Source of the DNA: Verrucomicrobiota bacterium
GTDB lineage: Bacteria > Verrucomicrobiota > Verrucomicrobiia > Chthoniobacterales > Terrimicrobiaceae
Length of the DNA stretch: 58,888 bases
Reading direction: 5' to 3'
Assembly (NCBI GenBank): GCA_026398275.1
Contig: JAPLTF010000044.1
Location: 1-58,888 of the forward strand
A model generated the notes under the pieces. The model worked only from the letters and a program-made list of their open reading frames with translations, did not search any database and had not been told where the DNA came from. Shown piece after piece: positions 1 to 58,888 of the stretch (positions within the stretch are counted from its first letter, which is position 1; each line of letters starts with the position of its first letter). A program made the translations under genes and the position numbers.

Positions 1-2
1 CC

Positions 3-116
3 GAAAAAGTCCTCGCTTTCCGTTGCATCAACGCGAGCCGCAGACTCGATTCCTTCTGGAAAGACCGCCTCAACTCTCAGGCCGCGCAGAACCACTTGCT
101 ACCCCTTGCTGCCTGA
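3..116 (+). CDS. C-terminal end of an unidentified protein (partial)
   Basis: A reading frame enters from the left edge and stops with TGA at 114-116, giving 37 residues rich in Arg, Asn and aromatic residues (it includes RRLDSFWKDR). It reads more like a real C-terminus than the other two frames, but it is too short to name. The style recalls the tail of some transposases; this is a guess only. The 186 bases after it, up to the GH116 start, hold no convincing gene. Confidence 0.35.
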   Translation, partial: EKVLAFRCINASRRLDSFWKDRLNSQAAQNHLLPLAA

Positions 117-164
117 CGGAAGATTTTTGTCCTGCACCCGTCGGCGGTTGGCTTGTTTTCCTTT

Positions 165-247
165 GGTTGCGACGATCCCGGCAACTTGCTAAAACATATG
201 CCGCCGCCGGGGCCGGGGAGCAAGGGCCGGATGCGATTCTACAAAAA
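165..247 (+). repeat. 83-bp dispersed repeat, copy 1
   Basis: This segment matches 4415-4496 with about nine differences by eye, including one indel that shifts the reading frame. The second copy can be translated as a protein-like stretch, so both may be debris of one former gene. Its right end carries a copy of the motif found upstream of several genes in this locus. Confidence 0.6.
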
Positions 248-265
248 TAAGAACAGAATCTTCAA
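230..265 (+). promoter_or_regulatory. PUL-specific intergenic motif, copy 1
   Basis: The motif begins GATGCGATTCTACAAAAA and ends CTTCAA. It lies 37 nt before the GH116 start codon. Matching elements occur at 4479, 7279, 9883 and 10014, all in gaps between genes of the same glycan locus. It could be an operator for the AraC regulator or part of the 5' leader; this is inference. Confidence 0.45.
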
Positions 266-302
266 GCGGGAGCGGCGGGGACTATCTTAGTGTGCTGCAA
301 CA

Positions 303-2873
303 ATGAGGAACTTGAATGCCGCCCCGGCGACCCGCGCGGCCGAATGGCCCGTGCTCAAGAGCTACGGGCCGAATGAACTCCACCACATCGCGCTGCCGCT
401 GGGAGGCATCGGCACGGGCACGGTGTCCCTCGGGGGGCGGGGCGAACTGCGCGATTGGATGATCATGAATGTCCCGGCCCATGGATTCAGCACAGTGGTT
501 GACGGCAACGATGCGCCGTTCTTTTCCATCTTTGTCCGCGAGCAGAACGGCAAGACCCGCACCAAGGCGTTGCTCGGCCCTCTGGACGACATGGAATTCC
601 AGCATAAGGAGGGCCGCGCGCTAAACCACCACGGGCTGCCCCGCTTCGAAACCGCATCATCTTTTGACGCGGCCTACCCGTTCGGGCAGGTGAATCTCTC
701 GGACAAGAGCATGCCGGTGAAGGTTCGCATCAAGGGGTTCAATCCGCTGATCCCGGGCAACAGCGACGACAGCGGCATCCCCATCGCGGCACTGACTTAT
801 GAGGTGACGAACATCACCGACAATCCGATCGAGGTGGCTGTCTGCGGAAGCCTGCGCAACTTCATCGGCAAGGACGGCACCAAGCGCGAGAAAAGTTTCC
901 GGGAAAACGTCCCGATCGGAGCCAAGGCCAACCGGAACCGCTACCGTGAAAACACCGGAGAGGAGGATCTCGTGCCGGCCGACGTGCGTGGTCTTTACAT
1001 GTATTCGGACGGAGTGGATCCCAAAGATCCCGCCTGGGGCACCATGGCGCTGACGACCAGCGCGACCGAAGGGGTGAGCTATCGCCGTTCATCTGTGTCC
1101 GCCATGTGGGCCCGGGCGCTGGTGGATTTCTGGGAGGACTTCAGCGCGGACGGCGTGTTGACGGACAAGGCGACCTTGGTCGATGACGACCCGATGGCCT
1201 CGCTGGCCATCAAGGCGGTGATCGCGCCGGGCGAGACCAAGGGATTCCCCTTTTACCTGACGTGGCATTTCCCAAATCGCACGGCCTGGTCGTCGGTGCC
1301 TTTCACCAACTACTACGCCACGAAATACGCCGATGCCTGGGATGTCGCGGTCAAGACCGTGCCGCGTATCCGGGGATTGGAGGAGGAAACCGCGTCTTTC
1401 GTCGGCGCGCTCTGCGGGAGCAGCTACCCGAACGAGGCGAAGGAGGCGGCCTTGTTCAATCTCAGCGCCCTGCGTTCGCAAACAATGTTCCGCCTGCCTG
1501 GCGGCCAGTTGATGGGTTGGGAGGGCACGATGGAGGATGTCGGCGCATTCCTAGGATCGCCGAATCATGTTTACAACTACGAGCTGGCCGTTCCGTTTCT
1601 CTTCGGCGACCTCGCACGCTCGATGCGCGACATCGAATTCAACCATGCCACCCGGGCCGATGGCATGATGTGCACCCGCGTCCTTCTCCCGCTGGAAACG
1701 CGGGCCAAGGAATACGGCGTGACGGCGGCCGATGGCCAGATGGGCACAATCATGAGGTTCTATCGTGACTGGCAGATGTCGGGGGATGATGAGTTTCTCC
1801 GCCGGAGCTGGGAGAACGGGAAGAACGCCCTTTCCTTCGCCTGGGTCGAGGGGGGATGGGACGCCGACCAGGATGGCGTGATGGAGGGCTGCCAGCACAA
1901 CACGATGGACGTCGAATACTACGGCCCCAACCCGCAGATGCAGTTCTGGTATCTGGGGGCACTGCGCGCCGGCGAGGAAATGGCAAAATATTTGGACGAC
2001 AAGCCCTTCGCCGAAAAATGCCGCGCGCTCTTCCAGCGGGGAAGCGAATGGACGGATGCGAATCTGTTCAACGGCGAATATTACATCCAGCAGATCCGTC
2101 CGCCGATGGCCGGGCAGGTCATCCGCAAGGAGTTCAGGGAGGAGCTTGGGGCGGACCCGGCGGCCGGGGCGAAGATCCCCGATTTCCAAATGGGTGAGGC
2201 CTGCCTGGTGGACCAGTTGGTCGGGCAGATGATGGCCCACATCTGCGGCCTCGGTTATCTGGCCAAGCCGGAAAATATCCGCACGACGCTCGGCAGCATC
2301 ATGAAATACAACCGTCTGGAGAGCTTCAAGGATCACTTCAACAACATGCGGAGCTTTGTCGCCGGCGATGAAAGCGGCCTGATCATGGCCGGGTGGCCCA
2401 GGGCGCGCCTGAAAGTCCCGTTTCCCTACGTCAATGAAGCCATGACCGGATTCGAATATGCCGCAGCGATCGGCATGCTTCAGGAGGAAAAAACGGCGGA
2501 CGGGCTGCAATGCATCCGCGACATCCGCGCGCGTTTCAACGGTCGCAAACGCAACCCGTTCAACGAGCCCGAGGCCGGGAACAACTACGCGCGGTCGATG
2601 GCCAGTTGGGGAGTGATACCGGCCTTGAGCGGCTTCAACTACTCAGCCGTGGACCAGACGATGAGCTTCACCGGCAAGCCCGGGAACTATTTCTGGAGCA
2701 ACGGCTCAGCCTGGGGCACCTGCAAAGTGGACGGCGACAAGGCCGAACTCCATGTGCGGCATGGCGGGATCGCCCTGCGCGAGTTCACGCTGGGAGGCAT
2801 CGGCACGAAGAAGCTGGATGGGCAGACCATCCCGGCGGGCCGCAGCCTCGCTCTCACGGTGGAAAAACAATGA
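303..2873 (+). CDS. GH116 family glycosidase (GBA2-type beta-glucosidase, DUF608)
   Basis: The 856-residue protein has the two-part GH116 layout. The N-terminal beta-sandwich domain (about 15-350) opens with the family-typical GGIGTGTVSLGGRGELRDW. The (alpha/alpha)6 catalytic domain (about 380-850) holds the probable nucleophile Glu538 in QHNTMDVEYYGPN and a probable acid/base Asp637 in DQLVGQ. GH116 enzymes act on beta-glucosides, beta-xylosides or beta-GlcNAc glycolipids; the substrate here cannot be told from sequence. There is no signal peptide, so it is probably cytoplasmic and acts on imported oligosaccharides. The ATG at 303 is the first one consistent with the family N-terminus. A short signal-peptide ORF starts 13 nt after its stop. 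Confidence 0.9.
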   Translation: MRNLNAAPATRAAEWPVLKSYGPNELHHIALPLGGIGTGTVSLGGRGELRDWMIMNVPAHGFSTVVDGNDAPFFSIFVREQNGKTRTKALLGPLDDMEFQHKEGRALNHHGLPRFETASSFDAAYPFGQVNLSDKSMPVKVRIKGFNPLIPGNSDDSGIPIAALTYEVTNITDNPIEVAVCGSLRNFIGKDGTKREKSFRENVPIGAKANRNRYRENTGEEDLVPADVRGLYMYSDGVDPKDPAWGTMALTTSATEGVSYRRSSVSAMWARALVDFWEDFSADGVLTDKATLVDDDPMASLAIKAVIAPGETKGFPFYLTWHFPNRTAWSSVPFTNYYATKYADAWDVAVKTVPRIRGLEEETASFVGALCGSSYPNEAKEAALFNLSALRSQTMFRLPGGQLMGWEGTMEDVGAFLGSPNHVYNYELAVPFLFGDLARSMRDIEFNHATRADGMMCTRVLLPLETRAKEYGVTAADGQMGTIMRFYRDWQMSGDDEFLRRSWENGKNALSFAWVEGGWDADQDGVMEGCQHNTMDVEYYGPNPQMQFWYLGALRAGEEMAKYLDDKPFAEKCRALFQRGSEWTDANLFNGEYYIQQIRPPMAGQVIRKEFREELGADPAAGAKIPDFQMGEACLVDQLVGQMMAHICGLGYLAKPENIRTTLGSIMKYNRLESFKDHFNNMRSFVAGDESGLIMAGWPRARLKVPFPYVNEAMTGFEYAAAIGMLQEEKTADGLQCIRDIRARFNGRKRNPFNEPEAGNNYARSMASWGVIPALSGFNYSAVDQTMSFTGKPGNYFWSNGSAWGTCKVDGDKAELHVRHGGIALREFTLGGIGTKKLDGQTIPAGRSLALTVEKQ

Positions 2874-2886
2874 CAAGCAAATAACC

Positions 2887-3107
2887 ATGTTCCCCCGCCC
2901 TCTTTTCCTCATGTTGGCTGCGGTGTGCGCCAGCGCGACGGTGAGCACGATTCACGCGGAGGTCCTGTCTCCTTCCTCCGGGAGCAGCGCGGAGAAGGCT
3001 CTCCGCTTCCTCTTCGTGACCATGAGCTCAAACGAATCGAGACCGGCGAGGTCGATGTTTATCGACACCTCATTCGGCGCGCGATGAAGGGGGAGGAAAC
3101 TCCTTAA
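2887..3107 (+). pseudogene. Truncated exported protein remnant
   Basis: An ATG at 2887, close behind the GH116 stop, opens a clear signal peptide (MFPRPLFLMLAAVCASA, then AEVL), but this frame stops at 3085-3087 after 66 residues. From about 3000 a second + frame looks protein-like up to 3107, suggesting a frameshift. The opposite strand between about 3090 and 2950 also reads like coding sequence (VSINIDLAGLDSFELMVT resembles an NPCBM domain). The spot may be a deletion scar joining the start of an exported protein to the tail of another gene. It touches the sulfatase 3' end. Confidence 0.35.
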
Positions 3108-4368
3108 GGAGCCCTTGGAGGCGGGCGACCTCTTTGGGACGCTCTTTCGCGAGATCGGATTTCTCCAGTGGATCGGCCTTGAGGTCATACAACGCGGTCG
3201 CCTTGGTGGCATCGGCGAAACTTGTATCCGGGGTCGATTTGCCTGGAACGAGGAGCTTCGACCAACCGTCGATGACCACCCGGGTGACGAGGCTCTTCGT
3301 CGGATCGGTGAGATCCGCGATATCGTGGGTGTAGGCCTCGACGAAGACGGACTTTCTCGCGGTCATGGCATCGCTATCAAGGAGGTCGACCCCCGGAAGT
3401 CCGGCGGCCAATTTGCCTCCGCTGAGCTTCGTGATCGTCGGGACGAAGTCGATGATCGATGCCAGCGTTTCGTCGTCACGCTTCGGCGTTACCCTCCCAG
3501 GCCATCGAACGAACATCGGGGTGCGGATGCCGAGTTCGTAGGGGGAAAGCTTGGCGCGCCGACCTTTCTGCGCATTGATGCCGTCCCAGCCGTTGTCGGC
3601 AAGATAGAGAATAACCGTGTTCTCCGTGAGATGCTTGCGGGTCAGGAATTCGTCGAGTTCGCCGCAGGTTTGATCGAACCACTCGACCATCGCGTAATAC
3701 TGCTCCGCCTCTTTCGTCAAACCCCTGCCTTGGAAGTGCGAAAGAAACTCTTGAGGCGCGTTGTGCGGCAGATGCGGCATCATCGGCGCATACCAAACAA
3801 AGAATGGCTTCTTCTTTTCCTGGGCTCCTTCAATGAAGTCGTAGATCGGCTGGAGCCCCTCGCGGCCAATCGTCAAACCAGCCTCCCCATGCCGGCCTTC
3901 GGTCGAGGTCATGCCGGAGCTGAACCCCACATCCGAGTAGCTGACGTTCCAGAGTTTCCCGGTCTGGAACGTGAGATACCCGGAATCACTCAAGGACTTC
4001 GGAAGCAGGAAGGAATTTCCCAGCAACTGCTTCACCAGAGGCGAGCGATCTTCCTTGTTTACAGGTGCTGCGCATTTCTCGAGATCATTGCCAGTAATGC
4101 CATGAGCGTGCGGAAGCTTGCCCGTGAGCAAACAGGCCAGCGACGGAGAACAAACCGGCATCACGTAGCCACGCGTGTAAACCAGGCTCTGTGATGCAAG
4201 GCGATCCAGATGCGGAGTGCGGACGTCCTTGTTGCCCATGAAGCCGTAGTCGCAGAATCCCTGATCGTCGGAAATGATGAGGATGATGTTCGGCTTTGCA
4301 GGCTCATCCGCAAGGAGAAGACCGAAGGGAAAGGCAAGCAGCGGCAGCAGGAGTTTCGAGAAGGTCAT
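3070..4368 (-). CDS. S1-type sulfatase family protein, exported
   Basis: The 432-residue protein starts at the ATG at 4368, which gives a signal peptide (MTFSKLLLPLLAFPFGLLLA); an upstream in-frame ATG at 4497 would bury it. Alkaline phosphatase/sulfatase fold residues are present: metal ligands in IISDDQG near the N-terminus and ADNGWDG around residue 260. The signature reads CSPSLACLLTG, so the Arg of the CxPxR formylglycine motif is Leu. The enzyme would desulfate or otherwise hydrolyse esters in the periplasm or outside. It lies convergent to the GH116 gene. The Leu may define a subfamily rather than inactivation. Confidence 0.85.
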   Translation of the reverse strand: MTFSKLLLPLLAFPFGLLLADEPAKPNIILIISDDQGFCDYGFMGNKDVRTPHLDRLASQSLVYTRGYVMPVCSPSLACLLTGKLPHAHGITGNDLEKCAAPVNKEDRSPLVKQLLGNSFLLPKSLSDSGYLTFQTGKLWNVSYSDVGFSSGMTSTEGRHGEAGLTIGREGLQPIYDFIEGAQEKKKPFFVWYAPMMPHLPHNAPQEFLSHFQGRGLTKEAEQYYAMVEWFDQTCGELDEFLTRKHLTENTVILYLADNGWDGINAQKGRRAKLSPYELGIRTPMFVRWPGRVTPKRDDETLASIIDFVPTITKLSGGKLAAGLPGVDLLDSDAMTARKSVFVEAYTHDIADLTDPTKSLVTRVVIDGWSKLLVPGKSTPDTSFADATKATALYDLKADPLEKSDLAKERPKEVARLQGLLKEFPPPSSRAE

Positions 4369-4414
4369 GGATGGTCTGGTTCTTGAAGGTGTGGGGTTGC
4401 TGCGCGCGAAGTCG

Positions 4415-4496
4415 GTTGCGACGATCCCGGCGGTTGCCAACACATATGCCGCCGCCAGGGCCGGGGAGCAAGGACCGGATGCGATTCTACAAAACA
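4415..4496 (+). repeat. Dispersed repeat, copy 2, with gene-remnant reading
   Basis: This is the second copy of the segment at 165-247. Here the + strand stays open to about 4580 and reads like part of a real protein (NTYAAARAGEQGPDAILQ, then ALYRLKAVAEAKGFTTVC). No ATG or RBS fits, and it sits between the divergent-facing ends of the sulfatase and PEP-CTERM genes. I read it as a gene fragment of unknown family. Confidence 0.5.
4479..4496 (+). promoter_or_regulatory. PUL-specific intergenic motif, copy 2 (short)
   Basis: GATGCGATTCTACAAAA is identical to the first part of copy 1, but the TTCAA end is missing. It lies 111 nt upstream of the sulfatase start, in reverse orientation relative to that gene. 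Confidence 0.35.
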
Positions 4497-4581
4497 AGAC
4501 CGCGCTTTACCGGCTCAAGGCGGTGGCTGAGGCCAAGGGCTTCACGACGGTTTGCAATCCCGTCGAGGTCTTCGCCGGGGA

Positions 4582-7035
4582 TCAAGCCTGCCTTGACCGA
4601 CGGCGCAGGATTCCCAGCATTCCCAATCCTCCCGCAACCATAAGCAACGCCCAGGTGCCGGGCTCGGGAACGACGGTGATGACGCCGGTGGAGTAGAGAT
4701 TGCTGGTATCCCATGAATACCCGCCGCCGAGGTCTGTGCCGTTGATCGCGGAGAAACTTCCTGTCGTTGTCGTCCAGTCAAAGAGATCGACGCTATTCCC
4801 GTAGACGGCTGTGTATCCGGTGTTGTTCAAGGACAGAGTTCCGCCGAAGGCGAGCTGGCCGGTGACGACGACACGGTCGAACAGCCCCGCACCGATTCCG
4901 GTGATCTCCATCGTGGTATTCGAGGAGCTTGCGAGGGTGAGTCCGCTCGAGAACGCGAGTGTGCCCGGGCTGTTGCCGGGCTTCAGATCGCCGTTCACCG
5001 TGGTGAACCCGCCGACCGTGCCGTTACCGCCGAGCGTTCCGCCGGTTTGCACGGTGAGCGCGCTGGCTGCTGCCGTGGAGCCGTTGAGGAGCAGCGTTCC
5101 GGCGGTGATGGTGGTCGTGCCATTGTAGGTGTTGGTGCCGGAGAGGATCAGCGTGCCAGCGCCATTCTTGATCAAGCCCTGCGCGCCCTGAACGGAACCG
5201 CTGAAGGTGTCGGTGCCGGAGGTCTTGTTGATTGTCACGGTGCCGCCGGCACCATCGAGCACGCCCGCGCCGGTCAGCCCGGCGAAAGTGCGATTGATAT
5301 TGTTGGCCGCATAAGGTCCGGTCAGATTAACCGCAGCCCCCGAGTCAATTTGCAACCTGCTTTGGTTCGAGATCGCTCCAAGCCCGCCCAAGGTCAGTTG
5401 CCCGCTACTGATAACCGTCGCCCCCGTATAGGAGGAGTCCGTCCAGAGATAGGTTTCCCCTGTCCCCCCAACTGTCAATCCTGCCGTGCCGGCGAGCTTG
5501 ACCGCCAAAACGGCCGCATTGTTGGCAGTGAAATTACCGCCGCTGACGCTAATAGTCCCGAAGTTGTTGTTGTCAGTGGTCAGACTGCCACCGTTCACCG
5601 TCACATCTCCCGTGCGGGAAATTGTCAGACCGCTGTCGGTGTAGAGGGTAGCACCGGTGTTGACCGTGACCGCAGCGGTGGCGTTACCCAATCCCCCGGC
5701 CGAGTATACACTCAGGGTGCCGCCATTGATAGTCGTGTTGCCGGAATAGGTATTTGCGCCGCCGAGAGCTGCGTTGCCTGAGCCACTCTTGGTCAAGCCC
5801 GCAGTGCCGGCGAGCACAGCGCCGACCGAGCCTCCTTGGATGTCGTAGTCACTTCCACTCTTGCTGACCGTTCCGGTCTGTAGTGCGCCCCCGGAGATCG
5901 TCAAATTGCCGGAGCGGGTGATCGTGTTATTTTGCAGATTGACATATCCACCAGAGATCGTCAGGTCGCCCGAGGCTGCGCCCAAGGCGTTGGCGTTGTT
6001 AACGAAAAGTTGGTTTTGTCCATACCAACCCGTCGTGGCCGAGATCGTGGTGGCACCCGTGTAGGTGTTGTTGGAACTGATCCCCCCACCCCCGGTCACG
6101 TTCATCCCGCCGGTGCCCGATAGCGGCACATCGAGCAAACCGCCGCCAAACTGGAATGCGCCGCCGTTGTTGACGATGGAGCCGGTGCTGTCGCCGCTGA
6201 GGATCCTGGCATTCTCGTTGGTCATGGAGATGGTGCCGGTGCGGGTCTGCTGGTTCCGCAGATCGAGTATGCCCCCACCGGAGACTGTGACGGTCCCGTT
6301 GGTTGCGCCCAAAGTGCCGGCGCCAGTGACGAAGAGCGTGCCGCCAGTGACTTCCGTGCCGCCGGTGTGGGTATTTGCACCGCTCAGCGTCAAACCGCCA
6401 GTGCCGGCGTTTGAAGTCACCTTGCCGCTGCCCGTCAGCGCCGACGAGATCACCGAGTAGCCGGAGGCCGAACTGTAGTTCATGGCATTCGCCACGCTGG
6501 CGATCGGCGTCACCGAGACGGAGTCGTAGGCCGCGTAGGTGTTGTCGCTCCGAAGCCAGACCCCGATCGTCGTCGTGTCCGCAACAAAATCAACGGTGTA
6601 ACTCCCGAACACGGCATCACTCGGGTTGTAGTCGAAGCTGGCGGAGTTGTAGTTGCTGAGCGCGGCTTGCCGGAGCGACAGAAACCCGTTGGCGTTCCCT
6701 TGACCGGATTTGCTTCCAGCAAGAAATGTGAGCCGGTATGCATTGCCAGTCGTGACGGTGACGTCCTGCATGAGCAGGTTATACGTGCTACCACCTGCGT
6801 AGGAATAGTTGCCCGAAGCCGCGGACGTATTGGTGGGGCCGTTGGCGTTGATGCCGAACTGGCCCGCGGGTAGTACCCCAAAATTGCTCGTGGACCAACC
6901 GGTCAGTCCATTGGAGAAATTGCCGTTGGTGATGAGTTCCTGGCCGTTCGCCAAGACTGCGGTCGCGAGGGTGAGAGCAATGCTCAGGAGGGTAACCAAG
7001 CGAGGACGATTGATTAATTGGCTGGTTGTTTTCAT
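4582..7035 (-). CDS. Autotransporter-associated beta-strand-repeat protein with PEP-CTERM anchor
   Basis: The 817-residue protein begins with a signal peptide (MKTTSQLINRP, hydrophobic stretch, then ANGQ). Residues about 30-180 resemble a carbohydrate-binding jelly-roll (ELITNGNFSNGLTGW). Then come many beta-strand (PATR) repeats of the type GAGTLILSGTNTYNGTTTI. The C-terminus is a PEP-CTERM signal: VPEPGTWALL, a membrane helix, then RRRSRQA. PEP-CTERM proteins are sorted by exosortase to the outer surface. No autotransporter barrel is present. It probably acts as a surface fibre or glycan-binding stalk for the locus. The start at 7035 is chosen because the more upstream in-frame ATG at 7095 precedes the signal peptide. 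Confidence 0.85.
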   Translation of the reverse strand: MKTTSQLINRPRLVTLLSIALTLATAVLANGQELITNGNFSNGLTGWSTSNFGVLPAGQFGINANGPTNTSAASGNYSYAGGSTYNLLMQDVTVTTGNAYRLTFLAGSKSGQGNANGFLSLRQAALSNYNSASFDYNPSDAVFGSYTVDFVADTTTIGVWLRSDNTYAAYDSVSVTPIASVANAMNYSSASGYSVISSALTGSGKVTSNAGTGGLTLSGANTHTGGTEVTGGTLFVTGAGTLGATNGTVTVSGGGILDLRNQQTRTGTISMTNENARILSGDSTGSIVNNGGAFQFGGGLLDVPLSGTGGMNVTGGGGISSNNTYTGATTISATTGWYGQNQLFVNNANALGAASGDLTISGGYVNLQNNTITRSGNLTISGGALQTGTVSKSGSDYDIQGGSVGAVLAGTAGLTKSGSGNAALGGANTYSGNTTINGGTLSVYSAGGLGNATAAVTVNTGATLYTDSGLTISRTGDVTVNGGSLTTDNNNFGTISVSGGNFTANNAAVLAVKLAGTAGLTVGGTGETYLWTDSSYTGATVISSGQLTLGGLGAISNQSRLQIDSGAAVNLTGPYAANNINRTFAGLTGAGVLDGAGGTVTINKTSGTDTFSGSVQGAQGLIKNGAGTLILSGTNTYNGTTTITAGTLLLNGSTAAASALTVQTGGTLGGNGTVGGFTTVNGDLKPGNSPGTLAFSSGLTLASSSNTTMEITGIGAGLFDRVVVTGQLAFGGTLSLNNTGYTAVYGNSVDLFDWTTTTGSFSAINGTDLGGGYSWDTSNLYSTGVITVVPEPGTWALLMVAGGLGMLGILRRRSRQA

Positions 7036-7426
7036 AGGGTGGATTTTTGTGTGGGAGGTTGGATGGATTTCTCGAAGGATGAGTATAAGATACAAAATTT
7101 AAATAGTTTCGCGGGGATGATCTGGCCAAAAATCAACACAATCGTGCCAAGTATCGGAGCGGTCGGGGGCATCAAAAACGGGCTTTCATGGCTTTTTATA
7201 TAGGGGGAATGTTCCTATGAGTTTTCGTTTTGGTCTGCGTAAGAAAAAATAAGGAACATCCAGCAGGCGTCAACACACGATGCCGAATTTACAAAAAACA
7301 GAACGAAATCTTCAAATTGCTGGCCATTTTTAGCCATTTTTTATGGCAGCACGCGCATGCGCTCACAGGCAGAAGCAACGCACCCCCTCCCGCGCGATTG
7401 AAGGTCGTAGCCGGGTAATAGGACAG
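7036..7426. other. 391-bp intergenic region, AT-rich
   Basis: No gene is seen between the PEP-CTERM protein start and the GH95 stop. The stretch 7070-7330 is clearly richer in A+T than its surroundings and should carry the promoter of the leftward PEP-CTERM gene. It also contains motif copy 3. Confidence 0.6.
7279..7315 (+). promoter_or_regulatory. PUL-specific intergenic motif, copy 3
   Basis: It begins GATGCCGAATTTACAAAAAA and ends with ATCTTCAA. It is almost identical to copy 4 at 9883-9919. It lies 244 nt upstream of the PEP-CTERM gene start, in reverse orientation. Confidence 0.45.
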
Positions 7427-9853
7427 TTATTTGGGCTTGGCAACGATCCGGTAGATGCCGCCTTTTTCGGCGGTGAACGCCACCACCCCGGATTCGGGGG
7501 TGGAGGTCTCGATCATGGCACCACCTTTAGTGATTTGAATCGGTATGGCGGCGCGAATCTTGCACATTCCGTCGAACATGGGGTGCGAATTTGCCTCGGT
7601 TACCTTGCCGTCTTTCCATGCGATATCCAATTCATGTCCCCCACGCGCTTTGAGGCCGGTGACCTTGCCTGTCGGCCATGCCTTGGGCAATGCAGGCAGC
7701 AGGCTGATTTCACCGTCCTGGCTTTGCAGCAGCATTTCCGCGATGCCGTTGGCCGCGGAGGTGTTTCCGTCGATGGCGAAAATGTTTTCCGGTGCCCCGG
7801 CGATCCCGGCCACGGAGACGGTCATCAGGTTCTTGTCGGAGAGTTTTGTCAAAAGCAGGAGCAGGCTGTTATGCGCCGCCTCGCCGTCGAGCAGGCGGGC
7901 ATAGAAATTGATGAGATTGCCGCGGCTCCATTCGACATCCTCCCAGTCGGGACGTTCGGTGCGCCGCTCCATGCTCACGCGCGCGGCTTTGGCCAGATCG
8001 GGAGTTTTGTGCGGGGTGATCTGGTCGCTGGGATAGAGGGAAATCAGGTGGGTCATATGGCGGTGGTTCGGGATGGCTTCCTCGTAGTCTTGCAGCCATT
8101 CCTGCAACTGCCCGTTCTTGCCGATCTGGAACGGTGGTAGTTTTTTCACCGCAGCCTCAAGTTTTGCACGGAAGTCCGCGTCGGTATTGAGGGTTTTACT
8201 GGCCTCAAGGCAATGCTCGAACAGATCGCGAACAAGCACGACATCACAGGTGGGTCCCATGGATTCGGTGCAGACTTTTCCGTCGGGCGAACGGTAGGCG
8301 TTTTCCGGCGAGGACGCAGGGCCGGTGACAAGCCAATGTGTCTTGGGATCTTCGACCATGTAGTCGAGAAAGAATTCCGCCGAACCCTTGAGTGTGGGGT
8401 AGGCACGTTTGGCGAGGAACTCCTTGTCGCCGGTGAACTCGTAGTGGTCCCACATGTGCGAGGCAAGCCACGTGCCGCCCGTGACGTGGATGCCCCAGCC
8501 GAGTCCCCAACCCGGAGCGGTGGATCCCCATGCGTTGGTGAAGACATGGCATACCCAACCGTTGCAGTCGTAAGCATCGCGGGCCGTTTTGGCGCCGGGT
8601 TCGCGCAGGGACTCGATCAGTTTGAAGAGTGGCTCGTGACATTCCGTGAGGTTGCACGATTCGGACGGCCAGTAGTTCTGCTGGGTGTTTATGTCCATGT
8701 GGAAGTCGCAGGTCCAACCCATGTTGCAGGCGAGGTTGTCATTCCAAATGCCCTGCAGATTCAGCGGCAGGGGCGAGTTCTCGCGCGAGCCTGCGATCAT
8801 GAGATAGCGTCCATACTGGAAGAAGAGGGTGGCCAGTTGCGGATCCGCGCCGCCGCTCTTTAGCAATTCCAGCCGCTTGTCGGTGGGGAGCTTCGCCGCA
8901 TCGGTGGCCCCCAGATCGAGCGTCACCCGCCGGAACAGGCGCCGGTGATCCGTAACGTGGGAGTCGCGAAGCTGTTCGTAGGTTTTCTTTGCTGCGGCGT
9001 CGAGTTGAGTGCGACACAGGGCGGCTGCGTCCCGTCCCAGGTAATTGGTGTTGATCGCAACCAACAGCAGCACGGCGTCCGCATTAGTTATCTTGAGACT
9101 GTTAACCTCCGCCACAAGCTGTCCGCCCGTGGGCAACGCCTTGATTTGCCCCCGAAACGCGACACCCGTCTTTCCGTTGCTGTGATTCTTTTCAAAGGCC
9201 TTTCCCGTCATGACAAGCGTGGCCGGGGCTTCGGCGCGAACTTCAAAGGGCTTGTCGCCGCCGTTCATGCCCACCTCGAACGAGAGATCTCCCGGCTTGT
9301 CGCTGCTCAACCGAATCACGAGAACATCATCGGGGTTCGAGCATAATACTTCGGTTTTGTAGCGTCTTTCCCCGATGGCATATTCAACGCGCGCAACGGC
9401 CTCATCCAAATCCAGTTCACGACGGTAATCCTTCACATCCGTGCCGGGACTATTGAATTGCAGCAACAGATCGCCCATGGGCAGGTGTGATCCGTAGTTT
9501 CTTTTAAATCCCACCATGTATTTCTGGCAGAGTTTCATGGCCTCCTCATACCGTCCCTCGAACAGCGCCGTGCGTATCTTCTGCATGTGTGGACGCGTTC
9601 CAGGATTGAGATGACGGTCGCTGGACTCGCCCGACCAGACGGTTGATTCATTCAGGGCGATGCGCGCGGTGTCCGTGCCGCCAAAGACCATGGCACCGAT
9701 GCGTCCGTTCCCCACGGGCACGGACTCCATCCACCTGACGGCAGGCTGTGCATACCACAGCTTGAGCAGGTTTTCAGCGGGCTCTTCCCCGCTGGCATTT
9801 GATAGGGTCGACACTCCAAACATTATGTTAGGGGGTGGACATGTCGGAATCAT
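7427..9853 (-). CDS. GH95 alpha-L-fucosidase
   Basis: The 808-residue protein is full length for GH95. The N-terminal beta domain starts with LWYAQPAVRWMESVPVGNG and the (alpha/alpha)6 domain carries family hallmarks: DINTQQNYWPSESCNL (the Asn residues that in AfcA activate water), QEWLQDYEEAIPNHRHMTHL (general-acid Glu region), and IDGNTSAANGIAEMLLQS with Asp695. GH95 inverting enzymes remove terminal fucose, commonly alpha-1,2-linked, and a few act on galactose. No signal peptide is visible from either candidate start (9853 or 9823); the gene may be cytoplasmic or the true start may be missed. It lies in the same leftward group as the PEP-CTERM gene. Confidence 0.9.
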   Translation of the reverse strand: MIPTCPPPNIMFGVSTLSNASGEEPAENLLKLWYAQPAVRWMESVPVGNGRIGAMVFGGTDTARIALNESTVWSGESSDRHLNPGTRPHMQKIRTALFEGRYEEAMKLCQKYMVGFKRNYGSHLPMGDLLLQFNSPGTDVKDYRRELDLDEAVARVEYAIGERRYKTEVLCSNPDDVLVIRLSSDKPGDLSFEVGMNGGDKPFEVRAEAPATLVMTGKAFEKNHSNGKTGVAFRGQIKALPTGGQLVAEVNSLKITNADAVLLLVAINTNYLGRDAAALCRTQLDAAAKKTYEQLRDSHVTDHRRLFRRVTLDLGATDAAKLPTDKRLELLKSGGADPQLATLFFQYGRYLMIAGSRENSPLPLNLQGIWNDNLACNMGWTCDFHMDINTQQNYWPSESCNLTECHEPLFKLIESLREPGAKTARDAYDCNGWVCHVFTNAWGSTAPGWGLGWGIHVTGGTWLASHMWDHYEFTGDKEFLAKRAYPTLKGSAEFFLDYMVEDPKTHWLVTGPASSPENAYRSPDGKVCTESMGPTCDVVLVRDLFEHCLEASKTLNTDADFRAKLEAAVKKLPPFQIGKNGQLQEWLQDYEEAIPNHRHMTHLISLYPSDQITPHKTPDLAKAARVSMERRTERPDWEDVEWSRGNLINFYARLLDGEAAHNSLLLLLTKLSDKNLMTVSVAGIAGAPENIFAIDGNTSAANGIAEMLLQSQDGEISLLPALPKAWPTGKVTGLKARGGHELDIAWKDGKVTEANSHPMFDGMCKIRAAIPIQITKGGAMIETSTPESGVVAFTAEKGGIYRIVAKPK

Positions 9854-9882
9854 TGGCTATGAGCGTAGCGGCGGCTACCCCC

Positions 9883-9919
9883 GATGCCGAATTTACAAAA
9901 AATAGAACGAAACCTTCAA
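9883..9919 (+). promoter_or_regulatory. PUL-specific intergenic motif, copy 4
   Basis: It begins GATGCCGAATTTACAAAAAA and ends CTTCAA. It is 30 nt before the GH95 start codon, in reverse orientation to that gene, within the divergent gap between GH95 and the GH110-like gene. Confidence 0.45.
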
Positions 9920-10013
9920 ATTCCGGGCCATTCTTCGGGGTCATCCGCAAGTTCTGTGCATAGAAGAAGGACAGGCAATGAATTGAGCCGCCAGCGGGGA
10001 ATTTTCCGGCGGG

Positions 10014-10051
10014 GATGACGATTCTACAAAAAATTACTCGCTTATTTTCAA
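10014..10051 (+). promoter_or_regulatory. PUL-specific intergenic motif, copy 5
   Basis: It begins GATGACGATTCTACAAAAAA and ends TTTTCAA. It is 33 nt before the start of the GH110-like lipoprotein gene. The middle is the most divergent of the copies. Confidence 0.4.
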
Positions 10052-10084
10052 GAGTTTTCGGGCGTTCCGTCGCATTCTGTATCG

Positions 10085-11926
10085 ATGAGACCTCTTCCAG
10101 CCGTGTCCGTATTGATTGCCTGCGCCGCGATGCTCACTTCGTGCGATCATCCGTCCGCAGGGGGGACGGCGAGATTTTTTGTCCGGGATTTCGGAGCCGT
10201 GCCCGATGACGCGCAGGCCGATGGCGGGGCGATCCGCAAGTGCATCGCGGCGGCGCAGGCGTCCGGCAAACCGTCCGAGGTGGTCTTCGAGGCCGGGAAC
10301 TACCGTGTGGACTTGGCTCCTGTGGTGGGCGGCGAGCTGGTATCTTTGCCTGTCCGCGGGGCGCGGGATTTCACCCTGCGGGGCGCGAAGGGCGGCACGA
10401 CGATGCTCGTCTTCACCAATCCCTCGGCCGTCGGCGTGCTCTTTGAGGGCTGCACCAACGTTGCGATCAAAGACCTCCGGTTGGATTACGATCCGCTGCC
10501 GTATGCCAGCGGGACCATCGCGTCGGTGGACCTGAAGGCCGGCACGTTCGACCTCGATCTCGAGGCCGGTTCGCTCGCTTTCGATCATCCCGCCTTCTTG
10601 CCTGAAAACACCAAGGCCCTCTGGGGAATGACCGTGCGTCCTGATCCAGCCCACGGGGTAACACGCTACGGGCCGAACGTCATCGGAGGCGGCGCGAAGA
10701 TTTCTCTGGTGGAAGGCCGTCGTTGGCGCCTGGGTAGCAACCAATGGTTCTGGCCACCCTGCACCGTCGAGGAACTCAAACCGGACACGCGCTACGTCCA
10801 CATACCGCGGACCTACGGCGCGGGCGTCTGCTTCCGCAATTCCACCAACGTGCGCGCCGAGGGCGTGACGATCCTGGCCTCGCCGGGCCTGGCGTTTCTG
10901 CCCATCCTCTGCGGCGGGGAGATTGCGTTTGTGGACTGCCATGTGCGCGTGGTGCCCGGCCGGCCGCTCTCGTCGAATGCGGACGGCATTCACGCCCGCG
11001 GCCTGCGCGGCAAGATCCTCATCGAGGGATGTTCCTTCGAGGGCATGTCGGACGATGCGATCAACATCCACAGCAGTGCCATTCTCGTGCAGAACATTGT
11101 CTCGCCGTCCGAGATCATCGCGCCGCAGCACAGCTGGAGCGTGCGGCCCGGCGATGAGCTGGTCGTCATGGACCCGCAAACGCTGGCGGAAAAAGGCCGC
11201 ACGACCGTGGCCTCCTCGGAGCCCGGGCCGGGCGGCACGCGCATCCGGTTCACCAAACCCATCAAGGGATTGAAGGCGGGAGGGAGCTTTGCCGAGGCGG
11301 ACCGGATCTACAATCTCTCGGAAGCGGGCAGCCCGTTTGTGATCCGGGACTGCAAATTTCTCTCGTTCCGCGGACGCGGGATTCTGGCGAGCTCGGCGGG
11401 GGGGATCATCGAGCGGAACCGGTTTGAAAACAACGAGGGATGGGCCATCGACCTCGGCTTCGGCGAGCGCCTCTATGGCGAAGGCCCGCCCCCGGGTAAC
11501 ATCGTCATCGCGGATAACGAGTTCATCGGCAAAGGCGGCATCCTGCCGGCCATTATGGTCCACGTGACCATCGATTTTGTGGCGAGCATGCAAGGGTCGC
11601 GGTCAGCGGATCTCGGGGTCCGGCCATTCCGGAACCTCACGATCCGCGGCAACACGTTTGAAAATCTTTCCGCCCCCGCGATTCGCCTCGGCGGCGTCGA
11701 GGGCGCGATCCTCGAGAATAACGTGGTCAAGCGCACGGGACCGGCGGAGACGCTCAAATCCGCCGCAGTGGAAGTTGATAACAGCGCCCGGGTCGTCATC
11801 AGCCAACTGACCGTCCAGGACCCGGGCTTCGCATCCGATCTCATGCTCGGAAGCCTGCTGGAGCCGGGCGGGCAGGGGGTCACATTCGAACCAGCCGGAC
11901 TCCGGGTGGATGATCAACGAAAGTAA
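10085..11926 (+). CDS. GH110-like alpha-1,3-galactosidase, lipoprotein
   Basis: The 613-residue protein starts with a lipoprotein signal (LIACAAMLTSC, Cys20), so it should be membrane anchored. The rest is a right-handed parallel beta-helix. The section NADGIHARGLRGKILIEG (Asp300) followed by SDDAINIHS (Asp323, Asp324) matches the acidic catalytic region of GH110, the family that removes terminal alpha-1,3-galactose, as in blood group B and alpha-Gal epitopes. The first gene of a rightward run: the GH36 gene overlaps its end or begins 7 nt after it. A divergent beta-helix enzyme of another linkage is possible, since GH110 assignment rests on motif memory. Confidence 0.8.
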   Translation: MRPLPAVSVLIACAAMLTSCDHPSAGGTARFFVRDFGAVPDDAQADGGAIRKCIAAAQASGKPSEVVFEAGNYRVDLAPVVGGELVSLPVRGARDFTLRGAKGGTTMLVFTNPSAVGVLFEGCTNVAIKDLRLDYDPLPYASGTIASVDLKAGTFDLDLEAGSLAFDHPAFLPENTKALWGMTVRPDPAHGVTRYGPNVIGGGAKISLVEGRRWRLGSNQWFWPPCTVEELKPDTRYVHIPRTYGAGVCFRNSTNVRAEGVTILASPGLAFLPILCGGEIAFVDCHVRVVPGRPLSSNADGIHARGLRGKILIEGCSFEGMSDDAINIHSSAILVQNIVSPSEIIAPQHSWSVRPGDELVVMDPQTLAEKGRTTVASSEPGPGGTRIRFTKPIKGLKAGGSFAEADRIYNLSEAGSPFVIRDCKFLSFRGRGILASSAGGIIERNRFENNEGWAIDLGFGERLYGEGPPPGNIVIADNEFIGKGGILPAIMVHVTIDFVASMQGSRSADLGVRPFRNLTIRGNTFENLSAPAIRLGGVEGAILENNVVKRTGPAETLKSAAVEVDNSARVVISQLTVQDPGFASDLMLGSLLEPGGQGVTFEPAGLRVDDQRK

Positions 11927-14114
11927 ATCCGCCATGCCGATAAAAACCCTTTCCCGCTTCACCGTGGGCGACCAGATCGTCCGCTACCTGATCGATTCCG
12001 AAAGCCAGCGGGTCGGGCTGGAGATCATTCCGCGCTCGATGGGCGATCTCGTCGTCGGGCGGAGGGAGCTGCTGGACGAGCCGGCCTTGGCCACGCTGCC
12101 TGCGCGCTGGCTGCCCATGCGCGCATGGAATGTGGATTCCCTCGTGCAGGTCGGGCTGGTCGGGGTGCCCGGACCGGGACGGTTCGCGCAGGGGCGCACG
12201 CTGCGCAACGGCTCCGCCACCGAGAGCCTGCAATTTTTCAGCCAGCGCAAGGAGGGGAACCGGATTGTCACCGTGCTGAAAAGCGCCCTGGGCTTTAAGT
12301 GCGAACATTCGCTCGCATGGGCCAGGGGCGGGGAGGTTTTGGAATGCAAAACCCGCTTCATCAACTCATCCCGCAAGCCGCTGACCCTATCAATGCTGTC
12401 GAGTTTTTCCCTCGGCTCCCTCTCCCCGTTTCATGCGGACGAAGCACCGGAAAAGCTGTGGCTGCACAGGTTTCGCAGCGCCTGGACGGCCGAGGGCCGC
12501 CCCGAGACCCGGCGGCTGGAGGAGCTGCAGATCGAGCGCTCATGGATTGGAGGCTCGGTCACATGCGAGCGCTTCGGGCAGGTCGGCTCGCTTCCGGTGC
12601 GCGGGTTTTTTCCCGTCGCCGCCATCGAGGACACCGAGGCCGGGGTCACCTGGGCGGCCCAGGTCGCGTGGGCTGGCTCGTGGCAGATGGAGGTTTACCG
12701 CAGGGATGATTGCGCGAATTTCTCCGGGGGCCTGGCGGACCGTGAGTTCGGCCACTGGTCGAAGACGATCCCGCCGGGCCAGGCGTTCGAAACGCCGCCG
12801 GCATTTCTCACCGTGGTGCGCGGCAACCTCGATGAGGCGACCACCCGCCTGCAGGCGGCCCACCGGATCGACGTGCCCAAGGTCGAGGACGATCTGCCCG
12901 TCATTTTCAACGAATGGTGCACGAATTGGGGAGCTCCGACCCATGACAACCTCGTGGCCATCGCCGACCGCCTGCGCGGCACCGGGGTCCGGTATCTGGT
13001 GATTGATACCGGCTGGGCGGAGGGGCCAGACGACAGCGTCCTGAAAATCGGGGACTGGAACGTGAACCGCAAATCTTTTCCCGGCGGCCTCCGGGCGACG
13101 GCCGATGCCATCCGGGAACGCGGCCTGATTCCGGGCATCTGGTTCGAGTTCGAGCTGGTGACCGAAATGGCGAAAGCCTTCGCTAAAACCGGTCACCAGC
13201 TCCACTTCGACGGAGTTCCGATCCAGGGCGGCGGCCGCCGGTTCTGGGACTTCCGCGATCCGTGGGTGCATCGCTACCTGACGAAGAAAGTCATCGGACT
13301 CATCCGCGACAATGGCATCGGCTATCTGAAGGTGGACTACAATGACACCATCGGCATCGGCTGTGATGGTGCGGTTGCAACGGATGCGAAGCAACGGCCG
13401 GGCTTTCAATCGCCGGGCGAAGGCCTCCGCGCCCACATCGAAGGCGTCCGCGAATTCTTCCGTAAAATCCGCCGCGAGCTGCCCGGGCTGACCATCGAGA
13501 TCTGCGCCTCGGGCGGGCACAGGCTCGAACCATCGATGCTCGACTTCGGCGCGATGGGATCGTTCTCCGATGCCCACGAAACGCCGGAAGTTCCGATTGT
13601 CGCGGCAAACGTCGGGCGCTTGATTCCGGCGCGCAAGAACCAGATCTGGGCGGCGCTGCGAACGACTGACTCCCCGCAGCGGCTCGCCTATTCGCTTGCG
13701 GCGACCTTCCTCGGCCGCATGTGCCTCACGGGGGATGTCCACCACCTCGACAAGAGCCAATGGGCGCTGGCTCTCCGCGCGGTCAAACTCTACCGGCGGA
13801 TCGCGCCGATCATTCGGGACGGGGTTTCGCGCCGCGTGGGTTCGGAGCACATCAGCTACCGGCATCCCGCAGGCTGGCAGGCCGTCACGCGCCTCGCCGG
13901 GAGCGGGAAGCAGGCGCTCGTGGTTGTCCATTCCTTCGCGGGACAGTTTCCGAAATCGATCGGCATCGAGCTCCCGGAAGGTAACGCTCGCCCGTGGGTC
14001 ATCGCCGATTCCTTCCATGTGAACCGCAAACCGCCGGCGATCCGGGGCAACAGGCTCGTCTGGTCACCCGAAGGGGAATTCCGCGCCTGCGTCATCTGGC
14101 TGAAGCAAAAATGA
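11910..14114 (+). CDS. GH36 alpha-galactosidase
   Basis: The 734-residue protein has the GH36 layout: N-terminal beta-supersandwich, central TIM barrel from about residue 330 and a C-terminal beta domain. The nucleophile is Asp476 in YLKVDYND and the acid/base is probably Asp554 in FSDAHETPE; ECASGG-type sequence is present as EICASGGHR. It hydrolyses terminal alpha-galactosides with retention. No signal peptide is seen, so it is probably cytoplasmic. ATG 11910 overlaps the preceding gene by 17 nt; ATG 11934 is an alternative with GAAAG upstream. Its TGA overlaps the next ATG (ATGA), which indicates coupling. Confidence 0.9.
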   Translation: MINESKSAMPIKTLSRFTVGDQIVRYLIDSESQRVGLEIIPRSMGDLVVGRRELLDEPALATLPARWLPMRAWNVDSLVQVGLVGVPGPGRFAQGRTLRNGSATESLQFFSQRKEGNRIVTVLKSALGFKCEHSLAWARGGEVLECKTRFINSSRKPLTLSMLSSFSLGSLSPFHADEAPEKLWLHRFRSAWTAEGRPETRRLEELQIERSWIGGSVTCERFGQVGSLPVRGFFPVAAIEDTEAGVTWAAQVAWAGSWQMEVYRRDDCANFSGGLADREFGHWSKTIPPGQAFETPPAFLTVVRGNLDEATTRLQAAHRIDVPKVEDDLPVIFNEWCTNWGAPTHDNLVAIADRLRGTGVRYLVIDTGWAEGPDDSVLKIGDWNVNRKSFPGGLRATADAIRERGLIPGIWFEFELVTEMAKAFAKTGHQLHFDGVPIQGGGRRFWDFRDPWVHRYLTKKVIGLIRDNGIGYLKVDYNDTIGIGCDGAVATDAKQRPGFQSPGEGLRAHIEGVREFFRKIRRELPGLTIEICASGGHRLEPSMLDFGAMGSFSDAHETPEVPIVAANVGRLIPARKNQIWAALRTTDSPQRLAYSLAATFLGRMCLTGDVHHLDKSQWALALRAVKLYRRIAPIIRDGVSRRVGSEHISYRHPAGWQAVTRLAGSGKQALVVVHSFAGQFPKSIGIELPEGNARPWVIADSFHVNRKPPAIRGNRLVWSPEGEFRACVIWLKQK

Positions 14115-15313
14115 AAACATCCCCTCCTCGCCACATCTCCGTCGCCGCGTATTACTATCCCTGCACGCACCCGCATCCGCGCTGGGACAAAGCGAAGTAT
14201 CCGGGCTTCACCGAGTGGGATCTCGTCCGCAGCGCTCGCCCGAGGTTTCCCGGACACCTGCAACCCAACGCTCCGCTCTGGGGATACGAGGACGAATCCG
14301 ATCCGCTGGTGATGGCCCGGAAGATCGACGCGGCGGCCGACCATGGGCTCGATGCATTTATTTTCGATTGGTATTACTACAACGACGGACCCTATCTCGA
14401 GGGGGCGCTGGACAGGGGATTCCTCCAGGCCGCCAACAACGACCGGATCCACTTCGCGATCATGTGGGCGAACCACGACTGGTATGATATTCAGGGCTAC
14501 AACCCGGCCGATCCCTGCAAGCTCCTGTATCCGGGCGCAGTCAATGAAGCGACCTGGGAGAAGATCACCGGCCGGATGGTGGAAACGTATTTCGCGCACC
14601 CGAGCTATTGGAAGATCGAGGGGAAACCGTATTTTTCGATTTATGACATGTCGGTTTTTCTGGACAGCTTTGGCTCGGTCGAGGAGGCCCGGCTCGGGCT
14701 CGACCGCTTCCGGGAGAAGGTGGAGGCGGCGGGCCATCCGGGACTGCACCTCAATGCCATCCTGTGGGGCGAGCCGAACCTGCCGGGCAGCCGGACGCCG
14801 ACCGACTGGCCGCGGCTCTGCCGCGATCTCGCGCTCGACAGCCTGACCGGATACACGTGGGTCCACCACGGGGCGCTGAACGAGGACACGTTTCCCACCT
14901 CCGACTACAACCGGGGCCGCGACCGCTACCTCGCGTTTCTTGACCACGCGCTGACCTGTTATCCGGTCCCCTATTTTCCCAACACGACCGTCCACTGGGA
15001 CAATTCTCCGCGCGCCCACGCCGACGCCTGCTGGGACAAGCCCGCAGCCCATGTCGTGAATCCGGTAATGACCGGCAACACGCCCGCAGCCTTCAAGGAG
15101 GCGACACGCCTGATCGCCAACCGCCTTCTCGCCACCGCGAAACCTCAGCCCCATATCCTCACGGTCAACGCCTGGAACGAATGGCCGGAGGGCAGTTGCC
15201 TGGAACCGTGCGAGAAATTCGGGCTCGGCTATCTGGAGGCGCTTCGAGAGCTCTTTGGTCCGACCGGGGAAAATATTGCATCTCCTTTACGCACACCCGC
15301 TGTTCCGGTATGA
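14111..15313 (+). CDS. GH99-like / WbsX family protein
   Basis: The 400-residue protein begins with the family pattern AYYYPCTHPHPRWDKAKYPG, GFTEWD and FPGHLQP, typical of the Glyco_tran_WbsX/GH99-like domain that covers nearly the entire length. Real GH99 members are endo-alpha-mannosidases; WbsX members occur in O-antigen clusters and in glycan-degradation loci, and their activity is poorly defined. There is no signal peptide. Its ATG overlaps the GH36 stop by 4 nt, so it belongs to the same transcript and probably handles the same glycan. Confidence 0.8.
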   Translation: MKTSPPRHISVAAYYYPCTHPHPRWDKAKYPGFTEWDLVRSARPRFPGHLQPNAPLWGYEDESDPLVMARKIDAAADHGLDAFIFDWYYYNDGPYLEGALDRGFLQAANNDRIHFAIMWANHDWYDIQGYNPADPCKLLYPGAVNEATWEKITGRMVETYFAHPSYWKIEGKPYFSIYDMSVFLDSFGSVEEARLGLDRFREKVEAAGHPGLHLNAILWGEPNLPGSRTPTDWPRLCRDLALDSLTGYTWVHHGALNEDTFPTSDYNRGRDRYLAFLDHALTCYPVPYFPNTTVHWDNSPRAHADACWDKPAAHVVNPVMTGNTPAAFKEATRLIANRLLATAKPQPHILTVNAWNEWPEGSCLEPCEKFGLGYLEALRELFGPTGENIASPLRTPAVPV

Positions 15314-15343
15314 TCGGTAAAACCTAAACGCGCAGAGCCCCCC

Positions 15344-16246
15344 ATGAGCCTCAAGAGCACGCACACATACCACCTGAGCGAAGTCGGACTCACCAGCAGC
15401 CGGCCGGCCCGCGTCTGGATCACGCCGATGGACCGGGACATCGGGATCCACGGTCACGACTTTCACGAGATCAGCTTCGTGCTCCAAGGGCGGGCGGACC
15501 ATGCGACCGATGAGGGGACGTTCAAAATTTCGAGCGGCGACGTGATGATCATCCAGCCCGGCCACTCTCACGGGTATACCAATTTCCACGAGCTCGTGCT
15601 GATCAATGTTTTTTATCTTCCCGAATGGCTCCTGGAGGATTTGAGCCTGCTTCTCGACGAGGGCGGCGTCGTCCCGCTCTTTTTCAGCACCTCGCTTTTC
15701 CGTGTCCCGCTTTACAAGCCGACCCTGCAATTCCCCCTGCTCCCCGCCTATTGGCCGGAATTCACCCGCGAGCTCATGGAGCTTGAGCGCGAGCGGGATT
15801 GCCCCACCCCGTCGAAATTGCTCCTCAAATCCAGCATCTTCCGGCTCATGCGGATGATCGCGCGCTCGCTGCAGGCGCACGATCCGGATTTTGCGCAGTT
15901 CGGGATTTCGCACGAGGTGTATCTGACCGCGCAGCATGTGGAGAAAATCCTCCGTGAGGAGAAGCCGTATTCCGAGGACGATTGCGCGCGCGCCGTCGGG
16001 AAGCCGCCGCTCGGGCACCGGAAGTCGTTCAAGGATCAGGCCGGCTGCACGCCGTATGAATACTACCACCAGCGCCGGATGATCCGCGCCCGCAACCTGC
16101 TCGTCCAGAGCCGGCTCAACCTCACCGAAATCGCCCTCTCCCTTTGCTTCAGCGATTCCGCCCATTTTTCAAACGCCTTCAAAACCGCCACCGGCACCTC
16201 CCCGCTCGAATACCGGAAGACCTACCGCGACGTCGCCAGGCCATGA
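15344..16246 (+). CDS. AraC family transcriptional regulator
   Basis: The 300-residue protein has an N-terminal cupin sugar-sensing domain (residues 25-90, with HGHDFHEISFVLQG and PGHSHGY) and a C-terminal pair of helix-turn-helix motifs (about 195-295; the second reads LTEIALSLCFSDSAHFSNAF). It sits 30 nt after the GH99-like gene, in the same direction. It is the only obvious transcription factor of the glycan locus and the best candidate to bind the motif repeated at 230, 7279, 9883 and 10014. This link is inferred from location. Confidence 0.9.
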   Translation: MSLKSTHTYHLSEVGLTSSRPARVWITPMDRDIGIHGHDFHEISFVLQGRADHATDEGTFKISSGDVMIIQPGHSHGYTNFHELVLINVFYLPEWLLEDLSLLLDEGGVVPLFFSTSLFRVPLYKPTLQFPLLPAYWPEFTRELMELERERDCPTPSKLLLKSSIFRLMRMIARSLQAHDPDFAQFGISHEVYLTAQHVEKILREEKPYSEDDCARAVGKPPLGHRKSFKDQAGCTPYEYYHQRRMIRARNLLVQSRLNLTEIALSLCFSDSAHFSNAFKTATGTSPLEYRKTYRDVARP

Positions 16247-16416
16247 AGGCCGCTTGATCCGCGCGCAGGTGCCGGCGAACCGTGCCGGGTGAGGCTCGTG
16301 TTTTTCGACATCCCGCCGATCCGTTGCTTTCGGGTTTCTTTCCCGGATGCGCGGAATTTTCAATAAATAATCCGGATTCTGCAAGATTCTCCTGCCGAGA
16401 TCTTCCATAATGCCTC

Positions 16417-17988
16417 ATGCTTCCGATCTCTCCCTTCCAAGCCTCTGCTTCCACTTGTTCCCGCTCCATGCACCTGGCCGGGCTCGCGGCCATCATCCTC
16501 TGCGCGGCCTCGCAGTGGGCCTCTGCGGCCGACGGCGAGTGGAGCAGCCCGGACAGCGGGAGGTGGAGCACGCCGGGAAAATGGGCGTCCAATGCGGTCG
16601 CCGATGGCGCGGGGTTCACCGCCAAGTTCGACGGCAATCCCCCCGAAAGCGGGCTGACGGTCACGCTCGATTCTCCGCGGACGATCGGGCACCTGATCTT
16701 CGCCGATTCGACGGACGCTCCGGGCGAGTCGTGGAGACTGCGGGGAGATACCGCCGCCGGAAACACACTCACGCTGGCCGGTCCCTCGCCAAGCATTTTT
16801 GTGGAAAAGATGGCACCCCAGCGGAATATCATCCTGGATGTCGATCTGGCAGGCACCGGGGGCTTCATAAAAACAGGGCCGGGCGTGTTAAACGTGGTAG
16901 CACGCACCACTTGCACCGGACCAATCCTGATCGAGGACGGGGCCGTTTGTATCGGTCTCCCCGCGGGCTCGTTCTTTGACGAAGGCACGCAGGCCGGGAC
17001 AATCACGATCAACAACTCCGGCCTCCTCTTCTTCAACAGGAGCAATGTCTTTGGCAGCGGCGACTCTCCGGTCGCCATCACGATCAATGCCGGCGCGATC
17101 GTGAGTAACCACAACGTTCATAACGCGCTGAACAACCTCCACCTCAACGGCGGCAGGCTCTTCGCGCAGGGCGGGCAGGATGGCGGATCGCAGGCCTTCG
17201 CGCTTGTCGGGACCGTGGCGGTCGGCGGGGGGGACGCTTCCAGCATCGACTCCAGCCCCGCCTACAACAGTTGGACCGGCATCCACCTGGGCTCGACGGC
17301 GGCGGCCGATTTCGCCACCACGTTCGAGGTGGCGGACGTCACGGGTTCCCCTGCTGCGGACCTCACGGTATCCGCCGTGCTCATGAGTGCCTGGGGAGCC
17401 GAGGCCGCCGGCGACCTCACCAAGACCGGCCCCGGGACGATGGCTCTCTCGGCCGCCAATACCTACGGGGGGAACACGGCCATCGCGGCGGGCACGCTCG
17501 CGCTTGTCGGAGAGGGTTCGATCTCCTCCTCTTCCGGCATCAGCATTGCGCGCGGGGCGACATGGGATGTCTCGGGGGCGACCGGGGGGGGCACCGTGGC
17601 CAGCGGCCAGAAGCTCTCGGGCGAGGGCCGGGTTGTCGGCAGCATGACATTCGCCGCAGGCTCCCAACTCTCCCTTGGCCCCGGCCCTCTCACCTTCGCC
17701 GGCGAACTCACGCTTTCGCCGGGCAGCATGACCGAAATCCACCTGCCTGCCGGCGGAAAACCCGAGGCGGTCGCGGGCGGCCCCGCCGCACGGAAGATCC
17801 AATTCGGAGGCACCCTCGCCCTCGTATTCCCCGAGGGATTCTCCACCGCCGGAACCACCAAGCTGTTTGATTTCAAATCGGGAGACAAAAATTTTGAGGT
17901 GGTCAAGGCAACCGGCCTGGCACCCGGCTTCGCCGCCCGCTTCGATCCGCTCACCGGGTCTGTTTCCGTGGTCCCCGCCGCAAGGTAG
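16417..17988 (+). CDS. Exported autotransporter-associated beta-strand-repeat protein
   Basis: The 523-residue protein has a signal peptide ending near ASAADGEW (about residue 39). The body is a beta-helix with PATR-type repeats such as GAEAAGDLTKTGPGTMALSA followed by ANTYGGNTAIAAGTLAL. Unlike the protein at 4582-7035 it has no PEP-CTERM tail; it ends SVVPAAR. Some unlinked anchoring, or release, must be assumed. An ATG at 16471 would also give a signal peptide. Function is unknown; by position it may serve as a surface scaffold or glycan binder. Confidence 0.75.
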   Translation: MLPISPFQASASTCSRSMHLAGLAAIILCAASQWASAADGEWSSPDSGRWSTPGKWASNAVADGAGFTAKFDGNPPESGLTVTLDSPRTIGHLIFADSTDAPGESWRLRGDTAAGNTLTLAGPSPSIFVEKMAPQRNIILDVDLAGTGGFIKTGPGVLNVVARTTCTGPILIEDGAVCIGLPAGSFFDEGTQAGTITINNSGLLFFNRSNVFGSGDSPVAITINAGAIVSNHNVHNALNNLHLNGGRLFAQGGQDGGSQAFALVGTVAVGGGDASSIDSSPAYNSWTGIHLGSTAAADFATTFEVADVTGSPAADLTVSAVLMSAWGAEAAGDLTKTGPGTMALSAANTYGGNTAIAAGTLALVGEGSISSSSGISIARGATWDVSGATGGGTVASGQKLSGEGRVVGSMTFAAGSQLSLGPGPLTFAGELTLSPGSMTEIHLPAGGKPEAVAGGPAARKIQFGGTLALVFPEGFSTAGTTKLFDFKSGDKNFEVVKATGLAPGFAARFDPLTGSVSVVPAAR

Positions 17989-18177
17989 CCCCCTCTCCGG
18001 CATGGTCGAACAAAAACCAATGATCCCACCGCTCCAACCCTCAAGACATCAACCCGTGGAAGGGCTTCCCGGCAAGCGGCGCGATGGTGCTCCTGCCTGC
18101 TGCGACGGCCACATCGCCAGCATGAAACATGAGGATGCGGCGGCCAGCTTCACCGCTCTCCCAGGGCTGCCCCTGCC

Positions 18178-19617
18178 ATGATCCAACCGGGGGAGCCGCA
18201 GCACCAAGGCGGCGCACATGTCACCGCCGCGGCCGACCGGGTGCCCCTTGGTATCAAGTTCGGCTATGCCAGCGGCGGCATGGCCTACAACCTGATGATC
18301 AACGGCGTGGGAACCCTCGCGCAGTTCGTGCTCACCCTGGCTCTCGGAGTGAATCCCGCCATGGTTGGGCTGGCGCTCGCCATCCCGCGGTTCCTGGATG
18401 CCTTCGCCGATCCGGTCATCGGCGGCATCTCCGACAACTTCCAATCCCGCTACGGCCGCCGGAAGCCGTTCATGGTTGTGGGGGGCATCGGGGCCGGGCT
18501 GACCTTCGCGCTGATGTGGATGATGCCCCACGGCTGGTCCGGTAACGCCTACTTTTGGTGGTTCCTCCTCATATCGATCATTTTCTTCCTGTTCGCGAGT
18601 CTCTTTGGCATCCCCTGGAGCGCGCTGGGATTTTCCCTCACGCCGGACTACGACGAGCGCACCCGGCTGATGGCGTTCAACTCCTTCTGGTGCTCGGTTG
18701 CGCTGCTGACCATCCCCTGGCTGTATGCCGCGACGCAAATGTCGGTGTTTGCCGACACGCTTCAAGGGGCCAAATGGGTCGGCATTGTCATGGGCATCTG
18801 CATGACCGCGCTCGCCCTGGTCTCCGCCTTCAAATGCCATGAGCGAGTGGTGTCGAAGACGGAGCGGGAGAAGCCCCCCACCGTCATGCACCAGATCGGC
18901 AGCACGCTGAAAAACCGGCCATTCCTCATCCTTTCCATCGTCGTCTTCCTGATGTGCCTGGGCGCTTTCAGCACCTCGAGCCTGACCCCCTACATTGCCA
19001 TTTATCATATTTATGGTGGCGCGGAAAAACCAGCATCCATCCTGCTTGGCTGGGGGGGCACGGCTTGGCAGGCAGGCAGCCTGGCTTTTGTGTTCATCGT
19101 GGGCGCGGCGGGCGTGCGCCTCGGCAAGAAGTCGGCGCTGGTGCTTTTCCTGGCCTGCTCGGTGGTCGGCTGCCTGCTCAAGTGGGTGTGCTATTCGCCC
19201 GCGCATCCTTATCTGTTTCTGATCCCGTCTCTGTTCCTTGCGCTCGGCTTCTGCGCACTTTGGACCCTCACCACCTCCATGATGGCCGATGTCTGCGACC
19301 TTCTGGAGCTGGAGACAGGCATGCGCAACGAGGCAACGCTCGGGGCGATCTACGGCTGGATCATGAAGCTCGGCACCACGCTCGCTTTCACTCTCTCGGG
19401 ATTCATCCTCAATGCCACGGGCTTTGACATCGCGCTCGGCACCACCCAACCGGAGCGGACAATCTTTCTGATGCGCGTGCTTGATCTCGGGCTCCCCACC
19501 GTGAGCATCGCCGGGGCGATCCTCCTCACGTGCTTCTATCCGATCAACGAAGCCCGTGCGCGCACGATCCGCGAAGAGTTGGAAAAGCGCCGCGGCACCC
19601 TTGCGGAGGTGAGTTGA
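18178..19617 (+). CDS. GPH-family sugar:cation symporter (MFS, MelB-like)
   Basis: The 479-residue protein has about 12 membrane helices. The N-terminal part carries GPH features: an acidic helix II region IPRFLDAFADPVIGGISDNF and the basic loop RYGRRKPFM. Members couple uptake of galactosides, glucuronides or pentosides to Na+ or H+. In this setting it most likely imports the oligosaccharides or monosaccharides released by the neighbouring hydrolases. The ATG at 18178 is preceded by a region without a convincing gene (17989-18177). Confidence 0.9.
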   Translation: MIQPGEPQHQGGAHVTAAADRVPLGIKFGYASGGMAYNLMINGVGTLAQFVLTLALGVNPAMVGLALAIPRFLDAFADPVIGGISDNFQSRYGRRKPFMVVGGIGAGLTFALMWMMPHGWSGNAYFWWFLLISIIFFLFASLFGIPWSALGFSLTPDYDERTRLMAFNSFWCSVALLTIPWLYAATQMSVFADTLQGAKWVGIVMGICMTALALVSAFKCHERVVSKTEREKPPTVMHQIGSTLKNRPFLILSIVVFLMCLGAFSTSSLTPYIAIYHIYGGAEKPASILLGWGGTAWQAGSLAFVFIVGAAGVRLGKKSALVLFLACSVVGCLLKWVCYSPAHPYLFLIPSLFLALGFCALWTLTTSMMADVCDLLELETGMRNEATLGAIYGWIMKLGTTLAFTLSGFILNATGFDIALGTTQPERTIFLMRVLDLGLPTVSIAGAILLTCFYPINEARARTIREELEKRRGTLAEVS

Positions 19618-19745
19618 TAAAGCACCCCGATGAACATGACCCCAGGACGATGGCTCCCGATATCCGGGAGAAAGGGAATCCGGGATCAGGACATAGGCAC
19701 TTCACCCCATGGCAAGGAATCCCGCAGAAGGTGTAGGGTCCACAC

Positions 19746-20189
19746 ATGCATACCACATACCCAAGGCGTTCCGTCACGCCGATCCGCCTCCAGATTGGTG
19801 TTGCCGGCATTTCGTTGGCCTCACTCATTTCTACTCTCTTCTCGCAGGAGGTGCCTCCGGCACCCGTGCAGACGTATCCGCAGAACCAGCCGATGCCCGC
19901 GACCCAAACCCTCTCGCCGGAAAGCCTGCAACAGCTTCTCTCTCCGATTGCCCTCTATCCGGATGCACTCATCGCCTTGATTTTGCCCGCTTCGACGGTG
20001 CCATCCGATGTGGTGCTCGCCTCTCGATTCGTTGCCTCAAACGGCGACCCGGCGCAAATTCGCAACCAGTCATGGGATAATAGCGTGCAGTCCTTGGCCA
20101 GTTATCCCGATGTCGTCATATGGATGGACAAAAATCTTGAATGGACGACCAGCCTTGGCAGGCCAGTTCCCGCAGCCGCAATCAACTGA
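19746..20189 (+). CDS. DUF3300 domain protein, N-terminal part
   Basis: The 147-residue ORF has a signal-like N-terminus and then the DUF3300 core: QQLLSPIALYPDALIALILP, PSDVVLASRF and DVVIWMDKNLEWTTSLG. DUF3300 proteins are exported, of unknown function, and usually continue for hundreds of residues with a Gln/Asn/Arg/Pro-rich tail. Here the frame stops soon after WTTSLG, while such a tail is found in another frame from 20141. A frameshift within about 20141-20189 is therefore suspected. Confidence 0.7.
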   Translation: MHTTYPRRSVTPIRLQIGVAGISLASLISTLFSQEVPPAPVQTYPQNQPMPATQTLSPESLQQLLSPIALYPDALIALILPASTVPSDVVLASRFVASNGDPAQIRNQSWDNSVQSLASYPDVVIWMDKNLEWTTSLGRPVPAAAIN

Positions 20190-21184
20190 AGCGGCAACAA
20201 GAAAACTTCCAGGCCAATTCCGGAAATGCACGGGATGCCTCGGGAGTCGTTCCTGCGAAAAGAGCCGGCGACCAGGCCCTGCGCGTTCCCAAGCCCTCGC
20301 GTGCCAACTTTGGCAAACAGAATGAGGGCAATCGTAAGGAATTGGCGACTCCACACGCCGGGCCCGACGCACAAACTCCCCCCGTGGTTAAGTCAAAAAA
20401 CCCGCTTCAGCCCACCACAGCTCCCGATGTGGCCGGTCAGCAGGGGAAGCCGCGGATCAAGCCCAACAATTCCTCTGCTGGTCAAAACGTGAACAGACAC
20501 GGGCAGCAAACGGAGAAAACTTCCGCGCAACCTGTGCCATCCACCGTTCCGACTCCTCAAAATCCTGCACCGGGCCAACTCGGAGGAGATCCTGCAGCCA
20601 GCAGCTCCAAAAACAAACGGGGAACGCCTCCGGGCACTTCCGCAAGGTTGCCTCAGACAACAATGGCCCCGGCAGTGGATCAAAACGGGCGGACACAATC
20701 TCCCGCTTCGCAGGCGGCATCGAGTGGAAAACGCAACCAGCACCCGGTTTCTCCGTCCCAGCTACAAACCACTCCGACCGCAAACCCTGTCCAGGCAACA
20801 AGCGCTCCCGTGGGGAATAGTGCCATCCGCAAAAACAAAAACGCAGATCGGCCAAGCAATCCGCCGGTCAAACCACAAAGCGCTCAGCCTGCGCCGGCGA
20901 ACAATCAGCGGCAGCAAAGGCCTCAAGTGCAGGCGACCAGGCCGCAGCAACCACCCCAGCCACCAAATCAGAACAACTCCAGGAACAAGGCCAACATCCC
21001 AGCCCCCGTCCCCCGGCAGCAACCTCAGCAACAGAGACCCCAGTCTCAGCCTCAGCAGAAACCCGCCAAGCATCAGGAGCAAAAGGCCGCACCACCGGCC
21101 CAGAAGAAAAATCCCGCGCAAGCGGCAGCACCTGCGCCCCAAAGCACGCCATCGGCGAAGAAGTCCGACAAGAAGAAGGACTAG
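20141..21184 (+). CDS. Low-complexity Gln/Pro/Asn/Lys-rich protein, probable DUF3300 tail
   Basis: The 347-residue frame overlaps the DUF3300 ORF by 49 nt. It has no signal peptide, no folded domain that I can recognise, and is dominated by Gln, Pro, Asn, Ala, Lys and Ser, ending SAKKSDKKKD. This composition is expected for the disordered C-terminal half of DUF3300 proteins. It is most simply read as the second half of the preceding gene after a frameshift; a separately initiated protein is the alternative. Confidence 0.55.
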   Translation: MDDQPWQASSRSRNQLKRQQENFQANSGNARDASGVVPAKRAGDQALRVPKPSRANFGKQNEGNRKELATPHAGPDAQTPPVVKSKNPLQPTTAPDVAGQQGKPRIKPNNSSAGQNVNRHGQQTEKTSAQPVPSTVPTPQNPAPGQLGGDPAASSSKNKRGTPPGTSARLPQTTMAPAVDQNGRTQSPASQAASSGKRNQHPVSPSQLQTTPTANPVQATSAPVGNSAIRKNKNADRPSNPPVKPQSAQPAPANNQRQQRPQVQATRPQQPPQPPNQNNSRNKANIPAPVPRQQPQQQRPQSQPQQKPAKHQEQKAAPPAQKKNPAQAAAPAPQSTPSAKKSDKKKD

Positions 21185-21320
21185 ACCAAGCAGAGCTTGG
21201 GTCATCCATGGTGGGGTTTTACCCCATTGGAGAGTCCCATTTCATCTCGTATCGGTATCCCACCGTGAAAACCTTGTTTACTTCTGAGGTGATAGCCGAT
21301 CCGAACAGGGGCACCAAACC

Positions 21321-21755
21321 ATGCACGATACCAAACTGACCAGGCTGACCACCGCGCTCGCCAGTCGCATTCTGAGCCTGACGGAATCCAACCGGGAACT
21401 GGAGTTGGGGCTCGCCCGTCACGAGGTCGTCAACCGATCCCTCGAGATCGAGGGAAAGAAGGCCGATCTGCTCCTCCAGGAATCCCGCCACCTGCGGAAG
21501 CACTTGCAGGAAATGGCCCGGCAGATTTTGACCGTGAAGGAGGAAGGGCGCAAGAAAATGAGCCTCCGTCTGCAGGATGAAATCGTCCAGACGCTCGAAG
21601 GCATCCACCTTCGCCTGCTGGTCTTGAGCAAGGAGGTCACTGCCAGCGACGAGAACTTCAAGAAAGAGATCGCCATCACCCAGAAGCTGGTGCGACAATC
21701 TGCCAAGGTGATCAACGGTTTTGCCCGTGAGTGCGGCATCGAGTATGAAAACTAA
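21321..21755 (+). CDS. Stand-alone histidine-kinase dimerisation-domain paralogue, His replaced by Gln
   Basis: The 144-residue protein is a coiled coil (about 15-75) followed by a region aligned residue by residue with the HisKA_3 domain of the next gene: RQILTVKEEGRKKMSLRLQD against RRLLSVQEDERKRISRELHD. The phosphoacceptor His181 of the kinase corresponds to Gln85 here. The protein ends after FAREC, where the kinase continues into its ATPase domain. It cannot act as a kinase. It may form mixed dimers with the downstream kinase. Its stop overlaps the kinase start region, so the two are cotranslated. Confidence 0.7.
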   Translation: MHDTKLTRLTTALASRILSLTESNRELELGLARHEVVNRSLEIEGKKADLLLQESRHLRKHLQEMARQILTVKEEGRKKMSLRLQDEIVQTLEGIHLRLLVLSKEVTASDENFKKEIAITQKLVRQSAKVINGFARECGIEYEN

Positions 21756-22920
21756 GTTTCTAGCCTTCTTCCGCAGTTACCACGCGGCCCTGCGAAGCCA
21801 GTTGATGCACCCGTCCAGAGACGCGGACGTTCGTGCGGCCCGGAAACTGGGCCTTCGGGCACTCGAGCTTGGATTGTCCACGCATGACGTGGCGCGAATC
21901 CACGAGGAAGCCTTGCTGCGCCTCGTCCCGCCCGATACCTCGGCCCGCACAAGAAACGCGTTCATCCGGGGCGGTGTCGCGTTTTTTGGCGAAGCCTCGG
22001 AGACGATCGAGGAGAGCCGGCACGGGGCGCGGACAGCCACTGCCCGTCTGAAAAGCATTATTGGGACTCTGACCCTGCGCACGAGCGAATTGGCGGTCTC
22101 CAACAAGAAGCTGAAAAGCGAGATCCTGCAGAGGAAGTCGGTCGAAAAGTCGTTGAGAACCAGCGAACAGACCACCAGCCATCTGTTGAAAGGTTCGCAC
22201 CGCATGCAGGAGGAACTGCGCCTCCTGTCCCGCCGGCTTCTGTCCGTCCAGGAAGATGAGCGAAAACGGATCAGCCGGGAGTTGCACGATGTCGTGGCCC
22301 AGGCATTGACCGGTATCAATGTCCGGCTGGCCATGCTGAAAACCGAAACCACCGCGAGCACCGCGGACCTGCACAAGAAGATCGCAACGACGCAACGCCT
22401 CGTGCAGAAATCCGTGGAGATCGTGCATCGCTTCGCACGCGACCTGCGCCCGACGGTCTTGGATGACCTTGGACTAATCCCTGCCCTGCAATCGTATTTG
22501 AAAGTTGTCAGGGAGGAGACCGGCCTGCAGGCCGGTCTGACCGCCTTTGCCGGGGTCGAGAAACTGGATGGCGGAGCGAAGACCGCGCTCTACCGCATCG
22601 TTCAGGAGTCGCTCGCCAATGTCGTCCGGCATGCGAAGGCCAGCCGTGTGAGCGTGCGCATCGCGGATCAAAAGGGCAAAGTGTGCATGGAGATCCAGGA
22701 CGACGGAAGAGGCTTTCAAATGGAGGAGATCGCTGTCGCGGAAAGCGGGATGCATTTGGGGTTGCTCGGAATGAGGGAACGTGTGGAGATGGTCGGCGGC
22801 ACATTTTGCGTGGAGTCCGCGCCGGGCAAATCGACCACGATCCGGGTGGAGGTTCCCTATCGGCAGGTGCGAAAACGTCCGCTGAAACAACCCCAAATCC
22901 CCGCACTGGAGTGCCCATGA
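21745..22920 (+). CDS. NarL/DegS-type sensor histidine kinase
   Basis: The 391-residue protein has an N-terminal helical domain resembling the RsbU_N/RsbRD_N type (about 1-80), a coiled coil (90-160), HisKA_3 with His181 in SRELHDVVAQAL, and a HATPase_c domain (ESLANVVRHAKAS N-box, DDGRGF and GLLGMRERVEMVGG). There are no membrane helices, so it senses a cytoplasmic signal or works as a stress-response kinase. ATG 21745 overlaps the previous gene by 11 nt; ATG 21721 is possible. The stop overlaps the start of the response regulator (ATGA), its expected partner. Confidence 0.9.
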   Translation: MKTKFLAFFRSYHAALRSQLMHPSRDADVRAARKLGLRALELGLSTHDVARIHEEALLRLVPPDTSARTRNAFIRGGVAFFGEASETIEESRHGARTATARLKSIIGTLTLRTSELAVSNKKLKSEILQRKSVEKSLRTSEQTTSHLLKGSHRMQEELRLLSRRLLSVQEDERKRISRELHDVVAQALTGINVRLAMLKTETTASTADLHKKIATTQRLVQKSVEIVHRFARDLRPTVLDDLGLIPALQSYLKVVREETGLQAGLTAFAGVEKLDGGAKTALYRIVQESLANVVRHAKASRVSVRIADQKGKVCMEIQDDGRGFQMEEIAVAESGMHLGLLGMRERVEMVGGTFCVESAPGKSTTIRVEVPYRQVRKRPLKQPQIPALECP

Positions 22921-23596
22921 GAAAGATCACCGTCCTGCTCGCCGAAGACCATGCAATCGTCCGTGAAGGGCTGCGGGCTTTGTTAAATTCGGAGAAGGAT
23001 ATCGAGGTCCTTGGCGAAGCGGAAAACGGGCGCGAGGCCGTGGAGCTGACCCGGAAGCTCTGCCCTGCCGTGGTTGTCATGGACATCGCGATGCCGCTGC
23101 TGAACGGCATGGAGGCCACACGGCAGATCCTTCGATCCACCCCCGGCACAAAAGTGCTCGTCCTCTCTGCGCACAGCGATGATGCCTACGTCGAGCATGT
23201 GATGGCGCTCGGCGCTTCGGGCTATCTGGTCAAGCAAACCGCGGCGCATGCTCTCCCGGAGGCGATCCGGGAAGTCTGCAAAGGAAAAACCTTTTTCAGC
23301 CCCGACATCTCGAAGCGTCTCAACCATCATCAAAAGGCAGCCATCGACCGTGGCAAACCGGGCGCTAAAAATGAACCGGTGCACCTGACTTCGCGGGAGA
23401 TGGAGGTCCTGCGCTCATTGCCGAAGGCAAGGCCAACAAACAAACGGCCGATGAGCTTCACATCAGTATTAAAACCGTAGAGAAGCACCGGCAGAGCCTG
23501 ATGGAGAAGCTGGATATCCACGATACCGCCGGGCTCACCCGCCATGCCATCGCAGCCGGGGTCATTGAAAGCAGCGTCCAGTCAACCACGGTTTAA
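22917..23596 (+). pseudogene. NarL/LuxR-type response regulator, frameshifted before the DNA-binding domain
   Basis: The receiver domain (1-120) is intact, with the phosphoacceptor Asp56 in VVVMDIAMP and Lys in SGYLVKQ. The LuxR helix-turn-helix starts normally with LTSREMEVL, but near 23413 the frame is lost and the ORF ends at 23480. In the next frame the expected continuation is perfect: LIAEGKANKQTADELHISIK, then TVEKHRQSLMEKL, ending with TAA at 23594-23596. Adding one base would restore a protein of about 226 residues. This may be a recent mutation, a sequencing error or programmed frameshifting. Its end overlaps the convergent ABC gene by 4 nt. Confidence 0.85.
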
Positions 23597-25314
23597 ATCT
23601 CGGATATCTCGACCGTTCCATCCTTGTTCAGTTCGATGAGGTGGTCGTGAAACTCCTTGAGCGTGCTGCGGTGGCCGACGCTCACGAAGGAGATCCCCAG
23701 TTCGCGCAGGCTCAGGTAGAGGAATCGCTCGTTCTCCTCATCCAGAGAACTCGTCGCCTCGTCAAGGAACGCCAGGACGGGCTTCCGCAGGAAAATCCGG
23801 GCGAACGAGATCCGCTGCTGCTCGCCGAGCGAAAGGATGTTTGTCCAATCGATGCTGCGTCCGAAGTCTCCATCCACGCGGTCGAGCACCTCGGTGAAAT
23901 GGACCTTTTCGAGGGCGTCCCGGATGAGCTCCTCATCCGCGCCTTCCTCGCTCTGCGGATAGACGAGCTGCTCGCGCAGATTACCCAGGACCATGTAGGG
24001 ACGCTGGGAGAGGAAAATCAGGTCGTTGAGTTTTGGGCGTTCGATGCTGCCCTCGCCGCTCTGCCACAGGCCGGCGATGGTTCGCAGCAGCGAGCTCTTC
24101 CCCGTCCCGCTCGCCCCCATGATGAGGACGCTCTTGCCGGGCGGCAGGGTGAAATTTAATTTGCGCGTGAGCGTCTTGTCCGCGCCAGGTGTTTGCACGG
24201 TGAGATCCGTCAGCTTGAGGCAGGGAGCGTCCTCCTCGACCGGGGGCTGCGCATCTTTTTCCATGAGCGCGTCCTCGGCGTCGAAATCGTCGAGCTCATC
24301 CCACAGACCGCCGAGACGCTTGATGCCTGCGGCAAACGCGCTGAGGCCGTCAAACTGGGCGACGATGACGCTGAGCGCCATGAGCACCTGGGCGAACGCG
24401 CTCTCCGCCTGCGTCACCACGCCGAACTCGACCGCTCCCTGCATGAACAGCGGGCCCACGATGAGGGTCGGAATGATCAGCGCGACGTAATTGTAGCCGT
24501 TTGTGAAAAAACCGAGCGTCCGGTTCCATCCGATGATCCACATCGTATTGGCAACCACCTCGGCGAACCGGACCACCAGATCGCGGTGCTCCCGCTTCTC
24601 CCCGCGGAAGAACGCGATGCTCTCCGCGTTGTCGCGGATACGTATCAGCGAATACCGGAAATCGGCCTCCTTTTGGTATTGCTTGAAATGCAGCCCGACC
24701 AGGCGCTTTCCGATGAGGATGGACAAGCCAGTGCCGACGGCTGCAAAGACGAGCAACCCCACCGGCAATTTCCACGAGATCATCCACAGCACCCCGAGAA
24801 AGGCGCAGAGCGTGACCACCGAGTTGATCGCGGTGAGCAGATACCCGAGGACCCCGGTGGTGAACGATTTGACATCCTCTGAGATTCGCTGATCCGGATT
24901 GTCCACCCGGTTCGAGCTGCGGAGGCGGTAGTAGGCCCGGTTGAAAAAATACCGCTTGACCAGCAGGTGGGTCATCCATTGGCGCCACAGGAGCGAGAGG
25001 CGCTCGGCGGTATATCGATAGAACACGCCGACCGGAACGGCGAGGGCAAATGCGGAGAGGTAGATCCAGAGGTTGCGGTAGAAGGCGGGCGGATCACGCT
25101 GCGACAGCGACGTGATGAAATTCCGCCCCGCGTAGCTCACGAACACCTGAACAACGCCGACCGCCAGGCAAAGCGCGAACATGGCAAACACCAACACCCG
25201 GGTCTCGCGCCGGTTCCCAGTGATGAAAAACGCCTTCCCCAGCTGTGCCAGCCTCCTGAGAACGCCGAGATGCGGAGTTGGCGTGCCGGAGGAGTCTTCA
25301 GGCGCACCACTCAT
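23593..25314 (-). CDS. SbmA/BacA/YddA-like ABC transporter (fused permease-ATPase)
   Basis: The 573-residue protein has an N-terminal transmembrane domain of the ABC_membrane_2 type (about 35-340, with RISEDVKSFTTGVLGYLL) and a C-terminal ATPase: Walker A GASGTGKSS, signature LSLGEQQR, Walker B VLAFLDEATSS and switch His in SVGHRST. Relatives move vitamin B12, bleomycin-type or antimicrobial peptides, or long-chain acyl-CoA. Substrate here is unknown. It is followed upstream on the same strand by a small membrane protein gene 25 nt away, probably in the same transcript. Confidence 0.9.
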   Translation of the reverse strand: MSGAPEDSSGTPTPHLGVLRRLAQLGKAFFITGNRRETRVLVFAMFALCLAVGVVQVFVSYAGRNFITSLSQRDPPAFYRNLWIYLSAFALAVPVGVFYRYTAERLSLLWRQWMTHLLVKRYFFNRAYYRLRSSNRVDNPDQRISEDVKSFTTGVLGYLLTAINSVVTLCAFLGVLWMISWKLPVGLLVFAAVGTGLSILIGKRLVGLHFKQYQKEADFRYSLIRIRDNAESIAFFRGEKREHRDLVVRFAEVVANTMWIIGWNRTLGFFTNGYNYVALIIPTLIVGPLFMQGAVEFGVVTQAESAFAQVLMALSVIVAQFDGLSAFAAGIKRLGGLWDELDDFDAEDALMEKDAQPPVEEDAPCLKLTDLTVQTPGADKTLTRKLNFTLPPGKSVLIMGASGTGKSSLLRTIAGLWQSGEGSIERPKLNDLIFLSQRPYMVLGNLREQLVYPQSEEGADEELIRDALEKVHFTEVLDRVDGDFGRSIDWTNILSLGEQQRISFARIFLRKPVLAFLDEATSSLDEENERFLYLSLRELGISFVSVGHRSTLKEFHDHLIELNKDGTVEISEI

Positions 25315-25339
25315 GTTGTGGAATCAGGAGTGCCGGCGT

Positions 25340-25555
25340 TCAGGCGGAGCGTGGTTTGACGAGCAGCAGGACGATCCCCCCGACCAGCGCAAAAGCACCG
25401 GCGACCGGAGGGATGAAGTGCGTGTCCACGGTCTCAATTTCCATGCCGAGAAACCGGATCGGTTGGCCCGGGGTTGTGAACGTGATGCCCGAATAGGCGA
25501 GCACCACGATCCCGACGGTGATGAGCAGCGCGGAAACGATTGTCTTAACGTTCAT
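25340..25555 (-). CDS. Small two-helix membrane protein
   Basis: The 71-residue protein has two membrane helices (IVSALLITVGIVVLAYSGI and about 50-66, FALVGGIVLLLV) joined by a short polar loop. It resembles DUF3185-type small membrane proteins, which often sit beside envelope stress genes. No function is known. It lies between the ABC exporter and two other very small envelope genes on the same strand. Confidence 0.7.
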   Translation of the reverse strand: MNVKTIVSALLITVGIVVLAYSGITFTTPGQPIRFLGMEIETVDTHFIPPVAGAFALVGGIVLLLVKPRSA

Positions 25556-25567
25556 GAACCGGTCCCC

Positions 25568-25717
25568 CTAAAGTGGCCGCCTGCCGGATATGAGGTTCAC
25601 CAGGATCATGACGACCGCAATGACCAGCAGGACATGGATAAAGGCCCCCATCGTATACCCGGTGACGAGGCCGAGAAGCCAAAGGACGATCAAGACGACT
25701 GCAATTGTGTATAACAT
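25568..25717 (-). CDS. Lmo0937-family small membrane protein
   Basis: The 49-residue protein starts MLYTIAVVLIVLWLLGLVTG and has a second helix (HVLLVIAVVMILVNLI), ending GRRPL. This is the typical pattern of the Lmo0937 family (DUF5670), short two-helix proteins often found near stress-response genes in many phyla. Translation of 25568-25717 on the minus strand shows an ATG start and TAG stop. It is 12 nt upstream of the 71-residue membrane protein gene. Confidence 0.85.
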   Translation of the reverse strand: MLYTIAVVLIVLWLLGLVTGYTMGAFIHVLLVIAVVMILVNLISGRRPL

Positions 25718-25718
25718 A

Positions 25719-25898
25719 TTAGTAGGTTCTGGTTGTTTGTGTTTCTACGGTGGTAGATCTTGGACGGCTGACCGTGGTTTGTTCCGTTGTCGTCCTTGTC
25801 ACATGGCTTTCAGGTGCCCTTTGTGTTTTCACGCTGATGCAGCTCGGCAGGGCAAATGTGCCAGCGATCGCCGTGATGCAGAGAATAGTTCTTTTCAT
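25719..25898 (-). CDS. Small Thr/Arg-rich lipoprotein
   Basis: The 59-residue protein (ATG at 25898) has a lipobox signal (MKRTILCITAIAGTFALPSC, Cys20). The mature part of about 40 residues is rich in Thr, Arg and Val with no structure that I can recognise. The stop is 1 nt before the start of the Lmo0937-like gene, so these tiny envelope genes form one transcript. An in-frame ATG at 25934 would destroy the signal peptide layout. Confidence 0.7.
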   Translation of the reverse strand: MKRTILCITAIAGTFALPSCISVKTQRAPESHVTRTTTEQTTVSRPRSTTVETQTTRTY

Positions 25899-25988
25899 AT
25901 GGAGACAGTAGCGCGGAACTGTTGGCTCAGCCATAGGGTGTTCACCCTATGGCGGCAGCTGAGACATGGCGCCATACATTGATGCGGC

Positions 25989-26150
25989 ATGAGCAAATCT
26001 TCGATTTATTCAAAAACCCGCAACCAGATCCAGCGTGAGCTCGCACTGGCCACCGAGCACTTGAAGCCAAAAAATCCGATCCACACACTTTCCGACTCCG
26101 GGAACCCGCCGACTGCCAGGATAACGAGCGAGGAGAAGGAGGCCGTGTGA
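25989..26150 (+). CDS. 53-residue protein coupled to the Mla permease
   Basis: An ATG at 25989 opens 53 codons, ending EEKEAV with TGA at 26148-26150, which overlaps the GTG start of the permease gene (GTGTGA). It is basic and Ser/Thr-rich at the start, with no membrane segment. A strong Shine-Dalgarno sequence for the permease (AGGAGAAGGAGG) lies inside its last codons. The overlap argues that it is translated, possibly as a leader or a coupling ORF. No family is recognised. Confidence 0.5.
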   Translation: MSKSSIYSKTRNQIQRELALATEHLKPKNPIHTLSDSGNPPTARITSEEKEAV

Positions 26151-26938
26151 TTTCGTATATCGGAGCGCTGACGGTCTCCGGACTGCAGGAACTCGGCAGC
26201 ATGGTGGCGCTCGCAAGGCAGACGATTTCGGAGGTCGGCGAACGGTTCTCCAAGCACCGTTCTCCGTTTCGCCTCGAACATTTTTTCTATCAGTGTGACC
26301 GGGCCGGCGTTGGTTCCGTCCCCATGGTCGTCCTGCTGTCCGTATTTGTCGGGCTGACCATGGCCTTGTTGACCGGTTACCAGCTTCGGATTTTTGGCAT
26401 GGTCATTCTGGTTCCCGCGGTTGTCTCGGTATCCTTCACGCGGGAGATGGGGCCGCTCTTCACCGGCATTGTGCTGGCCTCGCGGATCGGGGCGGCCTAC
26501 ACCGCCGAGCTCGGAGCCATGACGACCGGCGGGGAGGTCGATGCCCTGGAAGGGATGGGGCTTGGCGCACGACGCTATCTGGTCACACCGAGGTTCCTGG
26601 CGATCTTCCTTCTGACCCCGTGCCTGGCGGTGATCTCGATCCTCTCCGGCATCTTCGGGGCCGCATTCATTTCGAGCCTCATGCTGCAAATCAGCTATGG
26701 CTTCTTTTTAGATCAGGTGATGACGAACCTCCTGGTGAAAGATGTGCTCGCCGGCGTCGTGAAAAGCTTTTTGTTCGGTGGCATCATCGGAACGATCGCC
26801 TGCTACAAGGGGCTCTCGGTCAAAGGGGGGGCGGTTGGCGTGGGAGTCGCGACGACATCCAGCGTGGTGACGGCGATCAGCACCGTGATTGTCTGCGATT
26901 CGCTCTGCAATATTTTCATCATCACATTTTTCCCATGA
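26147..26938 (+). CDS. mlaE: MlaE-type ABC permease
   Basis: The 263-residue membrane protein with about five to six helices matches the MlaE permease family ([39 protein letters not shown]). It would form the inner-membrane core of a retrograde or anterograde phospholipid transport complex with the ATPase and MCE protein encoded just downstream. The start is GTG 26147, preceded by AGGAGAAGGAGG; the stop overlaps the ATPase start (ATGA). Confidence 0.9.
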
Positions 26939-27696
26939 GCAAGCAAACCATGGTCGAGATGCGGGGAGTGAAGCTGCGGTTCGGGGAGAAGACAGTTCTC
27001 GAAAGCGTCGATTGCTCCATCTCAGCCGGAGATGTTTTTGTCATCATGGGGCTGAGCGGTTCCGGCAAGAGCACGCTGCTCGGCATCCTGCTGGGCCTCC
27101 TCAAGCCGGACGCAGGTTCCGTAAAGTTCAAGGGCATGGAGCTGACCGGGCTTGCGCGGCCGAAGCTGAACGATGTGCGGACGCACCTCGGCATGGTCTA
27201 TCAGAATGCTGCTCTGATCAGTTCCATGAGTGTGTCGGACAATATCCGCCTCCCGCTTCGGGAGCTTTCTGACAAAAGCGCCAAAGAGATCGAATCCACG
27301 GTTGAGCTGAAGCTGAAGCTCGTCGGTCTGGATGAGGACAAGGACAAGCTTCCCTCCGAGCTCAGCGGCGGGATGCAGAAGCGGGTGGGCCTGGCCCGCG
27401 CTCTGGCTCTGGATCCGGAACTGGTGCTCTTCGACGAGCCATCGGCCGGGCTGGACCCGATCAACGGCAAGCTCATCAACGATCTGATCATCGACTTGCG
27501 GAAGAGGCACAGTGTCACGTCGATTGTCGTCACCCATGAGATGGAGGGCGCCTTCGCCGTGGCAACCCGCATGGCCTTCCTTCACGAAGGGAAAATCCTG
27601 CTTGTGGGAACGCCGGAGGAATTCCGCAATTCCGGCAACCCGGTCATCAGCGCCTTTCTTCAGTCCTATTCAACCCATGAAAAATCGAAGGGGTAG
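26935..27696 (+). CDS. mlaF: MlaF-type ABC ATPase
   Basis: The 253-residue ATPase has Walker [11 protein letters not shown]-loop [14 protein letters not shown], signature [10 protein letters not shown] (the GGMQ variant typical of MlaF/Ttg2A) and Walker [16 protein letters not shown] with His in VVTHEM. It powers the lipid transporter with the preceding permease. The ATG at 26935 overlaps the permease stop by 4 nt, and the MCE gene follows 3 nt after its own stop. Confidence 0.92.
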
Positions 27697-27699
27697 TTT

Positions 27700-28419
27700 A
27701 TGCAAATCCACAAAAACGAACTGACCACCGGGATCCTGGTGGTGGCGACTGTCATGATCCTGCTCGCCGTCCTGGTGGTGATCGGGATGCCGGGTGTCCT
27801 GAAGCCGCTCAACACATATCGCATCTATTACGACAACGCCAACGGGATACGGCCTGGTGCGCCCGTGCTCCTGGCGGGGCGGGAAATCGGCAAAGTGACG
27901 CTCCTTGAGTCTCCCGTGCCATTGGAAAAGCGGCCCAAAGATCATGCCAATTTCGAAGTTTCCATTGATGTCCAGGTGGACAAGGAGGCGATGATTTATC
28001 GCAATGCGACGGCACGATTAACCCAACAGGGGCTCATGGGCCAACAGGTGATTGACTTTGTGCGCGGGGATGTGAGTGCCGGCCTGTCGGAAAACCGCGG
28101 GGAATTTATCGGGGACCGGGTGCCTGACATCACCGAATCCGTCAATGAGAACATGAAGCGGCTGACCGGTCCGGAGTCCGATCTGGTGGCCACGATCAAA
28201 AACACGAAAACTTTTGTGGCCATGCTGAACAAATCCCCGATTCCCGAGGTGATCGAGAATGCCGAGCAGCTGACGGACATCCTCAAGAAGGAACCGTGGC
28301 GGTTGCTCTGGCCGTCCAAGCCACCTGTGACCGAAGAGGCAGCCAAGAACAGGAAGTCTGACACACGCCCGGGGGAGAAGCGGCCCGGCCGGGCAGTGGT
28401 TCCGAAGACCGGCAGGTAG
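27700..28419 (+). CDS. mlaD: MlaD-type MCE domain protein
   Basis: The 239-residue protein has one N-terminal membrane helix (TTGILVVATVMILLAVLVVI) and one MCE domain (about 40-125, with YYDNANGIRPGAPVLLAGRE). MCE rings form the lipid tunnel in Mla systems. The helical tail and basic C-terminus (KRPGRAVVPKTGR) extend beyond the domain. No MlaC or MlaB gene follows, so partners must be encoded elsewhere or be absent. Confidence 0.9.
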   Translation: MQIHKNELTTGILVVATVMILLAVLVVIGMPGVLKPLNTYRIYYDNANGIRPGAPVLLAGREIGKVTLLESPVPLEKRPKDHANFEVSIDVQVDKEAMIYRNATARLTQQGLMGQQVIDFVRGDVSAGLSENRGEFIGDRVPDITESVNENMKRLTGPESDLVATIKNTKTFVAMLNKSPIPEVIENAEQLTDILKKEPWRLLWPSKPPVTEEAAKNRKSDTRPGEKRPGRAVVPKTGR

Positions 28420-28469
28420 GGAGACGAAGCGGCCATAGCGGTTGAAATAAAGTCATGGCCGGAGAGATC

Positions 28470-28538
28470 GTTGTAGTCGCCTCGCTCTGTCGAGGCGCAG
28501 CAGCGGCACGGCGACAGAGCGCCGTGGCTTGCTACAAC
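28470..28538. repeat. REP-like palindromic element, family A copy 1
   Basis: The element starts GTTGTAG and ends CTACAAC, with CGCTCTGTCG and CGACAGAGCG forming an inner stem. A related element lies at 32821-32883. It is in the 208-bp gap after the MCE gene; nothing else is seen in that gap. Confidence 0.7.
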
Positions 28539-28627
28539 TTTACTTAAACTGGCGTAGAAGTTTTCTGCTTCCGTTCCCGAGCGGGTCGATTTTCCTGTCG
28601 AGGACGCGGCCGTCCAATACCGCGCAG

Positions 28628-28930
28628 TCATTTCGGGAACCATTGGAGGCGGGCGGAAACAAAAACGATCAGCTCCCGGAAATGTTCGTCGCCACCGGTC
28701 GTCGGGAGCAAGTTTTCCTGCTCCCTGTCTCCGTCGCTGACCCGCAGCCAGAGCTGCTCCTGATCCGGGAGGCACGGGCGATCGCCGGCCGGCTGCGACC
28801 AGAATCCGCTTGCGTCGAGAAGCCGGCGGAGCTCGCCGGCAAGCGGCGCACTGTGTTCGTTTTCATCGAACGTCCAGCGCTTGGAAACCGGGACGAGCCC
28901 CCCGCTGATAACAGCCTCGACGTGTAGCAC
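28628..28930 (-). CDS. Emfourin-like protease inhibitor
   Basis: The 100-residue protein starts MLHVEAVISGGLVP, as do emfourin-type proteins, which are inhibitors encoded next to protealysin-like M4 peptidases. It has no signal peptide. The GTG start at 28930 lies 10 nt after the stop of the upstream M4 gene, and GAGG, overlapping that stop, serves as RBS. This gives a protease-inhibitor operon. The assignment is based on sequence start pattern, size and neighbour. Confidence 0.75.
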   Translation of the reverse strand: MLHVEAVISGGLVPVSKRWTFDENEHSAPLAGELRRLLDASGFWSQPAGDRPCLPDQEQLWLRVSDGDREQENLLPTTGGDEHFRELIVFVSARLQWFPK

Positions 28931-28940
28931 GGGAAAAGCC

Positions 28941-30035
28941 TCAGATCACTCCGACGGTTTTCCAGGCCCGGCTCACGGCCTTTTCTTCGAGGCTTCCGGG
29001 ACCGAACTCATTTCGCGCGGCCTGGATCGTCGCCTGGGCGCAGCGCGCAAAAGTGGCGTCCGCAGGGAGCAGGTCGCACAGCGTGCGATACCAGATCAGC
29101 CCCGCCTTATTCCACGCGTATCCGCCGATCCCGACGGCGGCAAGGTAGAAGGCATGGTTGGGGATTCCGCTGTTGATATGAACCCCGCCCTGGTCTTCCC
29201 ACGCCGGGAGGACGGCGAAATTGGCCATCGAATCCGGCTGCGGATCCGTGCCGAGGACCGGGTGGCTCACGTAAGCGGTTCCCGGGGCTTTCATCGAGCG
29301 CAGGGCATACCGCTTTCCGATGAGCACATTTTCTCCGATGAGCCAATTGGCCTGCTTCGCCTCCTCGCCCGCCGCCCGCTGTTTGACCAGGCTGCCGAAC
29401 ACATCGCTGAAGGATTCGTTCAGCGCGCCGCTTTGGAACGAATAGACGAGCGCCGCCTCGCTCTGCGTGACGCCGTGGGTCAGCTCGTGGGCGATGATGT
29501 CCAGATCGGATGTGAAACTTCCGAAGAGGCTCCCGTCACCGTCGCCGTAGATCATCTGCGCTCCATCCCAGAAGGCATTCTGATACTGGCGGTCAAAATG
29601 GACGGTCTGCACGATCGGGAGCCCGTGGTCGTCGATCGAGTTGCGGCCGTATTCCTCGCGGAAGAGGCTGTCGGTGCGGCCCGCGCCATCATAGACCTCG
29701 TTGACAGCCGGGTCCTCGCTCTCGGGCCCGCCCTCCGAACGGACAAGCCGGCCCGGAAGATCCTTCGTGTTGCCTGCGTCGAAAATCCGGCGCTCCAGCT
29801 TCGCGGAAACCGTCGCGCCCGGGGAGGCCGCAAATCCGGTGAAGCCCATCGCCTGGAACGACCGCTGGACTTCCCGCCGCTTCGAGCGGAAAAAGTTCGA
29901 GATCCGGAGCGACTCCAATGCCGTCCGCCGCACCTTTGCGGATTTCCCGGACTCGGCAGCTTTCTCCAGCATGTAAGGCGGGACCGCGCACTGCAGGGGA
30001 TCCCGGTGCCAGCAATTTTTGGAACAGGTTTTCAT
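28941..30035 (-). CDS. M4 (thermolysin) family metalloprotease, protealysin-like
   Basis: The 364-residue protein has the zinc motif H183ELTH187 with third ligand Glu207 in NESFSD, and the His of GGVHINSGIPN. The short N-terminal propeptide contains CAVPPYMLEKAA, the PPxML signature of protealysin precursors. There is no standard signal peptide, as in protealysins, which work in the cytoplasm or leave by unknown means. ATG 30035 is preferred over 30056. It is directly followed by an emfourin-like inhibitor gene. Confidence 0.9.
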   Translation of the reverse strand: MKTCSKNCWHRDPLQCAVPPYMLEKAAESGKSAKVRRTALESLRISNFFRSKRREVQRSFQAMGFTGFAASPGATVSAKLERRIFDAGNTKDLPGRLVRSEGGPESEDPAVNEVYDGAGRTDSLFREEYGRNSIDDHGLPIVQTVHFDRQYQNAFWDGAQMIYGDGDGSLFGSFTSDLDIIAHELTHGVTQSEAALVYSFQSGALNESFSDVFGSLVKQRAAGEEAKQANWLIGENVLIGKRYALRSMKAPGTAYVSHPVLGTDPQPDSMANFAVLPAWEDQGGVHINSGIPNHAFYLAAVGIGGYAWNKAGLIWYRTLCDLLPADATFARCAQATIQAARNEFGPGSLEEKAVSRAWKTVGVI

Positions 30036-30318
30036 GGATATCATGGAGCCCGGCAATCGTTTTGCGAATCACGCGGACGCGCGCGGACAACACCGGGCGG
30101 ATGCAAGGAAGCAGAGCGCCACCGGCGGGGCGAGTCCAGCCTCATTTCATCACGCGGATTTATTTCTGCCGGAATTCATCCACTGCGCCGAATCAGCCTG
30201 AAGCCCGCGTTCCGCGGGTTCGTTTGCGCGGGAGCAGATCCACGAGCCCCCCCCGGGTTTCCCTCCTCCAAAAATCTCCAGTTGCGATTCAGAAATATTG
30301 AGCAAAGTTTATCATGCT

Positions 30319-30729
30319 ATGAGGCAGCCAGTTAACAAACTGTCGTTTCAATCCGCGTTCAGCTTGACTGAACTGCTCGTTGTGATCGTGGTGATTGCCA
30401 TGATAGCAGCAATCGCCATACCGAACATTGCCGGGATTACCGGGAGCGCAGGCGTGGCGGCAGGCATGCGCAATGCTCAAAACCTTGCATCCATGTCATC
30501 CGCCGCAGCAGCGGTCGGAGCAACGAAGGCGCAGTTGAATGGCGGGGTTGATTCCTTGGATGGGGCAATTGCCGTCCTGACGAACGGCGCAGGATTGGTC
30601 GTGACCATCGGAGGGATAACCAATGGACCATTCCGCGTCGATGGGCTTCCGCAGGATCTTGCCAAGGTGACGAACAACCTCGCGTATGACTCCACCACCG
30701 GCGTCATTCATTACAGCCCTCCCCCGTAA
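30319..30729 (+). CDS. Type IV pilin-like protein
   Basis: The 136-residue protein has a short basic leader and the prepilin motif FSLTELLVVIVVIAMIAAIA (Glu at mature position 5). Cleavage would follow Ala rather than the usual Gly, as in some minor pseudopilins. The rest is small, Ala/Gly/Thr-rich. ATG 30319 is used; an upstream in-frame TTG at 30298 is possible. It is isolated from the main pilus cluster by about 2 kb. Confidence 0.8.
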   Translation: MRQPVNKLSFQSAFSLTELLVVIVVIAMIAAIAIPNIAGITGSAGVAAGMRNAQNLASMSSAAAAVGATKAQLNGGVDSLDGAIAVLTNGAGLVVTIGGITNGPFRVDGLPQDLAKVTNNLAYDSTTGVIHYSPPP

Positions 30730-30822
30730 AGCGAGGCTGACTTCATCTTCCAAAAGAAGCCTGTGGGGCTCGGAGCCGCCCCCCTCCCGTCATTTCCGCA
30801 AGCAAACACTCGGCCCCCCCCC

Positions 30823-30851
30823 TTGACCGACCCAATTCATCCCATTTTAAA
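30823..30851 (+). promoter_or_regulatory. Possible sigma-70-type promoter
   Basis: TTGACC and TTTAAA are separated by exactly 17 nt in an AT-rich stretch 71 nt before the Ser-rich exported protein gene. The -10 matches four of six consensus bases. Verrucomicrobial promoters are little studied, so this is tentative. Confidence 0.3.
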
Positions 30852-30921
30852 AATATTTTCACTTTTTTATTGCAAAGATATCCGCAGTGAGTATACATCT
30901 GGTTGCATACCAAGTCACCAT

Positions 30922-31524
30922 ATGATTATCCAACACACACTCAGCAATAGACACGTCTCGCTCAACTGGTTGTTCACCGGTTTTCTTCTTGCAATTCTCC
31001 CTGCTGGAATTGCGGCCTCAACAGGAGAAAGCGACATAAAAGCCAGCGTAGCCCAATCGATCCAGTCGATAAGCACGGGCAAGGAGGAGCAGGCTTCCAC
31101 GGAATCCAAGTCCGAAAGCGCTTCATCAAGCGAGAAGAGCTCGACGGAGAAAAGCGGGAACTCATCCTCCGAAGAGCAGTCAAAAGTAAATGAGAAAGCC
31201 GTTGCCGCGAAGGAGCAGGCTTCCACGGAATCCAAGTCCGAGAGCTCCTCATCAAGCGGAAAGAGTTCGTCAGAGAAAAGCGGAGGATCGTCGGAGAAGG
31301 AAGGAAGCTCTTCCGTGATCAGGCCGGTTCAGGTTGAGGGCGGCAAGAGCAAAGAGGGCAAGGGTTCCTGGGAGAAATGGTCCTCTTCCTCCTCCGCTCC
31401 TGCAGCGCCGGCTCCGCCGTTCTATGCGCTGGTTGCCTTTGCGACCGTCTTGTGCATCCGCCAACTGAAAAAAGTCCGGCAGGCGACCCGCATCATAGCC
31501 AGTCAGCCTGAGAAAAGGGTGTAG
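30922..31524 (+). CDS. Exported Ser/Glu/Lys-rich repeat protein with C-terminal membrane helix
   Basis: The 200-residue protein has a signal peptide (about 1-37), then a low-complexity region in which a 42-residue unit occurs twice (126-bp period; each contains EQASTESKSES followed by SSS and SEKS). Near the C-terminus is PAAPAPPFYALVAFATVLCI, a membrane helix, followed by a basic tail. The layout suggests a membrane-tethered, disordered, charged stalk exposed outside the inner membrane. No family is recognised. ATG 30922 is favoured because it opens the signal peptide. Confidence 0.65.
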   Translation: MIIQHTLSNRHVSLNWLFTGFLLAILPAGIAASTGESDIKASVAQSIQSISTGKEEQASTESKSESASSSEKSSTEKSGNSSSEEQSKVNEKAVAAKEQASTESKSESSSSSGKSSSEKSGGSSEKEGSSSVIRPVQVEGGKSKEGKGSWEKWSSSSSAPAAPAPPFYALVAFATVLCIRQLKKVRQATRIIASQPEKRV

Positions 31525-31589
31525 ATCCGAGGTGGGGTTCACACAAAGAAAAGTGGACAGAGCGGGTTGCTCCATCGATTCTCCCGCGC

Positions 31590-32186
31590 GTGGACATTGC
31601 ATTTCCGACACGCCGGTTCGGCGGATACATTTTTGACTGTGACGGGACCATCGCCGACACGATGCCGCTGCACTTCCGGGCCTGGACGAGGGCGATGGAG
31701 GAGTGCGGGGGCCAATTTCCCGAGGAGCTGTTTTATTCCTGGGGAGGGAAGCCGACCGGCATCATCGTGGGAGAGTTGAATGCGATGTTCGGGCTCTCGC
31801 TCGAGGTCGAAAAAACGGTCCGGCGTAAAGAGGACTACTACCTCTCACTCGTCTCCGAGGTTACGCCGGTTCAGCCGGTTTTGGATTTTGCGAAAAGCAT
31901 CCATGGGGCAGCCCCCATGGCGATTGCTTCGGGCGGCCATCGCGAGCTGGTGGAAGCGTCGCTTTCAGCGCTTGGCATCACGGAGCTGTTCGGCGCGGTG
32001 GTCTGCGCGGAAGATTACGCGAACGGAAAGCCGGCTCCGGATGCGTTTCTTGAGGCAGCCAGAAGGCTGGGAGTGCCGCCTGAAGATTGCGTGGTTTTTG
32101 AAGACAGCCCGACCGGCATCGCGGCCGCTGAGGCAGCCGGCATGGCTCACGTGTTTGTCCCGACAGCGATGCGGGGACGCGGATAA
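31590..32186 (+). CDS. HAD-superfamily sugar phosphatase (YqaB-like)
   Basis: The 198-residue protein has all HAD motifs: FDCDGTIADT (nucleophile and acid/base Asp), ASGG, the Lys in YANGKPAPDAF and VFEDSPTGI. Length and sequence style match YqaB, which dephosphorylates fructose 1-phosphate, and the broader beta-phosphoglucomutase-like group. GTG 31590 is the start. No operon partner is evident. Confidence 0.85.
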   Translation: MDIAFPTRRFGGYIFDCDGTIADTMPLHFRAWTRAMEECGGQFPEELFYSWGGKPTGIIVGELNAMFGLSLEVEKTVRRKEDYYLSLVSEVTPVQPVLDFAKSIHGAAPMAIASGGHRELVEASLSALGITELFGAVVCAEDYANGKPAPDAFLEAARRLGVPPEDCVVFEDSPTGIAAAEAAGMAHVFVPTAMRGRG

Positions 32187-32222
32187 CGGCGGTTGTCCCG
32201 GACTTCCGCGAAACCGCTGTGC

Positions 32223-32316
32223 GGAGTGTTGCGGGAAGCGCGATCCTCTGCTTCAGCGACGGGGGAATGGCGTGCGGCATTTCCTCCCCCGCTCCGTGCC
32301 TCGTGCGCTCCCCGGA
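32223..32316. repeat. Degenerate REP-like element, family B
   Basis: The left part reads GGAGTGTTGCGGGAAGCGC and the right part CGTGCGCTCCCCGGAA. These ends match the ends of the element at 43051-43176 with a few changes. It fills most of the gap between the HAD and FKBP genes. Confidence 0.5.
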
Positions 32317-32358
32317 AATTCCGCTGGCTTTCCGAAACCGGCGGAATATGGTGCCGGC

Positions 32359-32811
32359 ATGAAACGAATCATTCTGGCGGCGGGAATCTCCGCAGCGACA
32401 TTTCTCAACACAAGCATGGCACAAACACCACTCGAACAGGGCAAGGCCTTCCTTGCCGAAAACGCAACCAAGCCGGGCGTCAAACAAACCGCCAGCGGGC
32501 TGCAATATAAAATCCTCGAACCCGGCACAGGCAAGGCCCCCAAGGCGACCGACACGGTGCTGGTCAACTACCGTGGCACACTGCTCAACGGCACCGAATT
32601 TGACAGCTCCTACAAAAGGAACGAGCCCATCGAGTTCCCGCTCAACCGCGTGATCCCCGGCTGGACGGAAGGCGTCCAGCTCATCAAGGAAGGTGGAAAA
32701 GTCCAGCTCTTCATCCCGCCGGACCTCGCCTATGGATCCCGCGGTGCCGGAGGAGCCATCGGACCGGATGAGACGCTGATCTTCGAGGTCGAGCTCCTGA
32801 AGGTTCGCTGA
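32359..32811 (+). CDS. FKBP-type peptidyl-prolyl isomerase, exported
   Basis: The 150-residue protein has a signal peptide ending near SMAQ and an FKBP domain (about 50-150: VLVNYRGTLLNGTEFDSSY, VIPGWTEGVQL, IPPDLAYGSRGAGG, IFEVELLKV). The short N-terminal helical part resembles Mip/FklB-type periplasmic isomerases. It would assist folding of exported proteins. ATG 32359 is used. Confidence 0.92.
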   Translation: MKRIILAAGISAATFLNTSMAQTPLEQGKAFLAENATKPGVKQTASGLQYKILEPGTGKAPKATDTVLVNYRGTLLNGTEFDSSYKRNEPIEFPLNRVIPGWTEGVQLIKEGGKVQLFIPPDLAYGSRGAGGAIGPDETLIFEVELLKVR

Positions 32812-32820
32812 AAGGAGCAG

Positions 32821-32883
32821 GTTGTAGCCGGGGTCTGTGACCCCGGGCCGCCGGGATGGGCGCTCACAGAGCACCCCTACAAC
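32821..32883. repeat. REP-like palindromic element, family A copy 2
   Basis: It starts GTTGTAG and ends CTACAAC, with inner TCTGTGA and TCACAGA arms. It resembles 28470-28538. A partial, related piece (GGGCGCTGACGG to CCCTACAA) is seen near 32970-32997, between this element and the secretin stop. Confidence 0.65.
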
Positions 32884-32999
32884 CCGGAGCGTGAGATATA
32901 CGGGTAAGCCCAAACTTTCGCAGAGTCCGGTTTTCTGCTGGCAAAAAAGGCTTGCCGCAGATTGGACAAATGGGCGCTGACGGCGCAGCGCCCTACAAT

Positions 33000-35159
33000 C
33001 TACATCACGTTGTCCTGCGCCATGGACAGAACTCTGTTGAGCTCCGTAAGGGTGGCGACGGCGCGCTCGCCGAGGCGGGCAAGCTGCTCGGCGCGCGCCG
33101 GGTCCGCCGACTCCTGCATGCGGGCGATGTCCTGGACCAGCATTCTCGCGGCTGAAATAACGGCTCGAAGCTGACGGATGGATTCCTTATCCGTGCGGTT
33201 CTCCTTGTTCACCTGCTTGAACCATTTCACTTGCAGGTCCAGCCAGGCAAAGGCTCCGTTGATCGCATTGTAGCCGCCAACAAGCTGTCCGTCCGGAGTG
33301 AAGGCCGGCGGCGTGGGATCGTTCGGCCGGATCGGCACCACCGCCTCGGGAGTCTCGCCAATCCCGCGTGTGGCTTTCGGATTAACGATGAGCGTCGGCG
33401 TGATGAAGATAATCAGATTCTTCTTTTTGCGCGTGCGCGTCTTGCTCTGGAAGAAATGCCCGACGCCCGGAATGTCCTGCAGCAGGGGGATTCCGTTGTT
33501 GAACCGGGTGTCGCCGGTCGTCTCCAAGCCGCCGACCGCCAGAGTGTAGCCCGAATTAACCTGCAGCGAGGCGTTGTAAACCCGCTCCGATGTGACGGGG
33601 TAAAGATTGGTTCCCGTGCCGAGGTTCAGTGGCTCAAACCGGAGAATGTCCGAAATGGTGATGGCCACTGTCAGCGCGACCTGGTCGACGCCGACCGACT
33701 TCGGCAGGATGTTGATCTGGGTCCCCACCGGGAGGTAGCTTAGGGAGCCGACATTCTGTGGCGCACTGCCGCTGGCGGACGTTTGGGAGACGCCGGAGTT
33801 GATAGGCGTATTTTCGGCACTGGTGATCGCCACCTCGCGGTTGTTCACCGTAAGGACGCGCGGATACTGGACCATGCTGGTCTTATCGTCCGACATGAAC
33901 GCCTGCAATGCCAACTGCACATCCGTCGCGGTCAGGACGGCGGAATACGGCGCGGCCAAGCTGACCTGGGTGACCTTGCTGCCCTTATTGTAGTCATACG
34001 TTCCGCCTGGCGCACCGGGCTGCGGCGGCGGGTTTGTTCCGGACTGGCTGTTATGGTTGTTCTGCGAATCCACCGTCAACGTTCCCGAGGGCGACACGGT
34101 GATGTCGCTTGCCGTGAGCTTCATTCCTCCGTCACCCGTCAAAGGGTCGGGGTGCATGGTCCCCTTCCAGTTGATACCAAATTCCTTGCTCGGGTTCTTT
34201 GTCGTCTCAAAGAATTTCACTTCGATCGCGATGAGGACCTGGGGCTGGTCAACAGCGATCAGATAATCCGCGACCCATTTGTGCTGCGCACGCGTGGCCA
34301 CCACCCAAAGCGTATTGGTGTCGGAATTGTAGATGACCTGGGGCACCTGAGGCGGCACGTAGGTCGGGTTGAGCCGCTGCGGGCTGTTCGGAGCCGCCTC
34401 CTGAGCCGTCACGGGAGATGTGGACTGCGCGTTGGTGCCGGCGGTCGTGGATTCCCCGAGCACCGAGCCATCCGGCCCGTAGCTGATGGGAGGCAGGCCC
34501 AGCATCACCCGGATCTCATTCACAATGCGCGGGGCCTTGGCGGAAAATACCCGCTGGGAATTCTGCAGCGGCATGTTTGCACCGCTGGCCGTGATGGAGT
34601 TACCGCTTGCACTGCTGGCCTGTCCGCCCGTGCCGCCCGAGCTGGGATCCAGCCGAAAATCCACGCGGTCCACCGGGTCGTAGCGAAGGCGATAGGCGAT
34701 TCCGACCAGCCTGTTGTCGTCCTCTTCTTTGATCCGCCTCTCGCGCTCCTCATCAATCGAGCGCATATACCAGACGCCGTTTTCATAAGTGAGGCGCACG
34801 CCGTTGTCGCGGCACACGCTCTCGAGGGCGGTGAAGGGGCTGGCCTCCATCGTGAAAGTCACAAGGCGCTTGTTGGCCACGTCGCTCTCCGGAATGCCCA
34901 CAAACGGAATGCCCGCATCATCGGCAAGATACCGCAGGGCATCGCGCAGCGAAGCGCGATCGAACGAAAACATTTTGGCGGGCTCCCTCCGCAGGCGGGA
35001 AGCCACCATGTTCCCGGGCCCGTAGTCCGGGTAGGCGGCGTTTGGCGGTGGCTCCACAACAAATGGCGCGGGCTGCTGCCCGAAGGAAACGCCGGCCATC
35101 GAAATCAAAAGCACTCCAATCCGGAGCATCAGGGGCAATTTCAGTCTCACAGAATTCAC
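33000..35159 (-). CDS. Secretin (type IV pilus/type II secretion outer-membrane channel)
   Basis: The 719-residue protein has a signal peptide (ends near VSFGQQ), N-terminal N-domains (about 60-330) and the C-terminal secretin barrel (about 420-620), with the family signature near GYTLAVGGLET and IPLLQDIPGVGHFF followed by LIIFITPTLI. A Gly/Ser/Thr-rich linker lies at about 170-280. A C-terminal helical extension of about 100 residues (ARMLVQDIARMQESAD) follows the barrel. It forms the outer-membrane gate for the pilus/pseudopilus encoded divergently from 35396. It is transcribed away from the rest of the cluster. Confidence 0.9.
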   Translation of the reverse strand: MNSVRLKLPLMLRIGVLLISMAGVSFGQQPAPFVVEPPPNAAYPDYGPGNMVASRLRREPAKMFSFDRASLRDALRYLADDAGIPFVGIPESDVANKRLVTFTMEASPFTALESVCRDNGVRLTYENGVWYMRSIDEERERRIKEEDDNRLVGIAYRLRYDPVDRVDFRLDPSSGGTGGQASSASGNSITASGANMPLQNSQRVFSAKAPRIVNEIRVMLGLPPISYGPDGSVLGESTTAGTNAQSTSPVTAQEAAPNSPQRLNPTYVPPQVPQVIYNSDTNTLWVVATRAQHKWVADYLIAVDQPQVLIAIEVKFFETTKNPSKEFGINWKGTMHPDPLTGDGGMKLTASDITVSPSGTLTVDSQNNHNSQSGTNPPPQPGAPGGTYDYNKGSKVTQVSLAAPYSAVLTATDVQLALQAFMSDDKTSMVQYPRVLTVNNREVAITSAENTPINSGVSQTSASGSAPQNVGSLSYLPVGTQINILPKSVGVDQVALTVAITISDILRFEPLNLGTGTNLYPVTSERVYNASLQVNSGYTLAVGGLETTGDTRFNNGIPLLQDIPGVGHFFQSKTRTRKKKNLIIFITPTLIVNPKATRGIGETPEAVVPIRPNDPTPPAFTPDGQLVGGYNAINGAFAWLDLQVKWFKQVNKENRTDKESIRQLRAVISAARMLVQDIARMQESADPARAEQLARLGERAVATLTELNRVLSMAQDNVM

Positions 35160-35174
35160 AGAGATTTTCCGGGG

Positions 35175-35244
35175 AAGTTATTCACGAATCCATGAGCCCG
35201 TCCCTGAGTCGGAGTGACGCTGCAACTTCGGATGTGAATAACTT
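35175..35244. repeat. 11-bp inverted repeat between secretin and prepilin
   Basis: AAGTTATTCAC (35175-35185) and GTGAATAACTT (35234-35244) are perfect inverse copies, 48 nt apart, in the 236-bp divergent gap. Each arm holds a near-consensus DnaA-box-like sequence (TTATTCACA or TTATTCACG). It could be an operator that controls both directions. Confidence 0.5.
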
Positions 35245-35395
35245 TTTCAACATGGGTTTGGGGAGTTTTTCCGATGACTCAAGAAATGTGGGAGATCCCT
35301 ACTACCTGAATTTACTGCCGCATGACTAGCCGAAAATTACGCAACTATGCAACAATAATCTTGATCTTGATCAGGAAGAATTGTATAGAAGTCAC

Positions 35396-36751
35396 ATGAA
35401 AGCGACACGGTTCCCCCGCGCTGGTGGTTTCACCCTGATCGAAGTGCTGGCGGTGCTGGCGGCCATGGCTGCCATCGGTGCGCTGGGATACTCGACGGTG
35501 AAAGATGCGCGAGCCAGCGCGAAGTCCGCCAAGCTTGAGGCGGATGTGGATTCGATCAACCGCTCGATCCAAATTTTCCAGAGCGGCGGCGGGAGCCTGG
35601 CCGGCCTGACCACGACCGATGCGGTCCTGGCAAAATTGAAAACCAAGGGAGATGCATCCAGAATTCTCGGGGTGACGAGCAGTGCGTTGGATGCCAGGGT
35701 CTATGCGGTGAACCAGACAGCGGCGGAAGCCGCCACGAGCAGCAAGCGGGCCGTCTGGAATTCGGGGCTCGGCAGGTTTCAGATCGCGAGCAGCGGGGGA
35801 ATCGGGGTGAAGGAATTCCTCCTGAATGAGGCGCTGGCAGCCAGCGCGCCCACCACCGACACCACGCGCACAGCCGCCAAGGAAACCTCCGCAGGCAACG
35901 GATGGGTGTGGGAACATACGGTGGTCGCGGAAGTCGCCTCCGCCTCCGGTGCCACGCCGCAGACCGGCCTCGCAGACACGGGCGGTGCGGTGCTGGGCAA
36001 TTTGGGCCTCGATACCGGTGACTTCACCGTTGATCCGGCCGGCAACGGCAATGTGACCTTCGACTACGGCTACCGCGAGGCCGGTTACAGCCAGCGCGTC
36101 GGATTCTTCTCCCTCGACGGCATGGATATTTACGACCTGACCACGGATGCCGGCCGGAAGGCCTTCCTGCTCGAGGCGATGCGGCGGGTTCTCTCGAACA
36201 CCGACGATGGCCACATCGTTCTCGACGCGTCGGCCACCTCGCCCGGCGGTGCCGGCCAAACCTTCCATTTCCGGCCGGGCGATCATCTGGGATCCATCGT
36301 GATTCCAAATACCGACTTCGCTGCCGCAAGATCGGCGCTCGCGGCAGACACCGGCACTCTCGCCAACTATTCCGCGAACCATGCCACCGCTTCCCCGTTG
36401 GTTTCTGTGGCAAAGTATGGCGAGGACATCCCCTCCTTCTACGCGAAGCAGTTCGTCTCGATCGGAAACGGCGTGGTCGCCGTCGAGGACATGCCGACCC
36501 TCACCACGGGAGCCCCGGCGGACTACCAGGACGTGGTCTTCACCACCACGGGGATGTCCGCAAACCCGAACATGAACAAACTGGTCGATGCGTCGGGCAA
36601 CGTCATGTCCGCGACCGCCTACTACACGACCGGCCCGGGAAAGACCAACGCTCCTTCGGGCTGGAACTGGGACCAGAAAACGAACGGCAGCACGCAGTCC
36701 CTCCACCAATTCCTTTACGCGCGCGGAGTCGCCGGAGTCGCCGCACCGTGA
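35396..36751 (+). CDS. Long prepilin-like protein (DUF4114-like body)
   Basis: The 451-residue protein has a class III-like leader MKATRFPRAGG, then FTLIEVLAVLAAMAAIGALG, so it is cleaved by a prepilin peptidase. It is about three times the usual pilin length. Residues about 225-320 (NVTFDYGYREAGYSQRVGFF to FRPGDHLGSIVIPN) resemble a DUF4114 domain. It is likely a minor pilin or tip/adhesin-like subunit. ATG 35396 gives the correct leader length. It is first in the rightward pilus cluster. Confidence 0.8.
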   Translation: MKATRFPRAGGFTLIEVLAVLAAMAAIGALGYSTVKDARASAKSAKLEADVDSINRSIQIFQSGGGSLAGLTTTDAVLAKLKTKGDASRILGVTSSALDARVYAVNQTAAEAATSSKRAVWNSGLGRFQIASSGGIGVKEFLLNEALAASAPTTDTTRTAAKETSAGNGWVWEHTVVAEVASASGATPQTGLADTGGAVLGNLGLDTGDFTVDPAGNGNVTFDYGYREAGYSQRVGFFSLDGMDIYDLTTDAGRKAFLLEAMRRVLSNTDDGHIVLDASATSPGGAGQTFHFRPGDHLGSIVIPNTDFAAARSALAADTGTLANYSANHATASPLVSVAKYGEDIPSFYAKQFVSIGNGVVAVEDMPTLTTGAPADYQDVVFTTTGMSANPNMNKLVDASGNVMSATAYYTTGPGKTNAPSGWNWDQKTNGSTQSLHQFLYARGVAGVAAP

Positions 36752-36863
36752 CCATGCCAGCTTCCGCAAAACCCTCCGCGCAACAGAGGATTGTTTTCGG
36801 AGTCCGCACCTGCTAGGAATCGGGCGCCTTCCCCACAAATTCCCAACTCACAGAAACGAAACG

Positions 36864-37925
36864 ATGCGACTTCTTGAACTTCATCCAGACTCGCCTGTCG
36901 GCGAAAGAATTCGAGATCTCTCCACCGCAGAGGGCGTCAGCGATTTTTACCTGACCCCCGGAGATCCCCTCTCCTACAAGCACAACGGCCAGCTGATCTA
37001 CGATGAGACGGTATTTGAGATGGCCCTGCCGGAATATCTGGAGCCGGGATGTGACGACAGCGCGCTGGATCTGCACGGGCGGAGGTTCCGCGTGAGCCAG
37101 ATGGTGACGCAGGGGCGGCTGCGCTGGGTCATGCGGTTGCTCCCTAATGAAATCCCCCACCCTTCCTCGATCAAGGTGCCGACCCCGGCGCTGAAGGCAT
37201 TTTTGGAAGCGAAGAACGGGCTGTTCCTGATCTGCGGCGCAACGGGGAGCGGGAAGTCGACGACGATCGCCTCGATGGTTCTGCACCGCGCGTTGAGAAG
37301 GCGGGAGCACGTGATCTCGTTTGAGGATCCCATCGAGTTCATCTATCCCGACGGCCTCCCTTCGCTGGTCTCCCAGCGCGAGATGGGCAGCGATGAGTTG
37401 GACTTTTCCAAAGCCCTGAGGGCGGCCCTGAGGCAGGCGCCGGACGTCATCATCATCGGAGAAATTCGTGACGGCGAAACTGCGGAGATCGCCCTGCAGG
37501 CGGCGGAGACCGGACACGTGGTCGTGGCCACGCTGCACACCTCGACCGCCTCGCAGACCGTCCAGCGCTTTCTCAAGCTCATTTCCTCCGAGCGGCTCGA
37601 CAGCTCCCAGGAGACGATGGCGGACTGCCTGCGCCTCATCATGTGCCAACGGCTTCTCCTGGATGAACGAAAAGGAAAGCGCTTCCCCATCCACGAGGTC
37701 CTCCTCCAATATGACGGAGTGGTGAACATTATCCGCCGCGGGGACTTCAAAAAGCTTGATCAGGAACTCGAGACCGGATGGAAGAAAGGCATGTATAACT
37801 TTGAGAAGAGCATCTCCCTCCGGTTCGACGAGGGATACTCGGCCGGGCTCCCGCCTGAGGCCGCAACTTTCTCCTGGGATGAAGCTCAGGAATACCTTGA
37901 ACGCCAGACGGAGATCTCCCGATGA
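36864..37925 (+). CDS. PilT-type twitching/secretion ATPase
   Basis: The 353-residue protein shows Walker A GATGSGKST, an Asp box (SFEDPIEF), Walker B DVIIIGEIRDGETAEIAL and the His box GHVVVATLHT, in the arrangement of PilT/PilU. These hexamers power pilus retraction; no PilB-type extension ATPase is in the window. Residues 1-90 are a shortened, divergent N-domain. Its stop overlaps the next start (ATGA). ATG 36864 is used because the N-terminal PilT-like sequence starts there. Confidence 0.9.
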   Translation: MRLLELHPDSPVGERIRDLSTAEGVSDFYLTPGDPLSYKHNGQLIYDETVFEMALPEYLEPGCDDSALDLHGRRFRVSQMVTQGRLRWVMRLLPNEIPHPSSIKVPTPALKAFLEAKNGLFLICGATGSGKSTTIASMVLHRALRRREHVISFEDPIEFIYPDGLPSLVSQREMGSDELDFSKALRAALRQAPDVIIIGEIRDGETAEIALQAAETGHVVVATLHTSTASQTVQRFLKLISSERLDSSQETMADCLRLIMCQRLLLDERKGKRFPIHEVLLQYDGVVNIIRRGDFKKLDQELETGWKKGMYNFEKSISLRFDEGYSAGLPPEAATFSWDEAQEYLERQTEISR

Positions 37926-38791
37926 ATTCCATCGACCTCAAAGCCATCCTCAATTTTTCCGCTTTCCGCCCGGAGCCGGACGATCCGTCCGCCTCCTGGA
38001 AGAAGCGCTTTCCGGCAGAGCGGACGGTTCTGTTTGGCCTGGGGCGCGGGGTTCTCACCTGGCGCGGCGTCAGCCGCTCCGGCGAGCCCGGAGAATTGGA
38101 GTCCGTTCGCGCGGAGCCCAAGGAAGCGCTGACCCAATCCTCCGATCACATCAAGCCGCTGGCCGAGCGTGGCTGGTGCGCAGTGTCGCTCAACACCCGC
38201 TACGTCATCAGCCTGGAGACCAACCTCTCCCGCCGGACGGGCAGCGAGGACCTGCTGAAAACCAATGCGCGCGGCGTGCTGGGCGGAAGGTATGAGAGGG
38301 GAAAACGCTATGCGCTCACGCACAATCCGGAAACCAATTCGTCGATCCTTCTGACCTTTGACGAGGATCAGACCCGGAAGACGGAAAGCATGTTCTCCGA
38401 GGCGGGATTCCGTGTGGGCAGGGTCTGCTGCGGCGCCTACGTTCTCCTGAAACATGCCCTGGCTTTGCTGAATACAGAAAAAGGCTCCGAGAAGCCGGTC
38501 AGCACATTCTATATCGTCTGCTGCGAGGGAGCCGTGTGCGCGCTGGTGCAGGACCAGGACCGCTGGCTGGAGCTCCGCTCCCGCACGGATGTTTATGAGG
38601 AGGACCTCACCCCCATCACCGACCTGCTCGCCCCGTTCCATTCCCGGCTCTCGCCCGATATCGGAATCACCCTCATCTGCGATCAGCCCATGGAAGGGCT
38701 CGCGGACCGGCTGACCAGGGTGTTCCCCAACCGCGAGGTCAACGATTTGTCCCAGCCCGCGATGCTCGCAACCTTGATGATCCAAAACTAA
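37922..38791 (+). CDS. PilM-position cytoplasmic protein
   Basis: The 289-residue soluble protein has no membrane helix. Its position, between PilT and two small bitopic proteins with PilN and PilO character, is that of PilM, the actin-like cytoplasmic ring protein of type IV pili. I cannot see the PilM actin-fold motifs clearly; the sequence is divergent and PilM-like identity is inference from gene order. It overlaps the ATPase stop by 4 nt, and the next gene begins 3 nt after its stop. Confidence 0.55.
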   Translation: MNSIDLKAILNFSAFRPEPDDPSASWKKRFPAERTVLFGLGRGVLTWRGVSRSGEPGELESVRAEPKEALTQSSDHIKPLAERGWCAVSLNTRYVISLETNLSRRTGSEDLLKTNARGVLGGRYERGKRYALTHNPETNSSILLTFDEDQTRKTESMFSEAGFRVGRVCCGAYVLLKHALALLNTEKGSEKPVSTFYIVCCEGAVCALVQDQDRWLELRSRTDVYEEDLTPITDLLAPFHSRLSPDIGITLICDQPMEGLADRLTRVFPNREVNDLSQPAMLATLMIQN

Positions 38792-38794
38792 ATC

Positions 38795-39382
38795 ATGCAA
38801 ATCACCGAGCGGAATATTGACGACTTTAAAACCGAACGCAAGGACATCGCGCCACCGCTGCCGGTGGTTCTGCGCCTGGTTCCCCTGCTCTTCTACTGCT
38901 CCATCGCTGTGGCGGTCATCCTGAGTTCCATCTTTGCCATCCAGTTCCAGCTGGCGGTTCAAAAAAGGGACAACCACAAGGCCCAGACCGCATCCATCGC
39001 CGCACAAACCCAGGATGCCCGGAACCAGCGCACCGCGCTCGAAGCCCAGATCAAAAAGGCTACCGACATCCAGAACTGGGTCGACAGCTCGCGCCCGATC
39101 CAGCCGCTCCTGGTGGAAATCACCCGGAGCATGGGGCCCCGCTCCTCGATCGTGGACCTCCGCCTCGACCGCGAGCCGGAAAATCCCTCCCAGATCCGGA
39201 TGGGTCTCAGGATGGGAACCGACTCCACGAAGCAGCTCGATCTCACGGTCGAGAAGATCGCCGCGCTGAACTACCGCGCCTTCTCGCCCACGCAGACTCT
39301 GGGCCGGGGGGAGCTCGACTACAAGGCAACGCTTGTCCATCAGGACCCGTTCCGCTCGCAAAACGAGGAGACCCCACGATGA
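38795..39382 (+). CDS. PilN-like bitopic protein
   Basis: The 195-residue protein has a cytoplasmic N-terminus, one membrane helix (LLFYCSIAVAVILSSIFAIQ, about 31-50), a coiled coil, and a periplasmic domain. This is the layout of PilN/GspL C-terminal half proteins that link PilM to PilO. Its stop overlaps the following ATG by 4 nt. Function is inferred from order and topology. Confidence 0.6.
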   Translation: MQITERNIDDFKTERKDIAPPLPVVLRLVPLLFYCSIAVAVILSSIFAIQFQLAVQKRDNHKAQTASIAAQTQDARNQRTALEAQIKKATDIQNWVDSSRPIQPLLVEITRSMGPRSSIVDLRLDREPENPSQIRMGLRMGTDSTKQLDLTVEKIAALNYRAFSPTQTLGRGELDYKATLVHQDPFRSQNEETPR

Positions 39383-39915
39383 ACAACAAACACATCGCCT
39401 GCGGGATCGTCGCCCTCTTCATCGTCGTGCTCGTGCAGCTCACGCTCTGGGTCCAGGGCCACCGCACAAAAGTCCAGAACGAAGCCGGCGCCGCCGAGCA
39501 GGCGGAGACAAACGCCAATGCGCAGCTGAACCGGGAACGCAACCAACTCAGCGAGCTCAGGAGGCAGTCGACGGATCTGATCGAGTTTCTCCGGATCTGG
39601 CAGCCCTACTTCACCACCATCGACAACGCCCAGAGCGCAGAGGTGAATCTCTCGATGCGAATCAAGGAGGCCAACCTCGTCAACCTGGCCCAAAGGTTCG
39701 AGTCCGCGCCGGTGAAGGGAAACGCCTCGATCCCGAACATGTTGCGGGGCTTTCTGACATTCGAGGATGACTACGCGCGCCTGATGAACTGGCTGGGCGA
39801 CCTCGAAGTCAAAATGCCGACGGTGAGGACGAGCAGCGTCCGGCTTTCCAAGGGCACCAGGGAAAATGACCTCCGGATGGAAATCGTGCTGGAACAACCG
39901 CTTTTGAAACAATGA
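39379..39915 (+). CDS. PilO-like bitopic protein
   Basis: The 178-residue protein has an N-terminal membrane helix (IACGIVALFIVVLVQLTLWV), a coiled coil (about 30-70, with EQAETNANAQLNRERNQL) and a small periplasmic domain. The arrangement corresponds to PilO, and by locus position to the Amuc_1099/Amuc_1100 region of Akkermansia. The last is inference from gene order. The stop overlaps the next start (ATGA). Confidence 0.6.
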   Translation: MNNKHIACGIVALFIVVLVQLTLWVQGHRTKVQNEAGAAEQAETNANAQLNRERNQLSELRRQSTDLIEFLRIWQPYFTTIDNAQSAEVNLSMRIKEANLVNLAQRFESAPVKGNASIPNMLRGFLTFEDDYARLMNWLGDLEVKMPTVRTSSVRLSKGTRENDLRMEIVLEQPLLKQ

Positions 39916-40637
39916 GAATCAAACATCTTTCTTCTGCGGCGCATCCCTCGGCACGGCGTTTCGGTTTCCGCGTCCCGATCTCAGGTTTCAGGTTTCAAGC
40001 TTCATCCTTTCTCCTCTGCCTCCTCATGATTCCGCTCTGCGCGCTTGCCACGAGCGACCCATCCCTGCTTCCGGACTCGCGGCAAATGATGTCGCTGCCC
40101 GCATCGGAGAGAAATCCCTTTATCCAGCAGATTGCTCCGGAAGCCGCCCCGACAAATGCCCAGGAGGGAACAACAGAGGAGGCCCGGCTGCGCCGCATAT
40201 TCCGGGCGATGAAGATCGGAGCGGCCTCGGGCACCACCGGCAACAAGCAGGTTCTTCTCGGGTCGCTGATCCTGAAGCCCGGGCGCACCCTGCCTCCGAT
40301 TCTTAAGAACCAGTTCGAGGTTTTGCGCGTCCTCTCCGTGGACGATACCTCGGTTGTCCTCGCGTTTGTCGAGCGGGACCGCTCGACGGCCGCGCGGCAG
40401 ATCATTCTTCCCTACGGAATCAAACCCGAGGTCACGCAGGTGATGTTCGGGGAGGCCTTTGAGAAACTCACACAGGTGGGGCCAAACGGAAAGATCGACG
40501 CCCCGCCGCTCACGATGCAGGGAGTCGAGGAATTCCTCAATGGCAGCCGGGAAGCCGACCTCAGAAACATGGCGGACCGCGAGGTCCAGATGATGGGGGT
40601 GGTCACCAATGCCGAAAAACCCACAAAGGAAAAATAA
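39912..40637 (+). CDS. PilP-position exported protein
   Basis: The 241-residue protein has a long N-terminal segment and a hydrophobic signal-like helix (about 30-46, ASSFLLCLLMIPLCALA). Its periplasmic part has a beta-rich stretch LLGSLILKPGRTLPPILKNQ. By gene order after PilM/N/O-like proteins it would be the PilP-like link to the secretin. No clear family motif is seen, and the first 29 residues may not be translated. Confidence 0.5.
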   Translation: MRIKHLSSAAHPSARRFGFRVPISGFRFQASSFLLCLLMIPLCALATSDPSLLPDSRQMMSLPASERNPFIQQIAPEAAPTNAQEGTTEEARLRRIFRAMKIGAASGTTGNKQVLLGSLILKPGRTLPPILKNQFEVLRVLSVDDTSVVLAFVERDRSTAARQIILPYGIKPEVTQVMFGEAFEKLTQVGPNGKIDAPPLTMQGVEEFLNGSREADLRNMADREVQMMGVVTNAEKPTKEK

Positions 40638-40671
40638 CCGCCCGGCCCCGGAGCAGCCCGCGCGGGTGCTG

Positions 40672-40704
40672 GGTGGCACAGGCTTTTCAGCCTGTGAGGC
40701 ACCT
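40672..40704. repeat. REP-like hairpin at a prepilin gene start
   Basis: CACAGGCT and AGCCTGTG form a stem around TTTC, extended by GGTGG and GCACC. It sits between the PilP-like stop and the pilin-like gene at 40726. If the upstream ATG at 40609 were used, the hairpin would be translated as part of an unusually long leader. Confidence 0.6.
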
Positions 40705-40725
40705 CAAACGCAGGCGGGGAAGCCG

Positions 40726-41628
40726 GTGTCACACTTGTTGCTGTCCCGCGATCGCGCCCGGGCGGGATTCACTTTTGTCGAGTTGGTGGTCGCCATGTGC
40801 ATCGGCGCGGGTGTCATCATGGTGGCTGTCCTTGCCTACGGAGCGATTGCACGGAACGGGCCCACGCGGCATCAGGTCAATGTCCGCCTCACGAACGCCG
40901 CTTCGCTCTACAACACAACAAACACCCTCATCGCCGTCAGCGAGGCCCCGAGCTTTGCAGCCGCCGCGATGGCGGAAAGCATGAGGGAGCGGCTGCTCCG
41001 CGACATCTCCTCCGCCAGCGCCGTCTGCTGCCTCTCCCGCAACAAGGCGAACGCCTCCGGCCTGCGCGTCACCAACCTCGCGCTCCCGACAAATTTCGAT
41101 GAGCGCCAGATGGTGACCCCGGAAAATTTCCGGACGAACCTGATCGAGCCGGTGGCGAACGTTTACACCGCCTACAGCGGGGCAACGACATCGACCAATC
41201 TCTCCATCTACATCCTCGGCTCCTCGGGAACCGCCACGAACGTCCTCGTCAAGGCGATCTACGAAACGGATTTCGTGAACATCGGCGACCCTCCCGGCGT
41301 TTATGCGTCGGTCAGGCGTTATGTCGGCACGACCCTGACCGACTACTACCATGTCTTTTACCCCGGCCAGACAAACGACTTCAGCCCGCTGGCAGCCTTC
41401 TTTGAAAGGTCCTCCCTCGGCAGCACCGGCACGGCGTCAGTCGACCGCTACCGCAAGGCGGAAAACCGTCCGTTCTATTTTGTCTGGTGGCCGGATCCGG
41501 CCAGAAAGAATGTGAGCTCGGATTATCTGCCCGAGACGCTCGATTCGACGAACTCCCGGTTTATCTACTCGGGCATGTCGGGCGCGACATCCTTCTTCTT
41601 TGTCATCCCGGCGTTCCCTCCCCTATGA
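40726..41628 (+). CDS. Prepilin-like protein
   Basis: The processing motif GFTFVELVVAMCIGAGVIMV is clear. Two starts are possible: GTG 40726, with GGGGA a few bases upstream, gives a normal 15-residue leader and about 300 residues; ATG 40609, inside the previous gene, gives a 54-residue leader that runs through a hairpin repeat. I prefer the GTG. The remainder is Ser/Thr/Asn-rich with PilW-like character. Its TGA overlaps the next ATG. It is probably a minor pilin. Confidence 0.75.
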   Translation: MSHLLLSRDRARAGFTFVELVVAMCIGAGVIMVAVLAYGAIARNGPTRHQVNVRLTNAASLYNTTNTLIAVSEAPSFAAAAMAESMRERLLRDISSASAVCCLSRNKANASGLRVTNLALPTNFDERQMVTPENFRTNLIEPVANVYTAYSGATTSTNLSIYILGSSGTATNVLVKAIYETDFVNIGDPPGVYASVRRYVGTTLTDYYHVFYPGQTNDFSPLAAFFERSSLGSTGTASVDRYRKAENRPFYFVWWPDPARKNVSSDYLPETLDSTNSRFIYSGMSGATSFFFVIPAFPPL

Positions 41629-42974
41629 AAAAGCCGCTTCCATTGTTCAGAAGCCTTGAGGGAACGATCATGATCTTCTCCCTTTTCATCATCCTGGGAG
41701 GCACGCTCGTGCTGGCGGGATGGGCGCAGATGCTGGCGACGCGAGCCACCTACGCAACCATGACCGGGGAAGGTCAGAAGCGCCGCATCGCGATGGCGAA
41801 CGGGAGGGCTCTTGCCCGCCAGTATGTGCTCAATCAAATGCCCGCCGTCGGCTCTTTTCTCGGCACCAACTACTCCCTGGCCAACGGGTGGGGCGGGTTC
41901 GATATCTCGGTTCCGCCCGTCAACCAATGGACAAATACCAACTTCTCCATCGGCAACCCCTTCAACCCCATCAGCGACAGCTCGTTTGTCGCCGTGACCC
42001 CGGGCCATGTTTCGAACAGCGCGGAAACCAACACCTGGACATTTTTGATCCGGAGCCGCAGCCCGGTCCTCGCGGGGTTCCCCGCCGTCTTTCAAGCCCC
42101 CACCCTCACCAGCGACACGAACCAGTTCACGAACGTCACCACCTACAAAATCTACTGGACGAATCTGGTCGGCCTCCCGAACTCGCCGGACATCCCCTTC
42201 ACCTCCGGCGCCACAGCCTCGGGCCCCGGAACCAATGCCTACATCGGCTACTTCGCCTCGCCGCTCAATACCAATAACTCATACATCGATGTGACCACGG
42301 ACGCCAACGCCCTCTCAATCACCAACTACAACACGAACGGCGCCACATTTGTCAGCACGAACGCGGGCCCCAATACCAACACCCTCATCACAAACTACAC
42401 CGGGGGAAGCCTGACAGCGGTCCTGAACTCCACGAATACAACCGCCAACGCCCTTCTCCGCTACCAGGTCGCGAATTCGATGACCAACGTCTACTCGACC
42501 ACCAACGTCTCCGGCACGAAGACCTATATCCGCAGGTATTCAAACGGACTCGTGACCAATCTGACGCTCGTAGCCTCGACCGCCACGAACACCCTCCATC
42601 TGATCGCGGATGCCACCACCACCAACCTCACAGCGCTGACGCTGAGCGGAACCAACAATACCCGCAGGGTCTATTGCTACAGAAGCGGTAGTCAGAGCCT
42701 CACCCTGAAAACCGAAACCGCCGCCACCAATTACTCCTGGTGGATGGGGTTGACCGCCGTAAACACGAACGCCTCACTCATCATCAACGCCCCCACAAAC
42801 ACCAGAAGCCTCACCCTCACGGGCGGCATCCGGACCGACCGGACGATCACAGTGACCGGACGGCTCAATATCGTTTCCAACAACGTTCCCCCGATCAGCG
42901 GAACGAACACCGCCAATATCGAGACCATCGCCGACCGGATCATGTGGCTGGAGGAACAAAGGACCACCCCATGA
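41625..42974 (+). CDS. Asn/Thr-rich membrane-anchored protein of the pilus cluster (PilX-like position)
   Basis: The 449-residue protein has an N-terminal membrane helix (IMIFSLFIILGGTLVLAGWA, about 16-35) without a prepilin FTLxE motif, as in PilX/GspK-related proteins. From about residue 60 on, it is very rich in Asn and Thr (e.g. NTNTLITNYTGGSLTAVLNS) and reads as beta-repeats, so it may be an adhesive surface domain. It overlaps both neighbours by 4 nt. The role is inferred from context. Confidence 0.65.
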   Translation: MKKPLPLFRSLEGTIMIFSLFIILGGTLVLAGWAQMLATRATYATMTGEGQKRRIAMANGRALARQYVLNQMPAVGSFLGTNYSLANGWGGFDISVPPVNQWTNTNFSIGNPFNPISDSSFVAVTPGHVSNSAETNTWTFLIRSRSPVLAGFPAVFQAPTLTSDTNQFTNVTTYKIYWTNLVGLPNSPDIPFTSGATASGPGTNAYIGYFASPLNTNNSYIDVTTDANALSITNYNTNGATFVSTNAGPNTNTLITNYTGGSLTAVLNSTNTTANALLRYQVANSMTNVYSTTNVSGTKTYIRRYSNGLVTNLTLVASTATNTLHLIADATTTNLTALTLSGTNNTRRVYCYRSGSQSLTLKTETAATNYSWWMGLTAVNTNASLIINAPTNTRSLTLTGGIRTDRTITVTGRLNIVSNNVPPISGTNTANIETIADRIMWLEEQRTTP

Positions 42975-43612
42975 AGCTCCCTCGCCGCTATTCCCGGCTC
43001 CACGCCCACCCCGGAAATCTCGCGCTTCAGAGAGATCGCGGAGTGGAGTGTTCCGGGGAGCGCACGCGCCTCGCGTGCGGGTTTCGGCGCCCCCGCCGAA
43101 ACATCTGCGCAAAGCAAGAAGTTCGCGGCAGCGAGGCGCTGCCGCCCGCACGCGGGGGCGCGTGCGCTCCCCGGAAATGCCGCTTATCCACGCCGAAAAG
43201 TGTGAGAAATGCGGCCTACTCCCTGATCGAGGTTTTGATCGCTGCCGGAATTCTGCTCACCGGAATCGCCGCCGTGGCCATGATGGCGAACACGATGTTT
43301 CTGCAGGAGGAAGCCAACGGCCGCGTCACGCGCGGGCTGAACCTGCAGGAGCAGGCGGCAACACTTTGGCAGCTGGGCCTTTCCCCCGCCACCGTCACAA
43401 ACATCCTTCCGGAGAAATGTCTGGCGAACAACCCTCCCGGAGCCGATGCCGTCTATATGGCATTCGCCTCCAATGCCAATATCACCGCCCTCGGGTCCGG
43501 AGTCGTCGAATCGGTCAACCTGACGGTCGTCTTCCATTCCGCGACGTTTGCGAACGGCACTCAGGTCTATCAGACAAATGTCGTCACCGTGGTGCGCCCG
43601 TCCACCCGGTAA
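42971..43612 (+). CDS. Pseudopilin-like protein with repeat-containing leader
   Basis: The prepilin-type motif is YSLIEVLIAAGILLTGIAAVA, close to PilV/GspI (cleavage after Ala). From the ATG at 42971, which overlaps the upstream stop (ATGA), the leader would be about 82 residues because a 126-bp repeat (43051-43176) sits in frame inside it. A GTG at 43202 would give a very short leader. The mature part is about 130 residues. I keep the ATG because of the overlap, but the true start is uncertain. Confidence 0.65.
   Translation: MKLPRRYSRLHAHPGNLALQRDRGVECSGERTRLACGFRRPRRNICAKQEVRGSEALPPARGGACAPRKCRLSTPKSVRNAAYSLIEVLIAAGILLTGIAAVAMMANTMFLQEEANGRVTRGLNLQEQAATLWQLGLSPATVTNILPEKCLANNPPGADAVYMAFASNANITALGSGVVESVNLTVVFHSATFANGTQVYQTNVVTVVRPSTR
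43051..43176. repeat. MITE/REP-like element, family B, with 20-bp terminal inverted repeats
   Basis: The ends TTCCGGGGAGCGCACGCGCC and GGCGCGTGCGCTCCCCGGAA are perfect inverse copies. Inside are two further hairpins (GTTTCGGCG/CGCCGAAAC and GCGGCAGCG/CGCTGCCGC). The length, 126 bp, is a multiple of three, so the reading frame of the host gene stays open. A degenerate relative lies at 32223-32316. Confidence 0.75.
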
Positions 43613-43700
43613 CCCGGACGCCCCGCCGGCGGCCTTGTCCGGGCGGCGGAAGCTCAGGCAACCCGCAGGCGAGCGCAGCGAGGAGGCCTTTGGAATCCTC

Positions 43701-43721
43701 AGGCGGTTGGCACAACCGCCT
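43701..43721. repeat. Short REP-like hairpin
   Basis: AGGCGGTTG and CAACCGCCT form a perfect 9-bp stem with a 3-nt loop, in the 210-bp gap between the pseudopilin and Bax-inhibitor genes. It is followed by CTACA, as in other elements here. It could also act as a terminator, but no T-run follows. Confidence 0.5.
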
Positions 43722-43822
43722 CTACACCATCCAGCCAGTTCCAAGAGTTGGCATTAGAATTGGTCGTTGCAAGAAAAGCATGGAACATCTGCTGGTCCTG
43801 GGCTAGGGGTGGCAGCATCCAT

Positions 43823-44512
43823 ATGAGCAATCCCTATACCATTCCCGTCTCCGATCTTTCCGCTGATGAACGCGGCTCGTTCATTGTCCGCACCTACTCG
43901 CACCTCACCCTGGCGGTCCTCCTGTTCGTCGCGATCGAGGTTTTCTTTTTCTCGACCGGGATTGCGAATGCGATCATGGCGGCCGTGGCGAGCGTCTCCT
44001 GGCTGATCATCCTGGGGGGATTCATGGTGCTGTCCTGGATGGCCTCCTTTTTCGCAAGCCCCCGCCTGTCCAAGCCGGTGCAGTATCTGGGGCTGTTTCT
44101 CTACGTGCTCGGGCAGGCGATCATCACGGTGCCGCTGCTGGTGCTGGCGAATCAGGCGGCTCCGGGGACGATTGCCAGCGCGGCCCAGGCGACGCTCGGC
44201 GGGTTCTTCCTCCTGACCGGAGTCGTCGTGGTTACCCGCAAGGACTTTTCCTTCATGCGGACGTTCCTTTTCTGGGGGGGCATCCTGGCGCTCGTGACGA
44301 TTGTTTGTGCCGTCCTCTTTCACTTCAGCCTCGGCACCTGGTTTTCGGTGGCGATGGTTCTTCTTGCCGGCGGCTCGATCCTTTACACCACGTCCTCGGT
44401 GATGCGGGATTTTCCGGAGGACGCCTACGTTGCGGCATCGATCCAGCTGTTCGCCGGAGTGGCGCTGCTCTTCTGGTATGTGCTGAGGCTGTTTATAGGT
44501 TCGCGGAGGTAG
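43823..44512 (+). CDS. Bax inhibitor-1/YccA family membrane protein
   Basis: The 229-residue protein has about seven membrane helices and the polar N-terminus typical of BI-1 family proteins (ERGSFIVRTYSHLTLAVLLF), with conserved Asp in FPEDAYVAASIQLF. Members form pH-sensitive channels or modulate FtsH in other bacteria. ATG 43823 is preceded by AGGGGTGG. It is monocistronic, convergent with the GH2 gene. Confidence 0.88.
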   Translation: MSNPYTIPVSDLSADERGSFIVRTYSHLTLAVLLFVAIEVFFFSTGIANAIMAAVASVSWLIILGGFMVLSWMASFFASPRLSKPVQYLGLFLYVLGQAIITVPLLVLANQAAPGTIASAAQATLGGFFLLTGVVVVTRKDFSFMRTFLFWGGILALVTIVCAVLFHFSLGTWFSVAMVLLAGGSILYTTSSVMRDFPEDAYVAASIQLFAGVALLFWYVLRLFIGSRR

Positions 44513-44533
44513 ATCTGGACAGTGTGATTGCCG

Positions 44534-49251
<4,718 letters not shown>

Positions 49252-49318
49252 GATGCCATCCGATTTCCTGATGCGCCCCGCAACGCCAGCGACGAGTAAA
49301 CCTCGGTGCCGGGAGGGT

Positions 49319-49362
49319 GAGGCTCCGTCCGAACCCAAATATTTCGGCTCGGACGGAGCCTC
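49319..49362. repeat. 14-bp-stem hairpin repeat
   Basis: GAGGCTCCGTCCGA and TCGGACGGAGCCTC are perfect inverse copies with a 16-nt loop, in the 190-bp divergent gap between xseA and the monophosphatase gene. Similar sequences translated as GEAPSEP-type peptides are common spurious ORFs in Planctomycetes and Verrucomicrobia, which suggests a dispersed repeat. Confidence 0.6.
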
Positions 49363-49441
49363 GCCCCCCGATATTCGTATTCGCTCATGATCGGATTGGA
49401 GGATTGCCGCCCCAGCCCATTCATGGTTTGCTCCCAGTCCG

Positions 49442-50191
49442 ATGAGGAACACATTTTTGTCAGTTGCCGAGGAGGCCGCCCAGGCGGCGGGAGGTTTGTT
49501 GCGGTCGCAGTTCGGACGGGCATTGACGGTGGATGAAACCCACGCGCACGACATCAAGCTGGAGCTGGACAAGCGGAGCCAGGCGCTCATCGAGTCGCTG
49601 ATCCTCTCGCGGTTTCCCGACCACGCGATCTACGGCGAGGAAGGGATCACGGGCGATCAGAGCAGTGAGTTTCAATGGGTGATCGACCCGATCGACGGGA
49701 CGGTGAACTATTTCTACTCGGTCCCGCATTTCGCAGTCAGCATCGCCCTCCGGCAGTCCGGAAAAATCATCGCCGGCGTGATCTACGATCCGATGCGCGA
49801 CGAGCTGTGGTCCGTCGCCAGCGGCGGCACCCCCACCCTGAACGGGCAGCCGATCCATGTCAGCGGGCGCACCATCCTTGGTGAGGCGATCGTCTCGGTC
49901 GGCCTGGCAAAATCCATCGATTCCATCAACAGCAGCCTGCCGCTCTTTCAAAAGATGGTCCGCGGCGCGAGAAAATGCCGCATGATGGGCAGCGCCTCGC
50001 TGGACATCGCCTATGTCGCCTGCGGTCGGCTGGATGCCTACATCGAAAGCGCGATCAGCCTCTGGGACGTGGCGGCGGGCATCCTTCTCGTCGAGGCTGC
50101 GGGGGGAACGGTGAAGCTGACCCCCCATGCGGACAACCCGGACAAATACGCCATCATCGCCACGAGCGGGAAAATCGATCTTCCGTCATGA
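49442..50191 (+). CDS. Inositol monophosphatase family protein (SuhB-like)
   Basis: The 249-residue protein has the metal sites of the family: the YGEEG Glu pair, WVIDPIDGTVNY and WDVAAG. Members hydrolyse inositol-1-phosphate, histidinol-phosphate, or other sugar phosphates. The ATG overlaps nothing upstream; the stop overlaps the ispF start (ATGA), so these two are coupled. Confidence 0.9.
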   Translation: MRNTFLSVAEEAAQAAGGLLRSQFGRALTVDETHAHDIKLELDKRSQALIESLILSRFPDHAIYGEEGITGDQSSEFQWVIDPIDGTVNYFYSVPHFAVSIALRQSGKIIAGVIYDPMRDELWSVASGGTPTLNGQPIHVSGRTILGEAIVSVGLAKSIDSINSSLPLFQKMVRGARKCRMMGSASLDIAYVACGRLDAYIESAISLWDVAAGILLVEAAGGTVKLTPHADNPDKYAIIATSGKIDLPS

Positions 50192-50661
50192 TCGCCACCG
50201 GGATCGGATACGACGTGCACCGGCTGGTCATGGACCGTCCGCTGATTTTGGGCGGAGTGCGGATCGAGCATTCGCTGGGGCTGGAAGGCCACTCCGATGC
50301 GGATGTCCTTTGCCATGCGATCGCCGACGCACTGCTCGGTGCTGCGGGGGAGCCGGATATCGGCCACATGTTTCCCAACACGGACCCGTCGATCCGCGGG
50401 ATCAGCAGCCTGGAAATTCTTAAAAAAGTCCGCGCCCGCCTGGACGAGCGCTCGGTCAAGATCCACAACGTCGATGCGACCCTGATCGCCGAGGAACCCA
50501 AGATCTCCCCCCACCTCGCCGCCATGAAGGAAAATGTGGGCCAGGCCCTCGGGCTGTCGGCGGCATGGGTCGGCATCAAGGCCACGACGAACGAGGGGAT
50601 GGGATTCCCGGGTCGCGGGGAAGGCATGGCCGCCCTCGCGACCGCCTGCGTGGACCGTTAG
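50188..50661 (+). CDS. ispF: 2-C-methyl-D-erythritol 2,4-cyclodiphosphate synthase
   Basis: The 157-residue protein is complete for IspF: GIGYDVHR (zinc Asp and His), LEGHSDADVLCHAIADALLG, GDIGxxFP-type sequence as PDIGHMFPNTD, and the C-terminal TTNEGMGFPGRGEG. It makes the cyclodiphosphate in the MEP isoprenoid pathway. It follows the monophosphatase by a 4-nt overlap. Confidence 0.96.
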   Translation: MIATGIGYDVHRLVMDRPLILGGVRIEHSLGLEGHSDADVLCHAIADALLGAAGEPDIGHMFPNTDPSIRGISSLEILKKVRARLDERSVKIHNVDATLIAEEPKISPHLAAMKENVGQALGLSAAWVGIKATTNEGMGFPGRGEGMAALATACVDR

Positions 50662-50747
50662 AGCGATTTAAAACGACCATTGCCATGCGTTAGATATTGA
50701 CCTGAATGCTACAATCCCTGGACGTGAAGAAATTCCGAGGCAGCCCG

Positions 50748-51473
50748 ATGACATCCGCGGCAAACCGTGCAATCAAGACGACAGCTGTTGCGAGCCTTGC
50801 TTGCCGGGCATTCGCTTGTGCGATCATTCTTTTGCCGGCCTGCCGGCCAACGCCGGACATACCTCATCTCCCACCGGAGCCACCTGTCCCGAAAGCACCG
50901 GGCGCGAGCGTGGTCTCGATTCCCGAGGAGTTTCTGTCCCCTCCCCCCACGCCCGAGCCCAAGCCAACGGTCCTGCCACGGGTGGTCTTCGCGACTTCCG
51001 ATTTTCAGGTCACGACCCGGCATGGCATCCAGGGAATCCGCGCCGGGGAGGCACTGAATTTTGTCCGCGAGGAGGAAGGCGATTATGTCGTTCAATACGG
51101 CGCTTTGGAATTCCGTAAAAACCGCTCCTACTTTGCCGCGACCTACGTGGAACCTCCCCAACCGGAACCGACGCCGTTGGCCGGCGAGAATGCCCCGGTC
51201 GCAAGCCGCGCCTCCGCGGAACCCGCGCTCCCCGATGAGCCGCCATTGAGCGGAACCATCCCGTCGAACGATCAGGCATTGCTGGCCGAACAAAAAGAAG
51301 TCGGAGCGCTGACCGACTCGATCCGCGAGCTGAACGACCAGATCCGGTCCGCCCAGGACGAGCTGGATAAAAAATCCACCCAGGATACCAGGAAGACCTC
51401 TCGCTCGATTCAGAAGCTGAAAGCCCGTCGCGATGAGTTGAGTTCACAGCTGACGGAGATGGGCAAGCCCTGA
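50748..51473 (+). CDS. Coiled-coil lipoprotein
   Basis: The 241-residue protein has a lipoprotein signal (FACAIILLPAC, Cys32), then a Pro-rich stretch (about 35-75), a small beta domain resembling an SH3-like fold (FATSDFQVTTRHGIQGIRAG), and a C-terminal coiled coil (about 180-240, LTDSIRELNDQIRSAQDEL). ATG 50748 is preceded by GAGG; ATG 50706 would add 14 residues. No family is recognised. It is probably anchored in the membrane. Confidence 0.7.
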   Translation: MTSAANRAIKTTAVASLACRAFACAIILLPACRPTPDIPHLPPEPPVPKAPGASVVSIPEEFLSPPPTPEPKPTVLPRVVFATSDFQVTTRHGIQGIRAGEALNFVREEEGDYVVQYGALEFRKNRSYFAATYVEPPQPEPTPLAGENAPVASRASAEPALPDEPPLSGTIPSNDQALLAEQKEVGALTDSIRELNDQIRSAQDELDKKSTQDTRKTSRSIQKLKARRDELSSQLTEMGKP

Positions 51474-51479
51474 GCCCGG

Positions 51480-51599
51480 CTACCCGGCCAGAACCTCTTC
51501 CACCCAAGCGGGCACGACTTCGCCCGCAGGCCCGCGCCGGTGCTCGTCAAATACCCTGCTGATCCCCGTCTCGTCCGAGTTGATCTCCACCGGCTTCAA
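51480..51599 (-). CDS. 39-residue protein coupled to the cytochrome gene
   Basis: A TTG at 51599 overlaps the TGA of the cytochrome gene (TTGA) and opens 39 codons (LKPVEINSDETGISRVFDEH onwards) to TAG at 51480-51482. It is acidic, with no membrane helix. The exact overlap makes it plausible; the non-ATG start and shortness keep it tentative. Confidence 0.4.
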   Translation of the reverse strand: MKPVEINSDETGISRVFDEHRRGPAGEVVPAWVEEVLAG

Positions 51600-53746
51600 T
51601 GGGTGAGCCGGGTGACCATCGCGTAGATGATGAGGCCCAGGAGGACGAGCCCGATGCCGAAGAAGGCAAAGCCGATCGGGCGGGCGATCTTCTTCCAGCG
51701 GTCCCATTCATCGCGGACGCGATGCTGGTCGAGGCGACCCGCAGCGACGAGGCGGTCATACCAGCGCTTGCGTTCGTGGAGCATCTCGGTCTTCGAGATG
51801 CGGCCCGAGAAGATGACGTTGTCCATCGGGAATTTCTCGAGACGGAAGTGCGTGTTGAAGAAGTGCACAGTGAAGATGAAGCCGGCGGCGAGCAGCGCCT
51901 CGTCCGAGTGGACGATCAGGGCGATGTTGATCACCCAGCCGGGCAGGAAGAGCGTGAAGAACTGCGGGAACCACATGACCAGGCCGGACAGCCCGATCGC
52001 AAAGATCCCCCAGAACACGGCGAAGTAGTCGAATTTTTCCCAGTAAGTCCAGCGGTCGAACTGCGGCTTCGGCCCCTTGCCGAAGAACCATTTCTGGTGG
52101 GCGACAAACTCCCGCCAGTCCTGAAGCGACGGCACCATCGAGTCCGCACCGAAGATGGCTCCCCAGAACCGCCTGAGCTGCCACTTGCCGGTTCCGGGAT
52201 CGCGGAGAGCCCCGCGGTTGAGCCATGACGACTTGATCAGATCGAACAGGTGCAGGGCGAAGTAGAGGAAGGTGACCAGCGCGCCAAAACGGTGGAGCGA
52301 CCGCGCCGTCTGCGCGCCGCCGATGATGTCGAACAGGGTCTTCGCCCAGTCGGTGTAGTAAAATTTGAGCGGCATCCCCGTGATGACGAGCAGCAGGAAG
52401 CTCGTGACGACCAGGAAGTGGAGGAAGCGGTCGAACGGCGTGAAGCGAGTGAACCACTCGTCGTCACGCTGGATCTCGATCTTCGTCTCACGGTAGGTCT
52501 TCGAGTCGTGACGGTAGATCCACGCCGACCGGGCGAGCCACAGCAGCGTGTGGCCTCCAAAGAATGCGAACACCCCGAGCAGAAGCCCGGTCATCAACAC
52601 GAACGTGAGGTGCAGCACAGGGTATTTTTTGCCGTCGAGCGGGTTCGCATGCGGGACGTATTCGGTGAATCCGGCGGTGGCGCCGGGGTGGCATTTCGTG
52701 CAGGTGGCGCGGATGTTCTGTTTTGAGAGATGGGAATCCGGATTCGAGACCGGCAGGATGTCGTGGTCGCCGTGGCAGTCGTAGCAGGCGGCCACATCGC
52801 TGGCGACGTTCGGCTGGCCGAGAGCCATCGCCTTGCCGTGGTAGGTATCGCGGTAATGCTTGAGGCTTTCCTCGTGGCATTTCCCGCAGCGGTTGTCGCT
52901 GACCTGCTTGAAATGCGCACTGCCGGGGATTTCAATTTCGTGGGCGGTGTGGCAGTCGTTGCAGGTCGGGGCGCGCGAGTCGCCCTTCAGCATCAGCTGG
53001 CCATGCACGCTTTTGTTGTATTTTTCCTCGATGCCGAGGTGGCATTTGCCGCAGGTGGCGGCGAGGTTCGCCTTGTTGACCGGCGAGCTGCGGTCCACGC
53101 TCCGTTTGATGTCATGGACGCCGTGGCAGTCGTTGCAGGACGGCGCCACGATGAGCCCCATGTTCTGGACCCCGTGTCCGTGGATGCTGTCCCGGTATTG
53201 CGCGGCGACATGCGGAAAGCGCATGCGGTATTCGTCGGTGATGCCCTTGTTGTCGTGGCACTTCGCGCAGGTGCGCGCCAGGTTCAGCTTGAACACCGGG
53301 GAGTTCGGGTTCTTCGGCGACAGCATGTCGTGCGTGCCATGGCAGCTCGTGCACGAGGCTGCTCCCGAGGCCCCCATCGACCTGCTCATCCCGTGGATGC
53401 TGCCGGCATAAATGTCCGCCTGCCCAGTGTGGCATGTCGCACAATCCACAGGCTTCGCCGCCTTCGCGTCATCCGGGTGTTCCGCCGTGAGATCCGTGTG
53501 GCAGTCCGCACAATTCAACTTCGCATGGACCGATGACTGCCGGATTTTCTCGTCCACAAAAAGCGACTTCGATTTTCCGTCGGGCAGATCCTTGGTCAGG
53601 TCCTTGTCCTCATGGCACCCGAGACATGTGTCGTTCGGAATCAGCTCCCGGGTGGGTTCGGCGTCTGATGTCAGCGGGATAGCCGCCCAGGCAAGAAGGA
53701 CAACAATGGGAGCAAGCCAGATTGAGATGCCGGGCGTGTTGCGCAT
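51596..53746 (-). CDS. 11-haem cytochrome c fused to a cytochrome b membrane domain
   Basis: The 716-residue protein has a signal-anchor, then a periplasmic part (about 35-365) with eleven CxxCH motifs, and a membrane part (about 375-700) with several helices, resembling formate dehydrogenase gamma or thiosulfate reductase cytochrome b (FLHFLVVTSFLLLVITGMPL). It should pass electrons between the quinone pool and periplasmic acceptors or donors. It is a single-gene fusion of modules that are often separate. A 39-residue ORF overlaps its stop. Confidence 0.88.
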   Translation of the reverse strand: MRNTPGISIWLAPIVVLLAWAAIPLTSDAEPTRELIPNDTCLGCHEDKDLTKDLPDGKSKSLFVDEKIRQSSVHAKLNCADCHTDLTAEHPDDAKAAKPVDCATCHTGQADIYAGSIHGMSRSMGASGAASCTSCHGTHDMLSPKNPNSPVFKLNLARTCAKCHDNKGITDEYRMRFPHVAAQYRDSIHGHGVQNMGLIVAPSCNDCHGVHDIKRSVDRSSPVNKANLAATCGKCHLGIEEKYNKSVHGQLMLKGDSRAPTCNDCHTAHEIEIPGSAHFKQVSDNRCGKCHEESLKHYRDTYHGKAMALGQPNVASDVAACYDCHGDHDILPVSNPDSHLSKQNIRATCTKCHPGATAGFTEYVPHANPLDGKKYPVLHLTFVLMTGLLLGVFAFFGGHTLLWLARSAWIYRHDSKTYRETKIEIQRDDEWFTRFTPFDRFLHFLVVTSFLLLVITGMPLKFYYTDWAKTLFDIIGGAQTARSLHRFGALVTFLYFALHLFDLIKSSWLNRGALRDPGTGKWQLRRFWGAIFGADSMVPSLQDWREFVAHQKWFFGKGPKPQFDRWTYWEKFDYFAVFWGIFAIGLSGLVMWFPQFFTLFLPGWVINIALIVHSDEALLAAGFIFTVHFFNTHFRLEKFPMDNVIFSGRISKTEMLHERKRWYDRLVAAGRLDQHRVRDEWDRWKKIARPIGFAFFGIGLVLLGLIIYAMVTRLTH

Positions 53747-53898
53747 GGATTGATATAAGGTTTTCTAATAAATCCTCTTTCACGCGCGCTGGCGAGAGAT
53801 TTTCTAATGGAAGAAAAAAAATCCCGCACGGTCGTTTCTCACGCAAACCGGAAGTGTTTTTTCGAAAAGCCGACGCCCGATGGAGCGGCGGCAGCGCA

Positions 53899-54756
53899 CT
53901 ATTCGGCTGCCGCCCGGGGGTGGGCGGATTCGTAGGCGCGCTTGAGACGCTCGATGGTGACGTGGGTATAGATTTGAGTGGTCGAGAGGCTGGCGTGGCC
54001 GAGGAGGGTCTGGACGCTGCGGAGGTCGGCCCCGTTGTCGAGGAGGTGGGTGGCGAAGCTGTGGCGGAGCTTGTGCGGGGAGAGGTTGGCGGGGAGTCCG
54101 GCCTGCACGAGGCGCGAGCGGATCATGTCCCAGATCGTTCTCGTGGACAGGCGGGCGCGGGATTTGTTGATGAAGAGCGGCCCGCTGTGCACGCGGGCGG
54201 CCTGGCGGTATTTTGAGATCGCCACGAGCGCGGGGCCGCCGATCGGGCAGACCCGTTCCTTCGCCCCTTTGCCGGTCACGCGGGCGGTCTCGCCGATCAC
54301 ATCGACATCGGAAACATCGAGCCCGCCGAGCTCCGAAAGCCGCATGCCGGTTGAATAAAACAGCTCGATGATCGCCGTGTCGCGCGCGGCCATCCACGCG
54401 GGAGCCTGCTGCTTTTTTTCCTGGGCGGCAGGCGTCTCGATCAGAGACTCAACCTGCCTGGCGCTCATGAACCGCGGGAGCTGCTTTTCCGCTTTCGGCA
54501 GCAGGACTTCGCGGAGGACATTCTTTTCGACAAAATTCCGCCTGAGCAGGAACGCATGGAACGCCCGCAGGGCCGAGAGCCTCAGTCGCACGCTCGACCG
54601 GGCCATGTCCCTTTTCATCATCTCGAGCATCCAGGCCCGGTAGTCGGCGGCGGACACCGAGGCCCACGATCGCGGCGGCCGGAATTTCCGGAACGCTTCG
54701 ATCGCGGTCCGGTAGGTGGTCACGGTCCGGGGGGAGGCATTTTGCTCGGCCTCCAA
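53899..54756 (-). CDS. Tyrosine recombinase XerC/XerD
   Basis: The protein has an N-terminal SAM-like DNA-binding domain and the catalytic set Arg in GMRLSELGGL, Lys in GKGAKER, HKLRHSFATHLL (His, Arg), LGHASLSTTQIYTHV (His, Tyr nucleophile). It probably resolves chromosome dimers. From TTG 54756 there are 285 residues; the frame is open back to the stop of the upstream DUF4912 gene at 54813, so about 20 more residues are possible from a non-ATG start. Either way, coupling to the DUF4912 gene is likely. Confidence 0.88.
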   Translation of the reverse strand: MEAEQNASPRTVTTYRTAIEAFRKFRPPRSWASVSAADYRAWMLEMMKRDMARSSVRLRLSALRAFHAFLLRRNFVEKNVLREVLLPKAEKQLPRFMSARQVESLIETPAAQEKKQQAPAWMAARDTAIIELFYSTGMRLSELGGLDVSDVDVIGETARVTGKGAKERVCPIGGPALVAISKYRQAARVHSGPLFINKSRARLSTRTIWDMIRSRLVQAGLPANLSPHKLRHSFATHLLDNGADLRSVQTLLGHASLSTTQIYTHVTIERLKRAYESAHPRAAAE

Positions 54757-54812
54757 AAACTTATAAAACGCCTCCGCCTGCCGGTCGGGCGGAAGGCTGG
54801 CAGGTTTCTTTT

Positions 54813-56288
54813 TCAGACAGTCGCGCCCATCGGAACAGCGAGCGGTGGCTGTGCGGTGTGTCCGACCTCCCCGGTGCGGGCCGTGGCTCTTTCAAACCGG
54901 AGGGCGGCCGAACGGGTCTCTACACCGTCCGGGGAAGTCGCAACGATCGGGATCTCGTAGTTCCCGTCGGGGAAGACAAAGTGGAACCGGAACGATCCGT
55001 CCGGGGCCAGATCCACCGGCTTGCCATCGATCGTGACCTTCGCCTGCGGATGCGTGCCACCGTAGAAGATGACCTCGGCGTTGACGTGCATGAAGAATTC
55101 CCGCTTCGCCGATCCGAATGAGCCGGTATTTTCCGACCCGCCCCAGCTGCTGGTCTCCACATGGCTCCAGCTTGACTGCGCTGCCTGCGACCAGCTCGAC
55201 AATGCAGCCTGCGACCAGCTTGAGAGCGCGGCTCCGGACCATGAGGATGTTGCGGCCTGCAGCCAGCTCGAAAGGGCAGCGGCATTCCATGAGGATTCCG
55301 GGCCGGACGATTTCGCGGCCGCGAGCCAGCTCGACATCACCGCCGCACCCCATGAGGACTGCGCGGCTCCGCCCCAGCTGGTTTCTCCGGCTGCCGTCGA
55401 AGCTTGAACGGCCGCCGCCCAACTGGTGAGGGCTGCCGTGGCCCAGCTGGAAAGCGCGGCCGACGACCACGCTCCAGGCCCACCCAACGACGAGAACGCG
55501 CTGGAAAGGCTGCTCTCGGATGGCACCCAGGGAATTTTTGTGAGCAATTCGCTGGCTCCCCCGGAATGCAACCGCTCCTGTAGATGCTTGTGAATTCTTG
55601 AGCTCAGGTCCTCGGGGTTCATCGCCGTGTTGGAAAGTTCCTCCAGCAGGTCCTTTCCAAGGAGCGCCTCGAGGACGACCCTTTCATCCGGGCTGATCGC
55701 CGAATGGCCGCCCTCTCCCAGCACGAGCAGCTTGCCATCGCGCTGGAGCCTGCCGAGTGCCTGCAGAAGGTTTTCGCCCCCCTGGATCGTGGATTGAATA
55801 TTCTCCATGAGCTTTTGAAAGCTCAGGTGCAGCGGGATCGTGGCGTAGTTGAAATCATCCGACTCGGAGACCTTGTCCTTCGGCGTCCGGACCGTGATCG
55901 AGCGCGCGATCGCATGCCACTGGCTCCCCCGGTAATACCCGATCTCAACCGTGTATTCCGCCCCTGCGTTGTTGACCGGGATATACCAGTTCCGGGTTTC
56001 AAACGGCACCTCGATCTCGCTCTCGACCGCCTCCCCTTCGCCGGTGACGCGGAGAAAAGTTTTTCCGCCCGGGTGAAGGGAAATATCGATATCCCAGTAG
56101 GTGAAAAGCCAGTGCGGCTCCTGGGCAACGAGAAAAATCGAATCCGTTCCATACGAACGCGGCAGCTCGCCGAGATCCGCCATCGGAGGCAGGGCCTCAG
56201 GCTTCGCAACTGTGGAATTCCCTTTGGAAGAAGCTTGGGGCTTCTTCGACGGTTTCGAAACACCCTTACCGGCAGTGACTTTTTTCAT
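54813..56288 (-). CDS. DUF4912 domain protein with Ser-Ser-Trp octapeptide repeats
   Basis: The 491-residue protein starts MKKVTAGKGVSKPSKK (basic). Residues about 50-160 form DUF4912 (DSIFLVAQEPHWLFTYWDI). After a helical linker (about 180-280) comes a run of about 13 eight-residue units of the form SSWxxAAL (e.g. SSWSGAALSSWSQAALSSW), then a small Ig-like domain (about 400-470, FFMHVNAEVIFYGGTHPQAK) and a flexible end. DUF4912 is of unknown function. No signal peptide is visible. ATG 56288 is preferred; it is convergent-independent, divergent from htrA. Confidence 0.85.
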   Translation of the reverse strand: MKKVTAGKGVSKPSKKPQASSKGNSTVAKPEALPPMADLGELPRSYGTDSIFLVAQEPHWLFTYWDIDISLHPGGKTFLRVTGEGEAVESEIEVPFETRNWYIPVNNAGAEYTVEIGYYRGSQWHAIARSITVRTPKDKVSESDDFNYATIPLHLSFQKLMENIQSTIQGGENLLQALGRLQRDGKLLVLGEGGHSAISPDERVVLEALLGKDLLEELSNTAMNPEDLSSRIHKHLQERLHSGGASELLTKIPWVPSESSLSSAFSSLGGPGAWSSAALSSWATAALTSWAAAVQASTAAGETSWGGAAQSSWGAAVMSSWLAAAKSSGPESSWNAAALSSWLQAATSSWSGAALSSWSQAALSSWSQAAQSSWSHVETSSWGGSENTGSFGSAKREFFMHVNAEVIFYGGTHPQAKVTIDGKPVDLAPDGSFRFHFVFPDGNYEIPIVATSPDGVETRSAALRFERATARTGEVGHTAQPPLAVPMGATV

Positions 56289-56437
56289 AATGCGCACCAG
56301 TTTGACCGAACCTGCATTGACGACAAACCACACGAGGAAATCTGACGCAATCCTTTTCTCCCCGAGAGCGGGATATTGCACAGACCGCAAGTCTCATGCC
56401 ACTTGAAATACGAACGGCGCTGCGTAGGTTGAACACC

Positions 56438-57862
56438 ATGAAACTCCTGATCGCCGGTGCCGCACTTCTGGCCACCCTGCCATCCATCCTCCCCGCGCAG
56501 CAAGTCGCCCCCCCCGCCCCGCAGGGAGCCCTGCGGCAAATGAACGATTCGTTTGCCGGCGTTTTTGAGAAGGTCGCCCCGGCGGTCGTCGTCATCGAAT
56601 CCAAAAGCTCCAGCCCGGCATCCATCCCGGGGCTCCCCCAGGGTCTGGAATTTTTTCTCCAATCCCCCGATGGCCAGCCGGCCGAAGCCCGCCCGAACGT
56701 GGGCACCGGATTTCTCTTCCGCCCCGACGGTCACATCCTGACGAATTTTCATGTCGTGGAAAACGGCGATGACATCTCGGTGAAGCTGCATGACGGCAGG
56801 AAATTCCGCGCGACCGTGGTCGGAGGCGACGCGCGGAGCGACCTCGCCGTGCTGAAAATCGAGGGCGACCATTTTCCCGTCGCCGAACTCGGCGACAGCG
56901 ATGCGGTGCGCGTCGGGGAATTTGCCTTCGCCATCGGAACCCCCATGGAGCTGCCTTACACGTTCACCGTCGGCGTCGTCAGCGCCAAGGGCCGCAATCT
57001 GCAGATCGGAGGAGGCTACGAATTCATCCAGACCGATGCGTCGATCAACCCCGGAAACAGCGGGGGTCCGCTCTGCGACATCGAGGGCCGGGTGGTCGGG
57101 ATCAACGCCCTCATCAGCGGGAGCAACCGCGGCCTCGGCTTTTCGATTCCCATCAACACCGCAAAGAACATCGCCGGGCAGCTGATGGACAAAGGCCGGG
57201 TGGTGCGCCCATGGCTCGGGATCGGCATTGCGGGCATCGAGGAATCCGCCTACCTGCAAAGAATGTTTCCGGGGGTGCCGAAGGGCGTTGTCGTGAGCAG
57301 CATCGAAGAGGGAGCTCCGGTGGAGGCCAGCGATCTGCAGGCGGGCGATGTCATCCTCAAAGTCGATGGCACCGAGGTCGCCATGGCCAGCGATCTTCAG
57401 CACGAAATTCTTTCCAAAAAAATCGGCCAGCAGGTTCAGTTGGATGTCTGGAGGGCCGGCCGCACCGCGCGGATCAGCGTCGTGACCGGCGAACAGCCGG
57501 ACCCGCTTGTCCGGGTCTCAACGAAGCCTCAACGACAGCGGCCAGCCAAAGCCCCGGTGCCCCAGGTCCAGCAGCCGTCTACGCCCGGCTTCACCTACGG
57601 CGACGCCACGAAGGAGGCGCTCAAGGAATTTGGCATCAGACGGCAGGGAGGCGGCGGGGTTGTTGTCTCGAAGGTTGAAGAGGGAAGCCCGGCCGCGGTC
57701 GCCGGACTCGAAGCCGGCGATCTGATCACCGAGGCCGGCGGACGCCCGGTGCTCGGCCACAAAGATTTGGAGGAGGTTTTGAACTCCGCCGCCCCGGATC
57801 GCGGAATTCTGCTCCTCCTCGAACGGGCTGGCAACAGGACCTTTGCAATCCTCAAACCCTGA
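56438..57862 (+). CDS. HtrA/DegP-type periplasmic serine protease
   Basis: The 474-residue protein has a signal peptide (MKLLIAGAALLATLPSILPA), a trypsin-like domain with triad His105 (TNFHVV), Asp135 (RSDLAVL) and Ser208 (NPGNSGGPL), and two PDZ domains (about 265-350 and 390-470). It degrades or refolds damaged envelope proteins. ATG 56438 gives the signal peptide; 56396 does not. It is divergent from the DUF4912 gene. Confidence 0.95.
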   Translation: MKLLIAGAALLATLPSILPAQQVAPPAPQGALRQMNDSFAGVFEKVAPAVVVIESKSSSPASIPGLPQGLEFFLQSPDGQPAEARPNVGTGFLFRPDGHILTNFHVVENGDDISVKLHDGRKFRATVVGGDARSDLAVLKIEGDHFPVAELGDSDAVRVGEFAFAIGTPMELPYTFTVGVVSAKGRNLQIGGGYEFIQTDASINPGNSGGPLCDIEGRVVGINALISGSNRGLGFSIPINTAKNIAGQLMDKGRVVRPWLGIGIAGIEESAYLQRMFPGVPKGVVVSSIEEGAPVEASDLQAGDVILKVDGTEVAMASDLQHEILSKKIGQQVQLDVWRAGRTARISVVTGEQPDPLVRVSTKPQRQRPAKAPVPQVQQPSTPGFTYGDATKEALKEFGIRRQGGGGVVVSKVEEGSPAAVAGLEAGDLITEAGGRPVLGHKDLEEVLNSAAPDRGILLLLERAGNRTFAILKP

Positions 57863-57876
57863 GCGGGGAGTCCGGC

Positions 57877-58305
57877 CTACTCGCCTCCGTCCAAAGCCAG
57901 CGATGCCGGAAACCCCGCCGGCAGGCGGACAGGGCGGCCCTCCGGCATCTTCACCAGCGCGAGCGCCTGGCGGCATTTGACGAGAAGGACTCCATCCGAC
58001 GGGCGGATCACCTCGAACTCCACCCAGAAACGGATGCCGCTCCATTCCACCACCCGCCCGTCGATGCGGAGTTCGTCGCCGAGCTTTGCCGCGCGCTTGT
58101 AGTCGATCTCGGTGCGTGTCACGACCGGATGGATCCCCGTGCGTTCGATCTCCAGGAAACTCATCCCCATCTGGATCGCCAGATACGTCCGGGCCGTTTC
58201 AATAAACCGGAGGTAAACGATGTTGTGGACGACCCCGCCCGCATCCGTATCGAAATACATCACGCGCACATCGGTCGAGATCCGGCATTGGTCGGGCACT
58301 TCCAT
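57877..58305 (-). CDS. YbgC-like acyl-CoA thioesterase (4HBT hotdog)
   Basis: The 142-residue protein has the YbgC catalytic pattern YFDTDAGGVVHNIVYLRF with the Asp, then TYLAIQMGMSF and a beta-strand-rich remainder. Members hydrolyse short to medium acyl-CoA or acyl-ACP, and YbgC is associated with the Tol-Pal system. ATG 58305 is used; the frame is open up to the CRISPR array, but that part is not coding. It is convergent with htrA. Confidence 0.88.
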   Translation of the reverse strand: MEVPDQCRISTDVRVMYFDTDAGGVVHNIVYLRFIETARTYLAIQMGMSFLEIERTGIHPVVTRTEIDYKRAAKLGDELRIDGRVVEWSGIRFWVEFEVIRPSDGVLLVKCRQALALVKMPEGRPVRLPAGFPASLALDGGE

Positions 58306-58453
58306 GTCTGGAGTGTGCGAACAACAACCACCACCCAGCAAGAGAAAACCGCCTCGTGCGATCTGGGATTCTCGATTGTCAAAATGCCCGGTTCCTCGAC
58401 GAATCGATCGCATACGGCTCCCTATCCCCACAGCCCGGTTGCCTGCCTTCAAT

Positions 58454-58888
58454 ATTTCAAACCGCGCCCCGCGATTGCTCGCGGGGCGACCTGGCCGAAA
58501 ATAGGCTGGTTCGATCAAGAATTAGTTTCAATCCGCGCCCCGCGATTGCTCGCGGGGCGACCGCGTTTCAGGTTGTCTTGCGCAAAGTCTCGCATGTTTC
58601 AATCCGCGCCCCGCGATTGCTCGCGGGGCGACCCGGTCGAATTAACTCCACCAATCCTCTAATCATGGTTTCAATCCGCGCCCCGCGATTGCTCGCGGGG
58701 CGACGCATTGCCGGAAATGTCGCGGAAATTAAAATTGAGTTTCAATCCGCGCCCCGCGATTGCTCGCGGGGCGACATGACCTTGCTGCGGTCTCCGATGT
58801 CGCCACGGTGTTTCAATCCGCGCCCCGCGATTGCTCGCGGGGCGACCTTGCGCGGTTCTCCGCCATGTTCTCGTGAGAGGTGTTTCAA
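58454..58888 (-). CRISPR. CRISPR array, trailer end (six full repeats and one partial)
   Basis: The 37-bp repeat starts at 58454, 58525, 58596, 58668, 58739 and 58810, with a partial copy at 58882. Spacers are 34-35 bp and unrelated to each other by eye. Read on the minus strand, repeats end in GGATTGAAAC, the usual 3' handle of many type I (and some type III) systems, and contain a strong stem of CGCCCCGCGA with TCGCGGGGCG. The first copy (58454-58490) has two changes (G1 to A, T8 to A), as expected for the leader-distal end. Thus transcription would run right to left and the leader and cas genes should lie beyond 58888. No cas gene is in the window. Confidence 0.97.

Follow-up and report, generated by a model that had tools for sequence, protein, structure and literature searches.

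Why would a bacterial protein carry tryptophans roughly every eight residues along a serine- and alanine-rich stretch, and what does that protein do? The question is raised by one gene in the window, by which we mean the whole 58,888-nucleotide stretch of Verrucomicrobiota DNA analysed here. A sequence-only reading had reported a Ser-Ser-Trp octapeptide array in a DUF4912 protein at 54813-56288, an interval that is the whole gene (minus strand, 491 aa). The gene, its parts and its downstream neighbor are as follows.

54813-56288, minus strand: DUF4912 protein gene, a single open frame of 491 aa from ATG to stop
55857-56153, minus strand: DUF4912 domain (aa 46-144), PF16258 with E 2.5e-19, modelled as an FnIII/Ig-like beta-sandwich, pLDDT ~82-94
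55524-55853, minus strand: helical region (aa 146-255), modelled with moderate to low confidence
55104-55523, minus strand: Ser/Ala/Trp array (aa 256-395, 140 residues)
55128-55295, minus strand: most regular part of the array, seven unbroken octads (aa 332-387)
54864-55100, minus strand: C-terminal Ig-like beta-sandwich (aa 397-475), pLDDT ~84-92 over most of the domain, dN/dS 0.04
53899-54756, minus strand: XerC/D-type tyrosine recombinase gene (PF00589 and PF02899), directly downstream after a 56 bp gap

The DUF4912 identity holds, with PF16258 scoring 70.1 bits at aa 46-144 against a curated cut-off of 29.4, which places the protein in that Pfam family. The Ig-like end that had been proposed is likewise recovered, as a beta-sandwich in the model of the C-terminus; its match to TcaA_3rd_4th (PF22820) reaches 19 bits, below the curated cut-off of 27, and we do not assign it to that family. 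A Pfam search of the protein gave no match in the array and only sub-threshold matches elsewhere outside DUF4912. The N-terminal tail (aa 1-38) is basic, with 8 Lys and no Arg, and the protein has no obvious signal peptide. Foldseek and VIA-align put DUF4912 among fibronectin-III domains (aa 49-139, Z up to 9.3, rmsd 2.9, 89 residues aligned), a likeness of FnIII/Ig-like fold that says nothing on function. No solved structure related by sequence was found with either the single protein or a profile as query. A literature search on DUF4912 yielded nothing useful, with one unrelated mention only, and the function of the family is undescribed there.

The array consists of 41 Ser, 32 Ala, 13 Trp, 5 Glu and 2 Lys among its 140 residues, and contains neither Asp nor Arg. 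Its 13 Trp lie at aa 274-382 in steps of 8, 8, 15, 8, 8, 13, 8, 8, 8, 8, 8 and 8, such that 10 of the 12 steps are exactly eight residues. The Trp autocorrelation at lag 8 is 10, compared with a shuffle mean of 1.1, and was reached by none of 5000 shuffles; evenly spaced Trp in one open frame, far above chance, are thus really present. The proposed SSWxxAAL consensus is looser than it had seemed, as SSW occurs in 10 of 13 units (TSW in two, GAW in one) but the AAL end in only five. The seven unbroken octads read SSWNAAAL, SSWLQAAT, SSWSGAAL, SSWSQAAL, SSWSQAAQ, SSWSHVET and SSWGGSEN. The pattern is as rare as had been supposed: three consecutive Ser-Ser-Trp octads occur in the window's own genome only in this gene. 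A relaxed Ser-Ser-Trp DNA pattern also matches low-complexity DNA of the TGGAGC type at other places in the order; among the matches listed, those that read as Ser/Thr-Ser-Trp are at the DUF4912 locus. The 24-bp DNA periodicity exists but is weak, with Tandem Repeats Finder covering the array only in fragments (2.4 copies at 81% and 2.5 copies at 70%). A DNA-level function of this period was set aside, given that synonymous sites are near-saturated between species while Trp and Ser are retained.

The exact eight-residue period speaks for an array folded as a repeat structure, be it a beta-solenoid, a Trp-ladder sheet or a helical bundle, with an aligned Trp surface. This idea also draws on a hydrophobic period of 4.0 that exceeds shuffles in L004 and L022, and on the Trp-rich strands of plant ESV1 and LESV, which can form a glucan-binding plane (PMC10219597). 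The window array's own 4.0 peak, however, stays within the shuffle limit, its octads are interrupted by the 13- and 15-residue steps, and homologous linkers show other spacings (5/7, 5/9 and 4). In the full-protein AlphaFold2 model, built with 25 sequences, DUF4912 and the C-terminal domain are confident sandwiches and most of the array has a pLDDT of ~30. Modelled alone with five close orthologues, the array forms low-confidence helices (mean pLDDT 45.6), and strands are absent from it in both models, whose pLDDT there is ~30-58 on shallow alignments. With no confident fold predicted for the array by AlphaFold, the stacked solenoid of the sequence-only reading finds no support. We regard a repeat fold of any of these kinds as quite improbable. 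The low array pLDDT, obtained with 6-25 sequences, is weak evidence of disorder, with which it agrees without proving it. A canonical coiled coil was set aside, because octads in an ideal helix would shift by 80 degrees from one unit to the next; a heptad-like period of 3.5 appears only in L051 and L054, two lineages with 28-residue units.

The sequence comparisons show that the array is old. In the same-genus orthologue (L003/L032), it aligns with a single 8-residue gap at 77% identity and with 12/12 Trp retained. At the DNA level, orthologous units are 77% identical and paralogous units 53%, and synonymous divergence is saturated. The recent expansion that had been read from the DNA period therefore fails, save for one single unit: the most similar neighboring units, SSWSQAAL and SSWSQAAQ (79%), sit where L003 is one unit short. 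Unit number, proposed earlier as a point of comparison, thus differs in this orthologue by one unit gained or lost. Measured against L003/L032, dN/dS is ~0.11 for the array (at dS ~1.5), 0.09 for the DUF4912 domain and 0.04 for the Ig-like domain, indicating that purifying selection constrains the array to about the same degree as DUF4912. Across four relatives, Trp retention is 12/12, 13/13, 7/7 and 13/13, counts that the alignment itself somewhat favors; in L006, Trp is retained although array identity is only 57%.

The protein is encoded in 36 of the 39 genomes searched, the window's own included. We also considered 29 loci of public genomes; their labels are almost all Chthoniobacterales, Spartobacteria or other Verrucomicrobiota, and several of the loci belong to the same species as in the 39-genome set. 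The record L059 is titled Blastochloris sp., and its short-linker DUF4912 protein is of Verrucomicrobiota type; the genome may be mislabelled or mixed. Outside the order, the domain order is the same with a short linker such as SSGQWISSISSPFGASFGA, and sister-order members share the DUF4912 domain, the helical part, a short SSGQW..SS linker and the Ig-like end. Where other Verrucomicrobiota have a Ser-Ser-X linker of ~20-40 aa, in the window's order it is inflated to a repeat array, and a median of 278 residues separates the helical region from the Ig-like domain in Chthoniobacterales, compared with 119 outside. The array is one local form of this Ser-Ser-X linker, each Chthoniobacterales lineage having enlarged it with a unit of its own. 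SSWxxAAL octads occur in the window's family and a few other lineages of the order, while other linkers are built from SSWLASWPGAAES-like units (L041/L055), SSAGLSSAEF-like units (L042/L052/L057), ETSSAEVSSFG (L024/L050) or 28-residue units (L051/L053/L054). The sequence-only reading had asked whether relatives lack the array or shift it out of frame, and the answer depends on distance: genus and family keep it, and further out in the order other Ser-Ser units replace the octads. Trp content drops from 7-9% to 2% in some sister lineages, which have Leu/Phe/Ala units. Ser is held at ~22-34% in the inflated linkers while unit type changes, and Lys, Arg and Asp are low in most linkers (mostly 1-3% in Trp-octad lineages).

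Such wide variation of unit type, length and spacing across the order is what one would predict of a plain flexible low-complexity spacer, in which the uncharged Ser/Ala composition matters and the Trp spacing simply follows from the duplication of units. The low predicted confidence of the array fits this account, as does the fact that a linker of 20-40 aa suffices in other orders. Against it stand the low dN/dS and the retention of Trp in every aligned case, L006 among them. In addition, one clade (L016, L018-L020, L046 and L047; also L021/L048) has cleanly lost the Ig-like domain and kept DUF4912, with the protein ending in a Ser/Trp-rich stretch; in L046, the xerC frame lies directly after this tail. 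Because the stretch is kept as a tail where there is no Ig-like domain to connect, it is more than a tether joining two domains, and we consider the plain spacer rather unlikely.

The strongest clue to function comes from genome context. Of 141 genomes of the class, 71 have both DUF4912 and the GH57 branching-enzyme C domain (PF09210) and 65 have neither; two have DUF4912 alone and three GH57 alone (Fisher p 8e-34, uncorrected for kinship, species not being independent; that both domain searches covered the same 141 genomes is taken from their identical handles and counts). Outside the order, whole-genome coordinates place GH57 immediately downstream of DUF4912 and on its strand in 44 of 56 genomes. 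In the window's own genome, the PF09210/GH57 gene is on another contig (G000:C12), unlinked to the DUF4912 gene, and Chthoniobacterales keep both genes though they are unlinked, with family f12 lacking both. This co-occurrence is our best functional evidence and points to alpha-glucan branching. It may also lend indirect encouragement to the glycan binding that the sequence-only reading had raised as one possibility. In two complete, strongly reduced 0.9 Mb genomes of the order (G030 and G062; loci L098 and L101), DUF4912 and GH57 sit ~6 kb apart and the linker is eroded.

The immediate neighborhood of the gene tells another story. Of 59 Chthoniobacterales loci, 43 have a XerC/D-like gene next downstream in the same orientation and none has GH57. 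The other 43 loci show the reverse, with GH57 in 32 and xerC in a single locus that itself belongs to the order. The protein might then act in nucleic acid or chromosome processing and have nothing to do with glucans, a notion to which the Lys-rich N-terminal tail of the window protein and the N-terminal Rho_N domain (PF07498) of the sister-order DUF4912 proteins L069 and L081 would lend themselves; that domain is unexplained in a glucan-linked protein. XerC is near-universal, and for this reason its adjacency may be mere operon chance. Furthermore, outside the order there is no adjacent xerC, and the presence and absence of DUF4912 track GH57. We think a nucleic-acid role improbable.

We instead tentatively propose, with somewhat less than even confidence, that this is an accessory protein serving GH57-type alpha-glucan metabolism in the cytosol, with Trp stickers borne on a flexible, uncharged arm. 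It would be a non-enzymatic partner of alpha-glucan (glycogen-like) branching; we infer its location, and the glucan link from the co-occurrence with GH57. Two beta-sandwiches, the FnIII-like DUF4912 and the Ig-like end, would flank the helical part and a long Ser/Ala arm along which hydrophobic stickers, here Trp, recur at near-constant spacing. The arm would most likely be flexible or only transiently helical, making many weak contacts at once, either with glucan chains, where Trp would stack on the glucose units, or with the arms of other protein copies, and so may gather glucan, the protein itself or both into an assembly. A sticker role is suggested by the spacing, the selection on Trp, the lack of a confident fold and the persistence of the stretch without the Ig-like domain. 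Stacking on glucose would not be the general job of the linker, since sister lineages with the same GH57 partner have only 2% Trp. Two observations weigh against the glucan role: the conserved neighbor in Chthoniobacterales is xerC, not a glucan gene, and the predicted DUF4912 fold matches FnIII domains with no carbohydrate-binding module among them, an absence without force of proof in a match list filled by that one fold. A bolder idea, which we hold to be doubtful, is that the arm of Ser-Ser-Trp octads represents a new type of multivalent element for alpha-glucan binding or self-assembly, its recipe rewritten in each Chthoniobacterales lineage and its job kept.

Known systems with comparable repeats each resemble the array in part. 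Ice-nucleation proteins have Ser-containing octapeptide repeats with a Gly-Tyr-Gly-Ser-Thr-type motif. The array shares their eight-residue period and Ser, but has no Gly-Tyr-Gly-Ser-Thr-like octapeptide, no predicted beta-solenoid and no export signal that we could see. The GW/WG-repeat Argonaute hooks are flexible regions with spaced Trp, which may act as stickers in the array as well; the array differs in having Ser-Ser-Trp in place of Gly-Trp and a strict octad spacing. Plant ESV1 and LESV are Trp-rich starch proteins with regular Trp spacing that are tied to alpha-glucan metabolism, and their Trp-rich regions are rich in acidic residues and predicted to form a 16-strand sheet (PMC10219597). 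The array is similarly Trp-rich and regularly spaced, and the glucan link of the DUF4912 protein is here by analogy only; however, with only 5 Glu and not a single Asp among its 140 residues, and without strands in the predictions, it lacks acidic residues interleaved with aromatic strips. ESV1 and LESV may therefore serve as a working analogy, with no homology implied.

For a family without a described function, near one-to-one co-occurrence with GH57 would point to a role in the storage-glucan metabolism of bacteria that can be tested directly. The array could also be seen as a natural experiment in low-complexity evolution, where one protein slot holds Ser-Ser-Trp octads, Ser-Ser-Ala-Glu 14-mers or 28-mers depending on the family. 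With purifying selection detected in the family where it was measured, such comparisons could reveal which property of a repetitive arm is selected. Two other repetitive features lie in the window. At 4582-7095, an 837-aa protein has Gly/Thr/Asn-rich passenger-type repeats and a PEP-CTERM-like motif at its end. At the contig end (58452-58888), there is a CRISPR-like array in which a GC-rich repeat with the core TTTCAATCCGCGCCCCGCGATTGCTCGCGGGGCGAC occurs six times, at intervals of 71-72 bp.
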